In this document: piece by piece, positions 1-64,000 of the stretch
Layout: each line of letters starts with the position of its first letter
Position numbering within the stretch: position 1 is the first letter of the stretch
NCBI GenBank assembly: GCA_002067095.1
Contig: MVQD01000106.1
Span: 186,001-250,000, forward strand
Direction of reading: 5' to 3'
Length of the DNA: 64,000 nucleotides
Source: Methanoregulaceae archaeon PtaB.Bin056
GTDB taxonomy: Archaea > Halobacteriota > Methanomicrobia > Methanomicrobiales > Methanospirillaceae
Notes under the pieces: model-generated
Told to the model about the DNA's origin: nothing
The model's input: only the letters and a program-made list of their open reading frames with translations
The model's database searches: none
Translations under genes and position numbers: made by a program

Positions 1-20
1 GAAATAGCACCGACAATCAT
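1..20 (-). CDS. ahaA: Start of A-type ATP synthase subunit A (partial)
   Basis: Only the first six codons (MIVGAI) lie in the window, reading off its left edge. An ATG sits 4 nt after the ahaF stop, with GGAAGTGA upstream as a likely ribosome site. In archaeal aha operons subunit A follows F, so this is expected to be the catalytic nucleotide-binding subunit. The identity rests on position, not on visible protein motifs. Confidence 0.45.
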
Positions 21-24
21 ACAG

Positions 25-345
25 TCACTTCCTCAGCACGATATTGTACCCAATCGCTCTGCGCAGAAGTCCCTCGATGTAACTGGTCCGGTCAAGCCTT
101 TTTACGCGGGATGGGATCGGGATGATGATAGGTCGGTAGGACTTCTCGATTTTTTCCATCATCTTCTCTTCAAGAGACATCATGTAGTCCTCGTTGATCG
201 CGATGATGCCGGTATCATCCTTGAGAAGAAGGGATGGGAGCAGTGCATGAACCTCTTCTGAATTATTGACCTCCATAACGTCCACGCCTGCAAGGCGAAA
301 TCCCGGAGCGGTATCGGGATCTGTCACCACGATGAACTTATACAC
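25..345 (-). CDS. ahaF: A-type ATP synthase subunit F
   Basis: This is the central-stalk subunit F of the archaeal A1Ao ATP synthase, about 106 residues. I start it at the GTG at 345, which gives the N-terminus VYKFIVVTDPDTAPGFRLAG. That is typical of the family: a beta strand, then a nucleotide-fold-like turn with the conserved GFRLAG. An in-frame reading from 402 would add 19 residues without family character. The gene overlaps the end of ahaC by 8 nt, implying coupled translation. In the complex it helps couple catalysis in A3B3 to rotation. Confidence 0.9.
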   Translation of the reverse strand: MYKFIVVTDPDTAPGFRLAGVDVMEVNNSEEVHALLPSLLLKDDTGIIAINEDYMMSLEEKMMEKIEKSYRPIIIPIPSRVKRLDRTSYIEGLLRRAIGYNIVLRK

Positions 346-1399
346 TGATAAGCGCCTCCCTGAGTTCCTTTTCGGGTACCTCGATGATTTTGCAACGGGC
401 AATCACACGGATGTTCGTCACTTCGGTATATTTCGCCCAGATATACGCGATCGGTATTGCGATTGAGAGGGGATCTCCAATGAAGAGGCTCACTGCCTTT
501 TTTACGAGATACCGTTCCAGCTCCTTTTCAAACGCCGAGATCTTCTCTGCAACAATGTATTCCTGTGGGATGGTGGTGATGAACTGGTACGGAGTATGCT
601 CGAGATGTTTCAGTGCCCCATCGATTGTCCCCGCCTTCATTATCGAGGTGAGCCTTTCCATATCAAAATCAGGGCTGCCCTTGACGAAATAGCGTTTTGC
701 CTCCTCAATATCGATACGGTCCCTGATCGAACGAAGCACTGTCTTGATGTTGTTGATATCTATCTCGGTTACAAGGATATTTTTGAGGATGCGTGCATCA
801 TCCGATTCGCCGGATTTCAACCTTGAGAGGGCATCCTGATAATAGAACGTATCGAGTGCATATTCAAGGACCAGCAAGTCTCCTGTCTCACTGAATTCCC
901 TGAAATTAAGCGTCAGGGGGCGCGAGTAAATTATGCCCCACGTCGCAAGAAGATCGATCACCGCCTTCACATCGGGCTGTTTCACGAGTTCAGTGAGGGC
1001 TGCTTCATCGAGTTCTCCAGCTGGGATCAGGCAATCCAGAATTTCTGATGGGTTTTCCTGGATCTTCTTCCCCCTTAAAATGGTCTTGATATTCTGGACG
1101 TCCCACCGGTTGAGGATTAGTGTGAGGTAGGACTCTGTCTCTCCTCCTCGTATCAGATTGAGGACCGTTCTGAATGTCTTGACAAGATCTTTCCGAATCG
1201 CTACTTCAATGCGGTGAATACCCGAATAGAGCACCCCTGCCTTGTCCAGCTCCTCCCTGTACGTGGTCTTTTCCAGTTCAGCGATGAGAGAATCGATGTC
1301 AGGTTTGTTGATGAGTTGTTCGAGGAACGAGCGGTCAAGCAGTCGGCTTTTCATAGCTTTTATCCGTGCATTGACGTACGCATATTCCATGTCACTCAC
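338..1399 (-). CDS. ahaC: A-type ATP synthase subunit C
   Basis: This 353-residue soluble subunit has the normal length for archaeal AhaC/NtpC, the funnel-shaped connector between the rotor ring and the central stalk. It is largely alpha-helical, with the typical N-terminus MEYAYVNARIKAMKSRLL, although the first Met is three residues earlier. It overlaps ahaE by 8 nt upstream and ahaF by 8 nt downstream, inside a co-directional operon in the canonical archaeal order. A C subunit is present here but absent from the second ATPase operon at 6.9-13.9 kb. Confidence 0.93.
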   Translation of the reverse strand: MSDMEYAYVNARIKAMKSRLLDRSFLEQLINKPDIDSLIAELEKTTYREELDKAGVLYSGIHRIEVAIRKDLVKTFRTVLNLIRGGETESYLTLILNRWDVQNIKTILRGKKIQENPSEILDCLIPAGELDEAALTELVKQPDVKAVIDLLATWGIIYSRPLTLNFREFSETGDLLVLEYALDTFYYQDALSRLKSGESDDARILKNILVTEIDINNIKTVLRSIRDRIDIEEAKRYFVKGSPDFDMERLTSIMKAGTIDGALKHLEHTPYQFITTIPQEYIVAEKISAFEKELERYLVKKAVSLFIGDPLSIAIPIAYIWAKYTEVTNIRVIARCKIIEVPEKELREALISV

Positions 1400-1976
1400 C
1401 GAACAATACCGAGAATATTTCGGGCCTGTAGATCTCCTTTGCCTTTTTGAGACGGGATTCGAGGGTATTGAAGATCACGAAGCGTTCATCTTGACTGTAT
1501 GCGTTCAGGCCGCCGGCACAGGTGAGATCTGATACGATCTCGGCGGATATGTTCATCTCCTTCAGGAGATCCTTCACCAGATCTTCATCCTTCCTGTCCA
1601 CATGAAGAATGATGCTTTCTGACCCGAGTTCACCAATCGATTCCTCAAGCAGGTGTTTTTGAATCTTCCTGTAGTCTGGATCTTTTCGTATGGATTCCAG
1701 CTTCTGAACCGCTTCTTCAAAAACTCTCTCGAAGACCTCGTTTTTAGACTGGATAATCTCCATCCGGCTCTTTTCCCGTGCTTCGGATAATATCTTGTTT
1801 CTCTGTATTGCAACCGATTGCATCGCCCCGTCCATGAAGCGTTTTTTTATGGGCAGGTCTTTTTCATGTGCCTCCCTGATGATTTCATCTGCCTCGGCCT
1901 TCGAGCGTTCCTGTATCTCCTGGATACGTTCCTGCCCGCTCACTTCTACAGCCTTGATCAGATCGTCAATTGCCAT
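1392..1976 (-). CDS. ahaE: A-type ATP synthase subunit E
   Basis: This is the peripheral-stalk subunit E, 194 residues. The N-terminal half is a long charged helix (about residues 1-95) with the heptad-like, Glu- and Lys-rich pattern of a coiled coil. It would pair with subunit H to form the stator. The C-terminal half is the compact domain that sits on top of the A3B3 head. The ATG at 1976 gives MAIDDLIKAVEVSGQERI, a usual family start. It lies 68 nt downstream of ahaK and overlaps ahaC. Confidence 0.92.
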   Translation of the reverse strand: MAIDDLIKAVEVSGQERIQEIQERSKAEADEIIREAHEKDLPIKKRFMDGAMQSVAIQRNKILSEAREKSRMEIIQSKNEVFERVFEEAVQKLESIRKDPDYRKIQKHLLEESIGELGSESIILHVDRKDEDLVKDLLKEMNISAEIVSDLTCAGGLNAYSQDERFVIFNTLESRLKKAKEIYRPEIFSVLFGE

Positions 1977-2044
1977 GGTTCACCTGTTCTTTCCGGTGTT
2001 CCGTTCCAGATCCCCTTGCCCCAGGATTATTGGAGTCTCCCGGT

Positions 2045-2263
2045 TCACACCAGCATGATCATGATCATGGATGCGACCACAAAACCGAGAATGACGAGTG
2101 TCTCGGGGATAGCCACCAGAATGATCATCAATCCAAACATCTCTGGTTTTTCTGCAATTGTTCCCGCACCCGCTGCGCCGATTCTTGACTGTGCAATCCC
2201 GGTACCGAGCGCTCCAAGCCCGAATGCGATGCCTGCCCCAATAGGGATTCCGAAATCAACCAT
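2045..2263 (-). CDS. ahaK: A-type ATP synthase rotor subunit K (c subunit)
   Basis: This 72-residue proteolipid has two transmembrane helices, the simple hairpin form, joined by a polar loop around AEKPE. The ion-carrying carboxylate is Glu54 in the second helix (IPETLVI), and Gln25 in the first helix (IAQSRIG) faces it. A Gln plus Glu-Thr set is compatible with sodium as well as proton binding, but specificity cannot be decided by eye. A good GGAGG ribosome site lies about 9 nt upstream. A 207-nt gap separates it from ahaI, so extra expression control for this high-copy subunit is possible. Confidence 0.93.
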   Translation of the reverse strand: MVDFGIPIGAGIAFGLGALGTGIAQSRIGAAGAGTIAEKPEMFGLMIILVAIPETLVILGFVVASMIMIMLV

Positions 2264-2470
2264 TCACATCAGCCTCCATCCAAAGCGCCGCCATGTGCAC
2301 AGGCGGCACATCGTTTTCGAGATTCGATTCTGATCGTGTGCCTCTGCGTTCCGCATCACGATTAGGTTGAAAAATACACTATGCCCGAGTGATATGCTTC
2401 AATTACATGGATGACTCCTCTCCAGCAAGTATTTCAATCATGAATCTGCGCAAAGATCCATCAGGGTGGT

Positions 2471-4423
2471 TCATGTCGATTTACCCCCATTCTCCTTTTT
2501 AAAGGGTTTGTACATCTTCCCGCCCCCCTGGTAGAATTTCGAATCGAACTCGACCAGGTGCAGACGAAGGGAGTGGAGGAAAGGACTGAACATGGCCAGA
2601 ATCAGGTTGAGCGTGTGAAGGAGTGCTGCAATAATCAGCCCCACAAGGGCAACCTCCATCATGCCACCCAGCTTGTTGGCGACAACCGCAAGAATGACAG
2701 AAGCCATGCCGATAGCCATGATACGGGAGTACGAGAGAATATTCGTCACCGTGCTCATGATCTCAAACGTGCCAAAGGCACCGCCTCCGTAAAATATGAG
2801 GGGGATTGCCACGATTATCAGGGCTGCCCCGGTGGTCACAATGGTGGAGGGCAGCGCAAGGCCAATTCCAAGGATCACCAGGATAAGACCGGTGATCACG
2901 ATAATCATGCCCGATTTCTCACAGATATGCTTCTTGGCCTTATCTACGTGCCTCTTGCAACTCATCTCCGTCCAGGCATTGACTATGCCCAGCACAAGGC
3001 CAAGGAACACATGGAAGACACCGATCGCGAATGAGAGGATCAGGAATGGGACTATCGCCTCCATACGGTTCCAGGTGACGCCAAAAAATGTCTTAGGTTC
3101 GATCCATCCCATGTGTTCGCCAAGGTCTCCGAGAAATTCCCCGTAGAGCCATCCGAAGATGATCGCCCAGATCGCGCCCAGGATGAGTACGTTCATCAGG
3201 TGCTGCAGCCAGTCACGGTCCGAGAATTTCCATTTCATGATGAGGGCAAACGCGGTGATGATCAATCCATACCCGATGTCCCCCACCATGATCCCAAAGA
3301 ACAGCGGGAGAAATATTGCCATCAGGGGACTTGGATCATACTCCGTGGATTTTGCAGGACTTACGACACACATCAAAAACTCAAACGGCTTGACAATTCG
3401 CGGATTGTCATAGAATGTGGGAGCTTCTGCCATCTCTTCGGGTGTAAGTGCCGGTTCATTGACAATTACACGTCCCCCGAATCCTTCCTTCAGGGCATCC
3501 CTGGTCTCCTTGAGGGATTTTTTGGGTATCCACCCTGCCAGCATAAACGTGTATTCGGTCTGCCCGATCTTTGAAAAGATACTCAGTTCTTCAGCCCTCT
3601 CTCCAAGGATCCGGTGTAACGCGTTAAGTTCCGTGTACCATTTCGAAGAGATCTTTTCAAGTTCGGCATCCAGTCTTGCGATCTCTTTCATTGACGAGAT
3701 TTTTCTCTCCTCTATCAGGGAGAAGATCTCGTTGAACGATTTCCCCAGGTACTCGGGAGGCAGGCGGACTTCGTTTACGTTCTGGTTGAAAAAATAGGAA
3801 TGCACCTGGTCGGAAAATCGCTTATTGAAGATAGTGACTGCCGCGATGGTTGTCTCATCCAGTTCGGCAGACAATAATTCAAACTGGCGCTTTGTGATCT
3901 CCGCAAGGGCATCCCTGATGATATCGATGACGTCCTTGAACTCCTTCTGAATTAACAGGACCGTAACTTCAAATCCCTCAAGTTTGGGCATGCTGGTTTC
4001 AAGGGGACGTATCTTGTCGATTATTTTTTCATACCGTCCCAGGTTGATCAGGGAAAGTTCAAGATCACTTTTTTCTTTGGCAAGTGTTTTTGTAGCCACT
4101 TCCAGATCATCGATCACAGAATTCACGTGGATGAGTAGGTTATCGTGGCTCATTGCCTTCAGATTCGCATAGGTATGGGCAACGATCTTTTCATCAATTT
4201 TCGTTTTTGGTAGTGTGAGAAGGATACCGCCAATCTTTGAATACGCAACGTTGATGTCCCCGACCTGATCTGCCGTCATCCTCTTGAGCGTGACTTCGCC
4301 CGGTGAACTGGGTGCAGAGGCATCTTCGATGTGAACGGTCCCCTTGGCATAGAGTACATCCAGAACGTTATGGAGGTCTTTTTTTGGACCCAGTACCTGG
4401 ATTTTCAACATTTTCTGGAGCAT
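2471..4423 (-). CDS. ahaI: A-type ATP synthase subunit I (a subunit)
   Basis: This is the membrane stator subunit of 650 residues. The N-terminal cytoplasmic arm (about 1-345) has long coiled-coil helices. The C-terminal part has about eight membrane segments, beginning near LMAIFLPLFFGIMVGDIGYG. That motif and SYSRIMAIGMASV are family hallmarks; the Arg in the latter is the rotor-facing arginine. The subunit forms the ion half-channels against the K ring. It starts 7 nt after ahaH. A second, 595-residue I subunit lies at 7352-9139 in the other ATPase operon. Confidence 0.95.
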   Translation of the reverse strand: MLQKMLKIQVLGPKKDLHNVLDVLYAKGTVHIEDASAPSSPGEVTLKRMTADQVGDINVAYSKIGGILLTLPKTKIDEKIVAHTYANLKAMSHDNLLIHVNSVIDDLEVATKTLAKEKSDLELSLINLGRYEKIIDKIRPLETSMPKLEGFEVTVLLIQKEFKDVIDIIRDALAEITKRQFELLSAELDETTIAAVTIFNKRFSDQVHSYFFNQNVNEVRLPPEYLGKSFNEIFSLIEERKISSMKEIARLDAELEKISSKWYTELNALHRILGERAEELSIFSKIGQTEYTFMLAGWIPKKSLKETRDALKEGFGGRVIVNEPALTPEEMAEAPTFYDNPRIVKPFEFLMCVVSPAKSTEYDPSPLMAIFLPLFFGIMVGDIGYGLIITAFALIMKWKFSDRDWLQHLMNVLILGAIWAIIFGWLYGEFLGDLGEHMGWIEPKTFFGVTWNRMEAIVPFLILSFAIGVFHVFLGLVLGIVNAWTEMSCKRHVDKAKKHICEKSGMIIVITGLILVILGIGLALPSTIVTTGAALIIVAIPLIFYGGGAFGTFEIMSTVTNILSYSRIMAIGMASVILAVVANKLGGMMEVALVGLIIAALLHTLNLILAMFSPFLHSLRLHLVEFDSKFYQGGGKMYKPFKKENGGKST

Positions 4424-4430
4424 GGCCCTT

Positions 4431-4751
4431 CTATCCTGGGAGTATTATGGCGATGATCTTTTCAACCGCATCAGGAATCCGATGCTCCCCTTTTTTCCGG
4501 ACTGATTCGATCTCCCTCGTTGCCTGCACCCGGATTTGATCCGCTTCCGCCTGAATCTTTTCCATTTCCTTACGGAGAAAATCCTCTGCCGCTTTCTTCC
4601 CTTCGTTTTCGGATGCGCTGAGTATCAACTGGGACTCTTTTCTTGCCCGATCGATCATTCGATCTGCCTCCATCCGGGCATCATCGATCTTTACGCTGAC
4701 TTCAAGTTCTTTCTCCCGGATTTTCGTCAATAACGACTTTTCGGTGGCCAT
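4431..4751 (-). CDS. ahaH: A-type ATP synthase subunit H
   Basis: This 106-residue subunit is almost entirely a charged amphipathic helix (EKSLLTKIREKELEVSVKID onward). It is the peripheral-stalk partner of subunit E, which it contacts as a right-handed coiled coil. It is the first recognised gene of the archaeal operon. TGAGGG, overlapping the stop of an upstream short ORF, supplies the ribosome site, so translation may be coupled to that ORF. No H or G counterpart exists in the second ATPase operon. Confidence 0.9.
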   Translation of the reverse strand: MATEKSLLTKIREKELEVSVKIDDARMEADRMIDRARKESQLILSASENEGKKAAEDFLRKEMEKIQAEADQIRVQATREIESVRKKGEHRIPDAVEKIIAIILPG

Positions 4752-4761
4752 GTCACAACCC

Positions 4762-4932
4762 TCACAATCCGCTCATGATTTCCGCAGAGCGTCCTAAAAT
4801 TCTGCACCCGAACTTCATGCTGGCACTTTTACAGCGATTTTTCATTCGCGAGGCTGCCATGGATTTATTCAGTCTGTCTACTGAATCCCGTCTCAACTTC
4901 CTCATCAGCCCGAACTTATCCATCCAGGTCAT
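4762..4932 (-). CDS. Possible 56-residue basic small protein before ahaH
   Basis: The ORF runs from the ATG at 4932 to a TGA ending 10 nt before ahaH. It has a GGAGG 12 nt upstream, and its end lies in the ahaH ribosome site. The product is rich in Arg, Lys and Met (MTWMDKFGLMRKLRRD...) and I recognise no family. It could be a translated leader that couples to ahaH, a real small protein, or the tail of a decayed gene together with the ORF at 5005-5181. Confidence 0.3.
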   Translation of the reverse strand: MTWMDKFGLMRKLRRDSVDRLNKSMAASRMKNRCKSASMKFGCRILGRSAEIMSGL

Positions 4933-5004
4933 CGGATGTCACTGCCTCCTTGCTCGACCCATGCGTTTGGCATAATATGGTTTTTTTTAAAATCCTTCGA
5001 CCAA

Positions 5005-5181
5005 TTAAAGTCCGTGGCGATGGCGAAGTATGGCAGTCACGCCGTGGCACTGTGGATAGGGGAATCTTTCGGGAGGTGTATAATGTGAACTTAGCGAAGC
5101 GTTGTGGACCCGTTCTTCGCACCGCTTCAGGACAAGAAGTTTCATTTTCTCGATTGTCTCGAGCGCCTTCTCGTTGACCAT
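5005..5181 (-). CDS. Possible 58-residue leader ORF of the aha operon
   Basis: The ATG at 5181 follows a strong GGAGGGGTGA ribosome site and lies about 30 nt below the predicted transcription start. The first 28 residues (MVNEKALETIEKMKLLVLKR...) look like a normal charged helix. The remainder, ending RHRHGL, looks less like coding sequence. It may be a truncated gene or a regulatory leader peptide. I do not recognise a family. Confidence 0.35.
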   Translation of the reverse strand: MVNEKALETIEKMKLLVLKRCEERVHNASLSSHYTPPERFPYPQCHGVTAILRHRHGL

Positions 5182-5229
5182 ATTGCATTCACCCCTCCCT
5201 CTGAAGGACTATCTAAGTATCTATTTTGA

Positions 5230-5241
5230 GATATATAATTT
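5230..5241 (-). promoter_or_regulatory. Likely promoter of the archaeal ATP synthase operon
   Basis: Read on the minus strand the sequence is AAATTATATATC, a good archaeal TATA box, in AT-rich DNA. Transcription would begin about 25 nt downstream, near 5210. That leaves a leader of about 30 nt before the first possible start codon at 5181. Confidence 0.5.
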
Positions 5242-5732
5242 ACTATAGTTGCAATGAAAAGTACAGCTAATTTTTTATAATTTTAAATTTCAAGGGAGTT
5301 TTTAAGGGAAATGCGCGCATGAAAGATACTGGTTCATAAAAGTTTTGTAAGGGGTTGGCGCAAGGGGTTAACCCATCAGGCAGTATCTCCCAATATCCGG
5401 TATTTTACGCTTAAATATATTCAATAGAGTTTTTTCACCCTCATCCCGAATAATTACAGGAAAAATTTGACTCGTTCTGAAATACCTATGCAGGGGACAA
5501 AACCCCCTTTAATTAGCCCCAATATCCCTGCTTTTTCCTCCTCCATTCATATTGCGGTAGAGAAGAACGGAGCGCAGGCCATATAGCAGGAACATATTTC
5601 ATTAAAAAATTCGCAGAATGTTCTCTTCTCTGTCCGATTGAGAATAGTGGATACAAGGTGGTTCTCCCTGTTATGTCAAAGGATTCGGGGAAGTCCTTAT
5701 CTTCATGGGAATATCTTTGAAAAGACGATCCA
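5242..5732. other. AT-rich intergenic region
   Basis: About 490 nt between the aha promoter and the promoter of the stress protein. It is much richer in A and T than its surroundings. An 89-codon minus-strand reading here lacks protein character. I see no convincing gene or repeat. Confidence 0.5.
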
Positions 5733-5742
5733 CTAATATAAG
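5733..5742 (+). promoter_or_regulatory. Likely promoter of the tandem stress protein gene
   Basis: CTAATATAAG resembles an archaeal TATA box. The start of transcription would fall near 5760, leaving a very short leader. That leader contains AGGAAAAGG just before the ATG at 5773. Confidence 0.4.
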
Positions 5743-5772
5743 GGGTCATGCAACGGTAGATTAGGAAAAGGC

Positions 5773-6642
5773 ATGTTTTCAAAGATCCTGTTCCCCACCG
5801 ATTTCTCGGAATATGCAGAAAAGACGCTCCACTGTATCGCTGGCTTTCCCGGCGTGAGGGACGTGATACTTCTTCATGTGGTCAAGGAGACCATATCTCC
5901 ACGCGGAGGCGGCGAGATCGGTGTGGCCCTCTTTTACGAGGGAAGAATTTCTCTCAGGGAGGAGAAACGCCAGCTTGAGAGCCAGGGAGAAAACATCAGG
6001 GTCAGGACGGAAGTAAAGGTTGCATCAGACATTGCCGGGGCAATTGTCCAGGCGGCAGAGGAGAATGCCGTCTCTCTCATTGTCATCGGCGCACGGGGGA
6101 GCAGCCTGATCGAGGGAATTCTCCTTGGCAGCGTATCGAAGGCGGTCGTCCGCCGTAGCCCTACAAGTGTGCTGATCATGCGCCACAAGATCACTTCGGG
6201 CCTGGAAGGCAAGACCTACGAGATGTTCTGCCCGATGATCCTCTGCCGTGTCCTCTGCCCTGTCGATTTCTCCCCTTACTCATACAACGCGGTTGACCGT
6301 CTCTCTGCGACGCCTGGGGTAGGAGAGGTCATCCTCCTCTTCGTGGTCTCGCGTGGCGAGACAGATGAAGAGATCGAGGACTGCCAGCGGAGAGCGAAGC
6401 AGAAGATAGAGATAATCCGCAGCGGTCTTGCCGCCCGGGGCATCAGGGCAAGGGCCATAGTGAAAATTGGAAACCCTGCTTCAGAGATACTAAAGGTTGC
6501 CGAGGAGGAGGACGTGTCAGTTATCTGGATGAGTTCTGTCGGGAGAGGATGGTTCCGCGAGCTCCTGCTCGGCAGCACTGCAGATGCCGTTGCAGTAAAT
6601 GCAAAGAGACCTGTGATCATCGTACGCTCAAGGGAGACCTAA
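5773..6642 (+). CDS. Universal stress protein with two UspA domains
   Basis: This 289-residue protein has two tandem UspA folds, about residues 1-140 and 155-289. The first domain has the ATP-binding pattern G-x2-G-x9-G-S in GARGSSLIEGILLGS, and the second has a variant, SVGRGWFRELLLGS. Each domain ends in the expected beta strand (TSVLIM and RPVIIV). Such proteins bind nucleotides and respond to starvation or stress; the exact role is unknown. The gene stands alone between two ATP synthase operons. A second, single-domain family member is at 45894-46319. Confidence 0.93.
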   Translation: MFSKILFPTDFSEYAEKTLHCIAGFPGVRDVILLHVVKETISPRGGGEIGVALFYEGRISLREEKRQLESQGENIRVRTEVKVASDIAGAIVQAAEENAVSLIVIGARGSSLIEGILLGSVSKAVVRRSPTSVLIMRHKITSGLEGKTYEMFCPMILCRVLCPVDFSPYSYNAVDRLSATPGVGEVILLFVVSRGETDEEIEDCQRRAKQKIEIIRSGLAARGIRARAIVKIGNPASEILKVAEEEDVSVIWMSSVGRGWFRELLLGSTADAVAVNAKRPVIIVRSRET

Positions 6643-6880
6643 ATCTCAGGGCCCTCAAGACCGGGGTATTACACTATCCCCGGCGGTCTCCTCCCTCAAC
6701 GGTATATCTGGCAGGACTCACATGCGGGATCAATCTCTCCGTTGAACAAGGCCAAAGAGCACCAGCGCATCAGGAAATTACCCCCTTATGAGATATACGC
6801 GGGAATAAGTATCCCTCATTCTGGAAAAAGTGGATAAAACGGGGTATCACCCGCTCTCACCCCCGTTCTTTTTGGACGAA

Positions 6881-7336
6881 TCATATTCCGAATCTTCCAA
6901 GAACCCCCAGGGTAAATGCCATCACCAGCAACGCTACGGTCTCGGTCATTCCAAGCACTATCATGTAATTTCCGAATCCTTTTCCGGTCTCCCCCATGGC
7001 ATCACAGGCACACGCAGCGCATTTACCCTGGAAATAGGCTGAAAGACCAATCGCAGCTCCGCAAAAGGCCCCGATTCCCCACAGGTAATACCCCTGTGTG
7101 GTAAGTTCAAACATGCGGTTCATCACGATCATCCCGTATATGGTCTGGGTAAGGGGTGCACCGACAAATGCAACGAGCATGAATGCTGCAGGCTTGTTCT
7201 GGATGTAGTTTTTCTTCCATGCCCCAATCGCAGCCATTCCGGCCGTTCCCGCTCCGGCGGCAGATCCGAACGCGGCCAGGGCCAGCTCAAGACTCAGCCC
7301 TATGTCCTGAAATTGTGTCACAACACTTGGATCCAT
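6881..7336 (-). CDS. ntpK: V-type sodium ATPase rotor subunit K, four-helix form
   Basis: This 151-residue duplicated proteolipid has four membrane helices, with one ion site per protomer. The first hairpin carries PLTQ (Thr63, Gln64) but no acidic ion carrier. The second carries Gln103 (YFQGK) and the essential Glu132 (MTETVALL). These align by motif with Thr64, Gln65, Gln110 and Glu139 of the Enterococcus hirae sodium V-ATPase. I infer sodium specificity. Halving the number of carboxylates per helix favours pumping over ATP synthesis. This is the last gene of the second ATPase operon. Confidence 0.93.
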   Translation of the reverse strand: MDPSVVTQFQDIGLSLELALAAFGSAAGAGTAGMAAIGAWKKNYIQNKPAAFMLVAFVGAPLTQTIYGMIVMNRMFELTTQGYYLWGIGAFCGAAIGLSAYFQGKCAACACDAMGETGKGFGNYMIVLGMTETVALLVMAFTLGVLGRFGI

Positions 7337-7351
7337 GATATACTCCTGATT

Positions 7352-9139
7352 TCACTCCTCTTTAAGCGGTTTGAAGGCCGTTCCGCTCCAGGTGACGTTC
7401 GCATGCCCTGAAAATTCGAGCACGTTCAGTCTGACGCCATGGACGAGCACGGACATCGGTCCTAAAATGATGTTTAAGCCATGGCCTGTGATAAGAATTA
7501 CTACGCTTGCCGCAAGGGCCACTATCCCGTTTCCAAATCCAAAAGCCAGGGTATTCGTGGTCTCCGCGATCGCAAGTGTCGCAAGGCCGACCGCGAAGAG
7601 GCGGATATACGAGATCACATCAGTAAAATTGTTCATGAGGCTCAACGCGACAGTTGCAAGTCCGGTCCCAATCCCCTTCAGGACATTGCGCTGTGGATGG
7701 GTGAAGAAGATCACAAGCAGTATCCCTGCCGCGATCAACCAGATTGCAAAGGTGGGAAAGGCATCTCCGAGGATCAGGTACCTTGCAAGGAAGAATGCGG
7801 TCCACAGGACGCATATCCATCCTACGTCGGAGAGAAGGGTAAGCGATGGAAACTTCAGCACGGCCCTCCATGAGTGCGCGATGGAGAGGTGCAGGGCACC
7901 AATGAAGAAGCAGAAGGTCTGTATGAAATTGGGATTATTCAATTCCGGTACAGGAGGGACATATCCAAGGTCGAGCAGCCAGGTCTGGCCAAAAAAAACC
8001 CCTGTAAGAACACCCCAGATAACCGCGGAGCAACCAAGGAGGTAAAACAATGAAAATGTCGTCTTCAGGTCGGGATTGTCGAGGATCCAGTTCTTCAGCA
8101 CAACCTTCTGCAGTACAAGGGTGAGAATGATATATGCGACCCCGTATCCCGCGTCACCAATGAGGATACCGAAGAAGAGGCTGAAGAATATCAGGAAAGG
8201 GATGCTGACATCGAGTTCCCTGTAGCCGGGCGTGAGCCCGAGCAGGCCAAGGACAGGCCTGATCAGGTTCGCCCACTTCGGATTGCGGATAAGCGTCGGG
8301 ACCTCGTCGATATCGGATGGCTCGTTGATCATCACTCCCCATCTCATCTCCCTGGCTTTCTCAACCAGCTGTGCTTCCACGTCGAACGGTATGTACCCCG
8401 TGACATAGCTGATTGCGCCGTCGCGGCCCATCCCGCAAAGCACCTGCTGGAACTCGATCTCCTTCTCCAAATCCTTCCCTATTTTTGAGAGGGAATCATG
8501 GTAGCGGGCATGAGAGAGGAGGTCCTTCCTGGCCGACTCCATCCCTTCGGTCATTTCCTGGAGCTGCCGTTTCAATGTGGTGACGCTCTGCTTCGGCAGG
8601 GCGACCTCGGGGTAGGGGCATTCGAATTTACTCCTCGATACCGCGACGCAGTGCGCGATATCTCCGGTGGTAAAAATCGTCTTTACAACGACATCGTCGG
8701 GAAAATTTTCCACCTTTTTGAGCGGGACCAGATACAGTCCAAGGTATATCCCTCTCTCCTCGAGGAATTGTATCTCCGAGGGCTCGATATCCCCCCAGGG
8801 CTCCCATTCCTGGATCTGACCGATCACGCCTCTCGAGGCGATCTCCAGCTGTTCATACCGCTTCCTGAAATCAAGGATCCGGCCTGCGACCTCCTTCCAG
8901 TCAGTGCCGCCCAAAGTCTCCTGCGGAATTTTTTCCTTCTCACTCGGCATTGCCTGGTTCAGCACATCAAGAGCAGAGTTGACCAGGGCCACCTGTTCCC
9001 GGAGTATCGCGATGTTCGTGCTCTCCGGGGGGTTCTGGTGCTCGATATGTATGACGCCGAGGGCCCGGAGTGTTTTTACCGTCAACTCTGCATCGCGGGC
9101 CTCGCAAAGGATGTTCGCCTTCTTCATCGGGACGATCAT
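7352..9139 (-). CDS. ntpI: V-type ATPase subunit I, bacterial-clade
   Basis: This 595-residue stator subunit has a cytoplasmic N-terminal arm (about 1-310) followed by about seven or eight membrane helices. The segment FFSLFFGILIGDAGYG matches the family, and SYIRLFAVGLATLAIAETTN contains the rotor-facing arginine. It starts inside the subunit D stop (4-nt overlap) and is followed 15 nt later by ntpK. It is shorter than the archaeal I subunit at 2471-4423 and clearly diverged from it, so this is not a recent duplication. Confidence 0.93.
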   Translation of the reverse strand: MIVPMKKANILCEARDAELTVKTLRALGVIHIEHQNPPESTNIAILREQVALVNSALDVLNQAMPSEKEKIPQETLGGTDWKEVAGRILDFRKRYEQLEIASRGVIGQIQEWEPWGDIEPSEIQFLEERGIYLGLYLVPLKKVENFPDDVVVKTIFTTGDIAHCVAVSRSKFECPYPEVALPKQSVTTLKRQLQEMTEGMESARKDLLSHARYHDSLSKIGKDLEKEIEFQQVLCGMGRDGAISYVTGYIPFDVEAQLVEKAREMRWGVMINEPSDIDEVPTLIRNPKWANLIRPVLGLLGLTPGYRELDVSIPFLIFFSLFFGILIGDAGYGVAYIILTLVLQKVVLKNWILDNPDLKTTFSLFYLLGCSAVIWGVLTGVFFGQTWLLDLGYVPPVPELNNPNFIQTFCFFIGALHLSIAHSWRAVLKFPSLTLLSDVGWICVLWTAFFLARYLILGDAFPTFAIWLIAAGILLVIFFTHPQRNVLKGIGTGLATVALSLMNNFTDVISYIRLFAVGLATLAIAETTNTLAFGFGNGIVALAASVVILITGHGLNIILGPMSVLVHGVRLNVLEFSGHANVTWSGTAFKPLKEE

Positions 9140-9747
9140 GTCCCCTTCTCCATGGCCGCCGCTGCCTCTATCTTCTTCTTGGCAATCTTGCTCCTGCCCA
9201 CGGCATTGGTCATCTGGTCGCCGAGGTGTATCTTTATCAGGCGGATAGCATCTTTTGCCTCGGGGATCTTCACTTTCTCAAAGAGGTTGACACGCTGCGT
9301 GGTGATCCGCAGGTCGTGGTTGAGAACCGAGATACCCTCTTCGAGGACGCGGATCTCTTCCTGCAGGGACACGATCTCCCTCAGTGCCTCAATGCCCCGG
9401 TCGAGCCAGAGCGGTTCAAGGAAGAGGTCGTACATTGCAGTCTCGAACTCTGCACGCTCGAAGACAGGAAGGTCGACCCCCGCAACATTTTTCTTTCCCC
9501 TCACGACGTGTTTTGGAACGAGCCACCTTCCGATTCCCGGGTCCTCGGCAAGGAGGCCTGCCCACTCCATCGCAGCCTTCTTCTTCCGGGAGAGTGCATC
9601 ACGAGCTTCTTTTTGGATTGCCTGCTGGTGGAGTATCTCAAGCTGGATCTGCTGCTTTTTAAGCTGGAGTGTCGGGAGGTACCGCTCATACTGGCGGAGT
9701 GCGTCCCTCTGGCGCTTGAGTTCCCCCTGGGAGAGTTTAACCTTCAT
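9136..9747 (-). CDS. ntpD: V-type ATPase subunit D
   Basis: This is the central rotor shaft, 203 residues. It begins [20 protein letters not shown], like other V-type D subunits, and is dominated by two long helices at the ends that form the coiled coil inserted in the A3B3 head. It overlaps the B gene by 11 nt upstream and the I gene by 4 nt downstream. No F subunit, the usual partner of D, is encoded in this operon. Confidence 0.92.
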
Positions 9748-11041
9748 GCGTGCCCGGCCAATATGCCTCGATCATCGACCGCTTGATCCCCGTCTCTTCA
9801 GGAGAGAAGCATTCGTGAAGGATCTCCCATCCGAGGTCGAGCGCTTTCTCAAGGGGGATATTCACCTCAAGAGACATCATCTTCTTCTCAAAGAGGTTGC
9901 CGTACTTCAAGAGTTTCCGGTCCCAGGCGCTCATCTCGAAGCCCATTGCCTGCTTCTCAAGGGTTTCCCTATACTCGGCAAAGAGCTGGATCATGGTGTC
10001 CATGATCGTCCTGTGGTCTTCGCGTGTCTTCCCGTTGACCTGCTGCTTTAGGCGGCTCAGGGACCCGAATGGCTCTATCACGCCGTTCTTGAGGTAGAAC
10101 TGCCCCTCGGTGATGTACCCCGTGTTGTCGGGGATTGGATGCGTCACATCGTCACCCGGCATGGTGGTCGCGGCAAGGATCGTGATCGATCCTGCAGCAT
10201 CAAAGTCCACCGCCTTCTCGTACCGCGACGCGAGCTGGCTGTAAAGGTCGCCCGGGTACCCCCTGTTTGAAGGGATCTGTTCCATGGTGATCGAGATGAC
10301 CTTGAGCGCGTCGCAGAAGTTGCTCATGTCCGTCAGCAGAACAAGCACCCGCTCCCCCGCGAGGGCAAAGTTTTCGGCCACCGCAAGGCTGATATCGGGG
10401 ACGAGCAGGCACTCAACGATCGGATCTGCGGCGGTATGCATGAAGACGATGGACCGTGAGAGTGCACCCTGCTCTTCCAGTGTCTCCTTGAAAAAGAGGT
10501 AATCGTCGTACTTGAGCCCCATGCCGCCGAGAATGATGATATCGACCTCGGCCTGGATTGCAATCCTCGCGAGGAGCTCGTTGTATGGTTCCCCGGCAAT
10601 GGAAAATACGGGAAGTTTCTGGGACTCAACAAGAGAGTTGAAGATATCGATCATCGGGATCCCCGTCCTGATCATCTTCTCAGGGATGATCCGCTTCACC
10701 GGGTTTACCGGCGGCCCGCCGACCTCCACGAGGTTCTCGTCGAGGGCAGGTCCCCCATCAAGGGGACTGCCGCTTCCGTTGAAGATGCGTCCGAGGAGCA
10801 GCTCTCCGGTGGGAATCCGCATCGGATGACCCAGGAATCGTACCTTGTCTCCGGTTGAGATGCCCCGGCTCCCTGAAAAGACCTGGAGGAAGACTTTCCT
10901 CCCGTCCAGTCGTATCACCTGGGCAAGCGAGGTCCCGCGGCGGGTGATCACCTGGGCAAGCTCCATGTTGCCCACGTTCTCTGCCTCAACGGTGATGACA
11001 TCGCCGACGATCTGGGTGATGTTCGAGTAATATTTCTGCAT
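9737..11041 (-). CDS. ntpB: V-type ATPase subunit B
   Basis: This 434-residue non-catalytic nucleotide-binding subunit alternates with A in the head. It has the B-type replacement of the P-loop ([20 protein letters not shown]) and the conserved [20 protein letters not shown] segment. It is slightly shorter than archaeal B subunits (about 460). It lies 1 nt from the A gene and overlaps the D gene, consistent with one transcript. Confidence 0.94.
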
Positions 11042-11042
11042 G

Positions 11043-12779
11043 CTATCCCGCCTTTATCCGTTCAGCGAGGAGCGCGCGTATCTCTGCCTCGGTTCTCTCG
11101 AATTCTTCACTCTGCCAGGGTGAGGAGTTCCACCCTCTGAAGAGCTGTCGCAACTGCTGGAAGAAGTGGAGGGCCTCGTCTTTGCTGGTGAAGGAAAAAT
11201 CTGATTGTATTATCCGGTCAATAAAGGAAAAGACGTAAGCCTGTCTCTCCTTTGGAGTCGCCTCGTCTACAGGGTCAAAAGCGTTCTGCTGGAGGTAGAC
11301 AAAGTCAAAGAACTCAGACTTCAGATAGTCAGAATAATCTGCAAGGGAGGTCCCCTCCTCGCCAACCACTTTCATCATCTGCGCGACATCGTTGCCCTTG
11401 CGGAGGAGCCACTGGCCTCTCTCCTTCTGTGCCTGGTCAATGAAACTCCTGTATTTGCTCCAGCTGATCAGTGGATCGATTGCGGGATAACGGCGTGCAT
11501 CCGAGCGGTTGCGGGAGAGTCCGTGGAATGCCCCCACCACCTTCAACGTGGCCTGAGTGACAGGCTCCTCGAAGTTGCCGCCGGCCGGACTCACCGCTCC
11601 TCCAATCGTGACCGAGCCGAGTGTGCCATCGTAAAGACTCACCAGTCCAGCCCGTTCGTAGAATGAAGCGATGTGGGATTCGAGGTATGCAGGAAACGCT
11701 TCTTCCCCGGGGATCTCCTCGAGCCGCCCTGACATCTCCCGCATGGCCTGGGCCCAGCGGGAGGTGGAATCGGCAAGGAGCAGTACATGGAGGCCCATCT
11801 GGCGGTAATACTCCGCGATGGTGACTGCCGTATATACACTTGACTCCCTTGCCGCGACGGGCATCGAGCTCGTGTTACAAATTATCACGGTGCGGTCGCT
11901 TAATGGGTGGCCGGTTCTCGGATCGACCAACGTGGGAAATGTCTTGATGGTCTCCACTACCTCCCCCGCACGCTCGCCGCAGGCAGCGATGACCACCACA
12001 TCTGCATCTGCGTGCTTGCTGATCAGTTGCTGTAGCACGGTCTTCCCTGCTCCGAAGGGGCCAGGGATACAGTACGTCCCTCCCCGAGCGACAGGGAAGA
12101 GCGAATCGATGAGGCGCATCTTGGTGACGAGAGGTTCCGTGGGCTTGAGCTTCTCTTTATAGGCCCTGATGGGTATCTTCACCGGCCAACGCTGGCAGAG
12201 CGATACGGGTCGCACGTTCCCTTTCTCGTCCTTCAGATGGGCGATCGCCTGGTTCTTCGTGAATTTTCCGGGCTTTTCCACCGAGACAACCTCGAAAAAG
12301 CCTTCCCAGGAAAAAGGGACCATGCAGTAGTGCCTGAACATCTTCTCCTTCACGAACCCGATCTTGTCTCCGGCGCGCACCCTGTCACCCGCTTTTGCGA
12401 TGGGGGTGAATTCCCATTCATCGGAACCCGAGAGCGCCTCCATGTAGATCCCGCGCTTCAGGAAGTACCCGCATTGCGCAGCAAGGTCAGGGAGAGGGTT
12501 CTGCAGGCCGTCGAAGATCTGCCCGAGCATTCCAGGTCCAAGCTCTACTGAGAGGAGATCACCTGTGAACTCGACCTCTTCGCCGACCTTCAGGCCGCGG
12601 GTATCTTCGTAGACCTGCATCTCTGCAAGGGTGCCTCGTACGCGGATGATCTCGGACTTGAGACGCTCGTTCCTGTGCTGGATGTAGGCGACTTCGTTCT
12701 GCATGACGGGGGAATCGAAACTGACCGTCACCATGTTACCGCTGATCCTGGTTATCCTGCCCTTTCTCAAGCCCGTCAC
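11043..12779 (-). CDS. ntpA: V-type ATPase catalytic subunit A
   Basis: This 578-residue catalytic subunit has the Walker A motif GPFGAGKT at roughly residue 230. It also has the non-homologous insertion expected between the N-terminal barrel and the nucleotide domain, and the A-type segment [20 protein letters not shown]. It hydrolyses ATP to drive rotation. It sits directly behind the DUF2764 gene, an arrangement known from chlamydial and spirochaetal operons rather than from archaea. Confidence 0.95.
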
Positions 12780-13319
12780 CTATCCCCGTGCTGTCTGTAG
12801 TGCGTGTTCAAGAATTCCTCCTGGATCTGCGTTGTGCACGCGCTCCCACCTTATGAGAATCAACAGTTTCAGGGCGTAGGTTAGCAGCAATTCCAAATCA
12901 AAGTGGTGCCCGGCTGCAAGTTCATCAAGGGCCTTCCAGCGAACCTCGTCGAGGGACATCTCGGCGGCGAGGAGAGAAGGATTTGCCACAGCCGCCGTCG
13001 CAGCAGCGGCAAGCGTCGGATCAGGTGAGGCGTCCCTGCGCAGGTATGATGAAGGCTCATGATGCATTCTCTGTGTGCGGGCTTTCACAAGCTCGTTTCT
13101 GAGCGCAGTATCAAATTTTATCCATTCATTCACTGTTTTCTGTTGCGTGCGGCCATCCACATATCGTGCCGGTTCCGGTAAGTTACACAACACCGCGTAA
13201 TCGTCGGCCGGGATGAATTCCCGGCAGATCTCGAGGAATCTCTCAAAGGAGAACGGGGGTTTCATGCCAAAATGCAGCACCGGAAGGCTTGAAACCAGGT
13301 AGGGGTAAAAATCGGTCAT
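12780..13319 (-). CDS. DUF2764 family V-ATPase-associated protein
   Basis: This 179-residue protein starts TDFYPYLVSSLPVLHFG, the typical opening of DUF2764. That family is encoded between subunits E and A in bacterial-clade V-ATPase operons, for example in Chlamydia and Borrelia. It is mostly helical, with no membrane segment. Its role is not established. Since subunits C and F are missing here, it may replace one of them, but that is an inference from gene content. It overlaps the E gene by 4 nt and abuts the A gene. Confidence 0.8.
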   Translation of the reverse strand: MTDFYPYLVSSLPVLHFGMKPPFSFERFLEICREFIPADDYAVLCNLPEPARYVDGRTQQKTVNEWIKFDTALRNELVKARTQRMHHEPSSYLRRDASPDPTLAAAATAAVANPSLLAAEMSLDEVRWKALDELAAGHHFDLELLLTYALKLLILIRWERVHNADPGGILEHALQTARG

Positions 13320-13936
13320 TTTACTTCATCCCTCGTCGATTCCTGGAGAATCGCATGCAACTTGGGCTTCAGATGCACACCGATATACTCTGCCAGGCTT
13401 TTGTCGGAGAAATCGAAGCATGATCTTCCGCCGTCGAAACTAATGATAAAACCTCCCGAGATACTGTCAGATGGGCGCAAGACAATCTCCCTCTTCGTCT
13501 GCTCCTTGAGACGCGAAAGGTAGGATGTCTCAATAACCTCCAGATCCTCTCGCTTCAGTTCTATCTCGATCCTTCCGGTCTCGTCCCCGCGGCACTGGGA
13601 AATGATTGCAGAGAGCAGCCTGAACAGGGCGTCAGGTGTGAGTGTATCCTTCACATCCAGGAGGATGATACGCTCGAGCATTGCGTGGATTTCGTTCCTG
13701 AGGGAGATGAGCAGGTCCCTTCCTGCCTGGACGAGTAATGCCTTCTCTCTCTCCTCTTCACGACGTATTCTCTCCTGCGCGGCAGAAAGAGTCCTCTCTG
13801 CTTCGAGTCTCGCCGAAGCGAGTATCTCCTCGGCGTTCTTCCTGGCATGGGCCTCGATCTCGAGGGCTTTTTCCTCTGCAGCCGCGATACCCTCCTTGCG
13901 TATCTTCTCGATCAGGTCCCTGACATCCTCTGCCAT
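13316..13936 (-). CDS. ntpE: V-type ATPase subunit E
   Basis: This 206-residue peripheral-stalk subunit has a long charged N-terminal helix (AEDVRDLIEKIRKEGIAAAE onward, to about residue 95) and a globular C-terminal domain with GGFIISFDGG. I start it at the ATG at 13936, preceded by AGGAGAAGG and GGGGG. The open frame continues 122 codons upstream, but those have no family character and run through the promoter. It is the first gene of the second ATPase operon. Confidence 0.9.
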   Translation of the reverse strand: MAEDVRDLIEKIRKEGIAAAEEKALEIEAHARKNAEEILASARLEAERTLSAAQERIRREEEREKALLVQAGRDLLISLRNEIHAMLERIILLDVKDTLTPDALFRLLSAIISQCRGDETGRIEIELKREDLEVIETSYLSRLKEQTKREIVLRPSDSISGGFIISFDGGRSCFDFSDKSLAEYIGVHLKPKLHAILQESTRDEVK

Positions 13937-13980
13937 TCTCTGCCCCCTTCCCTTCTCCTGCATATTAAGATGGGATACAC

Positions 13981-13990
13981 CAATATAATC
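13981..13990 (-). promoter_or_regulatory. Likely promoter of the second ATPase operon
   Basis: The minus-strand reading GATTATATTG is a reasonable archaeal TATA element. Transcription would start near 13960, about 25 nt before the ribosome site and ATG of ntpE. Confidence 0.45.
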
Positions 13991-14187
13991 AGCTCGATTC
14001 TTCTTTTGTAATTGAAAGCCCCGGTCTCCTGCGTGCCGATCATTGATACCCGTAATCCGCATACTGTTTTTGCACAGAAACCTGTCCTTCCAAAGTAAAC
14101 GGTCCGGGAGATGAGAGTACTCCTGAATGGTAGTAGAGGCTGAACGGATCCACGTACACCTGTCCGGGACCTGGCATCTTACGGGGC

Positions 14188-14203
14188 GTTTTTTATAAAA
14201 AAC
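14188..14203. promoter_or_regulatory. Perfect 16-nt AT palindrome, possible promoter
   Basis: GTTTTTTATAAAAAAC is fully self-complementary and has a TATA core. It lies in the 380-nt divergent region between the sodium ATPase operon and the symporter genes. It could serve as a TATA box in either direction or as an operator. Another AT-rich element near 14275 is closer to the symporter genes. Confidence 0.35.
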
Positions 14204-14317
14204 CGCATGGTTCTCTCCGAGAAACACATCCGCATTCATGAAAATGGCGCAGCCAAATTCTCCAGAAAAAATCGAATCTATTATGTCACGCATGGCGCAC
14301 ATTATGAAGATCTATAC

Positions 14318-14425
14318 ATGTTTGGTCTGCCAATACTCACGATCGCCGCCGTCGGTGGCACGGTACTGATTGTCGTTCTCCTGCTCCTCCTCTGGGGACT
14401 CCATTACAGGGCGGCGCTCTCATGA
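14318..14425 (+). CDS. Small membrane protein, symporter accessory type
   Basis: This is a 35-residue protein (MFGLPILTIAAVGGTVLIVV...) with a single membrane helix and a short, mildly basic tail. Its stop overlaps the start of the sodium:solute symporter as ATGA, so the two are translationally linked. Similar tiny proteins precede many SSS-family symporters in archaea and are described as symporter small accessory proteins. I assign it by size, helix and position. The open frame extends 37 codons further upstream, without membrane or family character. Confidence 0.7.
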   Translation: MFGLPILTIAAVGGTVLIVVLLLLLWGLHYRAALS

Positions 14426-15924
14426 TTGATCCACTCGATGCTGCAATAGTCGCGCTCTATTTCATCGTCCTTGTGGTCATCGGTATCTGGGCATCAAAGA
14501 AGATCCATTCCATGAGCGACTACGTAGTGGCAGGCCGTTCCCTCGGGTTCTGGCTCTTTACCATGCTCATGGTCGGATCGGTATGCAGCGGGATGTCTCT
14601 TCTGGGTGTTTCGGGCCTTGGGTTCAATTTTGGCTGGCCGACCATATGGGAGCAGATATTCGTCCCGCTCTCAGTGGCGTTCTGCATCATCTTCTTTGGG
14701 GTGAAGATCCATGGTCTGGCCAGGAAGAACGGGTACCTGACCGTACAGGATTACTTCGTGCACCGGTATGACAGTCCGAAAGCGCTCCGATCGCTCTCGG
14801 CCCTTTCAGGCATCGTTGTCTCCATGATCTACCTTGCAGGGCAGTACACGGCGGTGAGCATCGTGCTGATGTGGATCTTCGGACTTCCCCACTGGATCGC
14901 GCTTCTCCTTGGGGCATTCATCGTCACCATCTACACAGTCATCGGTGGTCTCTATGCCGTGACCTGGACCACACTCATCCAGGGGCTCATCCTCATCATG
15001 GGCGTGGTTGTCATGGCGCCCCTTGTGATCATGAAAGCCGGGGGATTTACCCATATCAACGAGGTGATGGCGGCAACAAGTTCTGACCTGGTTCAACCAT
15101 GGGTCGCAGCCGGCCTCTTCACCCCTGCATACGTGGTGTCGTTCTCTCTCCTTCTTATGATCGGTCTTGCATGTGCGCCCCATGTGATCAACAATATCCT
15201 GGCTGTCAAGGATGCGCGATACTTCGGGTGGGTGCCGCTTATCGCATTCCTTATATACGGAGCGGTCATGTTCCTCCTGAAATTTGGCGGTTTCGCCGGT
15301 ATTGTGCTTGTCCGTGAAGGGACCATCACACTTCCGGAGGTGAAGAATGCGGGTGATTTTGTCTTCATATACGGAATTCAGTCTGCAATCCCCAATATCG
15401 TCGTCTGGGGACTATTTGCAGTGGTGATCCTCGCCGCAGTGATGTCAACCACGGATCGGCTCATGTTGACCATCGGGACCTATTTCAGCTGGGACATATA
15501 CCGTAACGTCTTCCGGCCAGGCGCATCTGATGCCCAGGTACTCATAGTAAGCAGGATCGCGGTCGCGGCGACCGCTATCATCACGGTCATCCTGGCCCTT
15601 GACCCTCCTGCAATGCTGGTATGGCTGATCTGGGCGGGCATCGGCATAATGTTCGCCACCTTTGCGGTCCCCCTCCTCGCAGGGCTCTATTGGCGGAGGG
15701 CGACACGCGAGGGGGCCCTTGCGGCCATGTCGCTCGGCCTGGTGTCATCCTGTGTCTTCGGAGGGATCACATATTTCAAGATCGCCCCGCTTCCGGTTCA
15801 TTTCAGCCTCTATGGTGTGGTCATTGCCGTTGTTGCCATGATTATCGTGAGTCTTGCAACGAGGCCTGTGGAGAACAAGATCCTTGATGAGACCCACACG
15901 GGATGGTATATCAAGGTAAAATGA
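14422..15924 (+). CDS. Sodium:solute symporter (SSS family)
   Basis: This 500-residue carrier has about 13 membrane helices and is of the PanF/PutP-like type. Family features include the N-terminal substrate and sodium region (YFIVLVVIGIWASKKIHSMSD, DYVVAGRSLGFW), the GQYTAVSIVL stretch and, in the second half, AVVILAAVMSTTDRLML with the Ser-Thr pair that binds sodium in this fold. The substrate is not evident; pantothenate, proline or another organic acid is possible. Divergent from a predicted sodium-pumping ATPase, it could use the gradient that the ATPase makes. Confidence 0.9.
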   Translation: MIDPLDAAIVALYFIVLVVIGIWASKKIHSMSDYVVAGRSLGFWLFTMLMVGSVCSGMSLLGVSGLGFNFGWPTIWEQIFVPLSVAFCIIFFGVKIHGLARKNGYLTVQDYFVHRYDSPKALRSLSALSGIVVSMIYLAGQYTAVSIVLMWIFGLPHWIALLLGAFIVTIYTVIGGLYAVTWTTLIQGLILIMGVVVMAPLVIMKAGGFTHINEVMAATSSDLVQPWVAAGLFTPAYVVSFSLLLMIGLACAPHVINNILAVKDARYFGWVPLIAFLIYGAVMFLLKFGGFAGIVLVREGTITLPEVKNAGDFVFIYGIQSAIPNIVVWGLFAVVILAAVMSTTDRLMLTIGTYFSWDIYRNVFRPGASDAQVLIVSRIAVAATAIITVILALDPPAMLVWLIWAGIGIMFATFAVPLLAGLYWRRATREGALAAMSLGLVSSCVFGGITYFKIAPLPVHFSLYGVVIAVVAMIIVSLATRPVENKILDETHTGWYIKVK

Positions 15925-16027
15925 TGCGCCTCCTCCCATCTGACGCCATGCTTACGGGGCCCGGGAATATTGCAGGGGAAGTGCATGAACTCATCTGGCA
16001 GGACAGGGGGGTTTTTACGCGCGGACC

Positions 16028-16060
16028 GGGTATATAAATTCCCTGTACCCGTATTTTTTT
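16028..16060 (+). terminator. Hairpin plus T-run after the symporter
   Basis: GGGTA and TACCC can pair around a 13-nt loop and are followed by seven T residues. This fits a terminator for the symporter transcript, separating it from the RNA element downstream. Confidence 0.4.
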
Positions 16061-16080
16061 AGACAAAAAAAGAGAAAATA

Positions 16081-16089
16081 TTTATACTA
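16081..16089 (+). promoter_or_regulatory. Likely promoter of the structured RNA
   Basis: TTTATACTA in A-rich surroundings resembles an archaeal TATA box. The expected start of transcription is near 16104-16108, at GGGATCG, just before the closing stem of the candidate RNA. Confidence 0.5.
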
Positions 16090-16103
16090 TGAAAGCACTA
16101 TAA

Positions 16104-16478
16104 GGGATCGCCTCAGTGAGGAACCAACTGGGGATACGTGCCAGGGTGAAATGAGCACCCGTATCAAAACGGCTTGACGATATGGGCGCGATAAAGACAA
16201 TTCACCGTGGGGCCGAACAAATGTTCAGGTAACATACCACCAGTATGGAATGAGTCCGTGGTCCAGAACGGCGAAAAAGGCCATGGGCGTCAGAGACATC
16301 CCATAACGGGGGCCGAAGGGGTATGTTCAAGGAACATGATGCCGGGACGCGTCGAACCTGCATCCCAAAACGGCGAAAGAGATGCAGGTGAAAGAGACGG
16401 GGCATCCTGGGGCCGAACATGTGTGTCCGGAAAAATCCTCACGGGGCACTTCCCTTCAATAAGGCATGCTGATTTTTT
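16104..16478 (+). ncRNA. Candidate structured RNA with three 100-nt modules
   Basis: No protein gene fits here. Three modules repeat with a period of 100 nt. Each has an outer stem P1, an inner stem P2, a P2 loop containing ACGGC, a 3' internal-loop sequence ending AGAC (RAGAC), and then GGGGCCGAA directly after P1. P1 pairs are 16145-16150/16201-16206, 16244-16248/16301-16305 and 16338-16343/16401-16406. P2 pairs are 16158-16165/16179-16186, 16256-16263/16279-16286 and 16356-16364/16381-16389. Stem sequences differ between modules but pairing is kept. Loop CGGC can pair with downstream GCCG. GTGAGGA at 16116-16122 pairs with TCCTCAC at 16436-16442 and encloses everything. A TATA box precedes it and a T-run at 16472-16477 follows. 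It is not RNase P or SRP RNA by visible motifs. Confidence 0.7.
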
Positions 16479-16585
16479 ACCATTTCACTGCAATGAGTGA
16501 CAACCATTGCAGGCAGCAAAAGGGAACAGGTAACACTCTGGAACAGCATGTAAAAGGAGATTGGTGGCATCAACAGGAGGCGTCC

Positions 16586-16607
16586 ACCCTGCCTTTCAGG
16601 GCAGGGT
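16586..16607. repeat. 8-bp hairpin, possible insertion-element end
   Basis: ACCCTGCC pairs perfectly with GGCAGGGT around a TTTCAG loop. GGTGG at 16563 and CCACC at 16610 could extend the structure. Such hairpins resemble the right ends and guide RNAs of IS200/IS605-type elements, but no transposase or TnpB gene is present. It may be a remnant or a terminator. Confidence 0.35.
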
Positions 16608-16905
16608 TTCCACCATGGATTGGAACGTTCAGTCGGTGATTTAGTTGGACACTAATACACCTGATATTACATAGAGAGCAATCCTAATTAAACCTTTTGG
16701 AATCACCAGGGCCCTGATTATCGCTCATTTAGGAAAAAAAAGACACAATTGAAGAGAAACGGGTATGGTACGCAATGCGAAGGGGGGGATGTATCAGCTT
16801 CCATGACACCCGGTGCCGGTGATCTTTCCTGATCCGTCCGTTCCCGGTTGAAGGGGGAACGATCCACTGGTCAGGGCCACTCTCCCGTATGGCACGGGAG
16901 TGCTG
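16608..16905. other. Intergenic region without visible genes
   Basis: About 300 nt between the hairpin and the end of the DUF5591 gene. It contains short A- and G-runs and stop codons in all frames. I see no further repeat or RNA signal. Confidence 0.45.
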
Positions 16906-17508
16906 TCAATCCCTCATTGAGAGGAGCCCTCTCCTGAATTCGTCCATATATTCTTTCATGGAGAGTGACCCCTCGGGGAATGGGCAGTCGGGATCACGCA
17001 TCCGCTCGATGACGGGGTTTGAAGGGAGCAGGAGATCGATTGGTACTCCGCTCCTCGCGGAGGCCCGGACCATCGCCTCCCGGAATATTCCTATGCAATA
17101 GGCACACCGACGTTCGTAGTGGTATTTCGTTCTCTGAAGGTACCCTTCAAGTCGGTACGTCTCAATCTCGAGGAAATCGCGAAGCGTCATGTCATCTTTG
17201 CACCTCCCGAGCATGTAATGGTAGTGGGCAAAGGGGTACATGAGTTCAAGCTCTGCCGGGACCGTTCCGCAGGTGCCAAAGATTACCAGGTGATACTCGT
17301 CTTCGGCGAACACATCGCGTATCAGCCGCCTGAAGAGCATGTGACTGGGACTGTGGCTGTAGGGTTTTCTGAGTGCACAGGGGATAAAGATGGCAACCCG
17401 TCTTTTGGGGATAGCGTAACGGCCGATGATATACTGGTAAGCCTCCTCGAAAGCAGGGTGATAGAAGGGTGCCCCGGTAATGCGGACATCCGAGTAGTGA
17501 TCCATCAT
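16906..17508 (-). CDS. DUF5591 domain protein, archaeosine-enzyme-like
   Basis: This protein of about 200 residues shows FIPCALRKPYSHSPSHMLFR and FGTCGTVPAELELMYPFAHY. These match the DUF5591 domain found in the archaeal tRNA-guanine transglycosylase-related enzyme ArcS/TgtA2. Here the domain stands alone, without the transglycosylase barrel or PUA domain. A Cys pair, CAYC, lies near residue 140. I use the ATG at 17508 instead of an upstream TTG. The function is unknown; a role in RNA modification is possible only by relation to ArcS. Confidence 0.6.
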   Translation of the reverse strand: MMDHYSDVRITGAPFYHPAFEEAYQYIIGRYAIPKRRVAIFIPCALRKPYSHSPSHMLFRRLIRDVFAEDEYHLVIFGTCGTVPAELELMYPFAHYHYMLGRCKDDMTLRDFLEIETYRLEGYLQRTKYHYERRCAYCIGIFREAMVRASARSGVPIDLLLPSNPVIERMRDPDCPFPEGSLSMKEYMDEFRRGLLSMRD

Positions 17509-17644
17509 GTCAGTGCATTTCCCCAACCGTCACCATGCAGGAAGCGTTGGGGGATTTTGGGCCTCCTCTGATTCGTGGAAGGGCCCCAAAGCGCCTTTGT
17601 TTTGAACTGCCCGCCGCCCGTGTGCATGTACAGCCGGGCCTATC

Positions 17645-18013
17645 TTACTGATCGCGGATAAACCCTTTTTCAATAAGGTCCGAAAGCCACGTGTCAAGGA
17701 AACGGGAGAGTTCGTTCCTTGCCTTGAGGTCCACCTTTCCGGGAGCGGTATATACTTCCCTCTTTGTCTCACCTGTCTGGAGGGTGAGTGGTTCGGCGGT
17801 CTTCCTTGCACGGTCGACCCGTATCTCCACGTCGGGATCGGCGATCATGACCCCGTCCACCTCGGGGTTCTGGGAGAGTGCATAGACATCGTCGGAGAGC
17901 CGGTCAATGCAGAGCGGAACATAGGGGGGCATCTCAATCACGGCGTATTGCCGGACATCGAGGACACCGATCTTCTCGAGCTTCTTGTAGATTGACTGGT
18001 AAATATCTGACAT
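17645..18013 (-). CDS. Hypothetical conserved-type protein, 122 residues
   Basis: The predicted soluble protein begins MSDIYQSIYKKLEKIGVLDV and ends LDTWLSDLIEKGFIRDQ. It has regular helix-strand patterning and normal codon use, so it is very likely real. I start at the ATG at 18013, though AGGAG abuts it; an alternative TTG nine codons upstream is less likely. I do not recognise the family. It shares strand and spacing with the DUF5591 gene downstream of it, 136 nt away. Confidence 0.6.
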   Translation of the reverse strand: MSDIYQSIYKKLEKIGVLDVRQYAVIEMPPYVPLCIDRLSDDVYALSQNPEVDGVMIADPDVEIRVDRARKTAEPLTLQTGETKREVYTAPGKVDLKARNELSRFLDTWLSDLIEKGFIRDQ

Positions 18014-18187
18014 CTCCTGACCCGGGCTCCTGTCACTCAATAGGTGAGAGGATCGGAGAGATAAATATTCTCAGGCCCCGCAACGGATCCTCTGGCGTTC
18101 TCATCCGATACGGGGGAATGAAGTTGAGATGAGAGTATCGCACGAGGAGCATCGTTCACCGCTGCGGCCTTTCTGCGGGACAGCCAA

Positions 18188-18751
18188 TCAAGGGACCGCG
18201 AGATGTTCAATGAGGATTCGAAGGCCGATCCCGATGAGGATGATCCCTCCAAAGACCTCAAACCAACTTCCATATTTCGCTGCGAGGATGCCGCCGAGCA
18301 TCGCCCCTGCGCAGGCGAAGAAAAAGGCCATGATCCCTGCGACAGAAGCGAACACAAGAATATCCTGGGCAACAAGTGCGAGGGTAAGGCCTACCCCCAG
18401 TGAGTCTAAACTCGTCGCAACCGCGAGCATGACGATGGTTGGGAGGAAGAGACAGTCGAGCCTCTCACGATCCTCTTCCCCCTTCAACCCTTCATATATC
18501 ATCTTTCCACCAATGAGCAAGAGAATAAAAAAAGCCAGCCAGTGGTCGATACCTGATATCTGTTCCACCAGGGCAATACCAGCCAGCCATCCAATCACCA
18601 TCATCCCGGCCTGGAACAGCGCGAACGCCGTCCCGAGCACCAGTGCAAGGTTCACCCTCTGTGTTGGCGCCGACGCCCCGGCTGCGAGTGATACTGCGAA
18701 ACAGTCAACCGCAAGCGAAATGCCGATGAGGAGGATCCAGGAGAAGTCCAT
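18188..18751 (-). CDS. mntP: Manganese efflux pump, MntP family
   Basis: This 187-residue membrane protein has six predicted helices in two repeated halves. The paired acidic motifs are SLAVDCFAVSLAAG near residue 15 and ATSLDSLGVG near residue 112, typical of MntP. It would export Mn(II) from the cytoplasm. No yybP-ykoY-type riboswitch is visible upstream, and no operon partner is close on the same strand. Confidence 0.9.
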   Translation of the reverse strand: MDFSWILLIGISLAVDCFAVSLAAGASAPTQRVNLALVLGTAFALFQAGMMVIGWLAGIALVEQISGIDHWLAFFILLLIGGKMIYEGLKGEEDRERLDCLFLPTIVMLAVATSLDSLGVGLTLALVAQDILVFASVAGIMAFFFACAGAMLGGILAAKYGSWFEVFGGIILIGIGLRILIEHLAVP

Positions 18752-18945
18752 CTGTCATTCTAGTTAAGCGATGTACCATTAAAAGGGAATCCGGCTTATA
18801 TTCCCAGAAGGCGTCATGCCGAAAACCCTCACCCAGGAGAGATAAATGACCAGCCGGGAAAGGTATTTGATGGGAACAGAGAAAGATCTGCCATGTTATA
18901 GCATGGCAGGGAGGGTCTGGCATTCGGTCTACCGGGTATGACGAG

Positions 18946-20829
18946 GTGTATACCCGGTCGCTCCGTGACCCGGAGCATTTCTGGGCTGAGGCAGCGGAAC
19001 AGGTCTCGTGGATGCGGCGGTGGGACAGGGTGCTCGATACCTCCAATCCTCCGTTCACGAGGTGGTTTTTGGGGGGAGTCCTCAACACCTGCTATAATGC
19101 CCTCGATCGGCACGTAGAAGATGGGAAAGGTTCGCAGGTTGCGCTTGTATACGACAGCCCCGTGACGGCAACCGTCAGGCGATATACTTTCAGCGAGCTC
19201 CGTGACCTTGTGGCAAGGTGTGCAGGCGGGCTCCGGGAGCTTGGCGTGGAGAAGGGGGACCGGGTGGTCATCTACATGCCCATGATCCCTGAGGCGGTTA
19301 TCTCGATGCTTGCCTGCGCCCGCATCGGCGCGATCCATTCTGTAGTCTTTGGGGGTTTTGCCCCCAAGGAGCTGGCATCGAGGATCCGCGATGCCCGCCC
19401 CAAGGTCATCCTCATTGCGTCATGTGGGATCGAAGTGAACCGCATCATCCCCTACAAGCCGCTCATCGACGAGGCAGTATCTCTCGCAGGGGTCCCTGTT
19501 TCGCATTGCGTAATCGTGCAGAGGCCCGAGTGCCCCGCAGAATTTACGGCGGGAAGCGACAGGGAATGGAAAGGTTTCATGGATACTGCACCACCCGCAG
19601 CATGCGTCCAGGTGCAGGCTACCGATCCGCTCTATATCCTTTATACCTCAGGAACGACAGGAATTCCGAAGGGCGTGGTGAGGGACAACGGCGGGCACCT
19701 TGCCGCGCTCCTCTGGAGCATGAGGTACCTCTACGGGCTCTCCCCGGGCGAGGTCTTCTGGGCGGCTTCCGATGTCGGGTGGGTGGTCGGGCACTCCTAC
19801 ATCGTGTACGCGCCCCTTGCATACGGCAGCACGAGCATCCTCTACGAGGGGAAATCCGTGGGGACCCCGGATCCGGGCGCGTTCTGGAGAGTCGCGTCCC
19901 AGCATGGCGTGAACGTGCTCTTCTGCGCACCGACGGCCCTCCGCGCCATAAAGCGGGAAGACCCCGGGGGGCGGTACCTGGAGAAATACAACCTCTCACA
20001 CCTGCGGACCCTCTTTTTAGCCGGGGAGCGGTGCGACCCCGACACGCTTGCCTGGGCAAGGGAACGCCTCTTTATCCCCGTCATCGATCACTGGTGGCAG
20101 ACCGAGACAGGGTGGGCGATCGGGGCAAACCCTGTCGGAATATCACCGCTCCCTGTCAAACCCGGCTCGTGTACCAGGGCGATGCCTGGTTACGATGTCA
20201 GGATACTCGATGACAGCGGGAGGGAGGTCCCTCCAGGGGTCACGGGGAATATCGTCGTCCGCCTGCCCCTCCCTCCCGGTTGCTTTACTACACTCTGGCA
20301 GAGAGACGAAGAGTGTAAAAAGACCTACTACTCCGCGTATCCTGGGTATTACCTCACGGGTGATGCCGGTTTTATCGATGAAGACAGGTATCTCTGGATC
20401 ATGGGCAGGACCGATGACATCATCAACACAGCCGGGCATCGGCTCTCGACCGGTGCGATGGAAGAGGTACTCGCCTCGCACCCGGACGTGGCGGAATGCG
20501 CAGTTACCGGCGTTGCAGATGAGGTGAAGGGGGAGATCCCCTTAGGATTCGTGGTCCTCAAGGCGGGAGTGCAGCGGGAGAATGGTGAGTTGATCCGGGA
20601 ACTCGTGCAGATGGTGAGAGATCGCATTGGTCCCATCGCATCGTTCAAGACTGCCGTCGTGGTCAGGAGACTCCCAAAGACCCGTTCCGGAAAGATACTC
20701 CGTGGCGTGATGAAGAAGATAGCCGATGGCGAACAATATTCCATTCCGCCGACCATCGAGGACGCTTCCGTACTTGGCGAGGTGGCAGAAAGCCTCGGGG
20801 GAATAGGGTATCCCCGTCGTACCAGGTAA
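18946..20829 (+). CDS. AMP-forming acyl-CoA synthetase (propionyl/acetyl type)
   Basis: This 627-residue cytoplasmic ligase converts a short-chain acid, ATP and CoA to acyl-CoA. Motifs: the phosphate loop TSGTTGIPKG at 234-243, WWQTETGW, the hinge-like YYLTGDAGFIDED, and the catalytic Lys583 in RSGKILRG. WWQTETGW followed by AIG resembles propionyl-CoA synthetase PrpE more than acetate enzymes, so propionate is as likely as acetate. It starts with GTG; the N-terminus matches PrpE from SLRDPEHFW on. It heads a plus-strand series that includes a deacetylase-fold gene, which may reverse acetylation of Lys583. Confidence 0.88.
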   Translation: MYTRSLRDPEHFWAEAAEQVSWMRRWDRVLDTSNPPFTRWFLGGVLNTCYNALDRHVEDGKGSQVALVYDSPVTATVRRYTFSELRDLVARCAGGLRELGVEKGDRVVIYMPMIPEAVISMLACARIGAIHSVVFGGFAPKELASRIRDARPKVILIASCGIEVNRIIPYKPLIDEAVSLAGVPVSHCVIVQRPECPAEFTAGSDREWKGFMDTAPPAACVQVQATDPLYILYTSGTTGIPKGVVRDNGGHLAALLWSMRYLYGLSPGEVFWAASDVGWVVGHSYIVYAPLAYGSTSILYEGKSVGTPDPGAFWRVASQHGVNVLFCAPTALRAIKREDPGGRYLEKYNLSHLRTLFLAGERCDPDTLAWARERLFIPVIDHWWQTETGWAIGANPVGISPLPVKPGSCTRAMPGYDVRILDDSGREVPPGVTGNIVVRLPLPPGCFTTLWQRDEECKKTYYSAYPGYYLTGDAGFIDEDRYLWIMGRTDDIINTAGHRLSTGAMEEVLASHPDVAECAVTGVADEVKGEIPLGFVVLKAGVQRENGELIRELVQMVRDRIGPIASFKTAVVVRRLPKTRSGKILRGVMKKIADGEQYSIPPTIEDASVLGEVAESLGGIGYPRRTR

Positions 20830-20998
20830 CGCGCGCTGCCCGGGTGACAACGTGTCATAATAACGGAGTCCCTCTTTTTATTTGAGGGGCACCGGGATTT
20901 GTGGGTGTTATCGGTCATTTTGCCATAATCGCACGGAAATATTCCAAAGATTTTTTTGGGTTCGATGCGGAACGGGTGGTGAAGGGTGATCTGTCGGC

Positions 20999-22441
20999 AT
21001 GCTTATTGGGATGGACGTCGGCGGGACCAATACAGACGTCGCCATGGTTGACGACGGGATCACCTCGCTCAAGGTCCCCAATACCCTCGGTATCCGTCAT
21101 GTTCTGGGGAGCATCCGGAGAACCGGGCGACTCGCGGTGAGCACATCGACACCTCTCAACAGGGTGCTGACCGGCCCCCCGGTGAAGGTGCAGACAATCC
21201 TTATTCCAGGTCCTGGCCTTTTTTGGCCGGGAAGCATCAGGGGGGCAGTCAACCACAGGGGTGATATCGTCGAGGGTATCGATCGGGAAGAGGTCGACGT
21301 GGCACTCGCTGACCGCGGAGACGTCCTCGCCATCGCAGGAAAGTTCTCGGTAAGAAACCCTTCCCTCGAGCAGGAGGTGGCTGCGCGGGCCCTGCACCAC
21401 TACCCCGAAGAGAAGATATCTCTCAGTCATCCTCTGTGCGCCCTCAACTTTCCTGCCCGGGTGGCAACCACGAGGCTGAACGCCCGAATCAGGGAGGCAG
21501 TCACCCGCCTTACAGAAGAGATTGGAGCGGAATACCGGGATTTTCTCTTCTTCAAGGGTGACGGGGGGCTTATTCCCCCCGACTACGCCGTCAGCAACCC
21601 GTCAGTCCTGTATCGTTCGAGTGCTGCAGCGGTTGCCCTCGGGGCATACTACCTGAGCGGAGAGGCGGAGTGCCTGGTGGTGGACTTCGGAGGGACCACG
21701 ACGGACCTGGTCGCCCTTTCCGGTGGCAGACCAGTCATGGAGACCCTGGTGTACGACGGCGGGAGAACGGTGACTACAGCAGTCGCCGCAGAATCGCTCC
21801 CGTATGGCGGGGATTCGTTGATAGAGGGGGGGCTTTGTCCCACTCGCGTGGGAAATGCCCTCGCATTCGGCGGAAACCGGCCAACCCTCACCGATGCGCT
21901 GAATGCAACGGGTTGCGAGATAGGCGATGCCGCATCTTCCAGAGGGATTACCCGTTTGACCGGTTTGGAGGTACTGGAAGAGTATTATTCCCACGTATCG
22001 CAGGCTGTTGAGGCTCATGGCGCGCGAAGACTTGTCGGTACCGGCTACCTCGCACCCTTCCTGTTGCCCGAGATTGCGCGTCGAACGGGGGCTTTTATGA
22101 TAATCCCGCCGCATTGGGACTGTGCGAATGCCGTGGGAGTGGCGATCTCGCGTGTCAGCCTTACCCTCTATGCAAGGTTCGACTCGGGCCGGGGTCTCGT
22201 GGTCTTCAATGGTGAGCCGGAGGTTCTGCGGAAGATGGGTGACGATGAAGCAGTGCTTGACCGGTGCAGGGAAGAGGTACAGCAAAGGGCACTGGCCGCA
22301 GGGGCCGATCCATGCGATGTAGAAGACGTGCAGGTGCTTTTCTTCCACACCTATGACGTCATACGGAGCGCCTACAGGAGCGCACGCATCGCGGACGTGG
22401 TGGTCCAGATCGCCCCGGGTATCACGGCGGAGGCACCATGA
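20999..22441 (+). CDS. Hydantoinase/oxoprolinase family protein
   Basis: This 480-residue protein has the actin-like ATPase fold of HyuA/oxoprolinase. It shows the N-terminal MLIGMDVGGTNTDVAMVDDG phosphate motif and a second, CLVVDFGGTTTDLVALSGG, near residue 225. It is shorter than true HyuA (about 680), and no HyuB partner is present, so a hydantoinase reaction should not be assumed. It follows the acyl-CoA synthetase by 169 nt and overlaps the next gene by 4 nt (ATGA), suggesting a joint function with the deacetylase-fold protein. Confidence 0.78.
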   Translation: MLIGMDVGGTNTDVAMVDDGITSLKVPNTLGIRHVLGSIRRTGRLAVSTSTPLNRVLTGPPVKVQTILIPGPGLFWPGSIRGAVNHRGDIVEGIDREEVDVALADRGDVLAIAGKFSVRNPSLEQEVAARALHHYPEEKISLSHPLCALNFPARVATTRLNARIREAVTRLTEEIGAEYRDFLFFKGDGGLIPPDYAVSNPSVLYRSSAAAVALGAYYLSGEAECLVVDFGGTTTDLVALSGGRPVMETLVYDGGRTVTTAVAAESLPYGGDSLIEGGLCPTRVGNALAFGGNRPTLTDALNATGCEIGDAASSRGITRLTGLEVLEEYYSHVSQAVEAHGARRLVGTGYLAPFLLPEIARRTGAFMIIPPHWDCANAVGVAISRVSLTLYARFDSGRGLVVFNGEPEVLRKMGDDEAVLDRCREEVQQRALAAGADPCDVEDVQVLFFHTYDVIRSAYRSARIADVVVQIAPGITAEAP

Positions 22442-23517
22442 GGACCGCGCTGGTATTCCATCCCCGGTATCTTCTTCACGAGCAGTCCCGCGAGCACCCC
22501 GAGCGGCGTGAGAGGCTCTCTTACACAGTCGACCAGGTCAGGGAAGAGGGCCTGTTCGACCACCCACAGATACTGACCCTCACTCCCAAAAAAGCCCCAT
22601 GGGATGCCGTCGCCAAAGTGCATATCCCCGAATATCTCCGCTTCCTTGAGGAGGCGAGTAAAAGTGGGGGTTTCATCGACTTTGACACCACCATTCCCCC
22701 GGGCCTCTTCTCCAGTGCGCTCCTCGCGGCAGGGGGGGCTCTCCGGGCTGCTGATGCGGTGATTTCCGGTGAGGCACAGAACGCATTTGCCCTGGTACGG
22801 CCCCCTGGACACCATGCCCGCCCGGGGACAGGTGCGGGGTTCTGCTACCTGAACAATGTTGCCATCATGACCCGGTACGTGCAGGAGAAGGGGATCAGGA
22901 GAGTGATGATCCTTGACTGGGACGCGCATCACGGGGACGGGACCCAGCAGATCTTCTACGAGGACCCCTCTGTCCTCTTCACATCCATTCACCAGTGGCC
23001 GTTTTACCCGGGATCAGGGAGCACAGACGAGATCGGGTCAGGTAAAGGTGAAGGGTTCACCGCAAACATGCCAGTCCCGGCGGGGACTGGTGACGAGAGC
23101 TACCATTTCCTCTTCGACTGCGTGATTGCTCCGCTTGCGCATGAGTTCTCCCCTGATCTGATTGCTATCTCCGCGGGCCAGGACAACCATTTCACCGACC
23201 CGCTCACGGGGCTTGCCCTTACCGCCCGTGGCTATGCTGACCTGATGAAGAAGGCAGTTGACCTGGCTGAAATACTCTGCGGGGGAAGACTCGTCGCGGT
23301 CCTCGAGGGGGGGTATAGCGTCGAAGGAGGACTCCCGTACACGAACCTTGGGATAATTGCCGCGATGGCAGGCCTTGATCTTTCGAATATACGCGAGCCT
23401 GAGGGATACCGGGAATGGCTGGTAAGAGCAAGGGATCCTTTTGCCCATGCAAAGGTCAGGGAGCATGCCGCGGCACTCCGCACGAACCTCTCACCCTACT
23501 GGCGCTGTTTCGCGTGA
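22438..23517 (+). CDS. Histone deacetylase family amidohydrolase
   Basis: This 359-residue zinc amidohydrolase has an arginase/deacetylase fold. The active-site histidines are His125 and His126 (RPPGHHA). Zinc ligands are Asp162 and His164 (LDWDAHHGDGT) and Asp249 (SAGQDNHFTDPLTG). Two roles fit: removal of acetyl groups from polyamines, given the agmatine-to-putrescine gene that follows, or AcuC-like deacetylation of the acyl-CoA synthetase encoded two genes upstream. The sequence alone does not choose between them. Archaeal histone or Alba deacetylation is a third possibility. Confidence 0.85.
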   Translation: MRTALVFHPRYLLHEQSREHPERRERLSYTVDQVREEGLFDHPQILTLTPKKAPWDAVAKVHIPEYLRFLEEASKSGGFIDFDTTIPPGLFSSALLAAGGALRAADAVISGEAQNAFALVRPPGHHARPGTGAGFCYLNNVAIMTRYVQEKGIRRVMILDWDAHHGDGTQQIFYEDPSVLFTSIHQWPFYPGSGSTDEIGSGKGEGFTANMPVPAGTGDESYHFLFDCVIAPLAHEFSPDLIAISAGQDNHFTDPLTGLALTARGYADLMKKAVDLAEILCGGRLVAVLEGGYSVEGGLPYTNLGIIAAMAGLDLSNIREPEGYREWLVRARDPFAHAKVREHAAALRTNLSPYWRCFA

Positions 23518-23750
23518 GGGGAATGGATTCGGCAGATATGGAATAATCAGGATGAGAGACAACAAGAATCACATCATTGATTTCGTGAGGCATGCATACT
23601 GAATGAAACATACATGGAACCTTTCTGTTATATCCTCGCGCTGATGAACACGGCGGGTGCGGTTTTCATGCCGGATGAAAGTGCACATTGCTCGGCAGGG
23701 CATAAGAAATTGACATCACGAAGCAATTATGATCCGAAAAGGAGGGCGAA

Positions 23751-25655
23751 ATGAACTCGGCGAAAGGATCACCTCGCATTTGCCTGGGACTGGTACAGTC
23801 AACCGCCGGACCGGATCCCGGGGAGAACCTGGAAAGGACAGTAATGATGATCGAAGAGGCTTTTTACAGGGGTGCTCAGGTTGTCTGTCTCCAGGAGCTC
23901 TTCTCGGCGCCTTATTTTCCAAGGGTTCACGGTGCCGACGCGAGGCGGTACGCGGAGAAGATACCGGGAGAGACGACCCGGGTACTCGGCCTTCTTGCAA
24001 AGAAGCATGGCGGCGTGATCATCGCGCCCATCTTTGAAGAGGGGGAGGAGGGGCGCCTCTATAACTCGGTGGCCATTATCCGCCATGACGGCACCCCGGG
24101 TGGCGTCTACCGCAAGGTGCATGTCCCGCATGACCCGCATTATTACGAGAAGGAGTATTTCTCACCCGGGTCTTCGTATCTGGTGGAGGACACCCCCTTT
24201 GGCCGTCTTGCGGTTCTCATCTGCTATGACCAGTGGTTTCCAGAGGCAGCGAGGGCGGTATCACTGATGGGTGCCCAGCTCATCTTGTACCCCACAGCCC
24301 TCGGTACAATCCTCGGCATGGAAGACCCTGTCGAGGGTGACTGGCACGATGCATGGCAGACGGTCCAGCGGGGCCACGCTATTGCAAACGGAGTTCACCT
24401 GGCGGCGGTGAACCGTGTCGGGATTGAGGGGGATCTCTCATTCTTCGGAGGATCGTTTGTCTGCGATGCGTTCGGAAACCTCGTGGCAAAGGCAGGGAAT
24501 GGAGAGGAGGTGCTTATCGCAGAGATAGACCTCTCTTTGAACGAACTCGTGCGCGAAGGGTGGGGATTCCTCCGGAACCGTCGCCCTGAGACTTACCGCA
24601 TCATTACCGGCAGGGTGGGTTTTCCGGCGGGAGACACCCCCAAGGCCTGCGGCTTTCGCATGCCTGCGGAATGGGAACCTCACCAGGGAATCCTGCTCTC
24701 ATGGCCCCACGACAATGGGACGTTCTCTGATCTCCCCTCGGTTGAGCGCACCTACCTCGAGATGATGCGGGCACTGCGGGGACGGGAGCGGGTCTATCTG
24801 CTTGTCAGGGATCAGGAGATGCGGTCACGCGTGCAGGAGTTGCTTTTTGGGGGAGGCGTCGATCACAGGCAGGTCAAGTTCCTTGTCCATCCCTACTGTG
24901 ATGTGTGGTTCAGGGATTATGGCCCCACGTTCCTGGTGCATGAGCGTGAGCCGGCGCTGGCGATGGTGAACTGGAGGTTCAATGCATGGGGTGATAAATA
25001 CCCCGAATTAAAAGAAGATGACATTATCCCATCGATCCTGGAACAGGCATTGCACATCCCTGCATTTACACCAGGGATCGTGCTTGAGGGGGGATCGATT
25101 GAGGTCGACGGCTGCGGTACCCTCATGACTACCGAGCAGTGCCTTCTCCATCCCAACCGTAACCCCTCTCTTAACAAGGAGGCAATTGAAAAGGTGCTCA
25201 GGGAATTCCTCGGTGTCTCCAGGTTCATCTGGCTGAAGGGGGGTATTGCAGGCGATGATACCGATGGGCATGTCGATGACGTAGCCCGTTTTGTCAGCGA
25301 AAAAACCGTCGTATGCGCCCTCGAAGAGGACAAAGCGGAAGAAAATTTTGAGATTCTCCGGGAGAATTACGAGATACTGCGGAGGTCTTCTGCCAGTGAC
25401 GGCTCATCACTCCGGGTCGTGCCGCTCCCCATGCCAAGGTCTTCCCCGGACCAGGTCCCGGCCAGCTACACCAATTTTTACATCGGGAATGGTGTCGTGC
25501 TGGTACCGACATTCAGCGACCCTGCTGATGGTCGTGCAATCAGGACACTCAGGGGTCTCTTTCCTGGGAGAGAGGTTGTCGGAATCGAATGCAGCGAGAT
25601 GATCAGTGGCATGGGTGCCATCCACTGCGTGAGCCAGCAGTTCCCCTCTTTGTGA
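23751..25655 (+). CDS. Fused N-carbamoylputrescine amidase and agmatine deiminase
   Basis: This 634-residue protein joins two enzymes. Residues 1-290 are a nitrilase-superfamily amidase of the AguB type with the Glu49-Lys122-Cys158 triad (CLQELF, YRKVHVP, LICYDQW). Residues 300-634 are an AguA-type agmatine deiminase with VWFRDYGP (about 385-392), Glu447 (LEGGSIE), His507 (DTDGHVDD) and the catalytic Cys626 (GMGAIHC). Together they would turn agmatine into N-carbamoylputrescine and then putrescine, with CO2 and two NH3. AAGGAGGGCG precedes the ATG. All catalytic residues seen are intact, and there is no stop or frameshift at the junction. Confidence 0.92.
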   Translation: MNSAKGSPRICLGLVQSTAGPDPGENLERTVMMIEEAFYRGAQVVCLQELFSAPYFPRVHGADARRYAEKIPGETTRVLGLLAKKHGGVIIAPIFEEGEEGRLYNSVAIIRHDGTPGGVYRKVHVPHDPHYYEKEYFSPGSSYLVEDTPFGRLAVLICYDQWFPEAARAVSLMGAQLILYPTALGTILGMEDPVEGDWHDAWQTVQRGHAIANGVHLAAVNRVGIEGDLSFFGGSFVCDAFGNLVAKAGNGEEVLIAEIDLSLNELVREGWGFLRNRRPETYRIITGRVGFPAGDTPKACGFRMPAEWEPHQGILLSWPHDNGTFSDLPSVERTYLEMMRALRGRERVYLLVRDQEMRSRVQELLFGGGVDHRQVKFLVHPYCDVWFRDYGPTFLVHEREPALAMVNWRFNAWGDKYPELKEDDIIPSILEQALHIPAFTPGIVLEGGSIEVDGCGTLMTTEQCLLHPNRNPSLNKEAIEKVLREFLGVSRFIWLKGGIAGDDTDGHVDDVARFVSEKTVVCALEEDKAEENFEILRENYEILRRSSASDGSSLRVVPLPMPRSSPDQVPASYTNFYIGNGVVLVPTFSDPADGRAIRTLRGLFPGREVVGIECSEMISGMGAIHCVSQQFPSL

Positions 25656-25689
25656 CGCCCACCACGGTCAGCCCTCTTCATCTGTTCTT

Positions 25690-26085
25690 TTATTGTGCCT
25701 GGCCTGCATCCGGGAAGGAGAGGTGCAGGTGCACCAGCACCCATGCATGGCCCGTTCCTTTCAATACCGCGGTGAACCTCCCCTGCAGGTTGAACGGGCT
25801 GTCATCAGAGGAGGAATGGAACAACCCTGAGACCCAGGCGATCGTCCCAATCGCCTCGATCTGTACATCCGTAAAGCCAAGACCCTGCAGGCGGCCTGTT
25901 GCTCTCTCAAGGAACGCCCGGAGGTGATCATGTCCCAGGATCTGCTCCCTGCCCCAGGGGTCGAACCCCGAGCACGAGGGATCCGCATGCGAGAGGATTG
26001 CGGGAATATCGGCCCGGTTCCAGTGCCTGATGAGAAGATCCAGCGTATCGAGCACCTGGAGACTGGTCTGCTGACTCGGGTTCAT
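25690..26085 (-). CDS. NTF2/SnoaL-like small protein
   Basis: This 131-residue protein has the helix-then-sheet pattern of SnoaL-like proteins: LDTLDLLIRHWNRADIPAIL, then DPWGREQILGHDHLRAFLER and the beta-rich end WVSGLFHSSSDD...WVLVHLHLS. Members are small cone-shaped dimers, often of unknown function or ketosteroid-isomerase-like. The gene is convergent with the agmatine fusion gene and isolated. The assignment is by overall pattern. Confidence 0.6.
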   Translation of the reverse strand: MNPSQQTSLQVLDTLDLLIRHWNRADIPAILSHADPSCSGFDPWGREQILGHDHLRAFLERATGRLQGLGFTDVQIEAIGTIAWVSGLFHSSSDDSPFNLQGRFTAVLKGTGHAWVLVHLHLSFPDAGQAQ

Positions 26086-26284
26086 ATGAATAAAGTATGC
26101 ATGCGGATCATTACAAGCATATCGTAATTTATGAGGCAGGGACCCAATTCACTGGAGTGCATTCTGGACTTATGTCTCATATCCCTGCCAGCCAGGAGTG
26201 GGGATTCCCCGGGTATAAGGCGGGACTGATCCAAAATTATATGAGAATTGATCATTGAGATGTGTGATAACAGGGTCAGCCTCT

Positions 26285-26497
26285 ATGGACGCCGGGGATT
26301 TGGAGAAGTACGTGGAGAGGCTCGAGCAGAGAGTCGAGATCCTCGCAAAAGAGAATGCAGCCCTTACCATGACACTTAACAAGATAATGAGGGAGAACCT
26401 GAAATATAAGTCGGAAATAAAGAACCTTGAGAAGAAACTGTCTTTGATGGATGCAGATACTCCCGTTCGCTTCGATCCGAAGGTGCAGGAGTATTGA
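26285..26497 (+). CDS. Short coiled-coil protein upstream of polymerase IV
   Basis: About 70 residues, almost all one heptad-repeat helix (LEKYVERLEQRVEILAKENA...), ending DADTPVRFDPKVQEY. It resembles the N-terminal coiled coil of the proteasome-activating nucleotidase PAN, which has a similar Leu and Glu pattern, but there is no OB or AAA domain. The ATG at 26285 is chosen; a start at 26255 would add ten residues. The end lies close before the DinB gene. Function unknown. Confidence 0.55.
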   Translation: MDAGDLEKYVERLEQRVEILAKENAALTMTLNKIMRENLKYKSEIKNLEKKLSLMDADTPVRFDPKVQEY

Positions 26498-26553
26498 GAG
26501 ACCATGTCCCCGGCCCACCCCTTGAACCAATGCTGCAGAACCACTCCCCAGGA

Positions 26554-27654
26554 ATGAACCTGACCAAAGGTAAATGCCACGACCATCGCATCATCCTCCA
26601 CGTGGACATGGACAGTTTTTATGCATCGGTGGAGATGCGCGAGAATCCGGACCTTGCCGGAAAGCCGGTCATAATCGGGGCCAATCCCAGAGAAGGCAGC
26701 GGGCGGGGTGTCGTATGCACCTGCTCATACGAGGCCAGGAAGTACGGAGTCCGTTCCGCGATGCCCATCTCGCATGCATATCAGCTCTGCCCTCATGGGA
26801 TATTTCTGCCCCCGCGTTTCCCAGTGTACACCAGGGCATCAGAAAGGGTAATGGCCATTCTGCGGGGATATGCTGAACGGTTCGAGCAGGTGAGTATTGA
26901 CGAAGCCTATCTCGACCTCTCATGCCTTGGAGACTTCTTGCATGCAGAGGGGGTCGCACGGGAGATCAAGAAAAAAATCCTCTCCAGTGAGCAACTTAGC
27001 TGTTCCATAGGAATCGGCCCGGGAAAGGTAGTGGCAAAGATCGCGTCCGACATGCAGAAACCCGGAGGACTGGTCGTGATCACCCCTGAACGGATTAAGG
27101 AGATTCTCTTCCCGCTCCCGGCATCCAGGATCCCAGGAGTAGGTAAAAAGACTGGAGAGGCCCTCATGCAGAGAGGTATCTTTACCATAGGAGATCTCGC
27201 AGAGGCAGATATCCAGATACTCATGGGGATACTGGGAAAATGGGCTGTCCCGCTCCAGGAACTGGCGCAAGGAATCGATGATTCAGAGGTGAGGGAGCAT
27301 TCTGAAAGCAAGTCAGTGAGCAGGGAGATCACCTTTGACACCGATATAGACTCTCCAGGGGTTATATTTGAGACGCTGGAAGGCATGGCCCGCGATCTTG
27401 CCGGAGACCTTGCAGAACGAAACCTCTTTGCCCGGACTGTGACCGTGAAGATAAGGTTCTCAGATTTCGCGACGTTCAGCAGGTCACGCTCGCTTCCATG
27501 CCCTACCAGGGATATGCGTGCTATCCTCTCGGCCGCAAGGGATCTTGCCCTTCCGCTTGTCTCGAAGAACAGTATCAGGCTCGCGGGGCTCCGGCTCTCA
27601 TCCCTCACACATGTCGATCGGAATCAGAAGACAATTGGGGAATTTTGCGGGTGA
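26554..27654 (+). CDS. dinB: DNA polymerase IV (Y-family)
   Basis: This translesion polymerase of about 366 residues has the first catalytic motif in HVDMDSFYASVE and the second in SIDEAYLDLS. It also has the helix-hairpin-helix-like thumb segment IPGVGKKTGEALMQRG and a C-terminal little-finger domain. It copies damaged DNA without proofreading. I place the start at the ATG at 26554; two earlier in-frame starts (26530 and 26494) would add residues without family character. It may share a transcript with the small coiled-coil gene. Confidence 0.93.
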   Translation: MNLTKGKCHDHRIILHVDMDSFYASVEMRENPDLAGKPVIIGANPREGSGRGVVCTCSYEARKYGVRSAMPISHAYQLCPHGIFLPPRFPVYTRASERVMAILRGYAERFEQVSIDEAYLDLSCLGDFLHAEGVAREIKKKILSSEQLSCSIGIGPGKVVAKIASDMQKPGGLVVITPERIKEILFPLPASRIPGVGKKTGEALMQRGIFTIGDLAEADIQILMGILGKWAVPLQELAQGIDDSEVREHSESKSVSREITFDTDIDSPGVIFETLEGMARDLAGDLAERNLFARTVTVKIRFSDFATFSRSRSLPCPTRDMRAILSAARDLALPLVSKNSIRLAGLRLSSLTHVDRNQKTIGEFCG

Positions 27655-27761
27655 AGCAGGAAGAGCGGGACTGGGGGGGCTATACCACTGTGTGCCGCCC
27701 AGGTGAGTAATGGCACGAAAAAAGTATTGAGGGAGTTTCCTGCTGGGAGACCCTCTGACTG

Positions 27762-28163
27762 CTACAGGACACACGACACTGAGAACACAAACTTCTCTAT
27801 CATTCCTGATGCGGTCACCTTCTGGTGATACTCGATCATGGAAGATACCCCGTTTGCGTTCCCCTGCATGGAATTCTGATTCACCCAGGCAGATACGGTA
27901 CCCTGTGCGTAAGGACGAGGCAAAGAAACGGAACCTATATGGTCCGTGATACCTTGAGCAGTGGTCAAATCTCCTTCCTTTTGAAGGGACGATAGGGTGC
28001 ATAAGGAGTAGAGATCGTCCAGGGATCGGGGGGATTCCAGTTGCGGGTCATAGACGGAATTTTCCTGGAAATCAGTGACCACTGAAGCTCCTGCGGGGAA
28101 AAGAATCCCGACGCATATCAGAATGAATCCTGACAGTACGAGGTTCCGGTTCAGGTACTCCAA
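27762..28163 (-). CDS. Secreted or membrane-anchored protein, unknown
   Basis: This 133-residue protein begins at a TTG placed 8 nt after a near-perfect AGGAGGTGA ribosome site. The N-terminus has a hydrophobic segment (NLVLSGFILICVGILFPAGA) that acts as a signal or anchor. The outside part is Ser-, Gln- and Val-rich, with no Cys motif except near the end. I recognise no family. The upstream in-frame start at 28205 lacks a ribosome site. Confidence 0.6.
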   Translation of the reverse strand: MEYLNRNLVLSGFILICVGILFPAGASVVTDFQENSVYDPQLESPRSLDDLYSLCTLSSLQKEGDLTTAQGITDHIGSVSLPRPYAQGTVSAWVNQNSMQGNANGVSSMIEYHQKVTASGMIEKFVFSVSCVL

Positions 28164-28387
28164 TGTGTGTTCACCTCCTACATCTTTACGTTCGGGAAAA
28201 AGCACGCGTGATCAGGCCACATTCCGTGCGGGTATGGCCGACCTGCCTTTCCCGGGCGACAGGTGGCGGGTATGCACTTTCCTGGCGCCAATGAGTGATA
28301 TACGGTTAGCGGTATTTATAATAATTGAACCGGGGGGTTTACATCATTGGAAGTCCCTGCCAGGCAAAAGACTAAAAACTCCCTGTG

Positions 28388-28900
28388 ATGAAATCCTCAT
28401 ATATGGCGGGGCAAATTTCCAGGAAAGAGGATGCTGCGGCATTAAACGAGCTTCGGCAATACCTGCAGGAGATCGATGTCTCCATCGTGAAGGAGTTCGA
28501 TGAGGGAGAGTTCCGTGGATTCTGGGTGAAATTCGGTGATTTTCCAATTCTCATCGAGAACCAGAAGGGAAAGAGTTACTTCATCGTGGCATTCCAGATC
28601 ACACTCCCCAACGGACCGGAACTGGATGTACTGAATGGCTATTATGAGAAGAAGGATCCTCATTTTATCTTCGCACTGACAAAAGCATTCACCTCGCCCC
28701 TCACTGGGTTTTCACGGATCCTCGAAAACGGAAAGGTGGTGGGGTTCACCCTTTCCCGGTATATTTATCCGTTTTACGAAGACTTCTGCGTAAAAGACCT
28801 TGACAGGGCTCTTCAGGCAGTGGCGAGCCAGGGCGCAGAAGGTATCGCATTCCTCAAGACGATACTCCCTGCACACACTGAACCCGGAGGGGGTGACTGA
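28388..28900 (+). CDS. Hypothetical cytoplasmic protein, 170 residues
   Basis: This alpha/beta protein has good coding character: a helical N-terminus (KEDAAALNELRQYLQEIDVS), strands around FRGFWVKFGDFPILIENQK, and an acidic surface. Size and pattern recall small chaperone-like folds, but I do not recognise the family. It stands alone, divergent from the TTG-initiated membrane protein. Confidence 0.6.
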   Translation: MKSSYMAGQISRKEDAAALNELRQYLQEIDVSIVKEFDEGEFRGFWVKFGDFPILIENQKGKSYFIVAFQITLPNGPELDVLNGYYEKKDPHFIFALTKAFTSPLTGFSRILENGKVVGFTLSRYIYPFYEDFCVKDLDRALQAVASQGAEGIAFLKTILPAHTEPGGGD

Positions 28901-29107
28901 ATGGTATTAAAAAGACCCTTTTATCGATCCTTTCTCAAGGGTAATCAAGCACGATCAATCTCCCTTCGGATATCCCCACCAGCTCGAAAAAAACCTTATC
29001 TGGGAAATACTTTTTTTCCATCCTGAAAATCCGTGGTCATTCTCTTTCCAGTATTTCCCGAATGAATGAGGAGTTTCGCACTAATTTAAAAGAAATTGGG
29101 TTTTTTC

Positions 29108-32100
29108 CTATCTTACGTATACCTTCCTTGACGAGGTGCTGCTCCCTGCCGCGTTCTCTGCGGTGAGGGTGACCGTATAGGTTCCTGGAGTGGTATATGT
29201 GTGGGACGGGTTCCTGATAGTCGAGGTCCCACCGTCACCAAAGTCCCAGTTCCAGGAGACCGGAGCGTTGAAGGACATATCGGTTAACTGGACGGTCATG
29301 GGTGCAAACCCGATGCTTTTGCTCATCATGAAAAAGGAGATGGGGGCTCGACCCGGCACCAGTGGGGCAGCAGGCGTTTGGGTGACTGTAGGCGAGGCAG
29401 TCCCCGAAGGGGTGGTGGCGGGAGTGAACACCGGGGAGGCTGTCCTCACCCAGACATAGGCCGAGTTGGAACTGCTCCCTCCATAGTTGAGGACTTTTAG
29501 GGTGACAGTATACGTCCCGGTTCCTGTATAGGTGTGCACAGGGCTCTGCTCAGTGGAGGTGGTCCCATCCCCAAAGTCCCACATCCATGCGAGCGGCGCC
29601 CCCATCGAGCGGTCGGTGAAGGAGACGGTCAGGGGAGCAACACCCGCCATGGGCCTCATCGTGAAGAATGCAATGGGGGGTGATCCTGACGGCAACACAT
29701 GGATATATCCTGGCTTCGTCGATGTCTCCTGGCCCGCGGCGTTGCCCGCCGTCAGTGAGACAGTGTAGGTGCCGGGGAAGGCATAGGTGTGCTCGATATC
29801 CGCGCTCTCATTGCTCCACACGGTCGTTCCATCCCCGAAGTCCCACCAGCGTGAAGTGACAATGCCTGTCGACGTGTCGGTGAAAGCGACGTTGACTGGC
29901 GCATTCCCCGACAGCGGAGTGCCCTCGAAGTTGGGAACAGGGGGCACGGATGGTTGCGTGACATTGATGCAGTCGATTGTCGTGGTGGTGTTGCTCCCGT
30001 ACTGGCTGTTGACTGTCAGTGTTACGTTGTAGAGGCCCGGATTTGTGTAGGTATGGGTGGTCCAGGGATAGTCCTTCGTTTCTGTCGTCCCATCGCCAAA
30101 GTCCCATACCCATTCGTCGTAATAATACCACCACGGGATGTATCCATCAAATTCCACTTCGAGAGGTGCATCTCCACTCGATGGATATGGATAGAACGAA
30201 GCGACGGGAGGCGGCGGCGACACCTGTATATAGTCGACCTTTTCTATCGTGTCGCTCTCCCCGGTCCTGCTGACGGTGAGGCTGATGGAGTAGTTTCCTG
30301 GGGACTCGTAGACCATTACGGGATTTTTCTCGGACGACACCTGGCCGGGATAGTAGGGAAGAGCGCTGGTCTCGACTGCGCCATTCAGGACGTAGTAATA
30401 TCCACTCTCGAAACTCCAGAACCATGAACTGGGATTTCCTTCTGAAGCGTCGAAAAACTGAACAGAGAGCGGGGCTATCCCGCTTGTGATATTGGAGGTG
30501 AAGTCAGCCTTGAGCGGGGTGATGCCCCCGACAGTGATGTATCCCTCTTTCGTTTCGGTGCTGCTTCCGCCTGCATTGGTGGTGGTGAGGCTCACGTTGT
30601 AAGTGCCCTCACCAGCAAAGGTATGCACGGGGTTTTTATCAGTCGATGTCTCGCCATCCCCGAAGTCCCATGCATAGGAGAGAGGTGGGGAGCCGGTTGA
30701 CTGGTCTATGAAACTGACGGCCAAGGGTGCAACCCCGTCTCTTGGTGTGGCAGTAAAGCCTGCGACAGGAGGAGGAGGTGACCAGTTGCCGATGTAATCG
30801 GTCCTCTCTACCGTATCTGACAGGCCATTTGCCGATACAGTGAGCGAAACGGTGTAGACCCCGGCCTCCATGTAAGTATGTACCACTTCACGGTCGCTGC
30901 TGGTTGAGGTGGTGCCATCCCCAAAATCCCACAGGTATGAGAGGTTCTCAAAATATCCTCCATACGACCACTGGTAAAAGGTCACGGTCAGCGGAAACGA
31001 CCCATCCCTTGGCCATCCTTCAAAATCAGCCTCGGGCGGGTGGGGGGACACCGAGATGTAGTCAGTCTTTGTCTCGGTATCGCTGCCGAATTCGTTTGCT
31101 ACTGTCAGGGAGACTGTATAGTTCCCGGGTTCTTGATACCCGTGCCATGCCCATGGATATGTGCTGTTCGATCCGTCTCCGAAATCCCATAAATATGATG
31201 TGGGGTTGCCTGTCGAGAGGTCTACGAAATCGACGTACTGGTTGGTGTAGATCTCAGTTTCGCTGGCATTGAAGTCGGCGTGCGGGGCTTCTCCGGCCGT
31301 GATACATTCCGGGACCTCGATTGAATCGGTGCCGTAACTGTTGGAGACCGTGAGGTTCACGGTGTAGATCCCGGCGGATTCATAGGTATGTACCGGGTTC
31401 TGGTCGTTCGAGGTATTCCCGTCCCCAAAGTCCCAGGCCCATGATGTCGGTGTCCCAGTGGAGAGATCGGTGAAGTTGACGACAAGCGGGGTCACTCCAA
31501 AGTCCGGTACGGCAGAGAAATCAGCCACGGGATAGCGCTGCAGGACCTGGATGTAATTCACCTTGGTCGTCGTATTGGTCCCACCAGAAGTGCTGGCAGT
31601 GAGGGTCACCGTGTAATTACCCGGGCTTTGATAGGTATGGGAAGGGCTCTGTAGTGGTGAGATCCCGCCATCACCGAATTGCCATTGCCAGGTGGTTGGA
31701 TTTCCAAGCGACGTATCGTGGAACTGGACCGTGAGCGGCTCTCCGCCCGATGTCGGGACAGCCATGAAATCTACAATGGGGACTTCGTTGAACACACGGA
31801 TGTAGTTGGTCCTGGTGGTGGTATTGTCCCCCCCGTCATTCTCGACGGTCAGCGTGACCGAATACGTCCCTGGTGTTGTATATACGTGTACAGGGCTTTC
31901 ATCACCGGAGGTCGCGCCATCACCGAATGTCCATGCCCGGCTGGTGATATCTTCGCCGGAGGACTCATCAGTAAAGAGGACTGGGAGGGGGGCAACCCCT
32001 GCGGTGGTATTTGCAGAGAACGATGCAACGGGAGGTACATTGGTGACCGTGATATAATGTACAGCGGATGTGGTGTTGCTTCCCCCATCGTTGGCGACCA

Positions 32101-32623
32101 CAAGGCTCACATTATAGGAACCGGGTGTGTGATAGGTGTGAAGAGGATTCGAATCACTGGAAGTGTTTCCATCGCCAAAGTCCCACAGGTAAGTGGTCAC
32201 TATACCAGTGGAGGTATCCGTGAATTGAACAGGCAGGGGGATATGGCCTGAGAGGGGTGCAGCCGTGAACCCGGCCACGGGAGGCGTGTTGGTAACGAGG
32301 ATATACCCTGGCTTTTCCAGTGTGTTGCTCCCCGTGCTGTTCGCAACTGTGAGGGTGACTGTGTAGTTACCTGGAACGGTATACTGGTGGAGTGGATGCT
32401 GCAGATTGGTGGAAGTGTTGTCACCAAAATACCAGAGCCATGAGGTGACAAGGCCGGCGGATGTGTCATTGAACTGTACATTGAGCGGGTGTGGACCGGT
32501 GAGGGGCGATGCGGTAAAGTTCGCCTGGAGGACGTCCGCGCTCACAGGGGCAAGCACTGCGGTCATGATGAGCAGGGCAGCCAGAAGGGGTATTTTTACA
32601 CTGATGAGAGGAGAATGTTTCAT
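29108..32623 (-). CDS. Surface protein with 13 PKD repeats
   Basis: This exported protein has 1171 residues: a signal peptide (about 1-29, IPLLAALLIMTAVLAPVSA), then thirteen PKD beta-sandwich domains of about 80 residues. Each has the W-x-FGDG-x-(S/T) motif followed by Y-x-PG-x-Y-x-V-x-L-T-V. A Thr/Pro linker (PATTPSGTASPTVTQTP) precedes the last repeat. There is no membrane anchor at the C-terminus. Such proteins are probably cell-envelope or adhesion proteins of methanogens. Repeats 7, 9 and 10 carry insertions. Confidence 0.92.
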   Translation of the reverse strand: MKHSPLISVKIPLLAALLIMTAVLAPVSADVLQANFTASPLTGPHPLNVQFNDTSAGLVTSWLWYFGDNTSTNLQHPLHQYTVPGNYTVTLTVANSTGSNTLEKPGYILVTNTPPVAGFTAAPLSGHIPLPVQFTDTSTGIVTTYLWDFGDGNTSSDSNPLHTYHTPGSYNVSLVVANDGGSNTTSAVHYITVTNVPPVASFSANTTAGVAPLPVLFTDESSGEDITSRAWTFGDGATSGDESPVHVYTTPGTYSVTLTVENDGGDNTTTRTNYIRVFNEVPIVDFMAVPTSGGEPLTVQFHDTSLGNPTTWQWQFGDGGISPLQSPSHTYQSPGNYTVTLTASTSGGTNTTTKVNYIQVLQRYPVADFSAVPDFGVTPLVVNFTDLSTGTPTSWAWDFGDGNTSNDQNPVHTYESAGIYTVNLTVSNSYGTDSIEVPECITAGEAPHADFNASETEIYTNQYVDFVDLSTGNPTSYLWDFGDGSNSTYPWAWHGYQEPGNYTVSLTVANEFGSDTETKTDYISVSPHPPEADFEGWPRDGSFPLTVTFYQWSYGGYFENLSYLWDFGDGTTSTSSDREVVHTYMEAGVYTVSLTVSANGLSDTVERTDYIGNWSPPPPVAGFTATPRDGVAPLAVSFIDQSTGSPPLSYAWDFGDGETSTDKNPVHTFAGEGTYNVSLTTTNAGGSSTETKEGYITVGGITPLKADFTSNITSGIAPLSVQFFDASEGNPSSWFWSFESGYYYVLNGAVETSALPYYPGQVSSEKNPVMVYESPGNYSISLTVSRTGESDTIEKVDYIQVSPPPPVASFYPYPSSGDAPLEVEFDGYIPWWYYYDEWVWDFGDGTTETKDYPWTTHTYTNPGLYNVTLTVNSQYGSNTTTTIDCINVTQPSVPPVPNFEGTPLSGNAPVNVAFTDTSTGIVTSRWWDFGDGTTVWSNESADIEHTYAFPGTYTVSLTAGNAAGQETSTKPGYIHVLPSGSPPIAFFTMRPMAGVAPLTVSFTDRSMGAPLAWMWDFGDGTTSTEQSPVHTYTGTGTYTVTLKVLNYGGSSSNSAYVWVRTASPVFTPATTPSGTASPTVTQTPAAPLVPGRAPISFFMMSKSIGFAPMTVQLTDMSFNAPVSWNWDFGDGGTSTIRNPSHTYTTPGTYTVTLTAENAAGSSTSSRKVYVR

Positions 32624-32893
32624 ACGAGATCATCCCGGAGTGTACACTCGGAGGATGTGAGGGTTGAAACCACCAGGCATGAACTCAAGCCAGGGGCTCC
32701 TCATACGCACTGCCTCTGAATGCCACCTTATACTGTGAGAATACATGGTTTCATTATATAAACATTTCTGTGAGCAGGGTTCCTGTATCTCCGATCAACA
32801 TACCCGGAAATGAGTGAAAAGCCAATTCCTTTTTGGTTTTTTTGGCTGTTCAGAGGGAATACCTTAAATATCGGAGAATGAACCATCTCATTG

Positions 32894-33511
32894 ATGGTGG
32901 AGATGGATCTGCTGGAGAGTGCCAGGCGGGCAAAAAATCTGGGAAAGCATGAAGATGCAATAATTGCGTATTCAAAAGCCCTGGAAGCGACACCTCATGA
33001 TACTTCGATCCTCGAGGCAATGGGGGATATTTATTACGAGATGGGGAGGCACGAGGAAGCACTGAATGTCTACGAAGAGGCGCTGAAACAGGAACCCCAC
33101 AACCTTATGGTCCTCTTCAAGAAGGGCTATACGCTTCGGAAGATCCACCGGTGTGAAGAAGCGATACAATGCTTCGATATCGCGCTTTCGGTCAATCCCG
33201 GGTTTCTCTATGCCCTCAATGACAGGGGTTACTGCCTGAACGAACTGGGGCGCTATGAAGAGGCACTGAAATGCTTCGACCGCTCCCTCGCCCTCTCTCC
33301 CAGGAATATCAGGGTCATCGCGAGCAAGGGAATTGCACTTCGCGAACTCTGCAGGCTGGAGGAGTCTCTCGAATGCTTCAATCGCGCGCTCGAGCTGAAC
33401 GCAGTGAACGCATTTGTCTACTACCAGAAATCGCTCACACTCCGACAGATGGGCAGGGCGCGTGAGGCAGACGAGTGCCTAAAAAGGATCAATTTCCCCT
33501 GGACCCGGTAA
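32894..33511 (+). CDS. Tetratricopeptide repeat protein
   Basis: This 205-residue protein is made of about six 34-residue TPR units, with the usual consensus positions in AKNLGKHEDAIIAYSKALEA, GRHEEALNVYEEALKQEP and GRYEEALKCFDRSLALSP. It would be a cytoplasmic scaffold for protein contacts; the partner is not evident. ATGs at 32894 and 32903 are both possible starts. A decayed TPR fragment on the opposite strand at 35.7 kb suggests the family has several copies locally. Confidence 0.88.
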   Translation: MVEMDLLESARRAKNLGKHEDAIIAYSKALEATPHDTSILEAMGDIYYEMGRHEEALNVYEEALKQEPHNLMVLFKKGYTLRKIHRCEEAIQCFDIALSVNPGFLYALNDRGYCLNELGRYEEALKCFDRSLALSPRNIRVIASKGIALRELCRLEESLECFNRALELNAVNAFVYYQKSLTLRQMGRAREADECLKRINFPWTR

Positions 33512-33624
33512 GACATCAGACGCATCATTGTCGCAAAAGTTGATGAAAGGGACGAAGGGTGCGGGCGTTCCAAGCGACACATAAATTTTCATCGTGAAGT
33601 GTATCAGAAAAATATCAAACACCC

Positions 33625-33705
33625 ATGAACCGTATTCTGATTGGACTCTTCATCGCAGTCTTTTTCGTCGCAATCTGCAGCTGCACGAAGAGGGGCCGAG
33701 GATAA
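33625..33705 (+). pseudogene. Truncated lipoprotein remnant
   Basis: An ATG opens a textbook lipoprotein signal peptide (MNRILIGLFIAVFFVAICSC) with a Cys after a short hydrophobic core, but a stop follows after 26 codons. A shifted frame stays open to 33901 and contains several Cys residues, consistent with a frameshift in a former small lipoprotein. I do not recognise the family, and a genuine 26-residue peptide is not excluded. Confidence 0.35.
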
Positions 33706-34328
33706 GACCGGGTGCATGAGGAAGGGGAAGAGCAGATTCCAGGTATGCCCGGGCATTGCTGGCAGTAAAGACCTTCATGAAGAATGCCTTCTTCCTGCTC
33801 TGGGCATAGGATGTCACGACAGGTCGAGAGTATATCCACCATCAGTAGGAGAACCGCAGTGTACTGGTGGATCTCTCCCACGAGAGGGTCAGGGGAGCTG
33901 AGTCTGAGGGTGGAGATGCAATGAAAGGGATAATGCGGGGTCCTTGTTTATGAAACAGCGCGGGAAGGCATCCGGGCGTTCCTGCAAGGACACTGGATTC
34001 GATTTCCCGCTCATCCGGCTTTTAATGGTAAGTTACTGTGAGCGGGGCGTTCTCCGTCTCCAATTCAGGGTCAATGCCACAAAGGGGAATACTGCCGGGG
34101 CATAATTCCCTGGGCCCAAGACTATGGATTTGATGGGACAGAGGGCAACATATCGACAGATAACCGGGGAGAGAGAACAGACCATGATGCAGGGATCGCC
34201 CTGCGTCACATCACTTTTTGTTGCAGGGAGGCCTTACCCTTTTTAAATGATCCCCGTGGCATGGAGCAATCCCCCAATCATCCTCTCTTCTCCACTGGTC
34301 CATCATGTAACAGAAAAGGGAAATCCCT
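33706..34328. other. Gene-poor intergenic stretch
   Basis: The first 200 nt may be the shifted tail of the lipoprotein remnant. The remainder, to the end of the nitrogenase-like gene, shows no convincing ORF, tRNA or repeat. Confidence 0.45.
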
Positions 34329-35492
34329 TCAGATACGCGATCGGATATTTTCCCCGATCATCCGAAGCACGCAAGATCCGCCCTCGGGGCCGGCAGTCAG
34401 GAGGCTCCCGTGCATGACGTCAATAAGTGGGATTCCAAGTTTCGCGGCGATAGGCCGCTCCATGAGTCCTCCCAGCACAAGGTCTATCCGGTGTGCTCTC
34501 ATGGCATCCTCTATCTCGTCCCACCGCGGAGAGATCAAGACCGTGCATCCATCACCTGCCGCTTTCTTCACCTCATCGGCGAAAGTGTTCCCGAAATCGA
34601 GCACGATTACCGAGGGGGAAATACCATGTGAAGAGAGGAACCGTGCGAGGGCTATCGCCCTTGTGGGTCCGGAGAAGAGTGCGATCCTTGCCATGTGAGG
34701 GATTTGAGTCTCTCCTGCAGCAGGTTCAGGGATATCCGGGGCTGTTGAAATTCCGAGTGCGGAGGCGACATCTTGGAGGAATTCGCGGCTCAGCCCTGCT
34801 CCGACAGGGTAGACTGTCCTGATGAACGGTGTCCCGAACCTCTGTTGAAGAAGCAATGCAGCCTGCATGCCTGCGGTCTCGCAGATTACAATATTCAGTG
34901 ATGCAGCGCCAATCCTGCGGATCTGGTCGAGGGTTGCACCTGCAGGCATCACCACTCTCACAGTGAGACCGAGCAGTAAGAGAAGGCGGCGAATCTCCTG
35001 GAGGTCGGGCCCGGCCCTGAGCATCCCGATGAGGTTTACGGTCCGGGGTTCAATCGATGCTGCGGGATCCGCGACCTCTGAGATGATGGCTACCAGGGTC
35101 TGTGCATACCCGGCCGTAAATTCGCTGGAAAACCCACCCGCCTCGATGCCGATTACTTTTGCCCTCGTCCTTGCAATCCGGCAGGCGTTCTGGACATCCT
35201 CGCCGATGATTCCTGACGCGCAGCAGGAGAGGACAACAATCATTTCCGCACCCTTGTGGGAATCAAGATCTTCGATGGCCTCTTTCAACCGTTCCTCTGC
35301 GCCAAAGACCACGTCGTGTTCATCCATGCAGGTGCAATAGACCGGGCAATGGCAGTCCCCGCGCAGACCCAGGATATAGTTGACGTGGTACACGCACCCT
35401 TTCGGCCCATGCACGAGGATGACCGTGTCTTTTATCGTTGCCGCTGCCTTGATCGCACCAAAAAGGCTGCAGGTGAGGCGGGGGATCTCCAT
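34329..35492 (-). CDS. Orphan nitrogenase component 1-like protein
   Basis: This 387-residue protein belongs to the NifD/NifE/CfbD oxidoreductase superfamily. Counted from an in-frame start at 35516, it has cysteines at 16, 41 (GPKGC) and 98-99 (VLSCC), which correspond to cluster-binding positions. An unusual CHCPVYCTC run is at 55-63. The start used here is the ATG at 35492 (MEIPRLTCSL). No NifH-like or second component gene is near, and it differs clearly from CfbD at 52.2 kb. The substrate is unknown; a metallocluster or tetrapyrrole reduction is the family's usual chemistry. Confidence 0.75.
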   Translation of the reverse strand: MEIPRLTCSLFGAIKAAATIKDTVILVHGPKGCVYHVNYILGLRGDCHCPVYCTCMDEHDVVFGAEERLKEAIEDLDSHKGAEMIVVLSCCASGIIGEDVQNACRIARTRAKVIGIEAGGFSSEFTAGYAQTLVAIISEVADPAASIEPRTVNLIGMLRAGPDLQEIRRLLLLLGLTVRVVMPAGATLDQIRRIGAASLNIVICETAGMQAALLLQQRFGTPFIRTVYPVGAGLSREFLQDVASALGISTAPDIPEPAAGETQIPHMARIALFSGPTRAIALARFLSSHGISPSVIVLDFGNTFADEVKKAAGDGCTVLISPRWDEIEDAMRAHRIDLVLGGLMERPIAAKLGIPLIDVMHGSLLTAGPEGGSCVLRMIGENIRSRI

Positions 35493-35666
35493 CGCGAGCC
35501 TCGAACCAGGGAACACAGAAGGGTATGGGAAAGGGATGGATGTTATAGTTACTTGTTGCAGGGATTTGGCCGGGTCATATCAAGTTGGATGGAGAGGTCG
35601 CGTGGCACTCAACAGGACCTTTCTCGATACACCTCCCTCACCGGATCCCAACTTACCAGATCTTCT

Positions 35667-35842
35667 TCATGCTGACCCTCGAGTCGGAGCATTCCCTGCC
35701 CTTTCCAGTATCTCCATGGCTTCCCTGTATCGGCCAACCCGCGGAAGGGAGAGCCCCTTCCTCTGGAAGGCTGCGGCATGGTCCGGGTCAGGAAAAAGCG
35801 CCATACCGGGCATTTCAATGGCCTCACCGCCCTTAAAAAAAT
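35667..35842 (-). pseudogene. TPR gene remnant
   Basis: The minus-strand frame reads as TPR sequence, with GGEAIEM, then FPDPDHAAAFQRKGLSLPRV and GRYREAMEILERA. It then falls out of frame at GNAPTRGSA and a stop. There is no start codon or ribosome site at the beginning. It looks like one and a half repeats surviving from a larger gene. Confidence 0.5.
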
Positions 35843-35941
35843 CACATGGTTCTCGTCAAGACACAAAGATACAAAAAGAACATCGCGGATGCGATTTTCA
35901 TAGTGACCGCCTATGACTGCCCTGCGGTCGAGCATAAGGAA

Positions 35942-35964
35942 TGAAATTCACGAAGTGAATTTCA
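35942..35964. repeat. Perfect 10-bp inverted repeat
   Basis: TGAAATTCAC and GTGAATTTCA are exact reverse complements separated by GAA. It lies in a region with gene debris. It may be an operator, a terminator stem or the end of a small mobile element. No flanking duplication was found by eye. Confidence 0.5.
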
Positions 35965-36503
35965 CTCGAAAATGGGCCTGCCAGTGCGGACCCCCAGCGC
36001 GGTCCGGATAACCCCAAGGAGATGGTACTCTTCACGAAATTCCCTCAAAAGACCCAAAGGGCTTTTACAACTCCACGCAGGCAATGAAAAGTCAGTCCCC
36101 TGACAAACCCTGCGCCGGAGTAATGGAGGCCAGGGGATAAGGTTCTCTTCACTGATAGACGGGTTCTCCCCTTAAACGGGCATTCCTGTTGAAGAGTGAA
36201 TACCGATGCAGCGAGATCATCTGGGCCATCCCGAACCTGCATTTGACGTTGAGAGGAGAGCGGGAGAAAATTGTTGCCCGTTTACAAAAGAGCGAACCGG
36301 TCTCAACCGACATACCTCATACACACATCCTGATAATGAGGAGATCCTACGGGGTGCTCATCATTTTTTTTGGTCCAATCCCTGGATATGCATTCACAAA
36401 GGGGGGTTGATCGCGTGTTGCGGAGCATTCATGATGGTGGGGGGGGCGTTTATACCTCTCCCTCCATCTCGCGTACATCCTGGCCAAAGGGGGGGATAGA
36501 TGG
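35965..36503. other. Intergenic region without a supported gene
   Basis: The sequence includes a CGGACC/GGTCCG pair near 35980-36010, several G-runs (36437 and 36489), and overlapping short ORFs in all frames. None has a family signal. I see nothing functional beyond possible hairpins. Confidence 0.4.
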
Positions 36504-37280
36504 TCAGACGTCTTCCATACTCCCGCTCCTCTGACCCTCAAGGTCCAGGGTGCAGAAACGGAAGCCCAGGTCTCTCATTTTCCGCGACACTTCAAAGGCA
36601 CTCATGGCGAGGCGGACAATATCTCCTTTTGCGACTTCTATCCGCGCAAGGTTTCCATGCATGCGGACTCTAATGCCAAGGAACCCGCACTCTTCCAGGA
36701 ACTCTTCTGCCTCTTCTATCCGGCGCAGGTCTTCGAAGTTCAGTTCGTACCCGTACGGAAACCGGGTTGCAAGGCAGGGGGTGGATGGCTGGTCCCAGAA
36801 AAGGAACCCCCGCGCCCTCGCGAGTGCCCTGACCTCCGTTTTTGTTATGCCGCAGTCAGCAAGGGGGTGAAGGACCCCGGCCTCGTCTGCTGCCCTAATC
36901 CCTGGCCGTTTCTCCTCAAGGTCGGATGCATTCACACCGTCCATCACGTGACCGATGCCATATTCTCCCGCCTTCTCCAGGAGGATGGCACACCCGTGTC
37001 TTTTACAGATGTAACACCTGTTGCGGGGGTTTTTGTAAAATTCCCTGTCCTCGAGTATGGGGAATGGCACGACTTCGCAGGGAACTCCGAGGAGATCTGC
37101 CCGGGATTTTGCCTCCCGTATTGTTCTCCTCGGGACAAGGGGGGAGTCGAGGATCACGCACCGGGCTTCTCCCGGAATGGTCTCTTTGGCCACGGCAGCG
37201 AGCAACGAACTGTCCACTCCACCCGAATATGAGATGACCGCGGTTCCTGCGTTTTCCAGGTATCTCCTGAGTGCTTCCAT
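36504..37280 (-). CDS. larE: Sacrificial sulfur transferase LarE
   Basis: This is an ATP pyrophosphatase-fold enzyme (PP-loop SGGVDSS). In the Lar pathway LarE adenylates a pyridine dinucleotide precursor and inserts sulfur to make the nickel-pincer cofactor. Counting from a start at 37346, Cys111 and Cys114 (RCYIC) and Cys191 (TPCLATR) are present. This three-Cys pattern belongs to LarE forms proposed to use an iron-sulfur cluster rather than sacrificing a cysteine. I start at the ATG at 37280 (MEALRRYLENAGTAVISYSG), after AAGGGGA. LarB, LarC and LarA are not in the window. Confidence 0.88.
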   Translation of the reverse strand: MEALRRYLENAGTAVISYSGGVDSSLLAAVAKETIPGEARCVILDSPLVPRRTIREAKSRADLLGVPCEVVPFPILEDREFYKNPRNRCYICKRHGCAILLEKAGEYGIGHVMDGVNASDLEEKRPGIRAADEAGVLHPLADCGITKTEVRALARARGFLFWDQPSTPCLATRFPYGYELNFEDLRRIEEAEEFLEECGFLGIRVRMHGNLARIEVAKGDIVRLAMSAFEVSRKMRDLGFRFCTLDLEGQRSGSMEDV

Positions 37281-37444
37281 TGATGTACTTTCCCCTTCGA
37301 TCCGTCGTTCACCGCTTCGAAAATCCATTTTCGCGTGCCCCTTCATGACGGCATTTACGCACCATTATGTTCCAGGATGACTATATAGTCTCTACACTGC
37401 CCGCATGCACTGAAATTCCGGGCATGATATGGGAGAAGGGCCTG

Positions 37445-38179
37445 ATGCTTTCGAAGAGGGAGCGCGAAAGGTATTCGCGCCAGTTGCCCCTTATCGGGGA
37501 GGAAGGGCAGGAACGCCTTCACGATGCATCGGTGTGTGTTGCCGGTGCGGGCGGACTCGGGTCCCCTGTCTTGTTGTACCTTGCAGCGGCTGGTGTGGGA
37601 CACCTGCGCCTGGTCGATCCGGACCGCGTTGAGCGGAGTAACCTGAATCGCCAGGTCCTCCATGCCGAACCGGATATTTCCAGGTTCAAAGTGGAATCTG
37701 CCGCAGATAAGCTCCGTGCGCTCAACCCCGAGATCACGATAGAGGCACTGCCCGTGGCGGTGAATTCCGGGAATGTATCAGGCCTTGCAGCCGGCATGGA
37801 CCTGCTCCTTGACGCACTTGACAATTACGAGGCAAGGTATCTCCTGAACCGTGCAGCGCTCGACCGGGGAATCCCCCTGGTACATGCCGCAGTGAACGGG
37901 TTTTTTGGCCAGATGACCACGATTGTTCCCGGGGAGACGGCATGCCTCCAGTGTGCGCTGCCCCACCCTCCTGAAGGGGTGGATGCCTCGATTATCGGAG
38001 TCACTGCAGGGATCATCGGCCTCCTGCAGGCCCTCGAAGCGATCAAGATCCTGATCCGCGAGGGTGAGTTGGCCAAAAATGTCCTGGTGGTGTGGGACGG
38101 CAGGTGCGGGCGGCTGGATCAGATACCCCTCGTGAGGGATCCGGCGTGCATGGCGTGCGGTGCGGGTGATGGCTCATGA
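37445..38179 (+). CDS. moeB: MoeB/ThiF family adenylyltransferase
   Basis: This E1-like enzyme of 244 residues from the ATG at 37445 begins MLSKRERERYSRQLPLIGEE. It has the nucleotide loop GAGGLGSP and the NLNRQ segment. Zinc-binding CLQC and CMAC pairs are in the second half. It would adenylate the C-terminal GG of the MoaD/ThiS-like protein encoded next. The overlap with that gene (ATGATG at its stop) and with moaE downstream supports molybdopterin or other sulfur transfer. An open frame to 37367 adds 26 doubtful residues. Confidence 0.9.
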   Translation: MLSKRERERYSRQLPLIGEEGQERLHDASVCVAGAGGLGSPVLLYLAAAGVGHLRLVDPDRVERSNLNRQVLHAEPDISRFKVESAADKLRALNPEITIEALPVAVNSGNVSGLAAGMDLLLDALDNYEARYLLNRAALDRGIPLVHAAVNGFFGQMTTIVPGETACLQCALPHPPEGVDASIIGVTAGIIGLLQALEAIKILIREGELAKNVLVVWDGRCGRLDQIPLVRDPACMACGAGDGS

Positions 38180-38460
38180 TGATCAGTGTCAGAGTAAGGG
38201 CGTTTGCGCGGTTCAGGGAGTTGTTCGGAGAGAGGTTCGAGGTTGCAGTTCCCGAGCCGGCCACGATCAGGGATGTGGTGATGGCCGTAGGGCAGTCGAA
38301 TGCCAACGGCATGGGTGAGCTCCTGGACAGCGGTGGGAGGGTGAAATCCTCGGTCATTATCCTCGTGAACAGGGAAAGGGTGACAGGGACGCACAGGGAG
38401 GATCACCCCGTCGCCGACGGTGACGAAGTGGCAATATACCCTCCTGTAGCTGGTGGGTGA
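38176..38460 (+). CDS. moaD: MoaD/ThiS family sulfur carrier protein
   Basis: This is a 94-residue ubiquitin-like protein ending in Gly-Gly (YPPVAGG), the site of adenylation and thiocarboxylate formation. The pattern VRVRAFARFRELFGERFEVA is typical of archaeal MoaD. The start overlaps the moeB stop by 4 nt. With moaE directly after, its main role is probably as the small subunit of molybdopterin synthase. Archaeal proteins of this kind can also act as SAMP-type modifiers. Confidence 0.9.
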   Translation: MMISVRVRAFARFRELFGERFEVAVPEPATIRDVVMAVGQSNANGMGELLDSGGRVKSSVIILVNRERVTGTHREDHPVADGDEVAIYPPVAGG

Positions 38461-38464
38461 CGGA

Positions 38465-38878
38465 ATGATTCCCGGGAAGGTCAGGATAACAAGGGATGAT
38501 TTCGATCCGGGCCAAATACTGCAGGAGGCACGAAGTGGCACACTCGGGGCCCTCGTGAGTTTTGTTGGGGTGGTGAGAGACGACGGGATAGAGAGGATGG
38601 ATCTCGAGGCGTATGAAGAAGTTGCGGAAGTGGAACTCGCCAGAATCCGTGAGCAAGCAATCTCCCGGTTCGGTGTCTCCCATGTTGATATAGTCCACAG
38701 GATCGGAATGCTCAAGGTCGGCGACCATATCGTGATGATCGTCGTGGGGGCGTCTCACCGGAAGGCGGCATTCGAGGGATGCGAATACATCATCGACCGG
38801 ATAAAGGAATCCGTTCCTATCTGGAAGAAGGAATATACCGCCGAAGGTTCGCGGTGGGTCGCCGGCGAACACGAGTGA
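38465..38878 (+). CDS. moaE: Molybdopterin synthase large subunit MoaE
   Basis: This 137-residue protein starts at ATG 38465 after GGGTGA, 4 nt past moaD. Family segments are GALVSFVGVVRD, LEAYEEVAEVELARI, the VHRIGMLKVGDHIVMIVVGA core, and ESVPIWKKEY with the catalytic Lys. With MoaD it would convert cyclic pyranopterin to molybdopterin for formylmethanofuran dehydrogenase or other Mo/W enzymes. Confidence 0.92.
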   Translation: MIPGKVRITRDDFDPGQILQEARSGTLGALVSFVGVVRDDGIERMDLEAYEEVAEVELARIREQAISRFGVSHVDIVHRIGMLKVGDHIVMIVVGASHRKAAFEGCEYIIDRIKESVPIWKKEYTAEGSRWVAGEHE

Positions 38879-39006
38879 ATAGCAGGAGAAAAAGAGATGC
38901 CTTCAGAAAATAGCGAACCATAAAGAACCCTCCTCTCATCAACCACCTGGCATCCGATCCATGGATAACAGGGCACGAAAAGATTTCTTGTGGAAAAAAA
39001 GCGGGT

Positions 39007-40308
39007 TTACCTCTTCTGCCATCTCCTGACCGGGAAGACGATCCCGGCACCGATGAGCGCGAGGATCGCGGAGAAGGCGGAGAGAGGGATCCCGGGGATC
39101 TCATGGTTCAGGGCTACCTGGATCTGTGCAGTCTGCCCGGGGCTGAGGTTGAAGGTGTTCCGGTAATCCTGGTATCCCTCCAGCCGTATCATTATCTCGT
39201 GATGTCCTGCAGGTATTGAAGGGATGGTCAGGGGTGTGATACCAATACACAGGTTATCGAGGAATATATTCGCCCCCGAAGGCTCGGAGGAGATCTGTAC
39301 CACCCCTGACCCTGCGGGCGCCTGGAGCAGGACCATGCTTGCCCGTACACTTGCGGTCTTTCCAGCCTGCACCAGTACGCGGGTGGTATAGTCCTGGTAG
39401 TTCTCCAGTCTGAGAGTCAGGACATGCTCGCCTGGGGATATGCCCGTCAGGTCGAGGGGGTTTCCACTCTGGGTGACTCCCTGGTAAACCCCGTCAACAG
39501 ATACTGATGCCCCGGAAGGTGTTGATTCGATGTGGATGAAGCCCGTGTTCATCCCTGTCTGGACCTGCAGAGGGATGTCAAGGATCGTCACCTGGCCCGG
39601 GCGTACTGTCACGAGGCCCGACCAGTCCTGGTATCCCACGAGTTTCAGGAGGGTAAAATGGGACCCTGCCGCGAGGTTCCCTACGGTAGTAGCCGTCGAT
39701 CCCCGGTAAATGCCGTCGACGTAGACGTCGGCTCCCCCCGGGGAGCTCTTTACCTGCATGGTCCCGACGTCAGAGAGCGGCTTTAATTTCGCTTCTACGG
39801 TGATAGTCCCGCCTGGAGGCACATCGGTGATCGTGACGTACGGTTCGTATCCCGAGAGAAAAGCCTGCACCAGGTGGCTGCCGGCACGAATATCCTGGTA
39901 GGTCCATGGTGCCTGCTGCCCTTTTCCCCCATCAACGGTAATCAGTGCACCAGCGGGCACAGAGGTGATCACCAGGGTCCCGAATAACTGGCTGGGTTCC
40001 AGGTCAGCATACGCCCTGATGGTCTCACCGGGTTGAGGGTTTACCGTATACCGCGTGGTATAGGGATAATACCCGCTTGCGGCGATAGTGATGGTGTGAG
40101 GAGGGTTTGAAGTCACGACGACAGGATATGTTACCGGGGTTACACCGATGAAGCGATCGTCGAAGATCACCTGCGCTCCAGACGGATCTGATTCTATCAG
40201 GAAATACCCTGTGCCTGTGGGAGCGGGATCTGACCCCTGTGCGGGAAGAATGCCTGCCAGGATAAAAATGAAAAAGAAGAATATGAGCACTCGTGTGTTC
40301 ATCTTCAT
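39007..40308 (-). CDS. Secreted PEGA-repeat protein
   Basis: This 433-residue envelope protein has a signal peptide (about 1-25, VLIFFFFIFILAGILPAQGS) and five PEGA domains, each with I-x-S-x-P-x-G-A-x-V-x-V-D-G. Sequences such as GYQDW and NYQDY mark their ends. The C-terminus, IPGIPLSAFSAILALIGAG followed by RRWQKR, is a membrane helix with a short basic tail, like PGF-CTERM-type sorting signals. I infer cell-surface anchoring or archaeosortase processing. Confidence 0.85.
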   Translation of the reverse strand: MKMNTRVLIFFFFIFILAGILPAQGSDPAPTGTGYFLIESDPSGAQVIFDDRFIGVTPVTYPVVVTSNPPHTITIAASGYYPYTTRYTVNPQPGETIRAYADLEPSQLFGTLVITSVPAGALITVDGGKGQQAPWTYQDIRAGSHLVQAFLSGYEPYVTITDVPPGGTITVEAKLKPLSDVGTMQVKSSPGGADVYVDGIYRGSTATTVGNLAAGSHFTLLKLVGYQDWSGLVTVRPGQVTILDIPLQVQTGMNTGFIHIESTPSGASVSVDGVYQGVTQSGNPLDLTGISPGEHVLTLRLENYQDYTTRVLVQAGKTASVRASMVLLQAPAGSGVVQISSEPSGANIFLDNLCIGITPLTIPSIPAGHHEIMIRLEGYQDYRNTFNLSPGQTAQIQVALNHEIPGIPLSAFSAILALIGAGIVFPVRRWQKR

Positions 40309-40399
40309 ATACGCACACCTCTCTCTCTTCTTCTACAAATATCCATTGTGAGGTTTCAGGGGATAAGTGCCCGGGGCCCCCGTGGTGCCTTCACATGCC

Positions 40400-40633
40400 A
40401 TGGCACTGCCCAGAACCATCACCCTTCCTTTCGGCCGGAAATGGCGGGATGTGTCTCACTTGCTTCTTAGTCATGATCCCGGAAATTACGCGGTGTGCAG
40501 AGAGAGGATTTATGGACCGGGAGGGTTCATATACGAATGTATGCCAGGCAGCAGCACTCCCGGGTCACCAATTCGTGTGATAGGGGGAATGCGTTTCACG
40601 GTTGATGGGAATCCGGGAGTATTATTTGGATGA
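40400..40633 (+). CDS. Possible small protein before psiE
   Basis: A 77-codon frame (MALPRTITLPFGRKWRDVSH...) ends 36 nt before psiE on the same strand. The composition looks like protein rather than a shadow, with Gly/Pro-rich stretches and two Cys. I recognise no family, no strong ribosome site is seen, and the call is tentative. Confidence 0.4.
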   Translation: MALPRTITLPFGRKWRDVSHLLLSHDPGNYAVCRERIYGPGGFIYECMPGSSTPGSPIRVIGGMRFTVDGNPGVLFG

Positions 40634-40669
40634 CAGGGTCCCCGGGTCTCTTGGGAGGCGTGGAGTACT

Positions 40670-41086
40670 ATGCTTGAACAGCTGAATAAATTTGAGAAGT
40701 ATATCTACTACGTCCTTATCATCCTCCTCGCCTTCATTATCCTCGTTTCGGTTATCGAACTCATTCTTCTCATCGCCGCAGGCGTCCTGTATGACCAGAC
40801 GTTCCGACTGGATCATCACGAGATCCTGAACGTATTCGGTTTCTTCCTCCTGGTGCTGATCGGGATAGAACTCCTGGACACTATAAAGGCGTACATCAAG
40901 AAGCAGGAGATACATGTTGAGATAATCGTTCTCCTCGCAGTCATCGCCGTTGCAAGGAAGATCATCCTCCTTGACCCCTACGCTGACATGCCCCTCTCTG
41001 ATATCACACTCTGGGGCCTGGGATTCATCGTGCTCTGCCTTGCAGGGGCATATTATCTCATCAAGAAAGCGGGGATCTCCACCTGA
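40670..41086 (+). CDS. psiE: PsiE family membrane protein
   Basis: This 138-residue protein has four predicted membrane helices. The conserved PsiE-type pieces are LLVLIGIELLDTIKAYIKK, HVEIIVLLAVIAVARKIILL and LWGLGFIVLCLAGAYYLIKK. The family was named from a phosphate-starvation-inducible gene of E. coli; its biochemical role is unknown. No phosphate-transport genes are nearby. Confidence 0.88.
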   Translation: MLEQLNKFEKYIYYVLIILLAFIILVSVIELILLIAAGVLYDQTFRLDHHEILNVFGFFLLVLIGIELLDTIKAYIKKQEIHVEIIVLLAVIAVARKIILLDPYADMPLSDITLWGLGFIVLCLAGAYYLIKKAGIST

Positions 41087-41349
41087 TTCCCCCTGCCCGA
41101 CGGTATGGCTGGAATTCTGTCATTCTCTCCTTTTCCCCGCGAAGGCGCCCGGCACTCTCTGAGAGCACCGATCCCGCCAGCCATTCACATCTCTTCCTGC
41201 CTCTTTTTCATGGGTTCCAAATCGCACTTGAGGAGAGGGAGATTTCCGCTGCAGCGGGTTCCAATGGGAGTGGAGTCATGCCCTGTATACGGGACTGCCC
41301 GGATCTCACGTGGTTTTTTATTCGAATCGCGACATAATCTCACATAATT

Positions 41350-42240
41350 ATGATACGCACGCAAGGTCTCTCATCTTCACACGGCAGGGCATGTGTTCTC
41401 ATTATGCTCTTATTCCTTGCCTCCTCGGGGATGCCGGTGGCTGCAGCAATACAGGAAATCACGTATCTTGGAAAGATCACTGCGCTCGATCCCCTGTCAG
41501 GGACCATCACGATACGGGCCGAGTCACAGTATCTCTGCGACTATTCCAGGAGAGATGCTGCCTGCGGTTTTTCTCCCATTACACCCCTGCAGGTGGTGGG
41601 GACTGTCCCTGAAGAGGGGATATTCAACACTTTCCGAAACGGCGACCAGGTGGTTGCCACAGTCATGGGGGCGAGTGGAGGCGCATGGGCAGGATTTGCG
41701 CATGTCATCCCATCCTCTGGGAAGGCGCAATGGGTTGTCACCGACCTGTTCGGAGATCCGGACACCATCCCTGTTCCGCTTGCGGGAGATTACGAGATTG
41801 AGTATTCCACCACCCCGGACTGCAACCACTGCACCGGATCAGTCTGCAAGGCACAGAGCGCGCATGTTGTCCTGAAGAGTGGCGGAATTCCCGTCCTTGA
41901 ACGCACGATGACCGCCGGCCAGTCGGCGAGGTATTCCGGGAGGAACGACGGCTCGAGCGTAAGCATCCTGTACCTCACGGGTGAGGCCGATGCCGGCACC
42001 TGTACACCCGCAGGATCACTCGCCGGCATGCAGCCCATCTCCAATTTCATACTCAAGGTCATCCAGCCAATTGGACAGTCGGCCACCCCGGGGGTGGTCA
42101 CGCATCCGACTGCGGAAGGAATCGAGCCAAAAGTCACCCCACTCTCCACCCCTGCTCCCACACAGGCGCCATCCGGATGCATACTACCCCTGGCAGCCCT
42201 CGCCCTCGTGGCACTCTGGATGAGAGGGCGGTTCCCCTGA
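41350..42240 (+). CDS. Exported protein with C-terminal anchor, unknown
   Basis: This 296-residue protein has a signal peptide near residues 14-33 (CVLIMLLFLASSGMPVAAA), an extracytoplasmic part with seven Cys (for example CDYSRRDAAC and CNHCTGSVC), and a Thr/Pro linker (TPLSTPAPTQAP). A single C-terminal helix, CILPLAALALVALW, precedes a short Arg tail. The layout matches surface-anchored proteins of methanogens. The function and the fold of the middle part are not recognised. Confidence 0.75.
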   Translation: MIRTQGLSSSHGRACVLIMLLFLASSGMPVAAAIQEITYLGKITALDPLSGTITIRAESQYLCDYSRRDAACGFSPITPLQVVGTVPEEGIFNTFRNGDQVVATVMGASGGAWAGFAHVIPSSGKAQWVVTDLFGDPDTIPVPLAGDYEIEYSTTPDCNHCTGSVCKAQSAHVVLKSGGIPVLERTMTAGQSARYSGRNDGSSVSILYLTGEADAGTCTPAGSLAGMQPISNFILKVIQPIGQSATPGVVTHPTAEGIEPKVTPLSTPAPTQAPSGCILPLAALALVALWMRGRFP

Positions 42241-42347
42241 CCCGCGGGTCTCCTGAAAAGAGGATGAACTCAGACTCCATTCATTCCCCCGGCCATCTGC
42301 CGGGGGTGACCGTACTATTGTTCCTCTCTACAGAGCGGGGGATTTGA

Positions 42348-42947
42348 ATGCCGGGACAGAACAGAGGTCCGGAATATGGCCGTATACAGAGGATCTGCTC
42401 AAGGCTCGCTGAAGCACGTACCCGGGGAGAGGCAGGGATACAGATCGCGAGGGAGGTCTCTGCTTACTCCCTCTTCGATCTCCAGGTGATCATGGGACGG
42501 GTCAGGCACGAAGTGCACCGCCTCCCTCCCCCCTACCGGAATGCCGCGGGCCCATATCTCCTCTCACAGATCGTGGATGCCCACCACTCGCTCCTCACCA
42601 CCTGCACGCGCGGGGAGTTCAGTTGCATGAACGAGCCGTTGAGAGAGAGGGAGCAGTATCTTGCATATCTCAGGATGGTCCCGGATGGGTGCTACGCGAG
42701 TGACCCAAAGGCCGAATATCTCCCGCAGTTCCATTCGCCCATGCACAGGATGTTCTATTATCTCCTTGCAGCATACGTGATGTTCGTCCAGGAGAGGCCG
42801 GGGCACCCCGTGGGAACACCATTTCCGGGTGGAGGGAAGGTGGAGGAGCGTGAAGGTGCATTCTTCTGCCCAGTAAGGGATAAGCACAAGGAGGTCTCGT
42901 TCGCCATCTGCAACTTCTGCCCTGCAAGGCAGGCCGATGAGAGGTGA
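42348..42947 (+). CDS. DUF2115 (UPF0305) family protein
   Basis: This 199-residue protein has the family's helical core (SLFDLQVIMGRVRHEVHRLP) and the cysteine-rich C-terminus FFCPVRDKH...CNFCPARQ, which probably binds a metal. DUF2115 is nearly restricted to methanogens and is of unknown function. It stands apart from its neighbours on the same strand, so no operon clue is available. Confidence 0.82.
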   Translation: MPGQNRGPEYGRIQRICSRLAEARTRGEAGIQIAREVSAYSLFDLQVIMGRVRHEVHRLPPPYRNAAGPYLLSQIVDAHHSLLTTCTRGEFSCMNEPLREREQYLAYLRMVPDGCYASDPKAEYLPQFHSPMHRMFYYLLAAYVMFVQERPGHPVGTPFPGGGKVEEREGAFFCPVRDKHKEVSFAICNFCPARQADER

Positions 42948-43094
42948 AAGGGATGATTGCGCTTTTTAATACCTGCACCATCGGACCCGGCCCTCCCCAC
43001 GGGGATCATCACCCATGAGTTGAAGCCAGATACGGTCCCTTTGGCAATAGCTTCAAGGTGAGAGGTAGCCGACACCTAATGTGGTGCAGATCCA

Positions 43095-43490
43095 ATGCTG
43101 AACGTGGAAGGGATCAGTCCCGAGGCCAAAATAGGAAAGATCCTCGTCCTGGTCTCGCTTATCCTTGGGATCCTCGTGCTCCTGTTCATAGGCGTGCTTG
43201 CTGCGATCATGTATGGCGCAGGGACCTTCTTTGCGCTCGAAATCAGCCTGACTATCCCGCTCCTTATTCTTGTCCCGCTTTTTCTCGTCAAGGTTATAGG
43301 TCTTATCATCGGTTTTTTCGCTCTCAATGCGACAGAAAATCGAGATTTTTCCCGGGCAGGGATATTGGCAATAATCTCATGTGTGCTGCCCCCCCTTGAT
43401 ATCGTGATGCTGATCGGCGGGATATTCTGCCTCATCTCAAGGGAAGCGAACGAAGGAAAGAGCGGAGAGGGTGAAGGAAAAATTACCTGA
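43095..43490 (+). CDS. Small membrane protein, three helices
   Basis: This 131-residue protein has three predicted membrane helices (about 15-40, 48-75 and 88-113) and a charged, Gly- and Lys-rich cytoplasmic tail. It resembles generic DUF4190/DUF4064-like small membrane proteins, without enough signal to assign a family. It is convergent with the flavodoxin-fold gene 27 nt away. Confidence 0.6.
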   Translation: MLNVEGISPEAKIGKILVLVSLILGILVLLFIGVLAAIMYGAGTFFALEISLTIPLLILVPLFLVKVIGLIIGFFALNATENRDFSRAGILAIISCVLPPLDIVMLIGGIFCLISREANEGKSGEGEGKIT

Positions 43491-43516
43491 CCAAAAAAGA
43501 ACCCGCTCTTTTGGGC

Positions 43517-44164
43517 TTATGAGGGAAGTCCCGCGAGCACTTTTTCATACTCTTTCAATACAAGGGCAGCCCCTTCGGGCGTAATCGAGGGGACGCCGAA
43601 CACGAGAAACGGCGGGAGGACTTCAAGGCCTGCAAACTCGAGGATATTATGTTCTATTACCGAGAGATGCCTTCGGATGTCTCCGTGGATCCCTGAGGGA
43701 GAGTACATGTCACTGGAAGACCCGCAGGTTACCACCAGCATCCCCTTCTTGCCTTTCAGGAGTCCATGGTCGTATACCTTCCCCTGCGCAATATCGACCA
43801 CAAATCCCTGGGCAAATACGCGGTCGAACCACCCCTTGAGTATGGCTGGCATGGATGTCCACCAGAGAGGGAACTGGAATATGAGAAGGTCAGCCCATGA
43901 TATCCGCTCCATCTCTTCCAGGATATCGGGAGCAAGACTCCCTGTGGCAACGCCGTGCAGCTGCTCTTCCGCAGGGTTGAAGAGGTCGTGCCGCGCTCTT
44001 ATCCGGAAGTCCTGCGTGTCCAGGACCGCCTTGAACCTGGTTGCATAGAGATTTGAGACTCGCACCTCATGTCCCCTTTCCGCGAGAGTGACCATGGCGA
44101 CGTCCTTGAGGGCACCATTGAAAGACCGCGGTTCAGGGTGGGCATAGACATAGTGTATCTTCAT
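43517..44164 (-). CDS. NAD(P)H:quinone oxidoreductase-like flavoprotein
   Basis: This 215-residue protein has a flavodoxin-2 fold like NQO1 or KefF. Features are the N-terminal MKIHYVYAHPEPRSFNGALK, the FMN/FAD contact FQFPLWWTSMPAILKGWFDR, and GMLVVTCGSSSDMYSPSG. It would carry out two-electron reduction of quinones or similar compounds, protecting against redox stress. I start at ATG 44164, about 10 nt after GAGG. It follows the DHA2 transporter gene on the same strand by about 100 nt. Confidence 0.9.
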   Translation of the reverse strand: MKIHYVYAHPEPRSFNGALKDVAMVTLAERGHEVRVSNLYATRFKAVLDTQDFRIRARHDLFNPAEEQLHGVATGSLAPDILEEMERISWADLLIFQFPLWWTSMPAILKGWFDRVFAQGFVVDIAQGKVYDHGLLKGKKGMLVVTCGSSSDMYSPSGIHGDIRRHLSVIEHNILEFAGLEVLPPFLVFGVPSITPEGAALVLKEYEKVLAGLPS

Positions 44165-44268
44165 CCGGCATTCCTCAAATGGAGATGGCGTGGATTCCAT
44201 CTTAATAGCATCCTAACAGGCCCCACCCCGTAATGTGATGCACAGGGAGCGCCATTACTGCCCCGTCA

Positions 44269-45696
44269 TCAACTGCGGTCGAGGAGGAGATTCTTTGCAA
44301 GATAGAGCACGGCTCCTACCCCGCACAACGCTGCGGCGATGAAGAGGATTGTACCGATCACCCCTGCAAGCAATCCGGGGACGGCATCCTGGATCGGGCC
44401 GCTGTACCCCGCTCGATTCAGATCCACTGTGAGGAGTATTCCTGAAATGCAGACGCCAAGCGTCATCCCGAGGTTCCTGAGTGTTGCACTCACACTTGAG
44501 GCAAGGCCGGACTTTGCGAGAGGCAGAGCCCTCATGATATCGGTACTGCTCGGGCTGTGAAAGAGAGAGCTGCCCACTGAAAGCGGAACAAAGAGGATTA
44601 TGATGAGGAGCAGATCCTGGAGGATTACCGCGTACCCGAGCATGAAAAGGGAGATGCCTGTAAGAAGAATCCCTGCCGAGGGGAGCGCGCGCAGGGTGTA
44701 CCGATCGTACAACCACCCGGAAAGGGGTGAGGCGATGACCATAATCACCGGCGCGATCAGGAATACGAGCCCGACCTGGGATGGTTTCAGGTTCATCACC
44801 CCTTCAAAATAAAAAGGCCCTATGAGGTTGAGCATGAAAAACGCCATGTAAATACAGACCATCGAGAGATTGGGGAGGGTAAAGTCGAGCTTTTTGAATA
44901 TGGCAAGATCAAGAAGAGGGTGTGTGTTCCTGGATTCTGCAAAGATGAAAAAAATCATGGAAATGGTGGAGACGAGGAGGCAGATCCCTGCCTCTGCTGA
45001 CCAGGAGAGCGTGGATGAAAGTTGAACAAGGAAGAGCACCAGGAAAAGGAGTGCTACGACGAGCGTTGCGGACCCGGCCCAGTCCATCCTGACAGAATGT
45101 TCGCAAGGTTCTTCTTTTTGAAAATGGCGCCAAAACAGCACCAGCGATACGATGCCGATAGGAACATTGATCAGAAAAATATACTCCCATCCAAGGGCAT
45201 CAGTGATCAGTCCTCCCAGTATGGGCGCGGCCATTCCTGCCGCTGCGGTGACAGCCCCGATGTACCCCATCACCCTGGCCTGTCCGCCCGGACTTGAAGT
45301 CTCGAAGAGAATGGCCCCGCTGATGGAGAATATCATGGCAGAGCCCCCAGCCTGGATGACACGAAACACAATCAATTCAAGAAGGCTCGCGGAGAGACCG
45401 CAGGCAAGGGAACTGGTGGTAAATAGGATGAGACCTGCGGAAAAGAGCGTTTTTTTACCCGTGTATTCCGAAAGCCTCCCGAATATGAGGAGGAGGCTTG
45501 TCTCTGTGACGAGGTATGCGGTGATGATCCACTGGGACTGGGCAACATCAGCGAGGAAGTCGCGAGTGATCGAGGGAAGGGCGATGCTCACGACGATTCC
45601 ATCAATGACAGCCATGGCAATTGCTGCAAGAACTGCTGCCGGTACGACCCCCTGCCTCAGTGCAGAGCCATAATTACGGTATTCCGCAACGTCCAT
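44269..45696 (-). CDS. MFS transporter, DHA2 family
   Basis: This 475-residue protein has about 14 membrane helices. Motif A-like sequence (FGRLSEYTGKKTLFSAGLIL) and the antiporter motif C region (GGAMAAPILGGLI-type, here GMAAPILGGLITDALGWEYI) identify a drug:proton antiporter of the EmrB/QacA class. The substrate is unknown. The gene could be co-expressed with the downstream quinone reductase-like gene, giving a detoxification pair. Confidence 0.9.
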   Translation of the reverse strand: MDVAEYRNYGSALRQGVVPAAVLAAIAMAVIDGIVVSIALPSITRDFLADVAQSQWIITAYLVTETSLLLIFGRLSEYTGKKTLFSAGLILFTTSSLACGLSASLLELIVFRVIQAGGSAMIFSISGAILFETSSPGGQARVMGYIGAVTAAAGMAAPILGGLITDALGWEYIFLINVPIGIVSLVLFWRHFQKEEPCEHSVRMDWAGSATLVVALLFLVLFLVQLSSTLSWSAEAGICLLVSTISMIFFIFAESRNTHPLLDLAIFKKLDFTLPNLSMVCIYMAFFMLNLIGPFYFEGVMNLKPSQVGLVFLIAPVIMVIASPLSGWLYDRYTLRALPSAGILLTGISLFMLGYAVILQDLLLIIILFVPLSVGSSLFHSPSSTDIMRALPLAKSGLASSVSATLRNLGMTLGVCISGILLTVDLNRAGYSGPIQDAVPGLLAGVIGTILFIAAALCGVGAVLYLAKNLLLDRS

Positions 45697-45893
45697 TGGA
45701 GAGTGATCGTCCAGAGTTTTGCACTCATTATGATGAAATCCTTCCTCTCAGGTTGGCAGGAGGAGAGGGAGTCCTCCCATAGGAATCGTCAGAGAAGGGC
45801 CCGGGCCGGAGCCGCCCTTCCAGCCCTCTGGAGGGGATGCGGGCATCCTTATACTGAAGAGGAGGGTGTGCAAGGGGTATGCATCGGTGGTTT

Positions 45894-46319
45894 TCAGAGG
45901 CTGGGTTTTACCACCATGGTGGTAACAGGGCAATGAGTCACGACAAACAATGAGACACTCCCTGCCAGCATCCTCTTGACCCTGCTCATCCCCAACGACC
46001 CGAGTATGACCATGTCGGCATCAATACCAATCGCGCAGTCCACAATACGATCCCCCGGGTGGCCCCTGAGGAGGTGCAATGTCGCTTCTCCACCCTGTGC
46101 TTCTGCTTCTGCTTTCATTGACGAGAGGAGCGATGCTGCCCCCTCCTCCAGGTCGCGTATGGCCAGCTCCCTGGCCACGTCTCCTTCTGCCCAGACGTTC
46201 TCCAGCACGTGGACAATATGGAGTTCTGCCCCATGACACCTGGCCTCCTCTACTGCCGCACTGATCACGTTGCGCGTAAGAGGGGAACCATCCACTGCAG
46301 CGAGTATCTTTTTTGCCAT
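45894..46319 (-). CDS. Universal stress protein, single domain
   Basis: This 141-residue UspA-fold protein starts MAKKILAAVDGSPLTRNVIS. The nucleotide site motif is G-x2-G-x9-G-S in GSLGMSRVKRMLAGS. Start at ATG 46319. It is likely a soluble ATP-binding dimer induced under stress. It stands apart from the tandem-domain relative at 5773-6642. Confidence 0.92.
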   Translation of the reverse strand: MAKKILAAVDGSPLTRNVISAAVEEARCHGAELHIVHVLENVWAEGDVARELAIRDLEEGAASLLSSMKAEAEAQGGEATLHLLRGHPGDRIVDCAIGIDADMVILGSLGMSRVKRMLAGSVSLFVVTHCPVTTMVVKPSL

Positions 46320-46482
46320 ACCTCTTCTCAACCCCCTAATCCGGAGAAGACTGTACCCTGAACGACACCATCAGGACACAGCTTCCTCTACGTTCTGTAG
46401 GAGCACAGGACCACATAAGTGCTCCGCCATCCGATGACGATGCCACGAGATACACAGGATAAGGCCCCTTTCCACTCACTCT

Positions 46483-47205
46483 TCAAGGGCGAGGCAGCCG
46501 TCCACGGCTGCGGAGGGCGTTCTTGGCAGCGTTCTGCGTGGCCTCGGCCTTGTTGCCGCCCCTGCCCTCTCCATACAGGGTCCCGTCGATAAAGACCTGA
46601 TAGACAAATTCAGGCCTGTGGTCGGGCCCCTTCTTTTCGTGGAGAATATAGACAGGGAGTATCCCGAGGCTTCCCTGGATCTCTTCCTGCAGTATCTTCT
46701 TGTAATTGTCATGGGGGGAGAACGAAGCAATGTCATCCCCGATAAGGTGCATGATCATCCTCCTTGTGGAACCAAGGCCACTCTCGAGGTAGTGAGCACC
46801 AATGAACGCTTCAAAAGAGCCTGCGATGATCCTCGTGGTCCTCTGCTGGTGCTGCCCAACCCGTATCATCTCGGGGAACCCGATACCCAGGGATGGCACA
46901 ATTGCCCCGAGGTGCTGGTTCTTCACGACCTCCATGCGGGAGGTCATGCTCCCTTCACTCTCGTGTCCCATAAAGAAGAGGTACTCTGCGACAATGAGGT
47001 TGAGGACCCTGTCACCAAGGAACTCGAGTCTCTCATAGTCCTCGCAGGGGAATGGAGTTCCCTGCTGATGCTCGTTCTCCTTCAGATAAGACTGGTGAGT
47101 AAGAGCGGCGGAATACCTTGCAAGGGTGCGCTCGGATGGATCGGTACATCCGATCCATGGCTGCTTCAGGAAGGCGGTAAGCCTATCTCTCCAGTTGTTC
47201 TCCAT
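46483..47205 (-). CDS. rnc: Ribonuclease III
   Basis: This 240-residue protein has the RNase III catalytic domain with the signature ERLEFLGDRVLNLIVAEYLF and the second acidic site in EAFIGAHYLESG. A C-terminal double-stranded RNA binding domain (about 165-235) ends in GGNKAEATQNAAKNALR. It would cut double-stranded RNA, for example in rRNA precursors. RNase III is common in bacteria but rare in archaea. The start at 47205 (MENNWRDRLTAFLKQ) is preferred over 47247. It follows a small gene on the same strand by 59 nt. Confidence 0.92.
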   Translation of the reverse strand: MENNWRDRLTAFLKQPWIGCTDPSERTLARYSAALTHQSYLKENEHQQGTPFPCEDYERLEFLGDRVLNLIVAEYLFFMGHESEGSMTSRMEVVKNQHLGAIVPSLGIGFPEMIRVGQHQQRTTRIIAGSFEAFIGAHYLESGLGSTRRMIMHLIGDDIASFSPHDNYKKILQEEIQGSLGILPVYILHEKKGPDHRPEFVYQVFIDGTLYGEGRGGNKAEATQNAAKNALRSRGRLPRP

Positions 47206-47264
47206 CGGATATGCATATGGGGTACAGGCACAAAGAAGAAAATACACTCCTTCCCGGGAGACAT

Positions 47265-47588
47265 CTATTTGATCGGGATCTTCTTCTTCTCTTCACCTGC
47301 TTTCTCTGAGTTCTCATCAGGGTCCGGTTTCAGCACATCTGAGATGGCCCGCTCTATCTGTGAGACGGCCTGGTTGACCTGCCTCTCGATGTGCGCATGC
47401 CCTTCTGGTGTAGTGACCAGGTCCCGCACAAGGCCAATTACCTCTGAAAGAGACTTCGTGACCATTGCTGATACCTGGTCGATCCGCTGATCTATTGGTT
47501 CAGTATTGACCTCTTCGCGCTGCTCAACCTGGTCGGAACTCGCCTCGACCCATGCCCCCTGTACAAATCTTCCACGTTTCTCTTCCAT
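47265..47588 (-). CDS. Hypothetical 107-residue helical protein
   Basis: The protein is acidic at the start, has an amphipathic middle (IDQVSAMVTKSLSEVIGLVR, then HIERQVNQAVSQIERAISDV) and ends in Lys-rich KKKIPIK. It has no Cys or membrane segment. I recognise no family. It precedes rnc on the same strand, so a shared transcript is likely. Confidence 0.6.
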   Translation of the reverse strand: MEEKRGRFVQGAWVEASSDQVEQREEVNTEPIDQRIDQVSAMVTKSLSEVIGLVRDLVTTPEGHAHIERQVNQAVSQIERAISDVLKPDPDENSEKAGEEKKKIPIK

Positions 47589-47910
47589 TGGATGTCCTCA
47601 CTGAATGGCCCTGTCTGTCGCATCCCCCTGTGTCATCATCCGGGATCGTGGGAGTCTTATGAGTGGTCACCGTTCACCAGGTCATCTGTTCAAGGGGTGA
47701 CTGCCATGCCCCGGTAAGATGTTTCAGGCAGGTATATTAGATACTACGCAGGCTTTTGAAATGAATTGTTCCCAAATGCCAGCAAATCGATCAGAGAATA
47801 CACCCGCATATCAGGAGGGGTCCATCACATATGTCATGCCGGGCGCTTTACGGAATTTCAGGTTTTAAAGGTCTTTGAAGGGCGCCACATGCATCGGAAC
47901 AGCGCGGATA
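47589..47910. other. Intergenic region, about 320 nt
   Basis: It lies between the end of the sensor kinase gene and the start of the small gene before rnc. It probably holds the promoter of the latter. I see no supported gene, hairpin or repeat. Confidence 0.4.
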
Positions 47911-49641
47911 TCAGGTATCGTCATTACCTGCCCCAGGGGTTTTTGGTTTTGAAGGGTACCTGAACGCACCAGGAGGGATCACCAGTTCGAACCGTGCTCC
48001 TTCGCCGGGAATCCCTGTCTCCTGGATACGAATGTCGGTGATCCCAAGGATCTCCCTTGACAGAAAGAGTCCGAATCCCGAGTGCTGGAAGTATTCGCGG
48101 TTGAAAATGGCCTTTTTTTTATCAACAGGGACTCCCGCACCATCATCACAGCAGGATATGACCAGATTGCCGTCGCGGTCTTCGGAGGTGAACCATATCC
48201 GGGTGATCTTCCCGCCATGCCTGACTGCATTCTCCATGAGGTTGTAAAAGACCTTTTCGACGAGAGGGTCGGCAAATATCTCAACATCGGGAAGATCTAC
48301 CTCGATCTGGATTCCAGTGTCTTGAATCCGGGTCCGCATCTGCCGGATTATCGCGGGGACAGAGAACCAGGCGGGAGATTTTACCCCCACGTCCTGGTAG
48401 TCCCGCGTGAAATCAATCTGTCGCTTTATTGACTCTGCAGCCCGCATCTCGATCTCGATATACTCCTTCATGCGGGGGTCCTCTGCTTCTTCCTTCGAGA
48501 TATCGAGGTAGCCCATCAGTGCAGTAAGGGAGTTGAGGATGTCATGGCGCGTGATGCTGTTCAACAGGTTCAGTTTCCTGTTTGCCTGCTGGAGGGCGAT
48601 TTCAGCCCTTTTTCGCTCCGAAATGTCACGCGGGATGCTCAGAATTGCGGGGTTTCCGTTGTAGTGGATGAGCGTGGCATGCACCTCGGTAGGGACGACG
48701 TCACCCGACTTTGTCCTGTGTGCAGTCTCAAAGAGAATACTTCCTGACCTCCTCAGATCCTCCATCCTTCTTCCGATCAGGGTTGCTTGTTCAGCGGTAT
48801 CGATATCCCGCACGTTCATGCGTGCAAGTTCCTCGCGGGAATACCCAAGATGCGTCTCAGCCGTTGAGTTTACGTCAATGATCGCGCCGTCCATGCCGAG
48901 GATCATGATGGGGTCTCCACTGTGTTCAAAGAGCATGCGGAATTTCTCTTCGCTCGCCTTTATTGCCTCTTCAGCCCGCTTGCGGTCGGAGATGTCCTGC
49001 ATGGTGACCGTGCCGATTCCAGGTTCCGCAGAGCCTGTCGAGAAGAGAACGATCCTTTTTGTGCCATCCTTGTGGAGGAGTGCTGCTTCGCGGTGAGTGA
49101 AATGTTCATTTCCCTTAAAAAAGTCCTTCATATGCTCCCCGTTGTAAAAAATATCGTTGATCGTCAGTGTACAGAGTTCTTCGGCAGGATATCCAGCAAT
49201 TTCATAACATCGTGGGTTCGCCTCTATTATTCCCAGCGTGTCTTTCCTGTAGAGCATGATGGCCGATTCTGATGTGGAAAATATCCCCTTGTACCTGGAT
49301 TTTTCCTTCTGGATAACCTCCGAGAGATAGGTCACCAGAAGTGCGATAAAGAGGAAGAAGAGGACCCGGATCACACCCTGAAAGATTACATCGGGAAAGG
49401 GAAAGGTCCATGCAAGAAGGAAAATATAGACGAATATCAGCCCGATAGAAAAATAAAGGCCTTTTCTTTGGAAATAATAACAGGAGAGGATGATAGGGAT
49501 ATAATAGGCATTCTGGAAGATGATCGTAATACCTGACTGCAGCGCAATGATGGTGACAACCAGGATAACAAGGCTCGTGAGTGCAACGGCCAGGAGAGGA
49601 ATTCGGGATGACTCGAATTGAGGTTTCTCACATGGCGTCAT
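47911..49641 (-). CDS. Membrane PAS-domain sensor histidine kinase
   Basis: This 576-residue protein has an N-terminal region with about four membrane helices (18-110) and two PAS domains (about 118-218 and 230-345), each closed by ISDRKRAEEA/ISERKRAEIA. The dimerisation helix has the phosphoacceptor His in SITRHDILNSLTALMGYL. The ATPase domain has N-box NLMENAVRHGG and G-box DDGAGV and GFGLFLS. It would sense a small ligand or redox state. No response regulator gene lies beside it. Confidence 0.92.
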   Translation of the reverse strand: MTPCEKPQFESSRIPLLAVALTSLVILVVTIIALQSGITIIFQNAYYIPIILSCYYFQRKGLYFSIGLIFVYIFLLAWTFPFPDVIFQGVIRVLFFLFIALLVTYLSEVIQKEKSRYKGIFSTSESAIMLYRKDTLGIIEANPRCYEIAGYPAEELCTLTINDIFYNGEHMKDFFKGNEHFTHREAALLHKDGTKRIVLFSTGSAEPGIGTVTMQDISDRKRAEEAIKASEEKFRMLFEHSGDPIMILGMDGAIIDVNSTAETHLGYSREELARMNVRDIDTAEQATLIGRRMEDLRRSGSILFETAHRTKSGDVVPTEVHATLIHYNGNPAILSIPRDISERKRAEIALQQANRKLNLLNSITRHDILNSLTALMGYLDISKEEAEDPRMKEYIEIEMRAAESIKRQIDFTRDYQDVGVKSPAWFSVPAIIRQMRTRIQDTGIQIEVDLPDVEIFADPLVEKVFYNLMENAVRHGGKITRIWFTSEDRDGNLVISCCDDGAGVPVDKKKAIFNREYFQHSGFGLFLSREILGITDIRIQETGIPGEGARFELVIPPGAFRYPSKPKTPGAGNDDT

Positions 49642-49757
49642 AATTCAGGAAGATATTTACTGCTTTTGGAATGGTTATTATAAAAGGGTATTCGTCGTGG
49701 TCAACAGCAGGGACGGAATCGGGGTCTCCTGTGACTGATATAAAATGGAAGAAAGAG

Positions 49758-49832
49758 TGCTGCTATGGGGATTCGAACCCCAGTCGCCGGCGTGAAAGGC
49801 CGGCATGATTGGCCGGACTACACTATAGCAGC
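49758..49832 (-). tRNA. tRNA-Glu (anticodon TTC)
   Basis: A full cloverleaf is visible on the minus strand: acceptor GCTGCTA/TAGCAGC, anticodon stem CCGGC/GCCGG around the loop CTTTCAC, T-arm TGGGG TTCGAAT CCCCA and discriminator A. CCA is not encoded. The anticodon TTC reads GAA and GAG. The gene is 70 nt downstream of ilvE on the same strand and at the end of the F430 cluster. In archaea, Glu-tRNA is also the precursor of tetrapyrroles. Confidence 0.96.
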
Positions 49833-49902
49833 AATTGCTCTTTTTTATTGGTAGTTCACGGTAAAAAGGGTTGTGGAGCCGGGAGCTGGAAAAAATATCC
49901 CA

Positions 49903-50769
49903 TCAGTAGACGGGTGTGCCCTCTCTCTCGGTTGCAGTCTTGAATGCCGCCATCAGCTGCCGTGTGATGGGGCCTGGGCGTCCTGAGCCTATTGACCTCC
50001 CGTCGATCAGCACAATGGGGGCCACTTCGGCAGCGGTACCGGTGACAAACACCTCGTCTGCGGTGTAGAGGTCAAAATATCCCAGGTGGGTCTCCTTTAC
50101 GGGTATCCCGAGCTGTTCCGCGATCTCCAGCACGACCATGCGGGTGATACCTCTCAGATTGTTCAGGGTGGGGGGCGTCATGATAACCCCGTTCTTGATG
50201 ATATAGATATTATCGCCTGATCCTTCGGAGATATGCCCCTGCATGTCGAACATGATTGCTTCGTCTCCTCCCTTGCAGTTGGCCTCGATCTTGGCTAGGA
50301 TGTTGTTCAGATAGTTCAGTGACTTCACGTTCGGGGGGAGTGAACAGCAGGGGTTTCTTCTCACCGAGACGGTCACGGCGCGGAGTCCCTTCTCGTAGAG
50401 GTCGCCGTACATGGCTCCCCATTCCACGGCGATGATGATGACGGTCGGTTTTGGGCACTTGGTGGGGCAGAGGCCGAGGTCACCAACCCCGCGGGTGACG
50501 ATGGGACGGATATACGCTTCTTTCAGGTTGTTCTTCCTGAGTGTCTCGATGATCGCGCTGGTCATCTCCTCTTTACTCATGGGAATACAGAGGTCGATCG
50601 TTTTTGCCGAGTCAAAGAGACGGTCCAGGTGCTCCTGAAGTCGGAAGACCCGGCCATTGTAGGCCCGGATACCCTCGAAAACCCCGTCCCCGTAAAGGAG
50701 CCCGTGATCAAAGACCGAGACCTTCGCCTCCTCCTTTGGATAAAACTTCCCATCGATATAGATCAACAT
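49903..50769 (-). CDS. ilvE: Branched-chain amino acid aminotransferase
   Basis: This 288-residue fold-type IV PLP enzyme interconverts Val, Leu or Ile with their keto acids. Family features are [31 protein letters not shown], the Lys of [13 protein letters not shown] that binds PLP, and the end GTAAEVAPI. It lies 45 nt after cfbB, so it may be read from the F430 operon promoter. A functional link is not obvious. Confidence 0.95.
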
Positions 50770-50814
50770 GAAATGAATGTTTATTCTCCTGGTATTTTTT
50801 ACCTGCTGATTGAA

Positions 50815-52197
50815 TCAGGCGTTGACCTGCATCCGGCAGGTCGAGAGGAAATGCGAGAACATGGAGAGGCTTGCCACGGGATGAAGGTGGGTGTAGCTCC
50901 CAATTGTCCTGTTCGTGAGCGCACCGTCCGATCCTCCCGATATTCCAAATCCTCTCGTGAGGGAATATGCAAATCGCGTGCCCGGTTCGAGCGACACATC
51001 AGAATAGTGGAACTCGTGACCCCTGAAATTGGATTCCCCCATCGGAGAGCCGGGCAGGCTCTTTCCTTCCACGTAGGCGACAACTCTCCTTGCGGGCATG
51101 GTTGTGGTCCCTTTAAAAACTCCACACATGGGAAACCGCCTCTCGCCCGATATGCCCTGCCAGCCGTCTTTCAGGATGACCTCTTCGGTCAGGTACATCA
51201 GTCCTCCGCACTCGGCATAAATGGGGACTCCCATACGGGAGGCATCACGAATATCGCGCTTCACATCATCCCGTTTTGCGAGCGCAGGGAGGAAGAGCTC
51301 GGGGTATCCCCCTCCCATGATATACCCGTCTGCGTCAGGCAGCATGTCACGGAGCGGGCTGAAGCAGACCGTGCGGGCTCCCATTGCGTGCAGGACGTCG
51401 AAGAGGTCGGCATAGTAGAAGTTGAACGCCTCATCGTAGGCGATCCCGATGGTAAGGTCATGGACATCCGCGGGCCCGAAGATGTCCGGAGATTCCTGCT
51501 GCGGGGTGAGGGTGCGGGCAACCGAAAGGAGCCGGTCGAGGTTGACGTGTTCACCGATCCTTTCCGTCACTACACGAATCCTGTCCTGGAACTCCCGGCT
51601 CTCCCGGCCTTCCCGGTAAGGCGTCAGTCCGAGGTGGCGCATCGCGAGCTCCATCTCCTGCATCCTGGGAATCGCCCCGATCACCGGGATCCGGCAATAG
51701 TGCTCGACTGCAGTGGCGGCCTTCTGGATATGCTTCCCGCCTGCTACGTTGTTCAGGATGACCCCTTCGATGCGGATCTCCGGATCGAATGACTGGAACC
51801 CCCTGATAAGGGCAGCGGCACTCCTCGTGATGCTGCGTGCGTTCACCACCAGCACCACGGGTATCCCAAGGGACCTTGCGACCGATGCACTGCTTCCTGT
51901 ATCATCGAGTGCCTCAGCACCTTCGTAGAGCCCCCGCACCCCTTCAACGATCGCCAGGTCGGCCCCCACGCATCCATGGCTGAAGATCGCCCTGACCTGG
52001 TGCTCGTCCATGACATACGTGTCGAGGTTCCGGCAGGGGCGACCGGTAACCCCGGTGAGATAGGAAGGATCGATGTAGTCCATGCCGACCTTGAAGGTCT
52101 GGACTGCCATCTTCCGGGAGAAGAGTGCGGCGATTGCGAGCGCGATGCTCGTCTTCCCGCTCCCGGAACGGTCGCCGGCGATCATCAGGGCCTTCAT
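50815..52197 (-). CDS. cfbB: Ni-sirohydrochlorin a,c-diamide synthase
   Basis: This 460-residue CobB/CbiA-like amidotransferase has the Walker A loop GDRSGSGKT at residues 8-16, a dethiobiotin-synthase-like ATP domain and a C-terminal glutaminase domain with the nucleophile Cys in YAECGGLMYL and a His in YTHLHP. In F430 synthesis it amidates the a and c acetate groups of Ni-sirohydrochlorin. CbiA for cobalamin has the same fold. Placement beside cfbD and cfbE favours cfbB. It overlaps cfbD by 4 nt. Confidence 0.9.
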   Translation of the reverse strand: MKALMIAGDRSGSGKTSIALAIAALFSRKMAVQTFKVGMDYIDPSYLTGVTGRPCRNLDTYVMDEHQVRAIFSHGCVGADLAIVEGVRGLYEGAEALDDTGSSASVARSLGIPVVLVVNARSITRSAAALIRGFQSFDPEIRIEGVILNNVAGGKHIQKAATAVEHYCRIPVIGAIPRMQEMELAMRHLGLTPYREGRESREFQDRIRVVTERIGEHVNLDRLLSVARTLTPQQESPDIFGPADVHDLTIGIAYDEAFNFYYADLFDVLHAMGARTVCFSPLRDMLPDADGYIMGGGYPELFLPALAKRDDVKRDIRDASRMGVPIYAECGGLMYLTEEVILKDGWQGISGERRFPMCGVFKGTTTMPARRVVAYVEGKSLPGSPMGESNFRGHEFHYSDVSLEPGTRFAYSLTRGFGISGGSDGALTNRTIGSYTHLHPVASLSMFSHFLSTCRMQVNA

Positions 52198-53258
52198 GCG
52201 ATGCTCCGGATCACGGCGCCAAGCTCACTCTCCACCACATGCGTGACCCCCAGGGTCCGCGGATGGAGGTCGATCTCGACCACCACGTACCGGTGCCCCT
52301 GCTCCCTGAGAGGCTCCACCTGGCGGGGGCCGTTCGTCACCGAGATGCATTCGATACCCTGGAGGTACTGCGGGGGGATTGCATGGGGGACGCCGACGAT
52401 AAACGCAAATTCCGGGGAGAGCGCCTGTATCTGCCTCCCGAGCATCTCCCCGTATGCCCCATATTCGTCAAGTGCTCCGCACAGGACAGGCACGAGATCC
52501 TTTTCCCGGAGCTCTTCCCGGATCCGGCGCGCATCCTCCCTGACCTTGGGCAGACCCCTGTCCTCGAGGTTTGCGATATAGGTGATGGACGCGGAAGGGC
52601 AGGCCTGGTGGAGTGCGAGAAGTTCGTCGGCGAACATGTATGCAGTCTCTTTTTTTGCGTTCATGATCGCCACTCCGCGCCTCCCGCTTCGCGCAAGGGC
52701 GAGGAGCCGTTCTGCAGCGAGGTGCTTTAAGTCCCCCCGGGATGGCTCGATATAGGGCTTTGATGCTGCTCCGCGCAGCCGTTCGACCTCGTTCGCACTT
52801 GCCAGGAGGCGCTTCTGCCGGAGGAGCTCATCCTCGCTGATCCAGCCCGCCGCCGCTGCAGGCTCCAGGGTGGCGATGACACCGTCGATATTCTCAGGGA
52901 ACCCTGCATGGATCTCGACAGAGATGGCAGGGGTGGAGATACCTGAGTTCCGGATGGCTGACTGGAGGTCTTCGCCGATGATCATCGACACGCAAGTCCC
53001 GACCACTGCCATCCTTCTCGGTGAGAAGGTCTTCTCTGCGTACTGGAGAACCGCTTCAAGGGGCTGCTGGCCCCCGAAGATGAACTCGTGGTCTGCAAGG
53101 GAGGTTGTCAGGACCCGCAGGCCATCTTCCTCGAGGAGCCTGGCGTGCTTGAAGGAGCACCCCGATGGGCCGTGCAGGATGGCAACATCGACTCCCAGAT
53201 CTCGTGCGGTGTAGAGGGCAGCAACGATAGAACTGGGGCGAGGCTGCATGTATTTCAT
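52194..53258 (-). CDS. cfbD: Ni-sirohydrochlorin diamide reductive cyclase subunit CfbD
   Basis: This 354-residue nitrogenase-like catalytic subunit has conserved cysteines in HGPSGC and VGTCVSMIIG and starts with the typical MKYMQPRPSSIVAALYTARD. With the NifH-like reductase CfbC it reduces and cyclises Ni-sirohydrochlorin a,c-diamide. cfbC is not in the window. I start at ATG 53258, whose ribosome site GGCGGTGA contains the cfbE stop; 53273 is the alternative. Confidence 0.93.
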   Translation of the reverse strand: MKYMQPRPSSIVAALYTARDLGVDVAILHGPSGCSFKHARLLEEDGLRVLTTSLADHEFIFGGQQPLEAVLQYAEKTFSPRRMAVVGTCVSMIIGEDLQSAIRNSGISTPAISVEIHAGFPENIDGVIATLEPAAAAGWISEDELLRQKRLLASANEVERLRGAASKPYIEPSRGDLKHLAAERLLALARSGRRGVAIMNAKKETAYMFADELLALHQACPSASITYIANLEDRGLPKVREDARRIREELREKDLVPVLCGALDEYGAYGEMLGRQIQALSPEFAFIVGVPHAIPPQYLQGIECISVTNGPRQVEPLREQGHRYVVVEIDLHPRTLGVTHVVESELGAVIRSIA

Positions 53259-53263
53259 GGTAT

Positions 53264-54478
53264 TCACCGCCATGTCTTCACCGCCAGCACCACGATGCCT
53301 TCCCTGGGATCGGCATTCTCAAGCGCAAGGGCCTCTCCTTCTGCAAGGGTGTCACAGCATGCGAGGGGGATCTCCCCGGGCAATGACTCCGAGATCAGGG
53401 GGCCATATGTTGCCCCGACCAGGATTACGCGATCCGGGCATTCAGACCTGACCAGTTCAACTATAGTCTCACCAGGGAACCCTTCGCATATGGCGCCCTC
53501 CTCCTTGCCGATCACCAGCGTGAGGGGACCCCTTATTCCCGCGAGCTGCCTGCCGTAGCGGATGGCCTGCAATGCGGTCGCAGCGCAGGTTCCCGAGTTT
53601 GAATCATCCACCACCGCGGTCTTCCCTCTAAAAGAACACACCATCCTCCCGGCCACAGGGGTAAATGTGGAGAGGCGGGCCGGATCGATGCCGAGTATGC
53701 ATGCGGCAGCAGCGGCCAGCGTGAGGGGGTCGCGGTATGCCGCATTTTCAAGGATGGGGTTTTTGAACTCCCCGGATATCTCTCCCCAGGCATACCTGCA
53801 TACGTCACCATCGACCTTGGCAATCCTGTCTGCGGGAAGGCGGTTCCCAGACTGGGATGTCCCCGGGGGAGTAAGCATGAGAGTGAGGGCGTTCCCGGAA
53901 CGGAGTTTCTCCTCCAGCGCGTCTTTCTCTCCGCCCGCACAGCGATATGTATCCATTGATGTCAGGATACCAAGGTTCCCGGCACCGGTGAAGCCGAGTG
54001 AGATCTCTGCGATCAACCAGCCGCCACACGAACGGGCAAGGGACGCTGCTTCTATGAGAGATGCGGGAGTGATGCCCAGCTGTCCATGTATCTTACCAGA
54101 GGGGTACTCCGTGGTACCACGCGAGGTATGGAGGATGCCTGGTCCTTCCATGAGGTGCGCCAGGGCATGCGCCGTGGTTGTCTTTCCCCTGGCACCGGTG
54201 ATCTCTACCAGGGGAGACGGCGCCTGCCTTCCCAAGATCCATCTTACCGCCTGGTGATGGGTTATCACCGGTGAGGGAACCGATGTCAGCAGGGGATACT
54301 GCGGATAAAGGTGGACCGGTGCGATGACAAGGTCATAATCCCTCATGCCGGCATCCCCGGGACTGATTCCGTCTTCCCCGCGGTATACATCCACCATCTC
54401 AACAGAATGACCTCGCATCGCCAGTGCTTCCGCGATCTTCTTGCCTCCGTGGATTGTATCAAGCACAAGTATCTGCAT
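53264..54478 (-). CDS. cfbE: Coenzyme F430 synthetase (Mur ligase-like)
   Basis: This 404-residue enzyme has a Mur ligase fold with the ATP loop ITGARGKTTTAHALAHLM. It closes the last ring of F430 by ATP-dependent activation of a propionate group (17,3-seco-F430 to F430). I start it at ATG 54478 (MQILVLDTIHGGKKIAEALA), directly after TGAGGGT, which includes the cfbA stop. An N-terminal domain of about 95 residues precedes the ATP loop. The gene order cfbA-E-D-B is compact and co-directional. Confidence 0.9.
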   Translation of the reverse strand: MQILVLDTIHGGKKIAEALAMRGHSVEMVDVYRGEDGISPGDAGMRDYDLVIAPVHLYPQYPLLTSVPSPVITHHQAVRWILGRQAPSPLVEITGARGKTTTAHALAHLMEGPGILHTSRGTTEYPSGKIHGQLGITPASLIEAASLARSCGGWLIAEISLGFTGAGNLGILTSMDTYRCAGGEKDALEEKLRSGNALTLMLTPPGTSQSGNRLPADRIAKVDGDVCRYAWGEISGEFKNPILENAAYRDPLTLAAAAACILGIDPARLSTFTPVAGRMVCSFRGKTAVVDDSNSGTCAATALQAIRYGRQLAGIRGPLTLVIGKEEGAICEGFPGETIVELVRSECPDRVILVGATYGPLISESLPGEIPLACCDTLAEGEALALENADPREGIVVLAVKTWR

Positions 54479-54482
54479 ACCC

Positions 54483-54884
54483 TCAGAGTGCTGATAGGAC
54501 CTGCCTGGCATTCTTGACCATCAGTTCTGCAAGGAGCGGGTCGCTCCCTATCGGATCTGCATAGAGAAGGGGAATGGCCCGACCATCCAGCGAGTAGACG
54601 CCCCTGTTCTTTCCCTCCTCGAGGCCGATCACAGACGGGATATCCTTGAGGATATGTACTCCTTTTGCGAGGAACAGAGGCACTACAACCAGGACATCAA
54701 TGGCCTCTTTCTGGAATTCTGCCATCGCCTCCTCGATACTGGGCGAATTCATGTTCATGAACCCGCACTTTACAATGAATTCCGGGTATTTTCCGGAGAT
54801 GAGACTGGCGGTGCTCTCAACCAGTTCCTTGTTGTACGGGAGTTTGCTTCCATGTCCGACCAGTAACAGGCCCTTCTTACTCAT
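54483..54884 (-). CDS. cfbA: Sirohydrochlorin nickelochelatase CfbA
   Basis: This 133-residue short-form CbiX chelatase inserts Ni(II) into sirohydrochlorin; cobalt is also used by family members. Metal ligands are His11 (LLVGHGSK) and His77 (GVHILKDIP). The ATG at 54884 is chosen since MSKKGLLLVGHGSKLPYNKE matches the family. The open frame continues 88 codons upstream without family character. It is the first gene of the F430 operon. Confidence 0.92.
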   Translation of the reverse strand: MSKKGLLLVGHGSKLPYNKELVESTASLISGKYPEFIVKCGFMNMNSPSIEEAMAEFQKEAIDVLVVVPLFLAKGVHILKDIPSVIGLEEGKNRGVYSLDGRAIPLLYADPIGSDPLLAELMVKNARQVLSAL

Positions 54885-55229
54885 ACGTATATTTGTACTA
54901 CTGACACGGGTAAAATTGTTATCGATTTCTCTGTCACGCGCGTTTTCCGGGAAACAGGATTCCCATGACCTAGAGGAAGGAAAAACCCTGGAAACGGCAG
55001 AATCTCCTGGTTTATCTGCAGGTGCAGGCATATGAGGGAGAATGGCACAATGCAGACGGATTCGGATAAAGAGCATGTCCGGTGATGCAATGGCAGACTG
55101 CCAGGGATTCATTTGAGAGCAAAAAGCATTCATTTTTCCAAATAACAAGTATTTAGAGGTTTTTTCCAGGCCCCTCCTCAGCAGAGGGAACTTCAGCTGG
55201 GCATCCAGCTTTTTATATCCATGAAAAAT
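54885..55229. other. Divergent intergenic region, cfbA and marker 9
   Basis: About 345 nt. It should hold the F430 operon promoter, but I see no strong TATA box at the expected distance on the minus strand. No ORF is supported; the upstream extension of cfbA has no protein character. Confidence 0.4.
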
Positions 55230-55241
55230 TAAATTTATAAG
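55230..55241 (+). promoter_or_regulatory. Likely promoter of the marker 9 operon
   Basis: AAATTTATAAG in very AT-rich DNA fits an archaeal TATA box. Transcription would begin near 55258, about 25 nt before the ATG at 55284. TTTATATCC at 55212 is a weaker alternative. Confidence 0.5.
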
Positions 55242-55283
55242 AACTTCGGAGACCGCGATTTTTCCGGAGATGAGAGTCGTCCC

Positions 55284-56426
55284 ATGGAAGCGATGCGCAG
55301 TTACGAGAGGTATGGCCTGCTGCTGAATGAACGGGTGGTAAAAACCCCGATTGCGGTCTCAGCTATGGCGGGAGTGGTTGACGCGGAGTATGCACTCGCC
55401 CGCAGTGCACACATCGGGGCCGCGTTCCTTGGGGGCTACTCAATCGATGCACCCACCATGGAGGCAAGCCGGAGCTTGGCGGCAGGCGGGCGTTCAGAGT
55501 TCCTCTATGATGATCCCGTCGAGGCCCTCGCCGCGCAGGTCTCGCTGATGGCCCCGTCCGATATCATCTGCGGACTGAACCTGAGGGCGGGCAGACCTGA
55601 TGCGCTCGGGTTGATCGCATCGCAGATCGGTGACAGCGTAATCTACGAGATCGACGCCCACTGCCGACAGGAGCCCCTTGTCAGGGCACGGTGCGGGGAG
55701 TACCTTCTCCAGCACACCGACCTCCTCGCTGAGTATATCAGGGCACTGAAACGCGAGGATGTTACTGTATCGGTCAAGATAAGGGCAGGGGTAAGTGCGG
55801 ATGACCGCCTGCTGGCAAAAAAGATATGGAAAGCCGGGGGGGATATCATCCATGTGGATCTCATGGATTTCGGTTACCAGAAGGTGCGCCAGATCAGGAA
55901 CAGCAGCCCCCTGTTTCTTATTGCCAATAATTCCATCAATACTTTCGAGAAGATGAAGGAAATGCTCTCTCACGGGGCCGATATGGTCTCCCTTGCCCGC
56001 CAGTCTGACGATCGGACACTCGCAGGCCTCGACGCTGCGATCTCGAGGTTTACCGGAGAGCATGGCTGGTACAACGCGCCCAAGCAGCTCTGCAGGGGTG
56101 GGGACATCAGGTCCCTTGCGTTCTGTTGCATGCCCGTCAAGAACTGTCCCCTGATCCCGATGCTGGAAAAGATTGGGCTCTCCAGAGAGGACTACCTTGC
56201 AATAAAGCAGAATGCGGTTGCAGGGACTCCGCTTGATTTCGGCAGCCAGACATGTTTTGGAAGCCTCGCCTGGTGCTGCAAGGACTCCTCACCCTGCATG
56301 TTCAGGGAGATGACGCTCCGGGAGGCCGGACTCTCCAGCAGGGAATATATGCGGCAGAAGAAGCAGCTTGCTGATAAGATCCTGCAGCATCTCTTCTATG
56401 AGCATGAGGACACTCACCCGTGCTGA
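55284..56426 (+). CDS. Methanogenesis marker 9 domain protein
   Basis: This 380-residue protein has a TIM-barrel domain like dihydroorotate dehydrogenase or dihydrouridine synthase (about 1-260, with VSVKIRAGVSADDRLLAKKI and ADMVSLARQSDD). It is followed by a Cys-rich C-terminal domain (CCMPVKNCPLIPMLEKIGLS, QTCFGSLAWCCKDSSPCMFR) likely to hold a metal cluster. The C-terminal domain defines methanogenesis marker 9, found almost only in methanogens. The reaction is unknown. It overlaps the CitG-like gene by 23 nt. Confidence 0.88.
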   Translation: MEAMRSYERYGLLLNERVVKTPIAVSAMAGVVDAEYALARSAHIGAAFLGGYSIDAPTMEASRSLAAGGRSEFLYDDPVEALAAQVSLMAPSDIICGLNLRAGRPDALGLIASQIGDSVIYEIDAHCRQEPLVRARCGEYLLQHTDLLAEYIRALKREDVTVSVKIRAGVSADDRLLAKKIWKAGGDIIHVDLMDFGYQKVRQIRNSSPLFLIANNSINTFEKMKEMLSHGADMVSLARQSDDRTLAGLDAAISRFTGEHGWYNAPKQLCRGGDIRSLAFCCMPVKNCPLIPMLEKIGLSREDYLAIKQNAVAGTPLDFGSQTCFGSLAWCCKDSSPCMFREMTLREAGLSSREYMRQKKQLADKILQHLFYEHEDTHPC

Positions 56427-57216
56427 CCGGGCTCAGCTGGCGATGGTATTTGAGGTTTCTGCGTATCCGAAACCAGGAAATGTCGATCGCTGCCATGATT
56501 ACGAGACGACAAGGCTTGAACATTTTCTTGCATCCGCGATATTGGCCCGCCCTGCGCTGGAGGCAGCGGAGCGGGGTGGGGACGGCCCGGGAGCCCTCAT
56601 CCACCGGGCGGTAGAATGCACCTCTGGCCACCGTGGGGGAAACACCCATTTTGGTGCATTTATCCTTCTGATCCCCCTCATCATGGGTGGTGACATCCCC
56701 GGCGCGGCGAAGGTGGTGGCGAACACTTCTGTCGATGATGCCGTGGAGTTTTACCGGGCATTTGGAAAGACAGAGGTGAGAGTCATCCAGGGACATGAAC
56801 TTGATGTCCACGACCCGTCATCCATCGTGGAGATCCGGTCCCGGGGCATGACACTCTACGATCTCATGCTCTATTCCGCACCGCGCGATATGGTGGCTCG
56901 GGAATGGATCAACGGCTTTGAGATGACCAGGAGGGGCGCTGACCTGATACATGCGGCCGGATGCGGCCAGCAGGCGGTGGTTGAGGCGTTCCTTGGGCTC
57001 CTTGCACTCGAGCCTGATACGTTTATCGTCAAGAAACACGGCCCTGAGGTCGCATGGAAGACCATGGAGAAGGCGAGGGAAGTGAGGGAGGGATTGCGCG
57101 ATCTCCAGGCATTTGACCAGGAATGCATCGACAGGGGGATCAACCCGGGATCCATCGCAGACATTATCATTGCCGCCCTCTACATAGCCCTGGGGGAAGG
57201 ATGGGAATGGGATTGA
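56404..57216 (+). CDS. CitG-like triphosphoribosyl-dephospho-CoA synthase family
   Basis: This 270-residue all-helical protein has EVSAYPKPGNVDRCHDYE, GGNTHFGAFILLIPL and AADIII-like ends (SIADIIIAALYIAL). This is the CitG/MdcB pattern of nucleotidyl transfer to dephospho-CoA. Methanogens lack citrate lyase, so the real substrate is probably a different cofactor. Its position between marker 9 and DUF447 hints at one-carbon cofactor metabolism. Start at ATG 56404, within the previous gene. Confidence 0.8.
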   Translation: MRTLTRADRAQLAMVFEVSAYPKPGNVDRCHDYETTRLEHFLASAILARPALEAAERGGDGPGALIHRAVECTSGHRGGNTHFGAFILLIPLIMGGDIPGAAKVVANTSVDDAVEFYRAFGKTEVRVIQGHELDVHDPSSIVEIRSRGMTLYDLMLYSAPRDMVAREWINGFEMTRRGADLIHAAGCGQQAVVEAFLGLLALEPDTFIVKKHGPEVAWKTMEKAREVREGLRDLQAFDQECIDRGINPGSIADIIIAALYIALGEGWEWD

Positions 57217-57779
57217 TGAGAGAGGGGATCAACGAGGTTATTGCCACCACGCACTGGAACGCCGCTCCAATGGGGATCATATCCCGTGACGGGAGCCAGA
57301 GGATGGTGGTCTTCCGCGGCAGCCATACCGCCGAGAATATCAGGACGCATGGCTGGGTTGTCGCAAACATTACATTCGATCCCGTTGTGTATGTTGAAAC
57401 GGCGTTCGGAGACCTGGGCAGGGAGCGGTTCGTCCCTGAAAAGGTGGGGGACCTCTGGGTGCAACGCCTTGCCGGAGCAGAGGCCTGGGCGGCATTCGAG
57501 GCTCAGGTGATCAGGGAGACGGATGAAGCGTTGATGGTGAACCTCACGCCACTTTACGAACAGATGCTCACATGCGCGGTGCACCCGGTTAACAGGGGTT
57601 TTTCCAGTGTGATCGAGGCGACGGTCCATGCAACGCGGTACGTCATGGGGAGAGATCCAGCGCTTCTGGACCTTATCAGGCATCATGCATCCATTGTCCG
57701 GAGGTGCGGGGGCAGGAGGGAATTGGAAGCCCTGGCCCTCCTGAAGACGCACCTCCCCAAAGACACGGGACTCTCCTGA
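57216..57779 (+). CDS. DUF447 family flavin-binding-fold protein
   Basis: This 187-residue protein starts MREGINEVIATTHWNAAPMG, the usual opening of DUF447. The first part looks like a split-barrel FMN-binding domain (VVANITFDPVVYVETAFGD) and the rest is helical (EATVHATRYVMGRDPALLDL). The ATG shares a base with the stop of the CitG-like gene (TGATG), so the three genes here form one coupled unit. Function unknown. Confidence 0.82.
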   Translation: MREGINEVIATTHWNAAPMGIISRDGSQRMVVFRGSHTAENIRTHGWVVANITFDPVVYVETAFGDLGRERFVPEKVGDLWVQRLAGAEAWAAFEAQVIRETDEALMVNLTPLYEQMLTCAVHPVNRGFSSVIEATVHATRYVMGRDPALLDLIRHHASIVRRCGGRRELEALALLKTHLPKDTGLS

Positions 57780-57780
57780 A

Positions 57781-58776
57781 TCAGCAGACCCTTGGGACCG
57801 GGTCTCCCACGGGGGGTTCAATGAAACGTTCGCCGCCGACGGATGTCTTCATGATCACGTGGGACCCGGCAAGGACTTCGCCGATGATGGCCGACTCTTT
57901 CCCGTAAGGATGCGAGCGCATCGCTTCGAGTACCGCTTCGGCATCGCGTGCAGGGACCCCCATCACCACTTTCCCTTCGTTTGCGACCTGCAGCAGGTCG
58001 ATCCCGAGCATGTCGGCAACGCTCCTCACGCTCCTCCGGATGGGGAGATCCGCTTCTGATATCCGGACCGAGACATTGCTCTTCCTTGCCATCTCGTTGA
58101 TGGCGCTGGCAAATCCTCCCCTTGTCGGGTCTTTCATCGCATGGATCTCGCCTGCAGCCATGGCCCTCTCGACGAGCCCCCACAGCGGTGCGACGTCTGA
58201 TACGAGCTGGTCGCCAAGGGAGAGACCGGCCCGCTCGGCCATTATCGTCATCCCGTGGTCCCCGAGCGTCCCGTTCACGAGGATGCAGTCGCCGGGCCGG
58301 AGGCCGTTGTCCCTGACGATCCGGTCGGCAATGCCTATGCCTGCAGTATTCACGGCGATCCCGTCAAGCGCACCTTTCTCGAGGACTTTTGTGTCTCCCG
58401 TCACAAGGCTGGCCCCGCATTCGCCAAGGGCCAGGTCCATGGAGTGCACGATGCGCTCCAGGTCCGCACTCTCAAAGCCCTCCTCGATGATCATCCCGCA
58501 GGAGAGGGCGATGGGCCTTCCGCCCATCATGGCGAGGTCGTTGACGGTCCCGCATACGGCGATCCTCCCGATGTCGCCGCCTGGGAAGAAGATTGGCCGG
58601 ACCACGTGGGAGTCGGTCGTGAAGACGAGGTTCAGCCCCCCGATGGGAATCACTGCACCATCATCGAGCGCTTCAAGCCCAACGCCCCCTGCATTGCGGT
58701 GCTCGAACTTGGTGAGTATCTGGAGGAGCTCCCCCATCACTTCCCCCCCCGCGCCGTGCATCAGGTTGACCTTCAT
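57781..58776 (-). CDS. hypE: Hydrogenase maturation protein HypE
   Basis: This 331-residue AIR synthase-fold enzyme dehydrates the carboxamide on its own C-terminal Cys to make the cyanide ligand of [NiFe] hydrogenases. It ends in PRVC, the required terminal cysteine. Nucleotide-site segments include TTDSHVVRPIFFPGGDIG and KDPTRGGFASAINEMA. It overlaps hypA by 4 nt. The stop is 1 nt from the convergent DUF447 gene. Confidence 0.96.
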   Translation of the reverse strand: MKVNLMHGAGGEVMGELLQILTKFEHRNAGGVGLEALDDGAVIPIGGLNLVFTTDSHVVRPIFFPGGDIGRIAVCGTVNDLAMMGGRPIALSCGMIIEEGFESADLERIVHSMDLALGECGASLVTGDTKVLEKGALDGIAVNTAGIGIADRIVRDNGLRPGDCILVNGTLGDHGMTIMAERAGLSLGDQLVSDVAPLWGLVERAMAAGEIHAMKDPTRGGFASAINEMARKSNVSVRISEADLPIRRSVRSVADMLGIDLLQVANEGKVVMGVPARDAEAVLEAMRSHPYGKESAIIGEVLAGSHVIMKTSVGGERFIEPPVGDPVPRVC

Positions 58777-59114
58777 TCGTCACTCACCTCGATCTCGATA
58801 TTGGTTACCAGTATCTCCCTGCCCTTCACAAGTTCAGGGAGTCCCCCGCACCGCGGGCATACGAAACGTTCCGCTCCCTCGTACCCGCATGTGCAGCGGG
58901 AGAGTGGTGGGATGACTGCCACCACGAGGTTTGCCCCCTTCATCACCGGGTCGTCCTCAATAAGTGTCCCGAAGAGGAAGCTGACCTGCTCGGGGCTGAC
59001 CATTGCCATCTCTCCGAATTCCACGCTCACCGACCTGACCTCGCGTGCGCCGTGCTCGATCGCCGCCTTCCGGGCGGTGGCATAGATGTCGTATGCGATA
59101 CTGAATTCATGCAT
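58773..59114 (-). CDS. hypA: Hydrogenase nickel insertion protein HypA
   Basis: This 113-residue metallochaperone binds nickel through the N-terminal Met-His-Glu (MHEFSIAYDI) and zinc through four cysteines in CTCGYEG...CPRCGG. It delivers nickel to the large subunit of [NiFe] hydrogenases together with HypB, which is not in the window. It heads a hypA-hypE pair, with the ATG at 59114. Confidence 0.95.
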   Translation of the reverse strand: MHEFSIAYDIYATARKAAIEHGAREVRSVSVEFGEMAMVSPEQVSFLFGTLIEDDPVMKGANLVVAVIPPLSRCTCGYEGAERFVCPRCGGLPELVKGREILVTNIEIEVSDE

Positions 59115-59343
59115 GCAGGAATGCCTCGTGGAAATCCCCCGTATTCCGTATTTTTCCGTGCTATCCGGGCAGGTATATCAGGGGATATGATGAGCCAATA
59201 TATATGGGAGGGCCGGGCATAAATCATTCCCTGTTGCTCCCCAGGGCCCAGGTGCCCGGTAAAACTGCGAATGCGGTAGCATGGGGCAGAAGGTCCGAAC
59301 CGTCCTGTTCCAAACCCCCGGGCCGCCCCCCCCACATCCCGGG

Positions 59344-60453
59344 TCAGCGGGCCTTCCCTCTTCCGGGAGGGGTTTTCCCTCCTTGGTGAGTAATCCGCAG
59401 GCCCCTGTTGTCAACTGCAGTCACGACTGCGATCTTGAGGCCGAGTTTGTGCACGATCTCCTCGATCTCGTCCCTCCCTTTTGATGTGACGATGGCAATG
59501 GACGGCCCGACAGAGCTCATGCCGACAAATTCGAGACCGGCCTCACGCAGGAGGCTCATATGCCGGTAGATGGCATAACTGTGATGCTCCACTTCTGCCC
59601 TCTTCGAGCCACGAAACTCGATCTCCCAGATGATATTTCCTATCTTTTCAAGATCCTCTCTCTCGAGGCCAGGGATCAGGTCCATCATGATCATGTAGGC
59701 CTTGATCTCGCGGTCACGGTAATCGAGGACCCTGGCCTTGTTCATCAGCAGGTCGAACTCCTGCGTCCCCGCGGATGAGATATCGGTGGGGGGAATCACG
59801 ATGAATACGTTCTTTCCTTCCGCGAACGGGTGGTGGTATACGAGAGCGAGCTCGTCTCCGGTGATGGCCATACCCCCGTGGATACTGACGGCAGGCCCCA
59901 CCCCCGTCTCGAAGCCGAAGGCAATGTTCCCATCCACGGTCTCCTCGACATAATTGTATCCGATCATCCGTCGGAGCTGGTCGCTGGTAAACGGAGATCC
60001 CACGGCATAATTGAGAGCGTGCGCAAGGGAGATCATGATCGTGCTTGTTGACCCAAGACCGACATGCTGGTGCTGGTGGTCGGTAGCCCTGATCGAAAAC
60101 CCCCCCTCGTATCCCGAGATCTCCCTGAAGACCTCGACAAAATGCCGGATGATCGCCGGCCGGTTGTAGTCGATCTCTACACCCTTCTCAATGCACCTGG
60201 CCTCCACGCTGCAATAGAGCTGGATGGCAAACCCCACCCCGCCACCGCCGGGTCGGGCAGGCGAGAACCTGTTCATGTCAAGCACTGTTAAGTGGATCCT
60301 GGCCGGCGCCCGTACCTTCACAGTTCCTTTGACAGGAGTGAGTGAAGCCGGGCGTTCTATGCCAAGGGTCCTGATCTGCGTACCTGGGGGGAAGGAATTG
60401 AACTCGTACTCGACCAGGTCAAGGTCTCCGCCCCGGATCTTCATGGTTGCCAT
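59344..60453 (-). CDS. mptG: Beta-RFAP synthase (methanopterin synthesis)
   Basis: This 369-residue GHMP-kinase-fold enzyme has the N-terminal VKVRAPARIHLTVLDMNR and the glycine-rich loop HVGLGSTSTIMISLAHALN. It joins 4-hydroxybenzoate (or 4-aminobenzoate) with PRPP, releasing CO2 and PPi, in the first committed step to the methanopterin side chain. The first 45 residues precede the usual family start and may be a clade-specific extension. The adjacent DUF2148 gene, 21 nt upstream, may be co-transcribed. Confidence 0.88.
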   Translation of the reverse strand: MATMKIRGGDLDLVEYEFNSFPPGTQIRTLGIERPASLTPVKGTVKVRAPARIHLTVLDMNRFSPARPGGGGVGFAIQLYCSVEARCIEKGVEIDYNRPAIIRHFVEVFREISGYEGGFSIRATDHQHQHVGLGSTSTIMISLAHALNYAVGSPFTSDQLRRMIGYNYVEETVDGNIAFGFETGVGPAVSIHGGMAITGDELALVYHHPFAEGKNVFIVIPPTDISSAGTQEFDLLMNKARVLDYRDREIKAYMIMMDLIPGLEREDLEKIGNIIWEIEFRGSKRAEVEHHSYAIYRHMSLLREAGLEFVGMSSVGPSIAIVTSKGRDEIEEIVHKLGLKIAVVTAVDNRGLRITHQGGKTPPGRGKAR

Positions 60454-60474
60454 ATGGATATACCTGACACCAGA

Positions 60475-61020
60475 TTACTTCCGATCAAAGTAGATATTCT
60501 TGCCGGAAACCGAAAGCGGGATCCCGTACGCGATGGTGCATGCGGGGAGCCATCCAAGGGAGAGCGCAGCAGCTCCAGCCGTGTACATCACGCGGTTGTC
60601 AACGTTATGGATGGACGCGGTCTTGACCGCGGACCCGACCGCGATACCAAGGTCTGTAACCTTGATCACGCAGTTCGGCCCCCTGAATGGTGCAGTCCCA
60701 TTACCTTTGCCGGGTGCCTCCACCATCTCATCGCATGAGGAAAACCCGCATCCCTGGCAGTTGATGCCCACCGGCTCCTGGCCTCTCACCCCGATGATCA
60801 CGCAGGCGCAGGATGCAGAGACATTCCCCGCATCCCTGGAAAAGATGGATAGCGCCAGGCTTTTTGAGAGCCGCTCCATCTCTTCAGAAAGGGCTTTGAG
60901 ATCTCCGGGCCCCGCGATTACACATACCAGCGAGTCTTTTCCTTTGCCTTTCGGTGCGGTCCGGGCTGAGAGTGCCATCAGCCGGGCAACCGTCATGACA
61001 CCGTCGTCTTCAGCGTGCAT
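60475..61020 (-). CDS. DUF2148 ferredoxin-like protein
   Basis: This 181-residue protein has a cysteine cluster, CQGCGFSSCDE near residue 90, plus GPNC near 117, typical of DUF2148, a family with a predicted iron-sulfur site. It also has hydrophobic stretches (VKVTDLGIAVGSAVKTAS-like) but no clear membrane anchor. The family occurs in archaea and anaerobic bacteria and is uncharacterised. It lies upstream of mptG on the same strand. Confidence 0.82.
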   Translation of the reverse strand: MHAEDDGVMTVARLMALSARTAPKGKGKDSLVCVIAGPGDLKALSEEMERLSKSLALSIFSRDAGNVSASCACVIIGVRGQEPVGINCQGCGFSSCDEMVEAPGKGNGTAPFRGPNCVIKVTDLGIAVGSAVKTASIHNVDNRVMYTAGAAALSLGWLPACTIAYGIPLSVSGKNIYFDRK

Positions 61021-61170
61021 GGAAAGTGAATCGACGCCTGTGGTTATCAGGTGAGTGGGTTTTTTTCACAATGACGTGATCCTGCATGGAAATCATTATG
61101 CTGGTGGATTCTCCAGGATAGAGTGCGTCAATTATTTCCCATACTCAACATGAGAGGAGAGATTCAGCGA

Positions 61171-61329
61171 ATGGACTCATATCAATGCATGATCTGCGGC
61201 CATGTGTACGACCCTGCGAGGGGTGAACCTTCGGGAGACGTGCCGCCGGGGACAGATTTTTTGAACCTTCCCAACGGGTGGAGGTGCCCGGTCTGCCAGG
61301 CAAGTCCCGACAAGTTCAGGAAGGTGTGA
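61171..61329 (+). CDS. Rubredoxin
   Basis: This 52-residue iron protein has two Cys-x2-Cys pairs, CMICGHVYDP and CPVCQ, around the usual aromatic core, and begins MDSYQCMICG. It carries single electrons. The start at 61171 fits the family; the open frame extends 16 codons upstream. It lies 8 nt before fprA, so it is probably the electron donor or acceptor for that oxidase. Confidence 0.95.
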   Translation: MDSYQCMICGHVYDPARGEPSGDVPPGTDFLNLPNGWRCPVCQASPDKFRKV

Positions 61330-61337
61330 GGGCTGTT

Positions 61338-62525
61338 ATGGTGGTCCGGGAGATCGCACCTGATATATTCTCTGTCGGGGCGCTCGACTTCGACAGGCGC
61401 CTCTTCGACAGTCTTATTCCCCTTCCGCAGGGGACAAGCTACAACTCGTATCTCGTGAAGGGAACAAAGAAGACGGCCCTCATCGACACGGTTGACCCGA
61501 CTGCTGAGATGGATCTTGTCACCAACCTCGTGAAGGCCAGGGTGGATGCCATCGACTACCTTGTCGTCAACCATGCCGAGCAGGACCATTCCGGGTCGTT
61601 GCCCATGATGGCCGAGCTCTTCCCGCATGCGAAAGTGGTTACAAACGAGAAGTGCATCGACATGGTCACGCATCTCCTCGATATCGGCAGCGAGCGCTGC
61701 ATGGTGATCAAGGACCGCGAGACGCTCGATCTTGGTGGAAAGACCCTCGAGTTCCTCATCACGCCATGGGTTCACTGGCCGGAGACGATGCTCACATATG
61801 CCCGGGAAGACCGGGTGCTCTTCTCCTGCGACCTCTTCGGTTCGCACATGGCCGAGAGCACTCTCTTTGTGAATGACTGGAAGATGGTCTATCATTCGGC
61901 AAAGCGGTATTATGCCGAGATCATGATGCCTTTTGCGTCAAGCATCAGGGATCATCTGCAGAAGATAGACACGCTTGATATCGCAATGATCGCACCAAGT
62001 CACGGGCCCCTGTACAGGGAGCCGCACCTCATTCTCGACGCGTACCGCGACTGGACAGGCGACCAGGTCAAAAACGAGGTGGTCATTCCGTATGTGAGCA
62101 TGCATGGCAGCACTGAGAAGATGGTGGATTACCTCACAGGGGCGCTGATCGAGCGGGGGATACGGGTGCTCCCGTTCAACCTCGTGGTTACCGATATCGG
62201 TGAGCTCGCGATGGCACTCGTCGATGCAGCCACCGTCGTGATCGGGACGCCCACGGTCATCTTCGGCCCTCACCCCCAGGCGGTATATGCCACGTACCTT
62301 GCCAACCTGCTCCGTCCCAAGACACGGTTCGTCTCGGTAATTGGAAGTTACGGCTGGGGTGGAAAGACTGTCGAGGCCCTGAAAGAGATGCTCACACACA
62401 TACACCCGGAACTCCTGGATCCCGTGTACATCAGGGGAGCTCCGGGGGCAAAAGACCTCAAGCAGCTCGACCTTCTGGCAGACATGATCGCGCGCAAGCA
62501 CAGGGAGATCGGCGTTCTCACGTAG
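61338..62525 (+). CDS. fprA: F420H2 oxidase, flavodiiron protein FprA
   Basis: This 395-residue enzyme has an N-terminal metallo-beta-lactamase-like domain with the diiron ligands His79, Glu81, Asp83 and His84 (NHAEQDHSGS). Its C-terminal flavodoxin domain begins near VIPYVSMHGSTEKMVDYL. It reduces O2 to water with F420H2 and protects the strict anaerobe. It follows rubredoxin by 8 nt with GAGGG between. Confidence 0.93.
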   Translation: MVVREIAPDIFSVGALDFDRRLFDSLIPLPQGTSYNSYLVKGTKKTALIDTVDPTAEMDLVTNLVKARVDAIDYLVVNHAEQDHSGSLPMMAELFPHAKVVTNEKCIDMVTHLLDIGSERCMVIKDRETLDLGGKTLEFLITPWVHWPETMLTYAREDRVLFSCDLFGSHMAESTLFVNDWKMVYHSAKRYYAEIMMPFASSIRDHLQKIDTLDIAMIAPSHGPLYREPHLILDAYRDWTGDQVKNEVVIPYVSMHGSTEKMVDYLTGALIERGIRVLPFNLVVTDIGELAMALVDAATVVIGTPTVIFGPHPQAVYATYLANLLRPKTRFVSVIGSYGWGGKTVEALKEMLTHIHPELLDPVYIRGAPGAKDLKQLDLLADMIARKHREIGVLT

Positions 62526-62625
62526 GGGAGGACCGGTATCCTTTTTCAACCGGGTGGTGGGGACTTCTGCGGTGAATCTCTCGAGGTACCCTCTCCTGGT
62601 GGAATGAACTCATACATGAACTGGA

Positions 62626-63588
62626 ATGAATAATTCTTCCGTTTTCAAGGATATTCTCTCGTCGTCAGAGTATGTATACCTGATAGGGGTTGCGGGAGAC
62701 AGCGGTTCAGGCAAGACCACCTTCACCGCGGCGATAAAAAAACTAATAGGGGAAGACCTCGTGTCAACCATCTCCCTTGATGATTACCATATCTACGACA
62801 GGGAGGAGAGGAGTGCGAGGAAGATCACGCCTCTCTCCCCCCAGGCAAACGATTTTCTATCTCTTGAACGCGATGTCGGGAGGCTGAAGCGGGGGCTGGG
62901 GATCGAGAAGAACTGGTACAATCACAGGACGGGTACGATAGAGGGGCCTGTATTCTTCAACCCCACGAAGATCATCATCCTCGAAGGTTTGCACCCCCTC
63001 TTTACTCCAGCGCTCCGGCAACACCTCGACTTCTCTTTCTTCGTTGACCCTGCGCCTGACGTAAAAAGGGAATGGAAACTCAAGAGAGACATGGGAACGA
63101 GGGGATATTCCGAGCAGGCGGTCCGAAGGGAGATGGCCCTTCGCGAATCGGATTACCTCTCGTTTGTCGCCCCCCAGCGCCAGTATGCCCGGGGGATAAT
63201 CAAAATATCCTTCTCACGGTTTGGGCGGAGCCTTGGATGGGAAGAGAACATTTACCGGGTATCCCTGGCCCTCGAACCACTGCCAGGAATACCGGAGAGG
63301 ATATGGGTGCAGTTAGACCTTGGGGGGGTTCTTTCAGGCCGCACGAGACCTTGCAGTGTCGAGTATATGCCCATCATTGATGGGGGTCGTTCCCTGGGAA
63401 GGGTCGAGCTCGACGGGGGGTTTCCCTGCGAAACGGCTGACCCCCTCTCTTCCCTTCTCCAGGGGCAGACAGGTGTCGACCCCCGGGATCTTTTTTTGCG
63501 CTGCCCGCTTCTGACCCCGACCGACCTGATGCAGTTGATCGTCTGCTGGAGGATTATCTCCCATCGCCTCTCCCTAGAGACAAGTTGA
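62626..63588 (+). CDS. prk: Archaeal phosphoribulokinase
   Basis: This 320-residue P-loop kinase has GVAGDSGSGKTTFTAAIKKL at residues 21-40 and the catalytic region SLDDYHIYDREERS. Phosphoribulokinases of Methanomicrobiales phosphorylate ribulose 5-phosphate for the reductive hexulose-phosphate cycle that feeds RuBisCO. Uridine kinase is the nearest alternative, but the length and the extended C-terminal domain favour Prk. No RuBisCO or hexulose-phosphate synthase gene is in the window. Confidence 0.85.
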   Translation: MNNSSVFKDILSSSEYVYLIGVAGDSGSGKTTFTAAIKKLIGEDLVSTISLDDYHIYDREERSARKITPLSPQANDFLSLERDVGRLKRGLGIEKNWYNHRTGTIEGPVFFNPTKIIILEGLHPLFTPALRQHLDFSFFVDPAPDVKREWKLKRDMGTRGYSEQAVRREMALRESDYLSFVAPQRQYARGIIKISFSRFGRSLGWEENIYRVSLALEPLPGIPERIWVQLDLGGVLSGRTRPCSVEYMPIIDGGRSLGRVELDGGFPCETADPLSSLLQGQTGVDPRDLFLRCPLLTPTDLMQLIVCWRIISHRLSLETS

Positions 63589-63657
63589 GGCGACATTTTC
63601 CAGACAGGGCCCAGGCAAATATACATCAGGCGGGAAGTGCCAACCATTCAGGTAGGT

Positions 63658-64000
63658 ATGGGCAGGATACGGTATTTCTCCGCCGTTCTCGGCGAGCTAG
63701 GTGAGATGCTGGTCTTCATCAGCCCTCTCACTCTCCTTCCCCTCCCGGTGGCAGTTATCTTCAGGGAATGGGACATGCTCCTGCCACTGGCTCTTGTGCC
63801 GGCGTTGTTCTTCTCCAGCGGTTTTCTCCTGAACTACCTCCCGAGGAGAAGAGAAGATGTCCGTTTTTCGGCCGCACTCTGCTCGGTTGCACTCGTATGG
63901 CTTGCCTTTGCCCTTATATCCTGTATCCCTTTCATGCTGGTGCTTGACCTCTCCTTTTCCGATGCGCTTTTCGAATCCATGGCGGGATGGACCGGGACAG
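63658..64000 (+). CDS. trkH: Potassium uptake protein TrkH, N-terminal part
   Basis: A GTAGGT-preceded ATG opens a frame of 114 codons running off the right edge. Several membrane helices are present (ELGEMLVFISPLTLLPLPVA, LCSVALVWLAFALISCI). The segment FSDALFESMAGWTGT matches the first selectivity-filter region of TrkH proteins. It would form the K+ translocating subunit; TrkA is not visible. Confidence 0.85.
   Translation, partial: MGRIRYFSAVLGELGEMLVFISPLTLLPLPVAVIFREWDMLLPLALVPALFFSSGFLLNYLPRRREDVRFSAALCSVALVWLAFALISCIPFMLVLDLSFSDALFESMAGWTGT

Follow-up and report, generated by a model that had tools for sequence, protein, structure and literature searches.

What is encoded at positions 16110-16447 (+) of the window, by which we mean the whole 64,000-nt stretch of DNA analysed here, and what might the product do? 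Judged by comparison with related genomes, the locus is a gene for a non-coding structured RNA, and the existence of a conserved, pseudoknotted RNA of three modules is nearly certain. As to its action, our first choice is a scaffold or sponge for protein, ranked over an RNA-only assembly, a ligand sensor, an RNA with a guide or antisense role, and one that resists decay or is processed.

Architecture of the locus

An earlier note on this DNA had described three modules with a period of 100 nt, framed by a TATA box and a T-run and closed by a long-range stem. The landmarks are confirmed: GGCCGAA starts at 16211, 16311 and 16411, and the 7-bp stem (5' strand GUGAGGA, 16116-16122; partner 16436-16442) lies exactly where it had been placed. 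Four pairs of this stem were counted and are kept in 93% of cells, with two changed on both sides. Five further pairs extend it outward as the outer closing stem P0 (GCCUC, 16110-16114, with 16443-16447), which pairs invariantly in 19 of 19 homologues and whose 5' end, TGCCTSAG, is common to the other families of loci. Inside the 7-bp stem lies a second long-range helix, P0b (16131-16140/16418-16427), paired in 97% of cells. The architecture thus runs from the outer stem through P0b to a junction bearing module 1 (16141-16215), module 2 (16240-16315) on a closing helix of its own, and module 3 (16342-16415), all on the + strand. The closing helix of module 2 (16221-16235/16323-16337) is paired in 96-100% of cells, and five of its pairs are changed on both sides.

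A general covariance model of the module, R3, matches the three units at 16128-16223 (E=2.7e-25), 16226-16323 (E=5.3e-19) and 16328-16423 (E=2e-27), respectively. Module 1, with covariation in each helix, consists of helix P1 (16141-16153/16198-16210), helix P2 (16155-16165/16179-16189), an A-rich asymmetric loop (16190-16197) and a pseudoknot (16170-16173/16212-16215). The same parts lie in module 2 at 16240-16252/16297-16311, 16254-16264/16278-16288, 16289-16296 and 16269-16272/16312-16315, and in module 3 at 16342-16354/16398-16410, 16356-16366/16379-16389, 16390-16397 and 16371-16374/16412-16415.

Upstream, the TATA-box promoter element (AATATTTATA, 16077-16087, +), whose TATA box is at about 16080-16087, lies about 23-27 nt before the first stem, a spacing that suits an archaeal promoter and that the 19 aligned homologues keep, as do nearly all loci belonging to other families. 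Downstream, the T-run at 16473-16478 (+) is a candidate terminator; T-runs follow the closing stem in several relatives too. Downstream of the TATA box and ahead of the first stem (16095-16110) stands a GAAGCTATRGGG-like element, possibly an initiator, which recurs in families f1 and f5, in the latter within the leaders; in the host genome it is not seen ahead of the genes for RNase P RNA or SRP RNA.

Comparative support for the fold

Taken alone, the sequence has a minimum free energy of -143 kcal/mol; its dinucleotide shuffles give -118 ± 5.5 kcal/mol (z = -4.5), and not one of 100 reaches so low a value. We judge the comparative support for the fold to be far stronger. A BLAST search over 61 genomes, the host and 60 relatives, gave matches in 19, and all 19 homologues can be aligned across the whole element. 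From their MAFFT alignment, which was fitted to no structure, RNAalifold derives 87 pairs, and for 52 of these one or more sequences show a compensatory change. When the written-out structure including pseudoknots (95 pairs) is counted in the 19 aligned homologues, standard pairs are found in 94.7% of cells (shuffled mean 84.5%), 53 pairs are changed on both sides (shuffled 27), and the covariation score is 0.360 as against 0.175. None of 500 shuffles reaches any of these three measures, and sliding the partner strand by 1-3 columns lowers the pairing to 35-44%. We take the RNA to be real and under selection because relatives across one order keep the fold while the letters change. The compensatory changes that the earlier note proposed to count in homologues are abundant. 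RNAalifold had also paired a GGCC of module 1 with a GGCC of module 3; we gave preference to the pseudoknots within each module, since covariation is seen only for these.

The repeated module and its pseudoknot

The searches were made with module-level covariance models, the full-length model being judged too long to calibrate. In the same genomes R1, built from module 1 only, picks up modules 2 and 3 (E about 1e-12 to 1e-4), and R2, built from module 3 only, picks up units of modules 1 and 2 at nearly every locus. Each recovers the other modules, therefore the three are diverged copies of one unit. In an alignment of 129 module units, fitted to R2 and leaning towards the R2 structure, the consensus reads CCGUGAUGCAAUG-A-GUCCGCAGAUC-AAAACGGCGGAA-GAUCUGCGGGC-GACAAAGA-CAUUGCAUCACGG-GGCCGAA, and the structure-independent MAFFT alignment of the 19 gives the same picture. 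Over the 129 modules, all 13 pairs of P1 and all 11 of P2 are changed on both sides, that is, 24 of 24. The layout of P1, internal loop and P2 that had been proposed is present in each module, but P1 is longer than implied, at 13 bp, and the loop is strongly asymmetric, with about 1 nt (A) on the 5' side and 8 nt (GANAAAGA) on the 3' side. The apical loop is AAACGGC, and the invariant unpaired bases are AAACGGC, GANAAAGA and GCCGAA.

One pseudoknot per module had been suggested as well, between a CGGC in the loop and a GCCG about 40 nt downstream. The CGGC loops start at 16170, 16269 and 16371 and the GCCG partners at 16212, 16312 and 16412, a distance of 41-43 nt, and the pairing is supported by covariation: 96% of cells are paired, with compensatory changes in two of the four pairs (129 modules). 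The variant CAGC/GCUG is found in loci L019 (in module 3), L073 and L108, and CGGU/ACCG in L095, L106 and L107 and, by eye, in L103; one-sided wobbles occur in L015, L091 and L102. Where the RNA has three modules, the altered loop and its altered tail lie within one and the same module.

Some middle modules have a form of their own. In two f2 loci (L097, 3820-4225, and L098) P2 is enlarged by an inserted hairpin, and the pseudoknot loop is altered (CAACGCGG), with the tail GGAACCGCG. Four f4 loci (L091, L092, L094 and L095) have a divergent middle module with ACGGC-like and GGCCG-like motifs; it is missed by R3 and may be a remodelled unit.

Distribution and copy number

The covariance-model search that had been proposed for Methanomicrobiales finds modules across the order. 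With R3, at least 75 of 232 Methanomicrobiales genomes are positive, in five families and 14 of 40 genera. In a broader R3 sample of 394 genomes of the phylum 34 are positive, all within Methanomicrobiales, and none is found in the sampled genomes outside this order; a class-level search returned only the same order. A search with a laxer filter in 37 mostly negative genomes gave weak f5 matches, among which L153, L155 and L156 have the same architecture by eye, and nothing else new and convincing. The distribution within the order is patchy, with several genera lacking any match. A pattern scan matched the Methanolinea record JADFCY010000004.1; its matches in bacterial contigs (Planctomycetales, Pseudomonas, Rhodanobacter and others) are attributed to chance, because those of the matches outside Methanomicrobiales that R3 finds at all score at most 16 bits.

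The number of modules varies. Three are found in most f1 loci, in several f4 loci and, by eye, in f2, and f5 and f3 have single-module stand-alone RNAs in the same frame of TGCCTSAG outer stem and TATA box; those of f5 also have an inner helix of GGUGCAU/AUGCACC type. The RNA is accordingly about 340 nt long with three modules or about 150 nt with one. There is one locus in the host genome, as in each genome of the window's genus, and some genomes have two single-module loci, which in G127 and G128 are about 0.4-0.5 kb apart. Pairs of f5 single-module genes, each with its own TATA box, are seen at L099 (4025-4138 and 4501-4615), L101 (3628-3741 and 4039-4152) and L102 (3722-3837 and 7556-7667). 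No copies were found in the phages, plasmids or viral contigs searched, and with a single locus in the host genome the reading as an RNA of a mobile element was rejected.

An independent non-coding gene

The earlier note had seen no credible open reading frame, and neither of the two present (97 aa on the + strand, 72 aa on the - strand) is conserved: stops, frameshifts or loss of the start codon are found in most homologues, and a protein-coding reading is rejected on this ground. The outer stem, together with the TATA box at a fixed distance upstream, is kept in nearly all loci, which argues for an independent gene and not a leader; the conserved TATA box and the disrupted reading frames together point to an independent non-coding gene, probably transcribed, as its upstream sequence suggests, from its own TATA promoter. 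Of the two functional readings first offered, the stand-alone RNA fits, but the triple ligand-binding element does not fit as a cis-regulator, because the next same-strand gene starts at 18946, about 2.5 kb away, and the RNA's own TATA box is conserved. A riboswitch or other cis-regulatory leader was likewise rejected, as no regularly accompanying gene has the RNA in its 5' UTR, none downstream lies consistently close enough to be served by a leader, and the contexts of the RNA differ between families.

Gene contexts are conserved within groups of loci, not between them. In the window a sodium:solute symporter gene lies upstream and DUF5591 and DUF6908 genes downstream, at 16909-17526 (-) and 17648-18040 (-); relatives of these two recur near the RNA in several f1 genomes. 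A CLP1-type kinase gene lies downstream in one f2 locus, and a ferredoxin gene upstream in several f5 loci. Among the loci of five families there is no neighbour gene common to all and no shared same-strand downstream gene, therefore any action of the RNA would be in trans.

The neighbour in f4 deserves description. A gene with a Ribonuclease III domain adjoins the RNA in 8 of 10 f4 loci, mostly head to head. In L087-L089, L092-L094 and L096 its protein, about 225-280 aa long, has the Ribonuclease III domain (PF00636) at the C-terminus and contains the motif LAWIGDAAL ... GTLVEAVLG; by eye, some of the canonical catalytic acids seem to be missing. Such genes are present in none of the archaeal control genomes and in 211 of 232 Methanomicrobiales genomes, RNA found or not, and co-occurrence is therefore uninformative. 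With adjacency confined to f4 and the gene near-universal in the order, a partnership of the two was not retained.

Relation to known RNA families

The earlier note knew of no named RNA family with this layout, and Rfam and the papers searched agree with it. Against Rfam 15, by which family membership was assessed, the locus in the window has no match at the gathering threshold or at E<=10, in a scan that also took in those families of the 224-RNA survey of Weinberg et al. that Rfam carries. A single-module relative gave one meaningless match of 9.9 bits, and 12 relatives gave tRNAs only. The papers searched yielded no RNA described with this module and none described from Methanomicrobiales. 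Archaeal RNase P RNA (RF00373) and SRP RNA (RF01857) were set aside, as the host's own copies score strongly elsewhere in the genome. The RNA class is thus set apart from every family tested, and as a phenomenon it is one more of the orphan structured RNAs that comparative genomics has uncovered. Overall, all those refutation tests of the first reading that could be run have favoured it.

A proposed binding platform and its alternatives

Our best explanation is a structural RNA of a new class that acts in trans as an RNP scaffold or sponge, its repeated, sharply bent module serving as a platform for binding, most likely of protein; we hold it tentatively, with the chances slightly below even. 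It would work as follows. A single-copy stand-alone gene of Methanomicrobiales would be transcribed from its own TATA promoter, and the RNA folds into a closing stem and a multi-way junction carrying three homologous modules. In each of these, helices of 13 bp and 11 bp are joined by the asymmetric A-rich loop (A / GANAAAGA), and the apical loop AAACGGC pairs back onto the GCCG directly after the first helix. Since the loop pairs back just past the first helix, the hairpin would have to bend sharply at the A-rich loop, and on this proposed geometry each module would be a pinned bent block presenting the AAA before CGGC, GANAAAGA and the GAA after GCCG. We infer that all modules would bind one kind of partner, a protein most likely, that an RNA would carry between one and three binding units depending on the lineage, and that it would act in trans as an RNP scaffold or sponge.

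In favour of the scaffold or sponge are the covariation of P1, P2, the pseudoknot and the module-2 closing helix, and the fact that some lineages have the module singly and others have three of them linked, which is best explained if the module is a binding unit and its number the valency. CsrB/CsrC and other protein-sponge RNAs bind protein multivalently through repeated units, short GGA hairpins. The new RNA is alike in having repeated units in variable number, as for multivalent protein binding; unlike them, it is archaeal and its unit is a two-helix pseudoknot of roughly 75 nt. Against the scaffold or sponge, no neighbour gene is common to all families, and the invariant loops might just as well bind a small ligand or make RNA-RNA contacts. 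The patchy distribution (75 of 232 genomes) argues against an essential universal role.

The bend itself was checked for a kink-turn, in which tandem sheared G.A pairs stand beside a 3-nt bulge. The consensus permits GA/GA beside P1 (alignment columns G44 A45 / G107 A108), and a kink-turn at the bend, with L7Ae as its binder, is possible, although a bulge of 6-8 nt exceeds the length that the motif calls for and the GA is not conserved in part of f5.

RNA-RNA contacts are the core of an unlikely alternative, in which the modules are contact surfaces of an RNA-only assembly or of an RNA of the GOLLD/ROOL/OLE type, the singles oligomerising and the triplet being their covalently linked version. 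Like those bacterial RNAs, the present one is stand-alone, intergenic, highly structured and lineage-restricted, has repeated or pseudoknotted elements and came to light through genome comparison; unlike them it is archaeal, lacks an Rfam match, has a different repeated module and is about 340 or 150 nt long, far smaller than GOLLD or ROOL. According to PMC12286853, large bacterial RNAs form homo-oligomers, and repeated homologous modules, palindromic invariant GGCC/CGGC elements and a module number that varies while the frame is constant would suit such an assembly. However, in the three-module RNAs a pseudoknot change affects the loop and the tail of a single module (L019, L073, L108), which favours contacts within a module.

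It is rather unlikely that each module is an aptamer and the RNA a free-standing regulator sensing a ligand. Tandem aptamers occur in bacteria, and compact pseudoknotted modules with the invariant unpaired bases AAACGGC, GANAAAGA and GCCGAA resemble aptamers, but the window has no close same-strand downstream gene, the contexts are variable, and no alternative structure or expression platform follows the module: the RNA closes on itself and then ends.

A guide or antisense RNA, whether H/ACA-like, C/D-like or mRNA-targeting, is quite unlikely. Archaea are rich in guide RNAs, including multi-hairpin H/ACA RNAs, and the new RNA shares with archaeal H/ACA guides a size of up to three hairpins per RNA and conserved unpaired motifs; in modules 1 and 3 an ACA follows GGCCGA. 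The tail after P1, however, is GGGCCGA-ACA in modules 1 and 3 and AGG in module 2, so the ACA does not adjoin the base of P1 and is absent from module 2. The internal loop, about 1 nt on one side and 8 nt on the other, therefore offers no two-sided pseudouridylation pocket, and lacking both this pocket and a correctly placed ANA box the RNA was rejected as an archaeal H/ACA guide. Moreover, Rfam gives no match to H/ACA or C/D families, the pseudoknot takes up most of the conserved single-stranded sequence, and no loop-to-tail pseudoknot is known from archaeal H/ACA guide RNAs. In favour of the guide or antisense reading, a trans-acting sRNA has been described in Methanosarcina (PMC3510493).

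Very unlikely is a substrate or product of RNA decay or processing enzymes, either nuclease-resistant or RNase III-processed: the adjoining gene in 8 of 10 f4 loci and a resemblance to exonuclease-resistant viral RNAs, which have tandem hairpin-to-3'-tail pseudoknots, speak for it, but Ribonuclease III-domain genes are present in the 211 genomes regardless of the RNA, do not adjoin it at those loci of f1, f2 or f5 that were examined, and lie roughly 10-70 kb away in f1 genomes with both on one contig. Flaviviral xrRNA and dumbbell elements, which come in tandem copies, are alike in this and in a hairpin loop pairing with sequence just 3' of the element; unlike them, the new RNA is non-viral, with another helical topology and no 3-way-junction ring.

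Significance for Methanomicrobiales

Few structured archaeal non-coding RNAs have been described beyond guide RNAs, RNase P and SRP RNA. We give an even chance to the view that the present one is a new archaeal RNA machine, its self-contained pseudoknotted module working singly in some methanogens and in linked threes in others, and forming a multivalent assembly, either an RNP or of RNA only, without counterpart among the known RNA families. The occurrence of one folded unit both alone and as a triplet, with order-wide covariation, is a rare natural design, which makes structure and valency directly testable. With a ready covariance alignment the RNA becomes annotatable across Methanomicrobiales, and its hosts include Methanolinea and relatives of it, methanogens that live in digesters and sediments.
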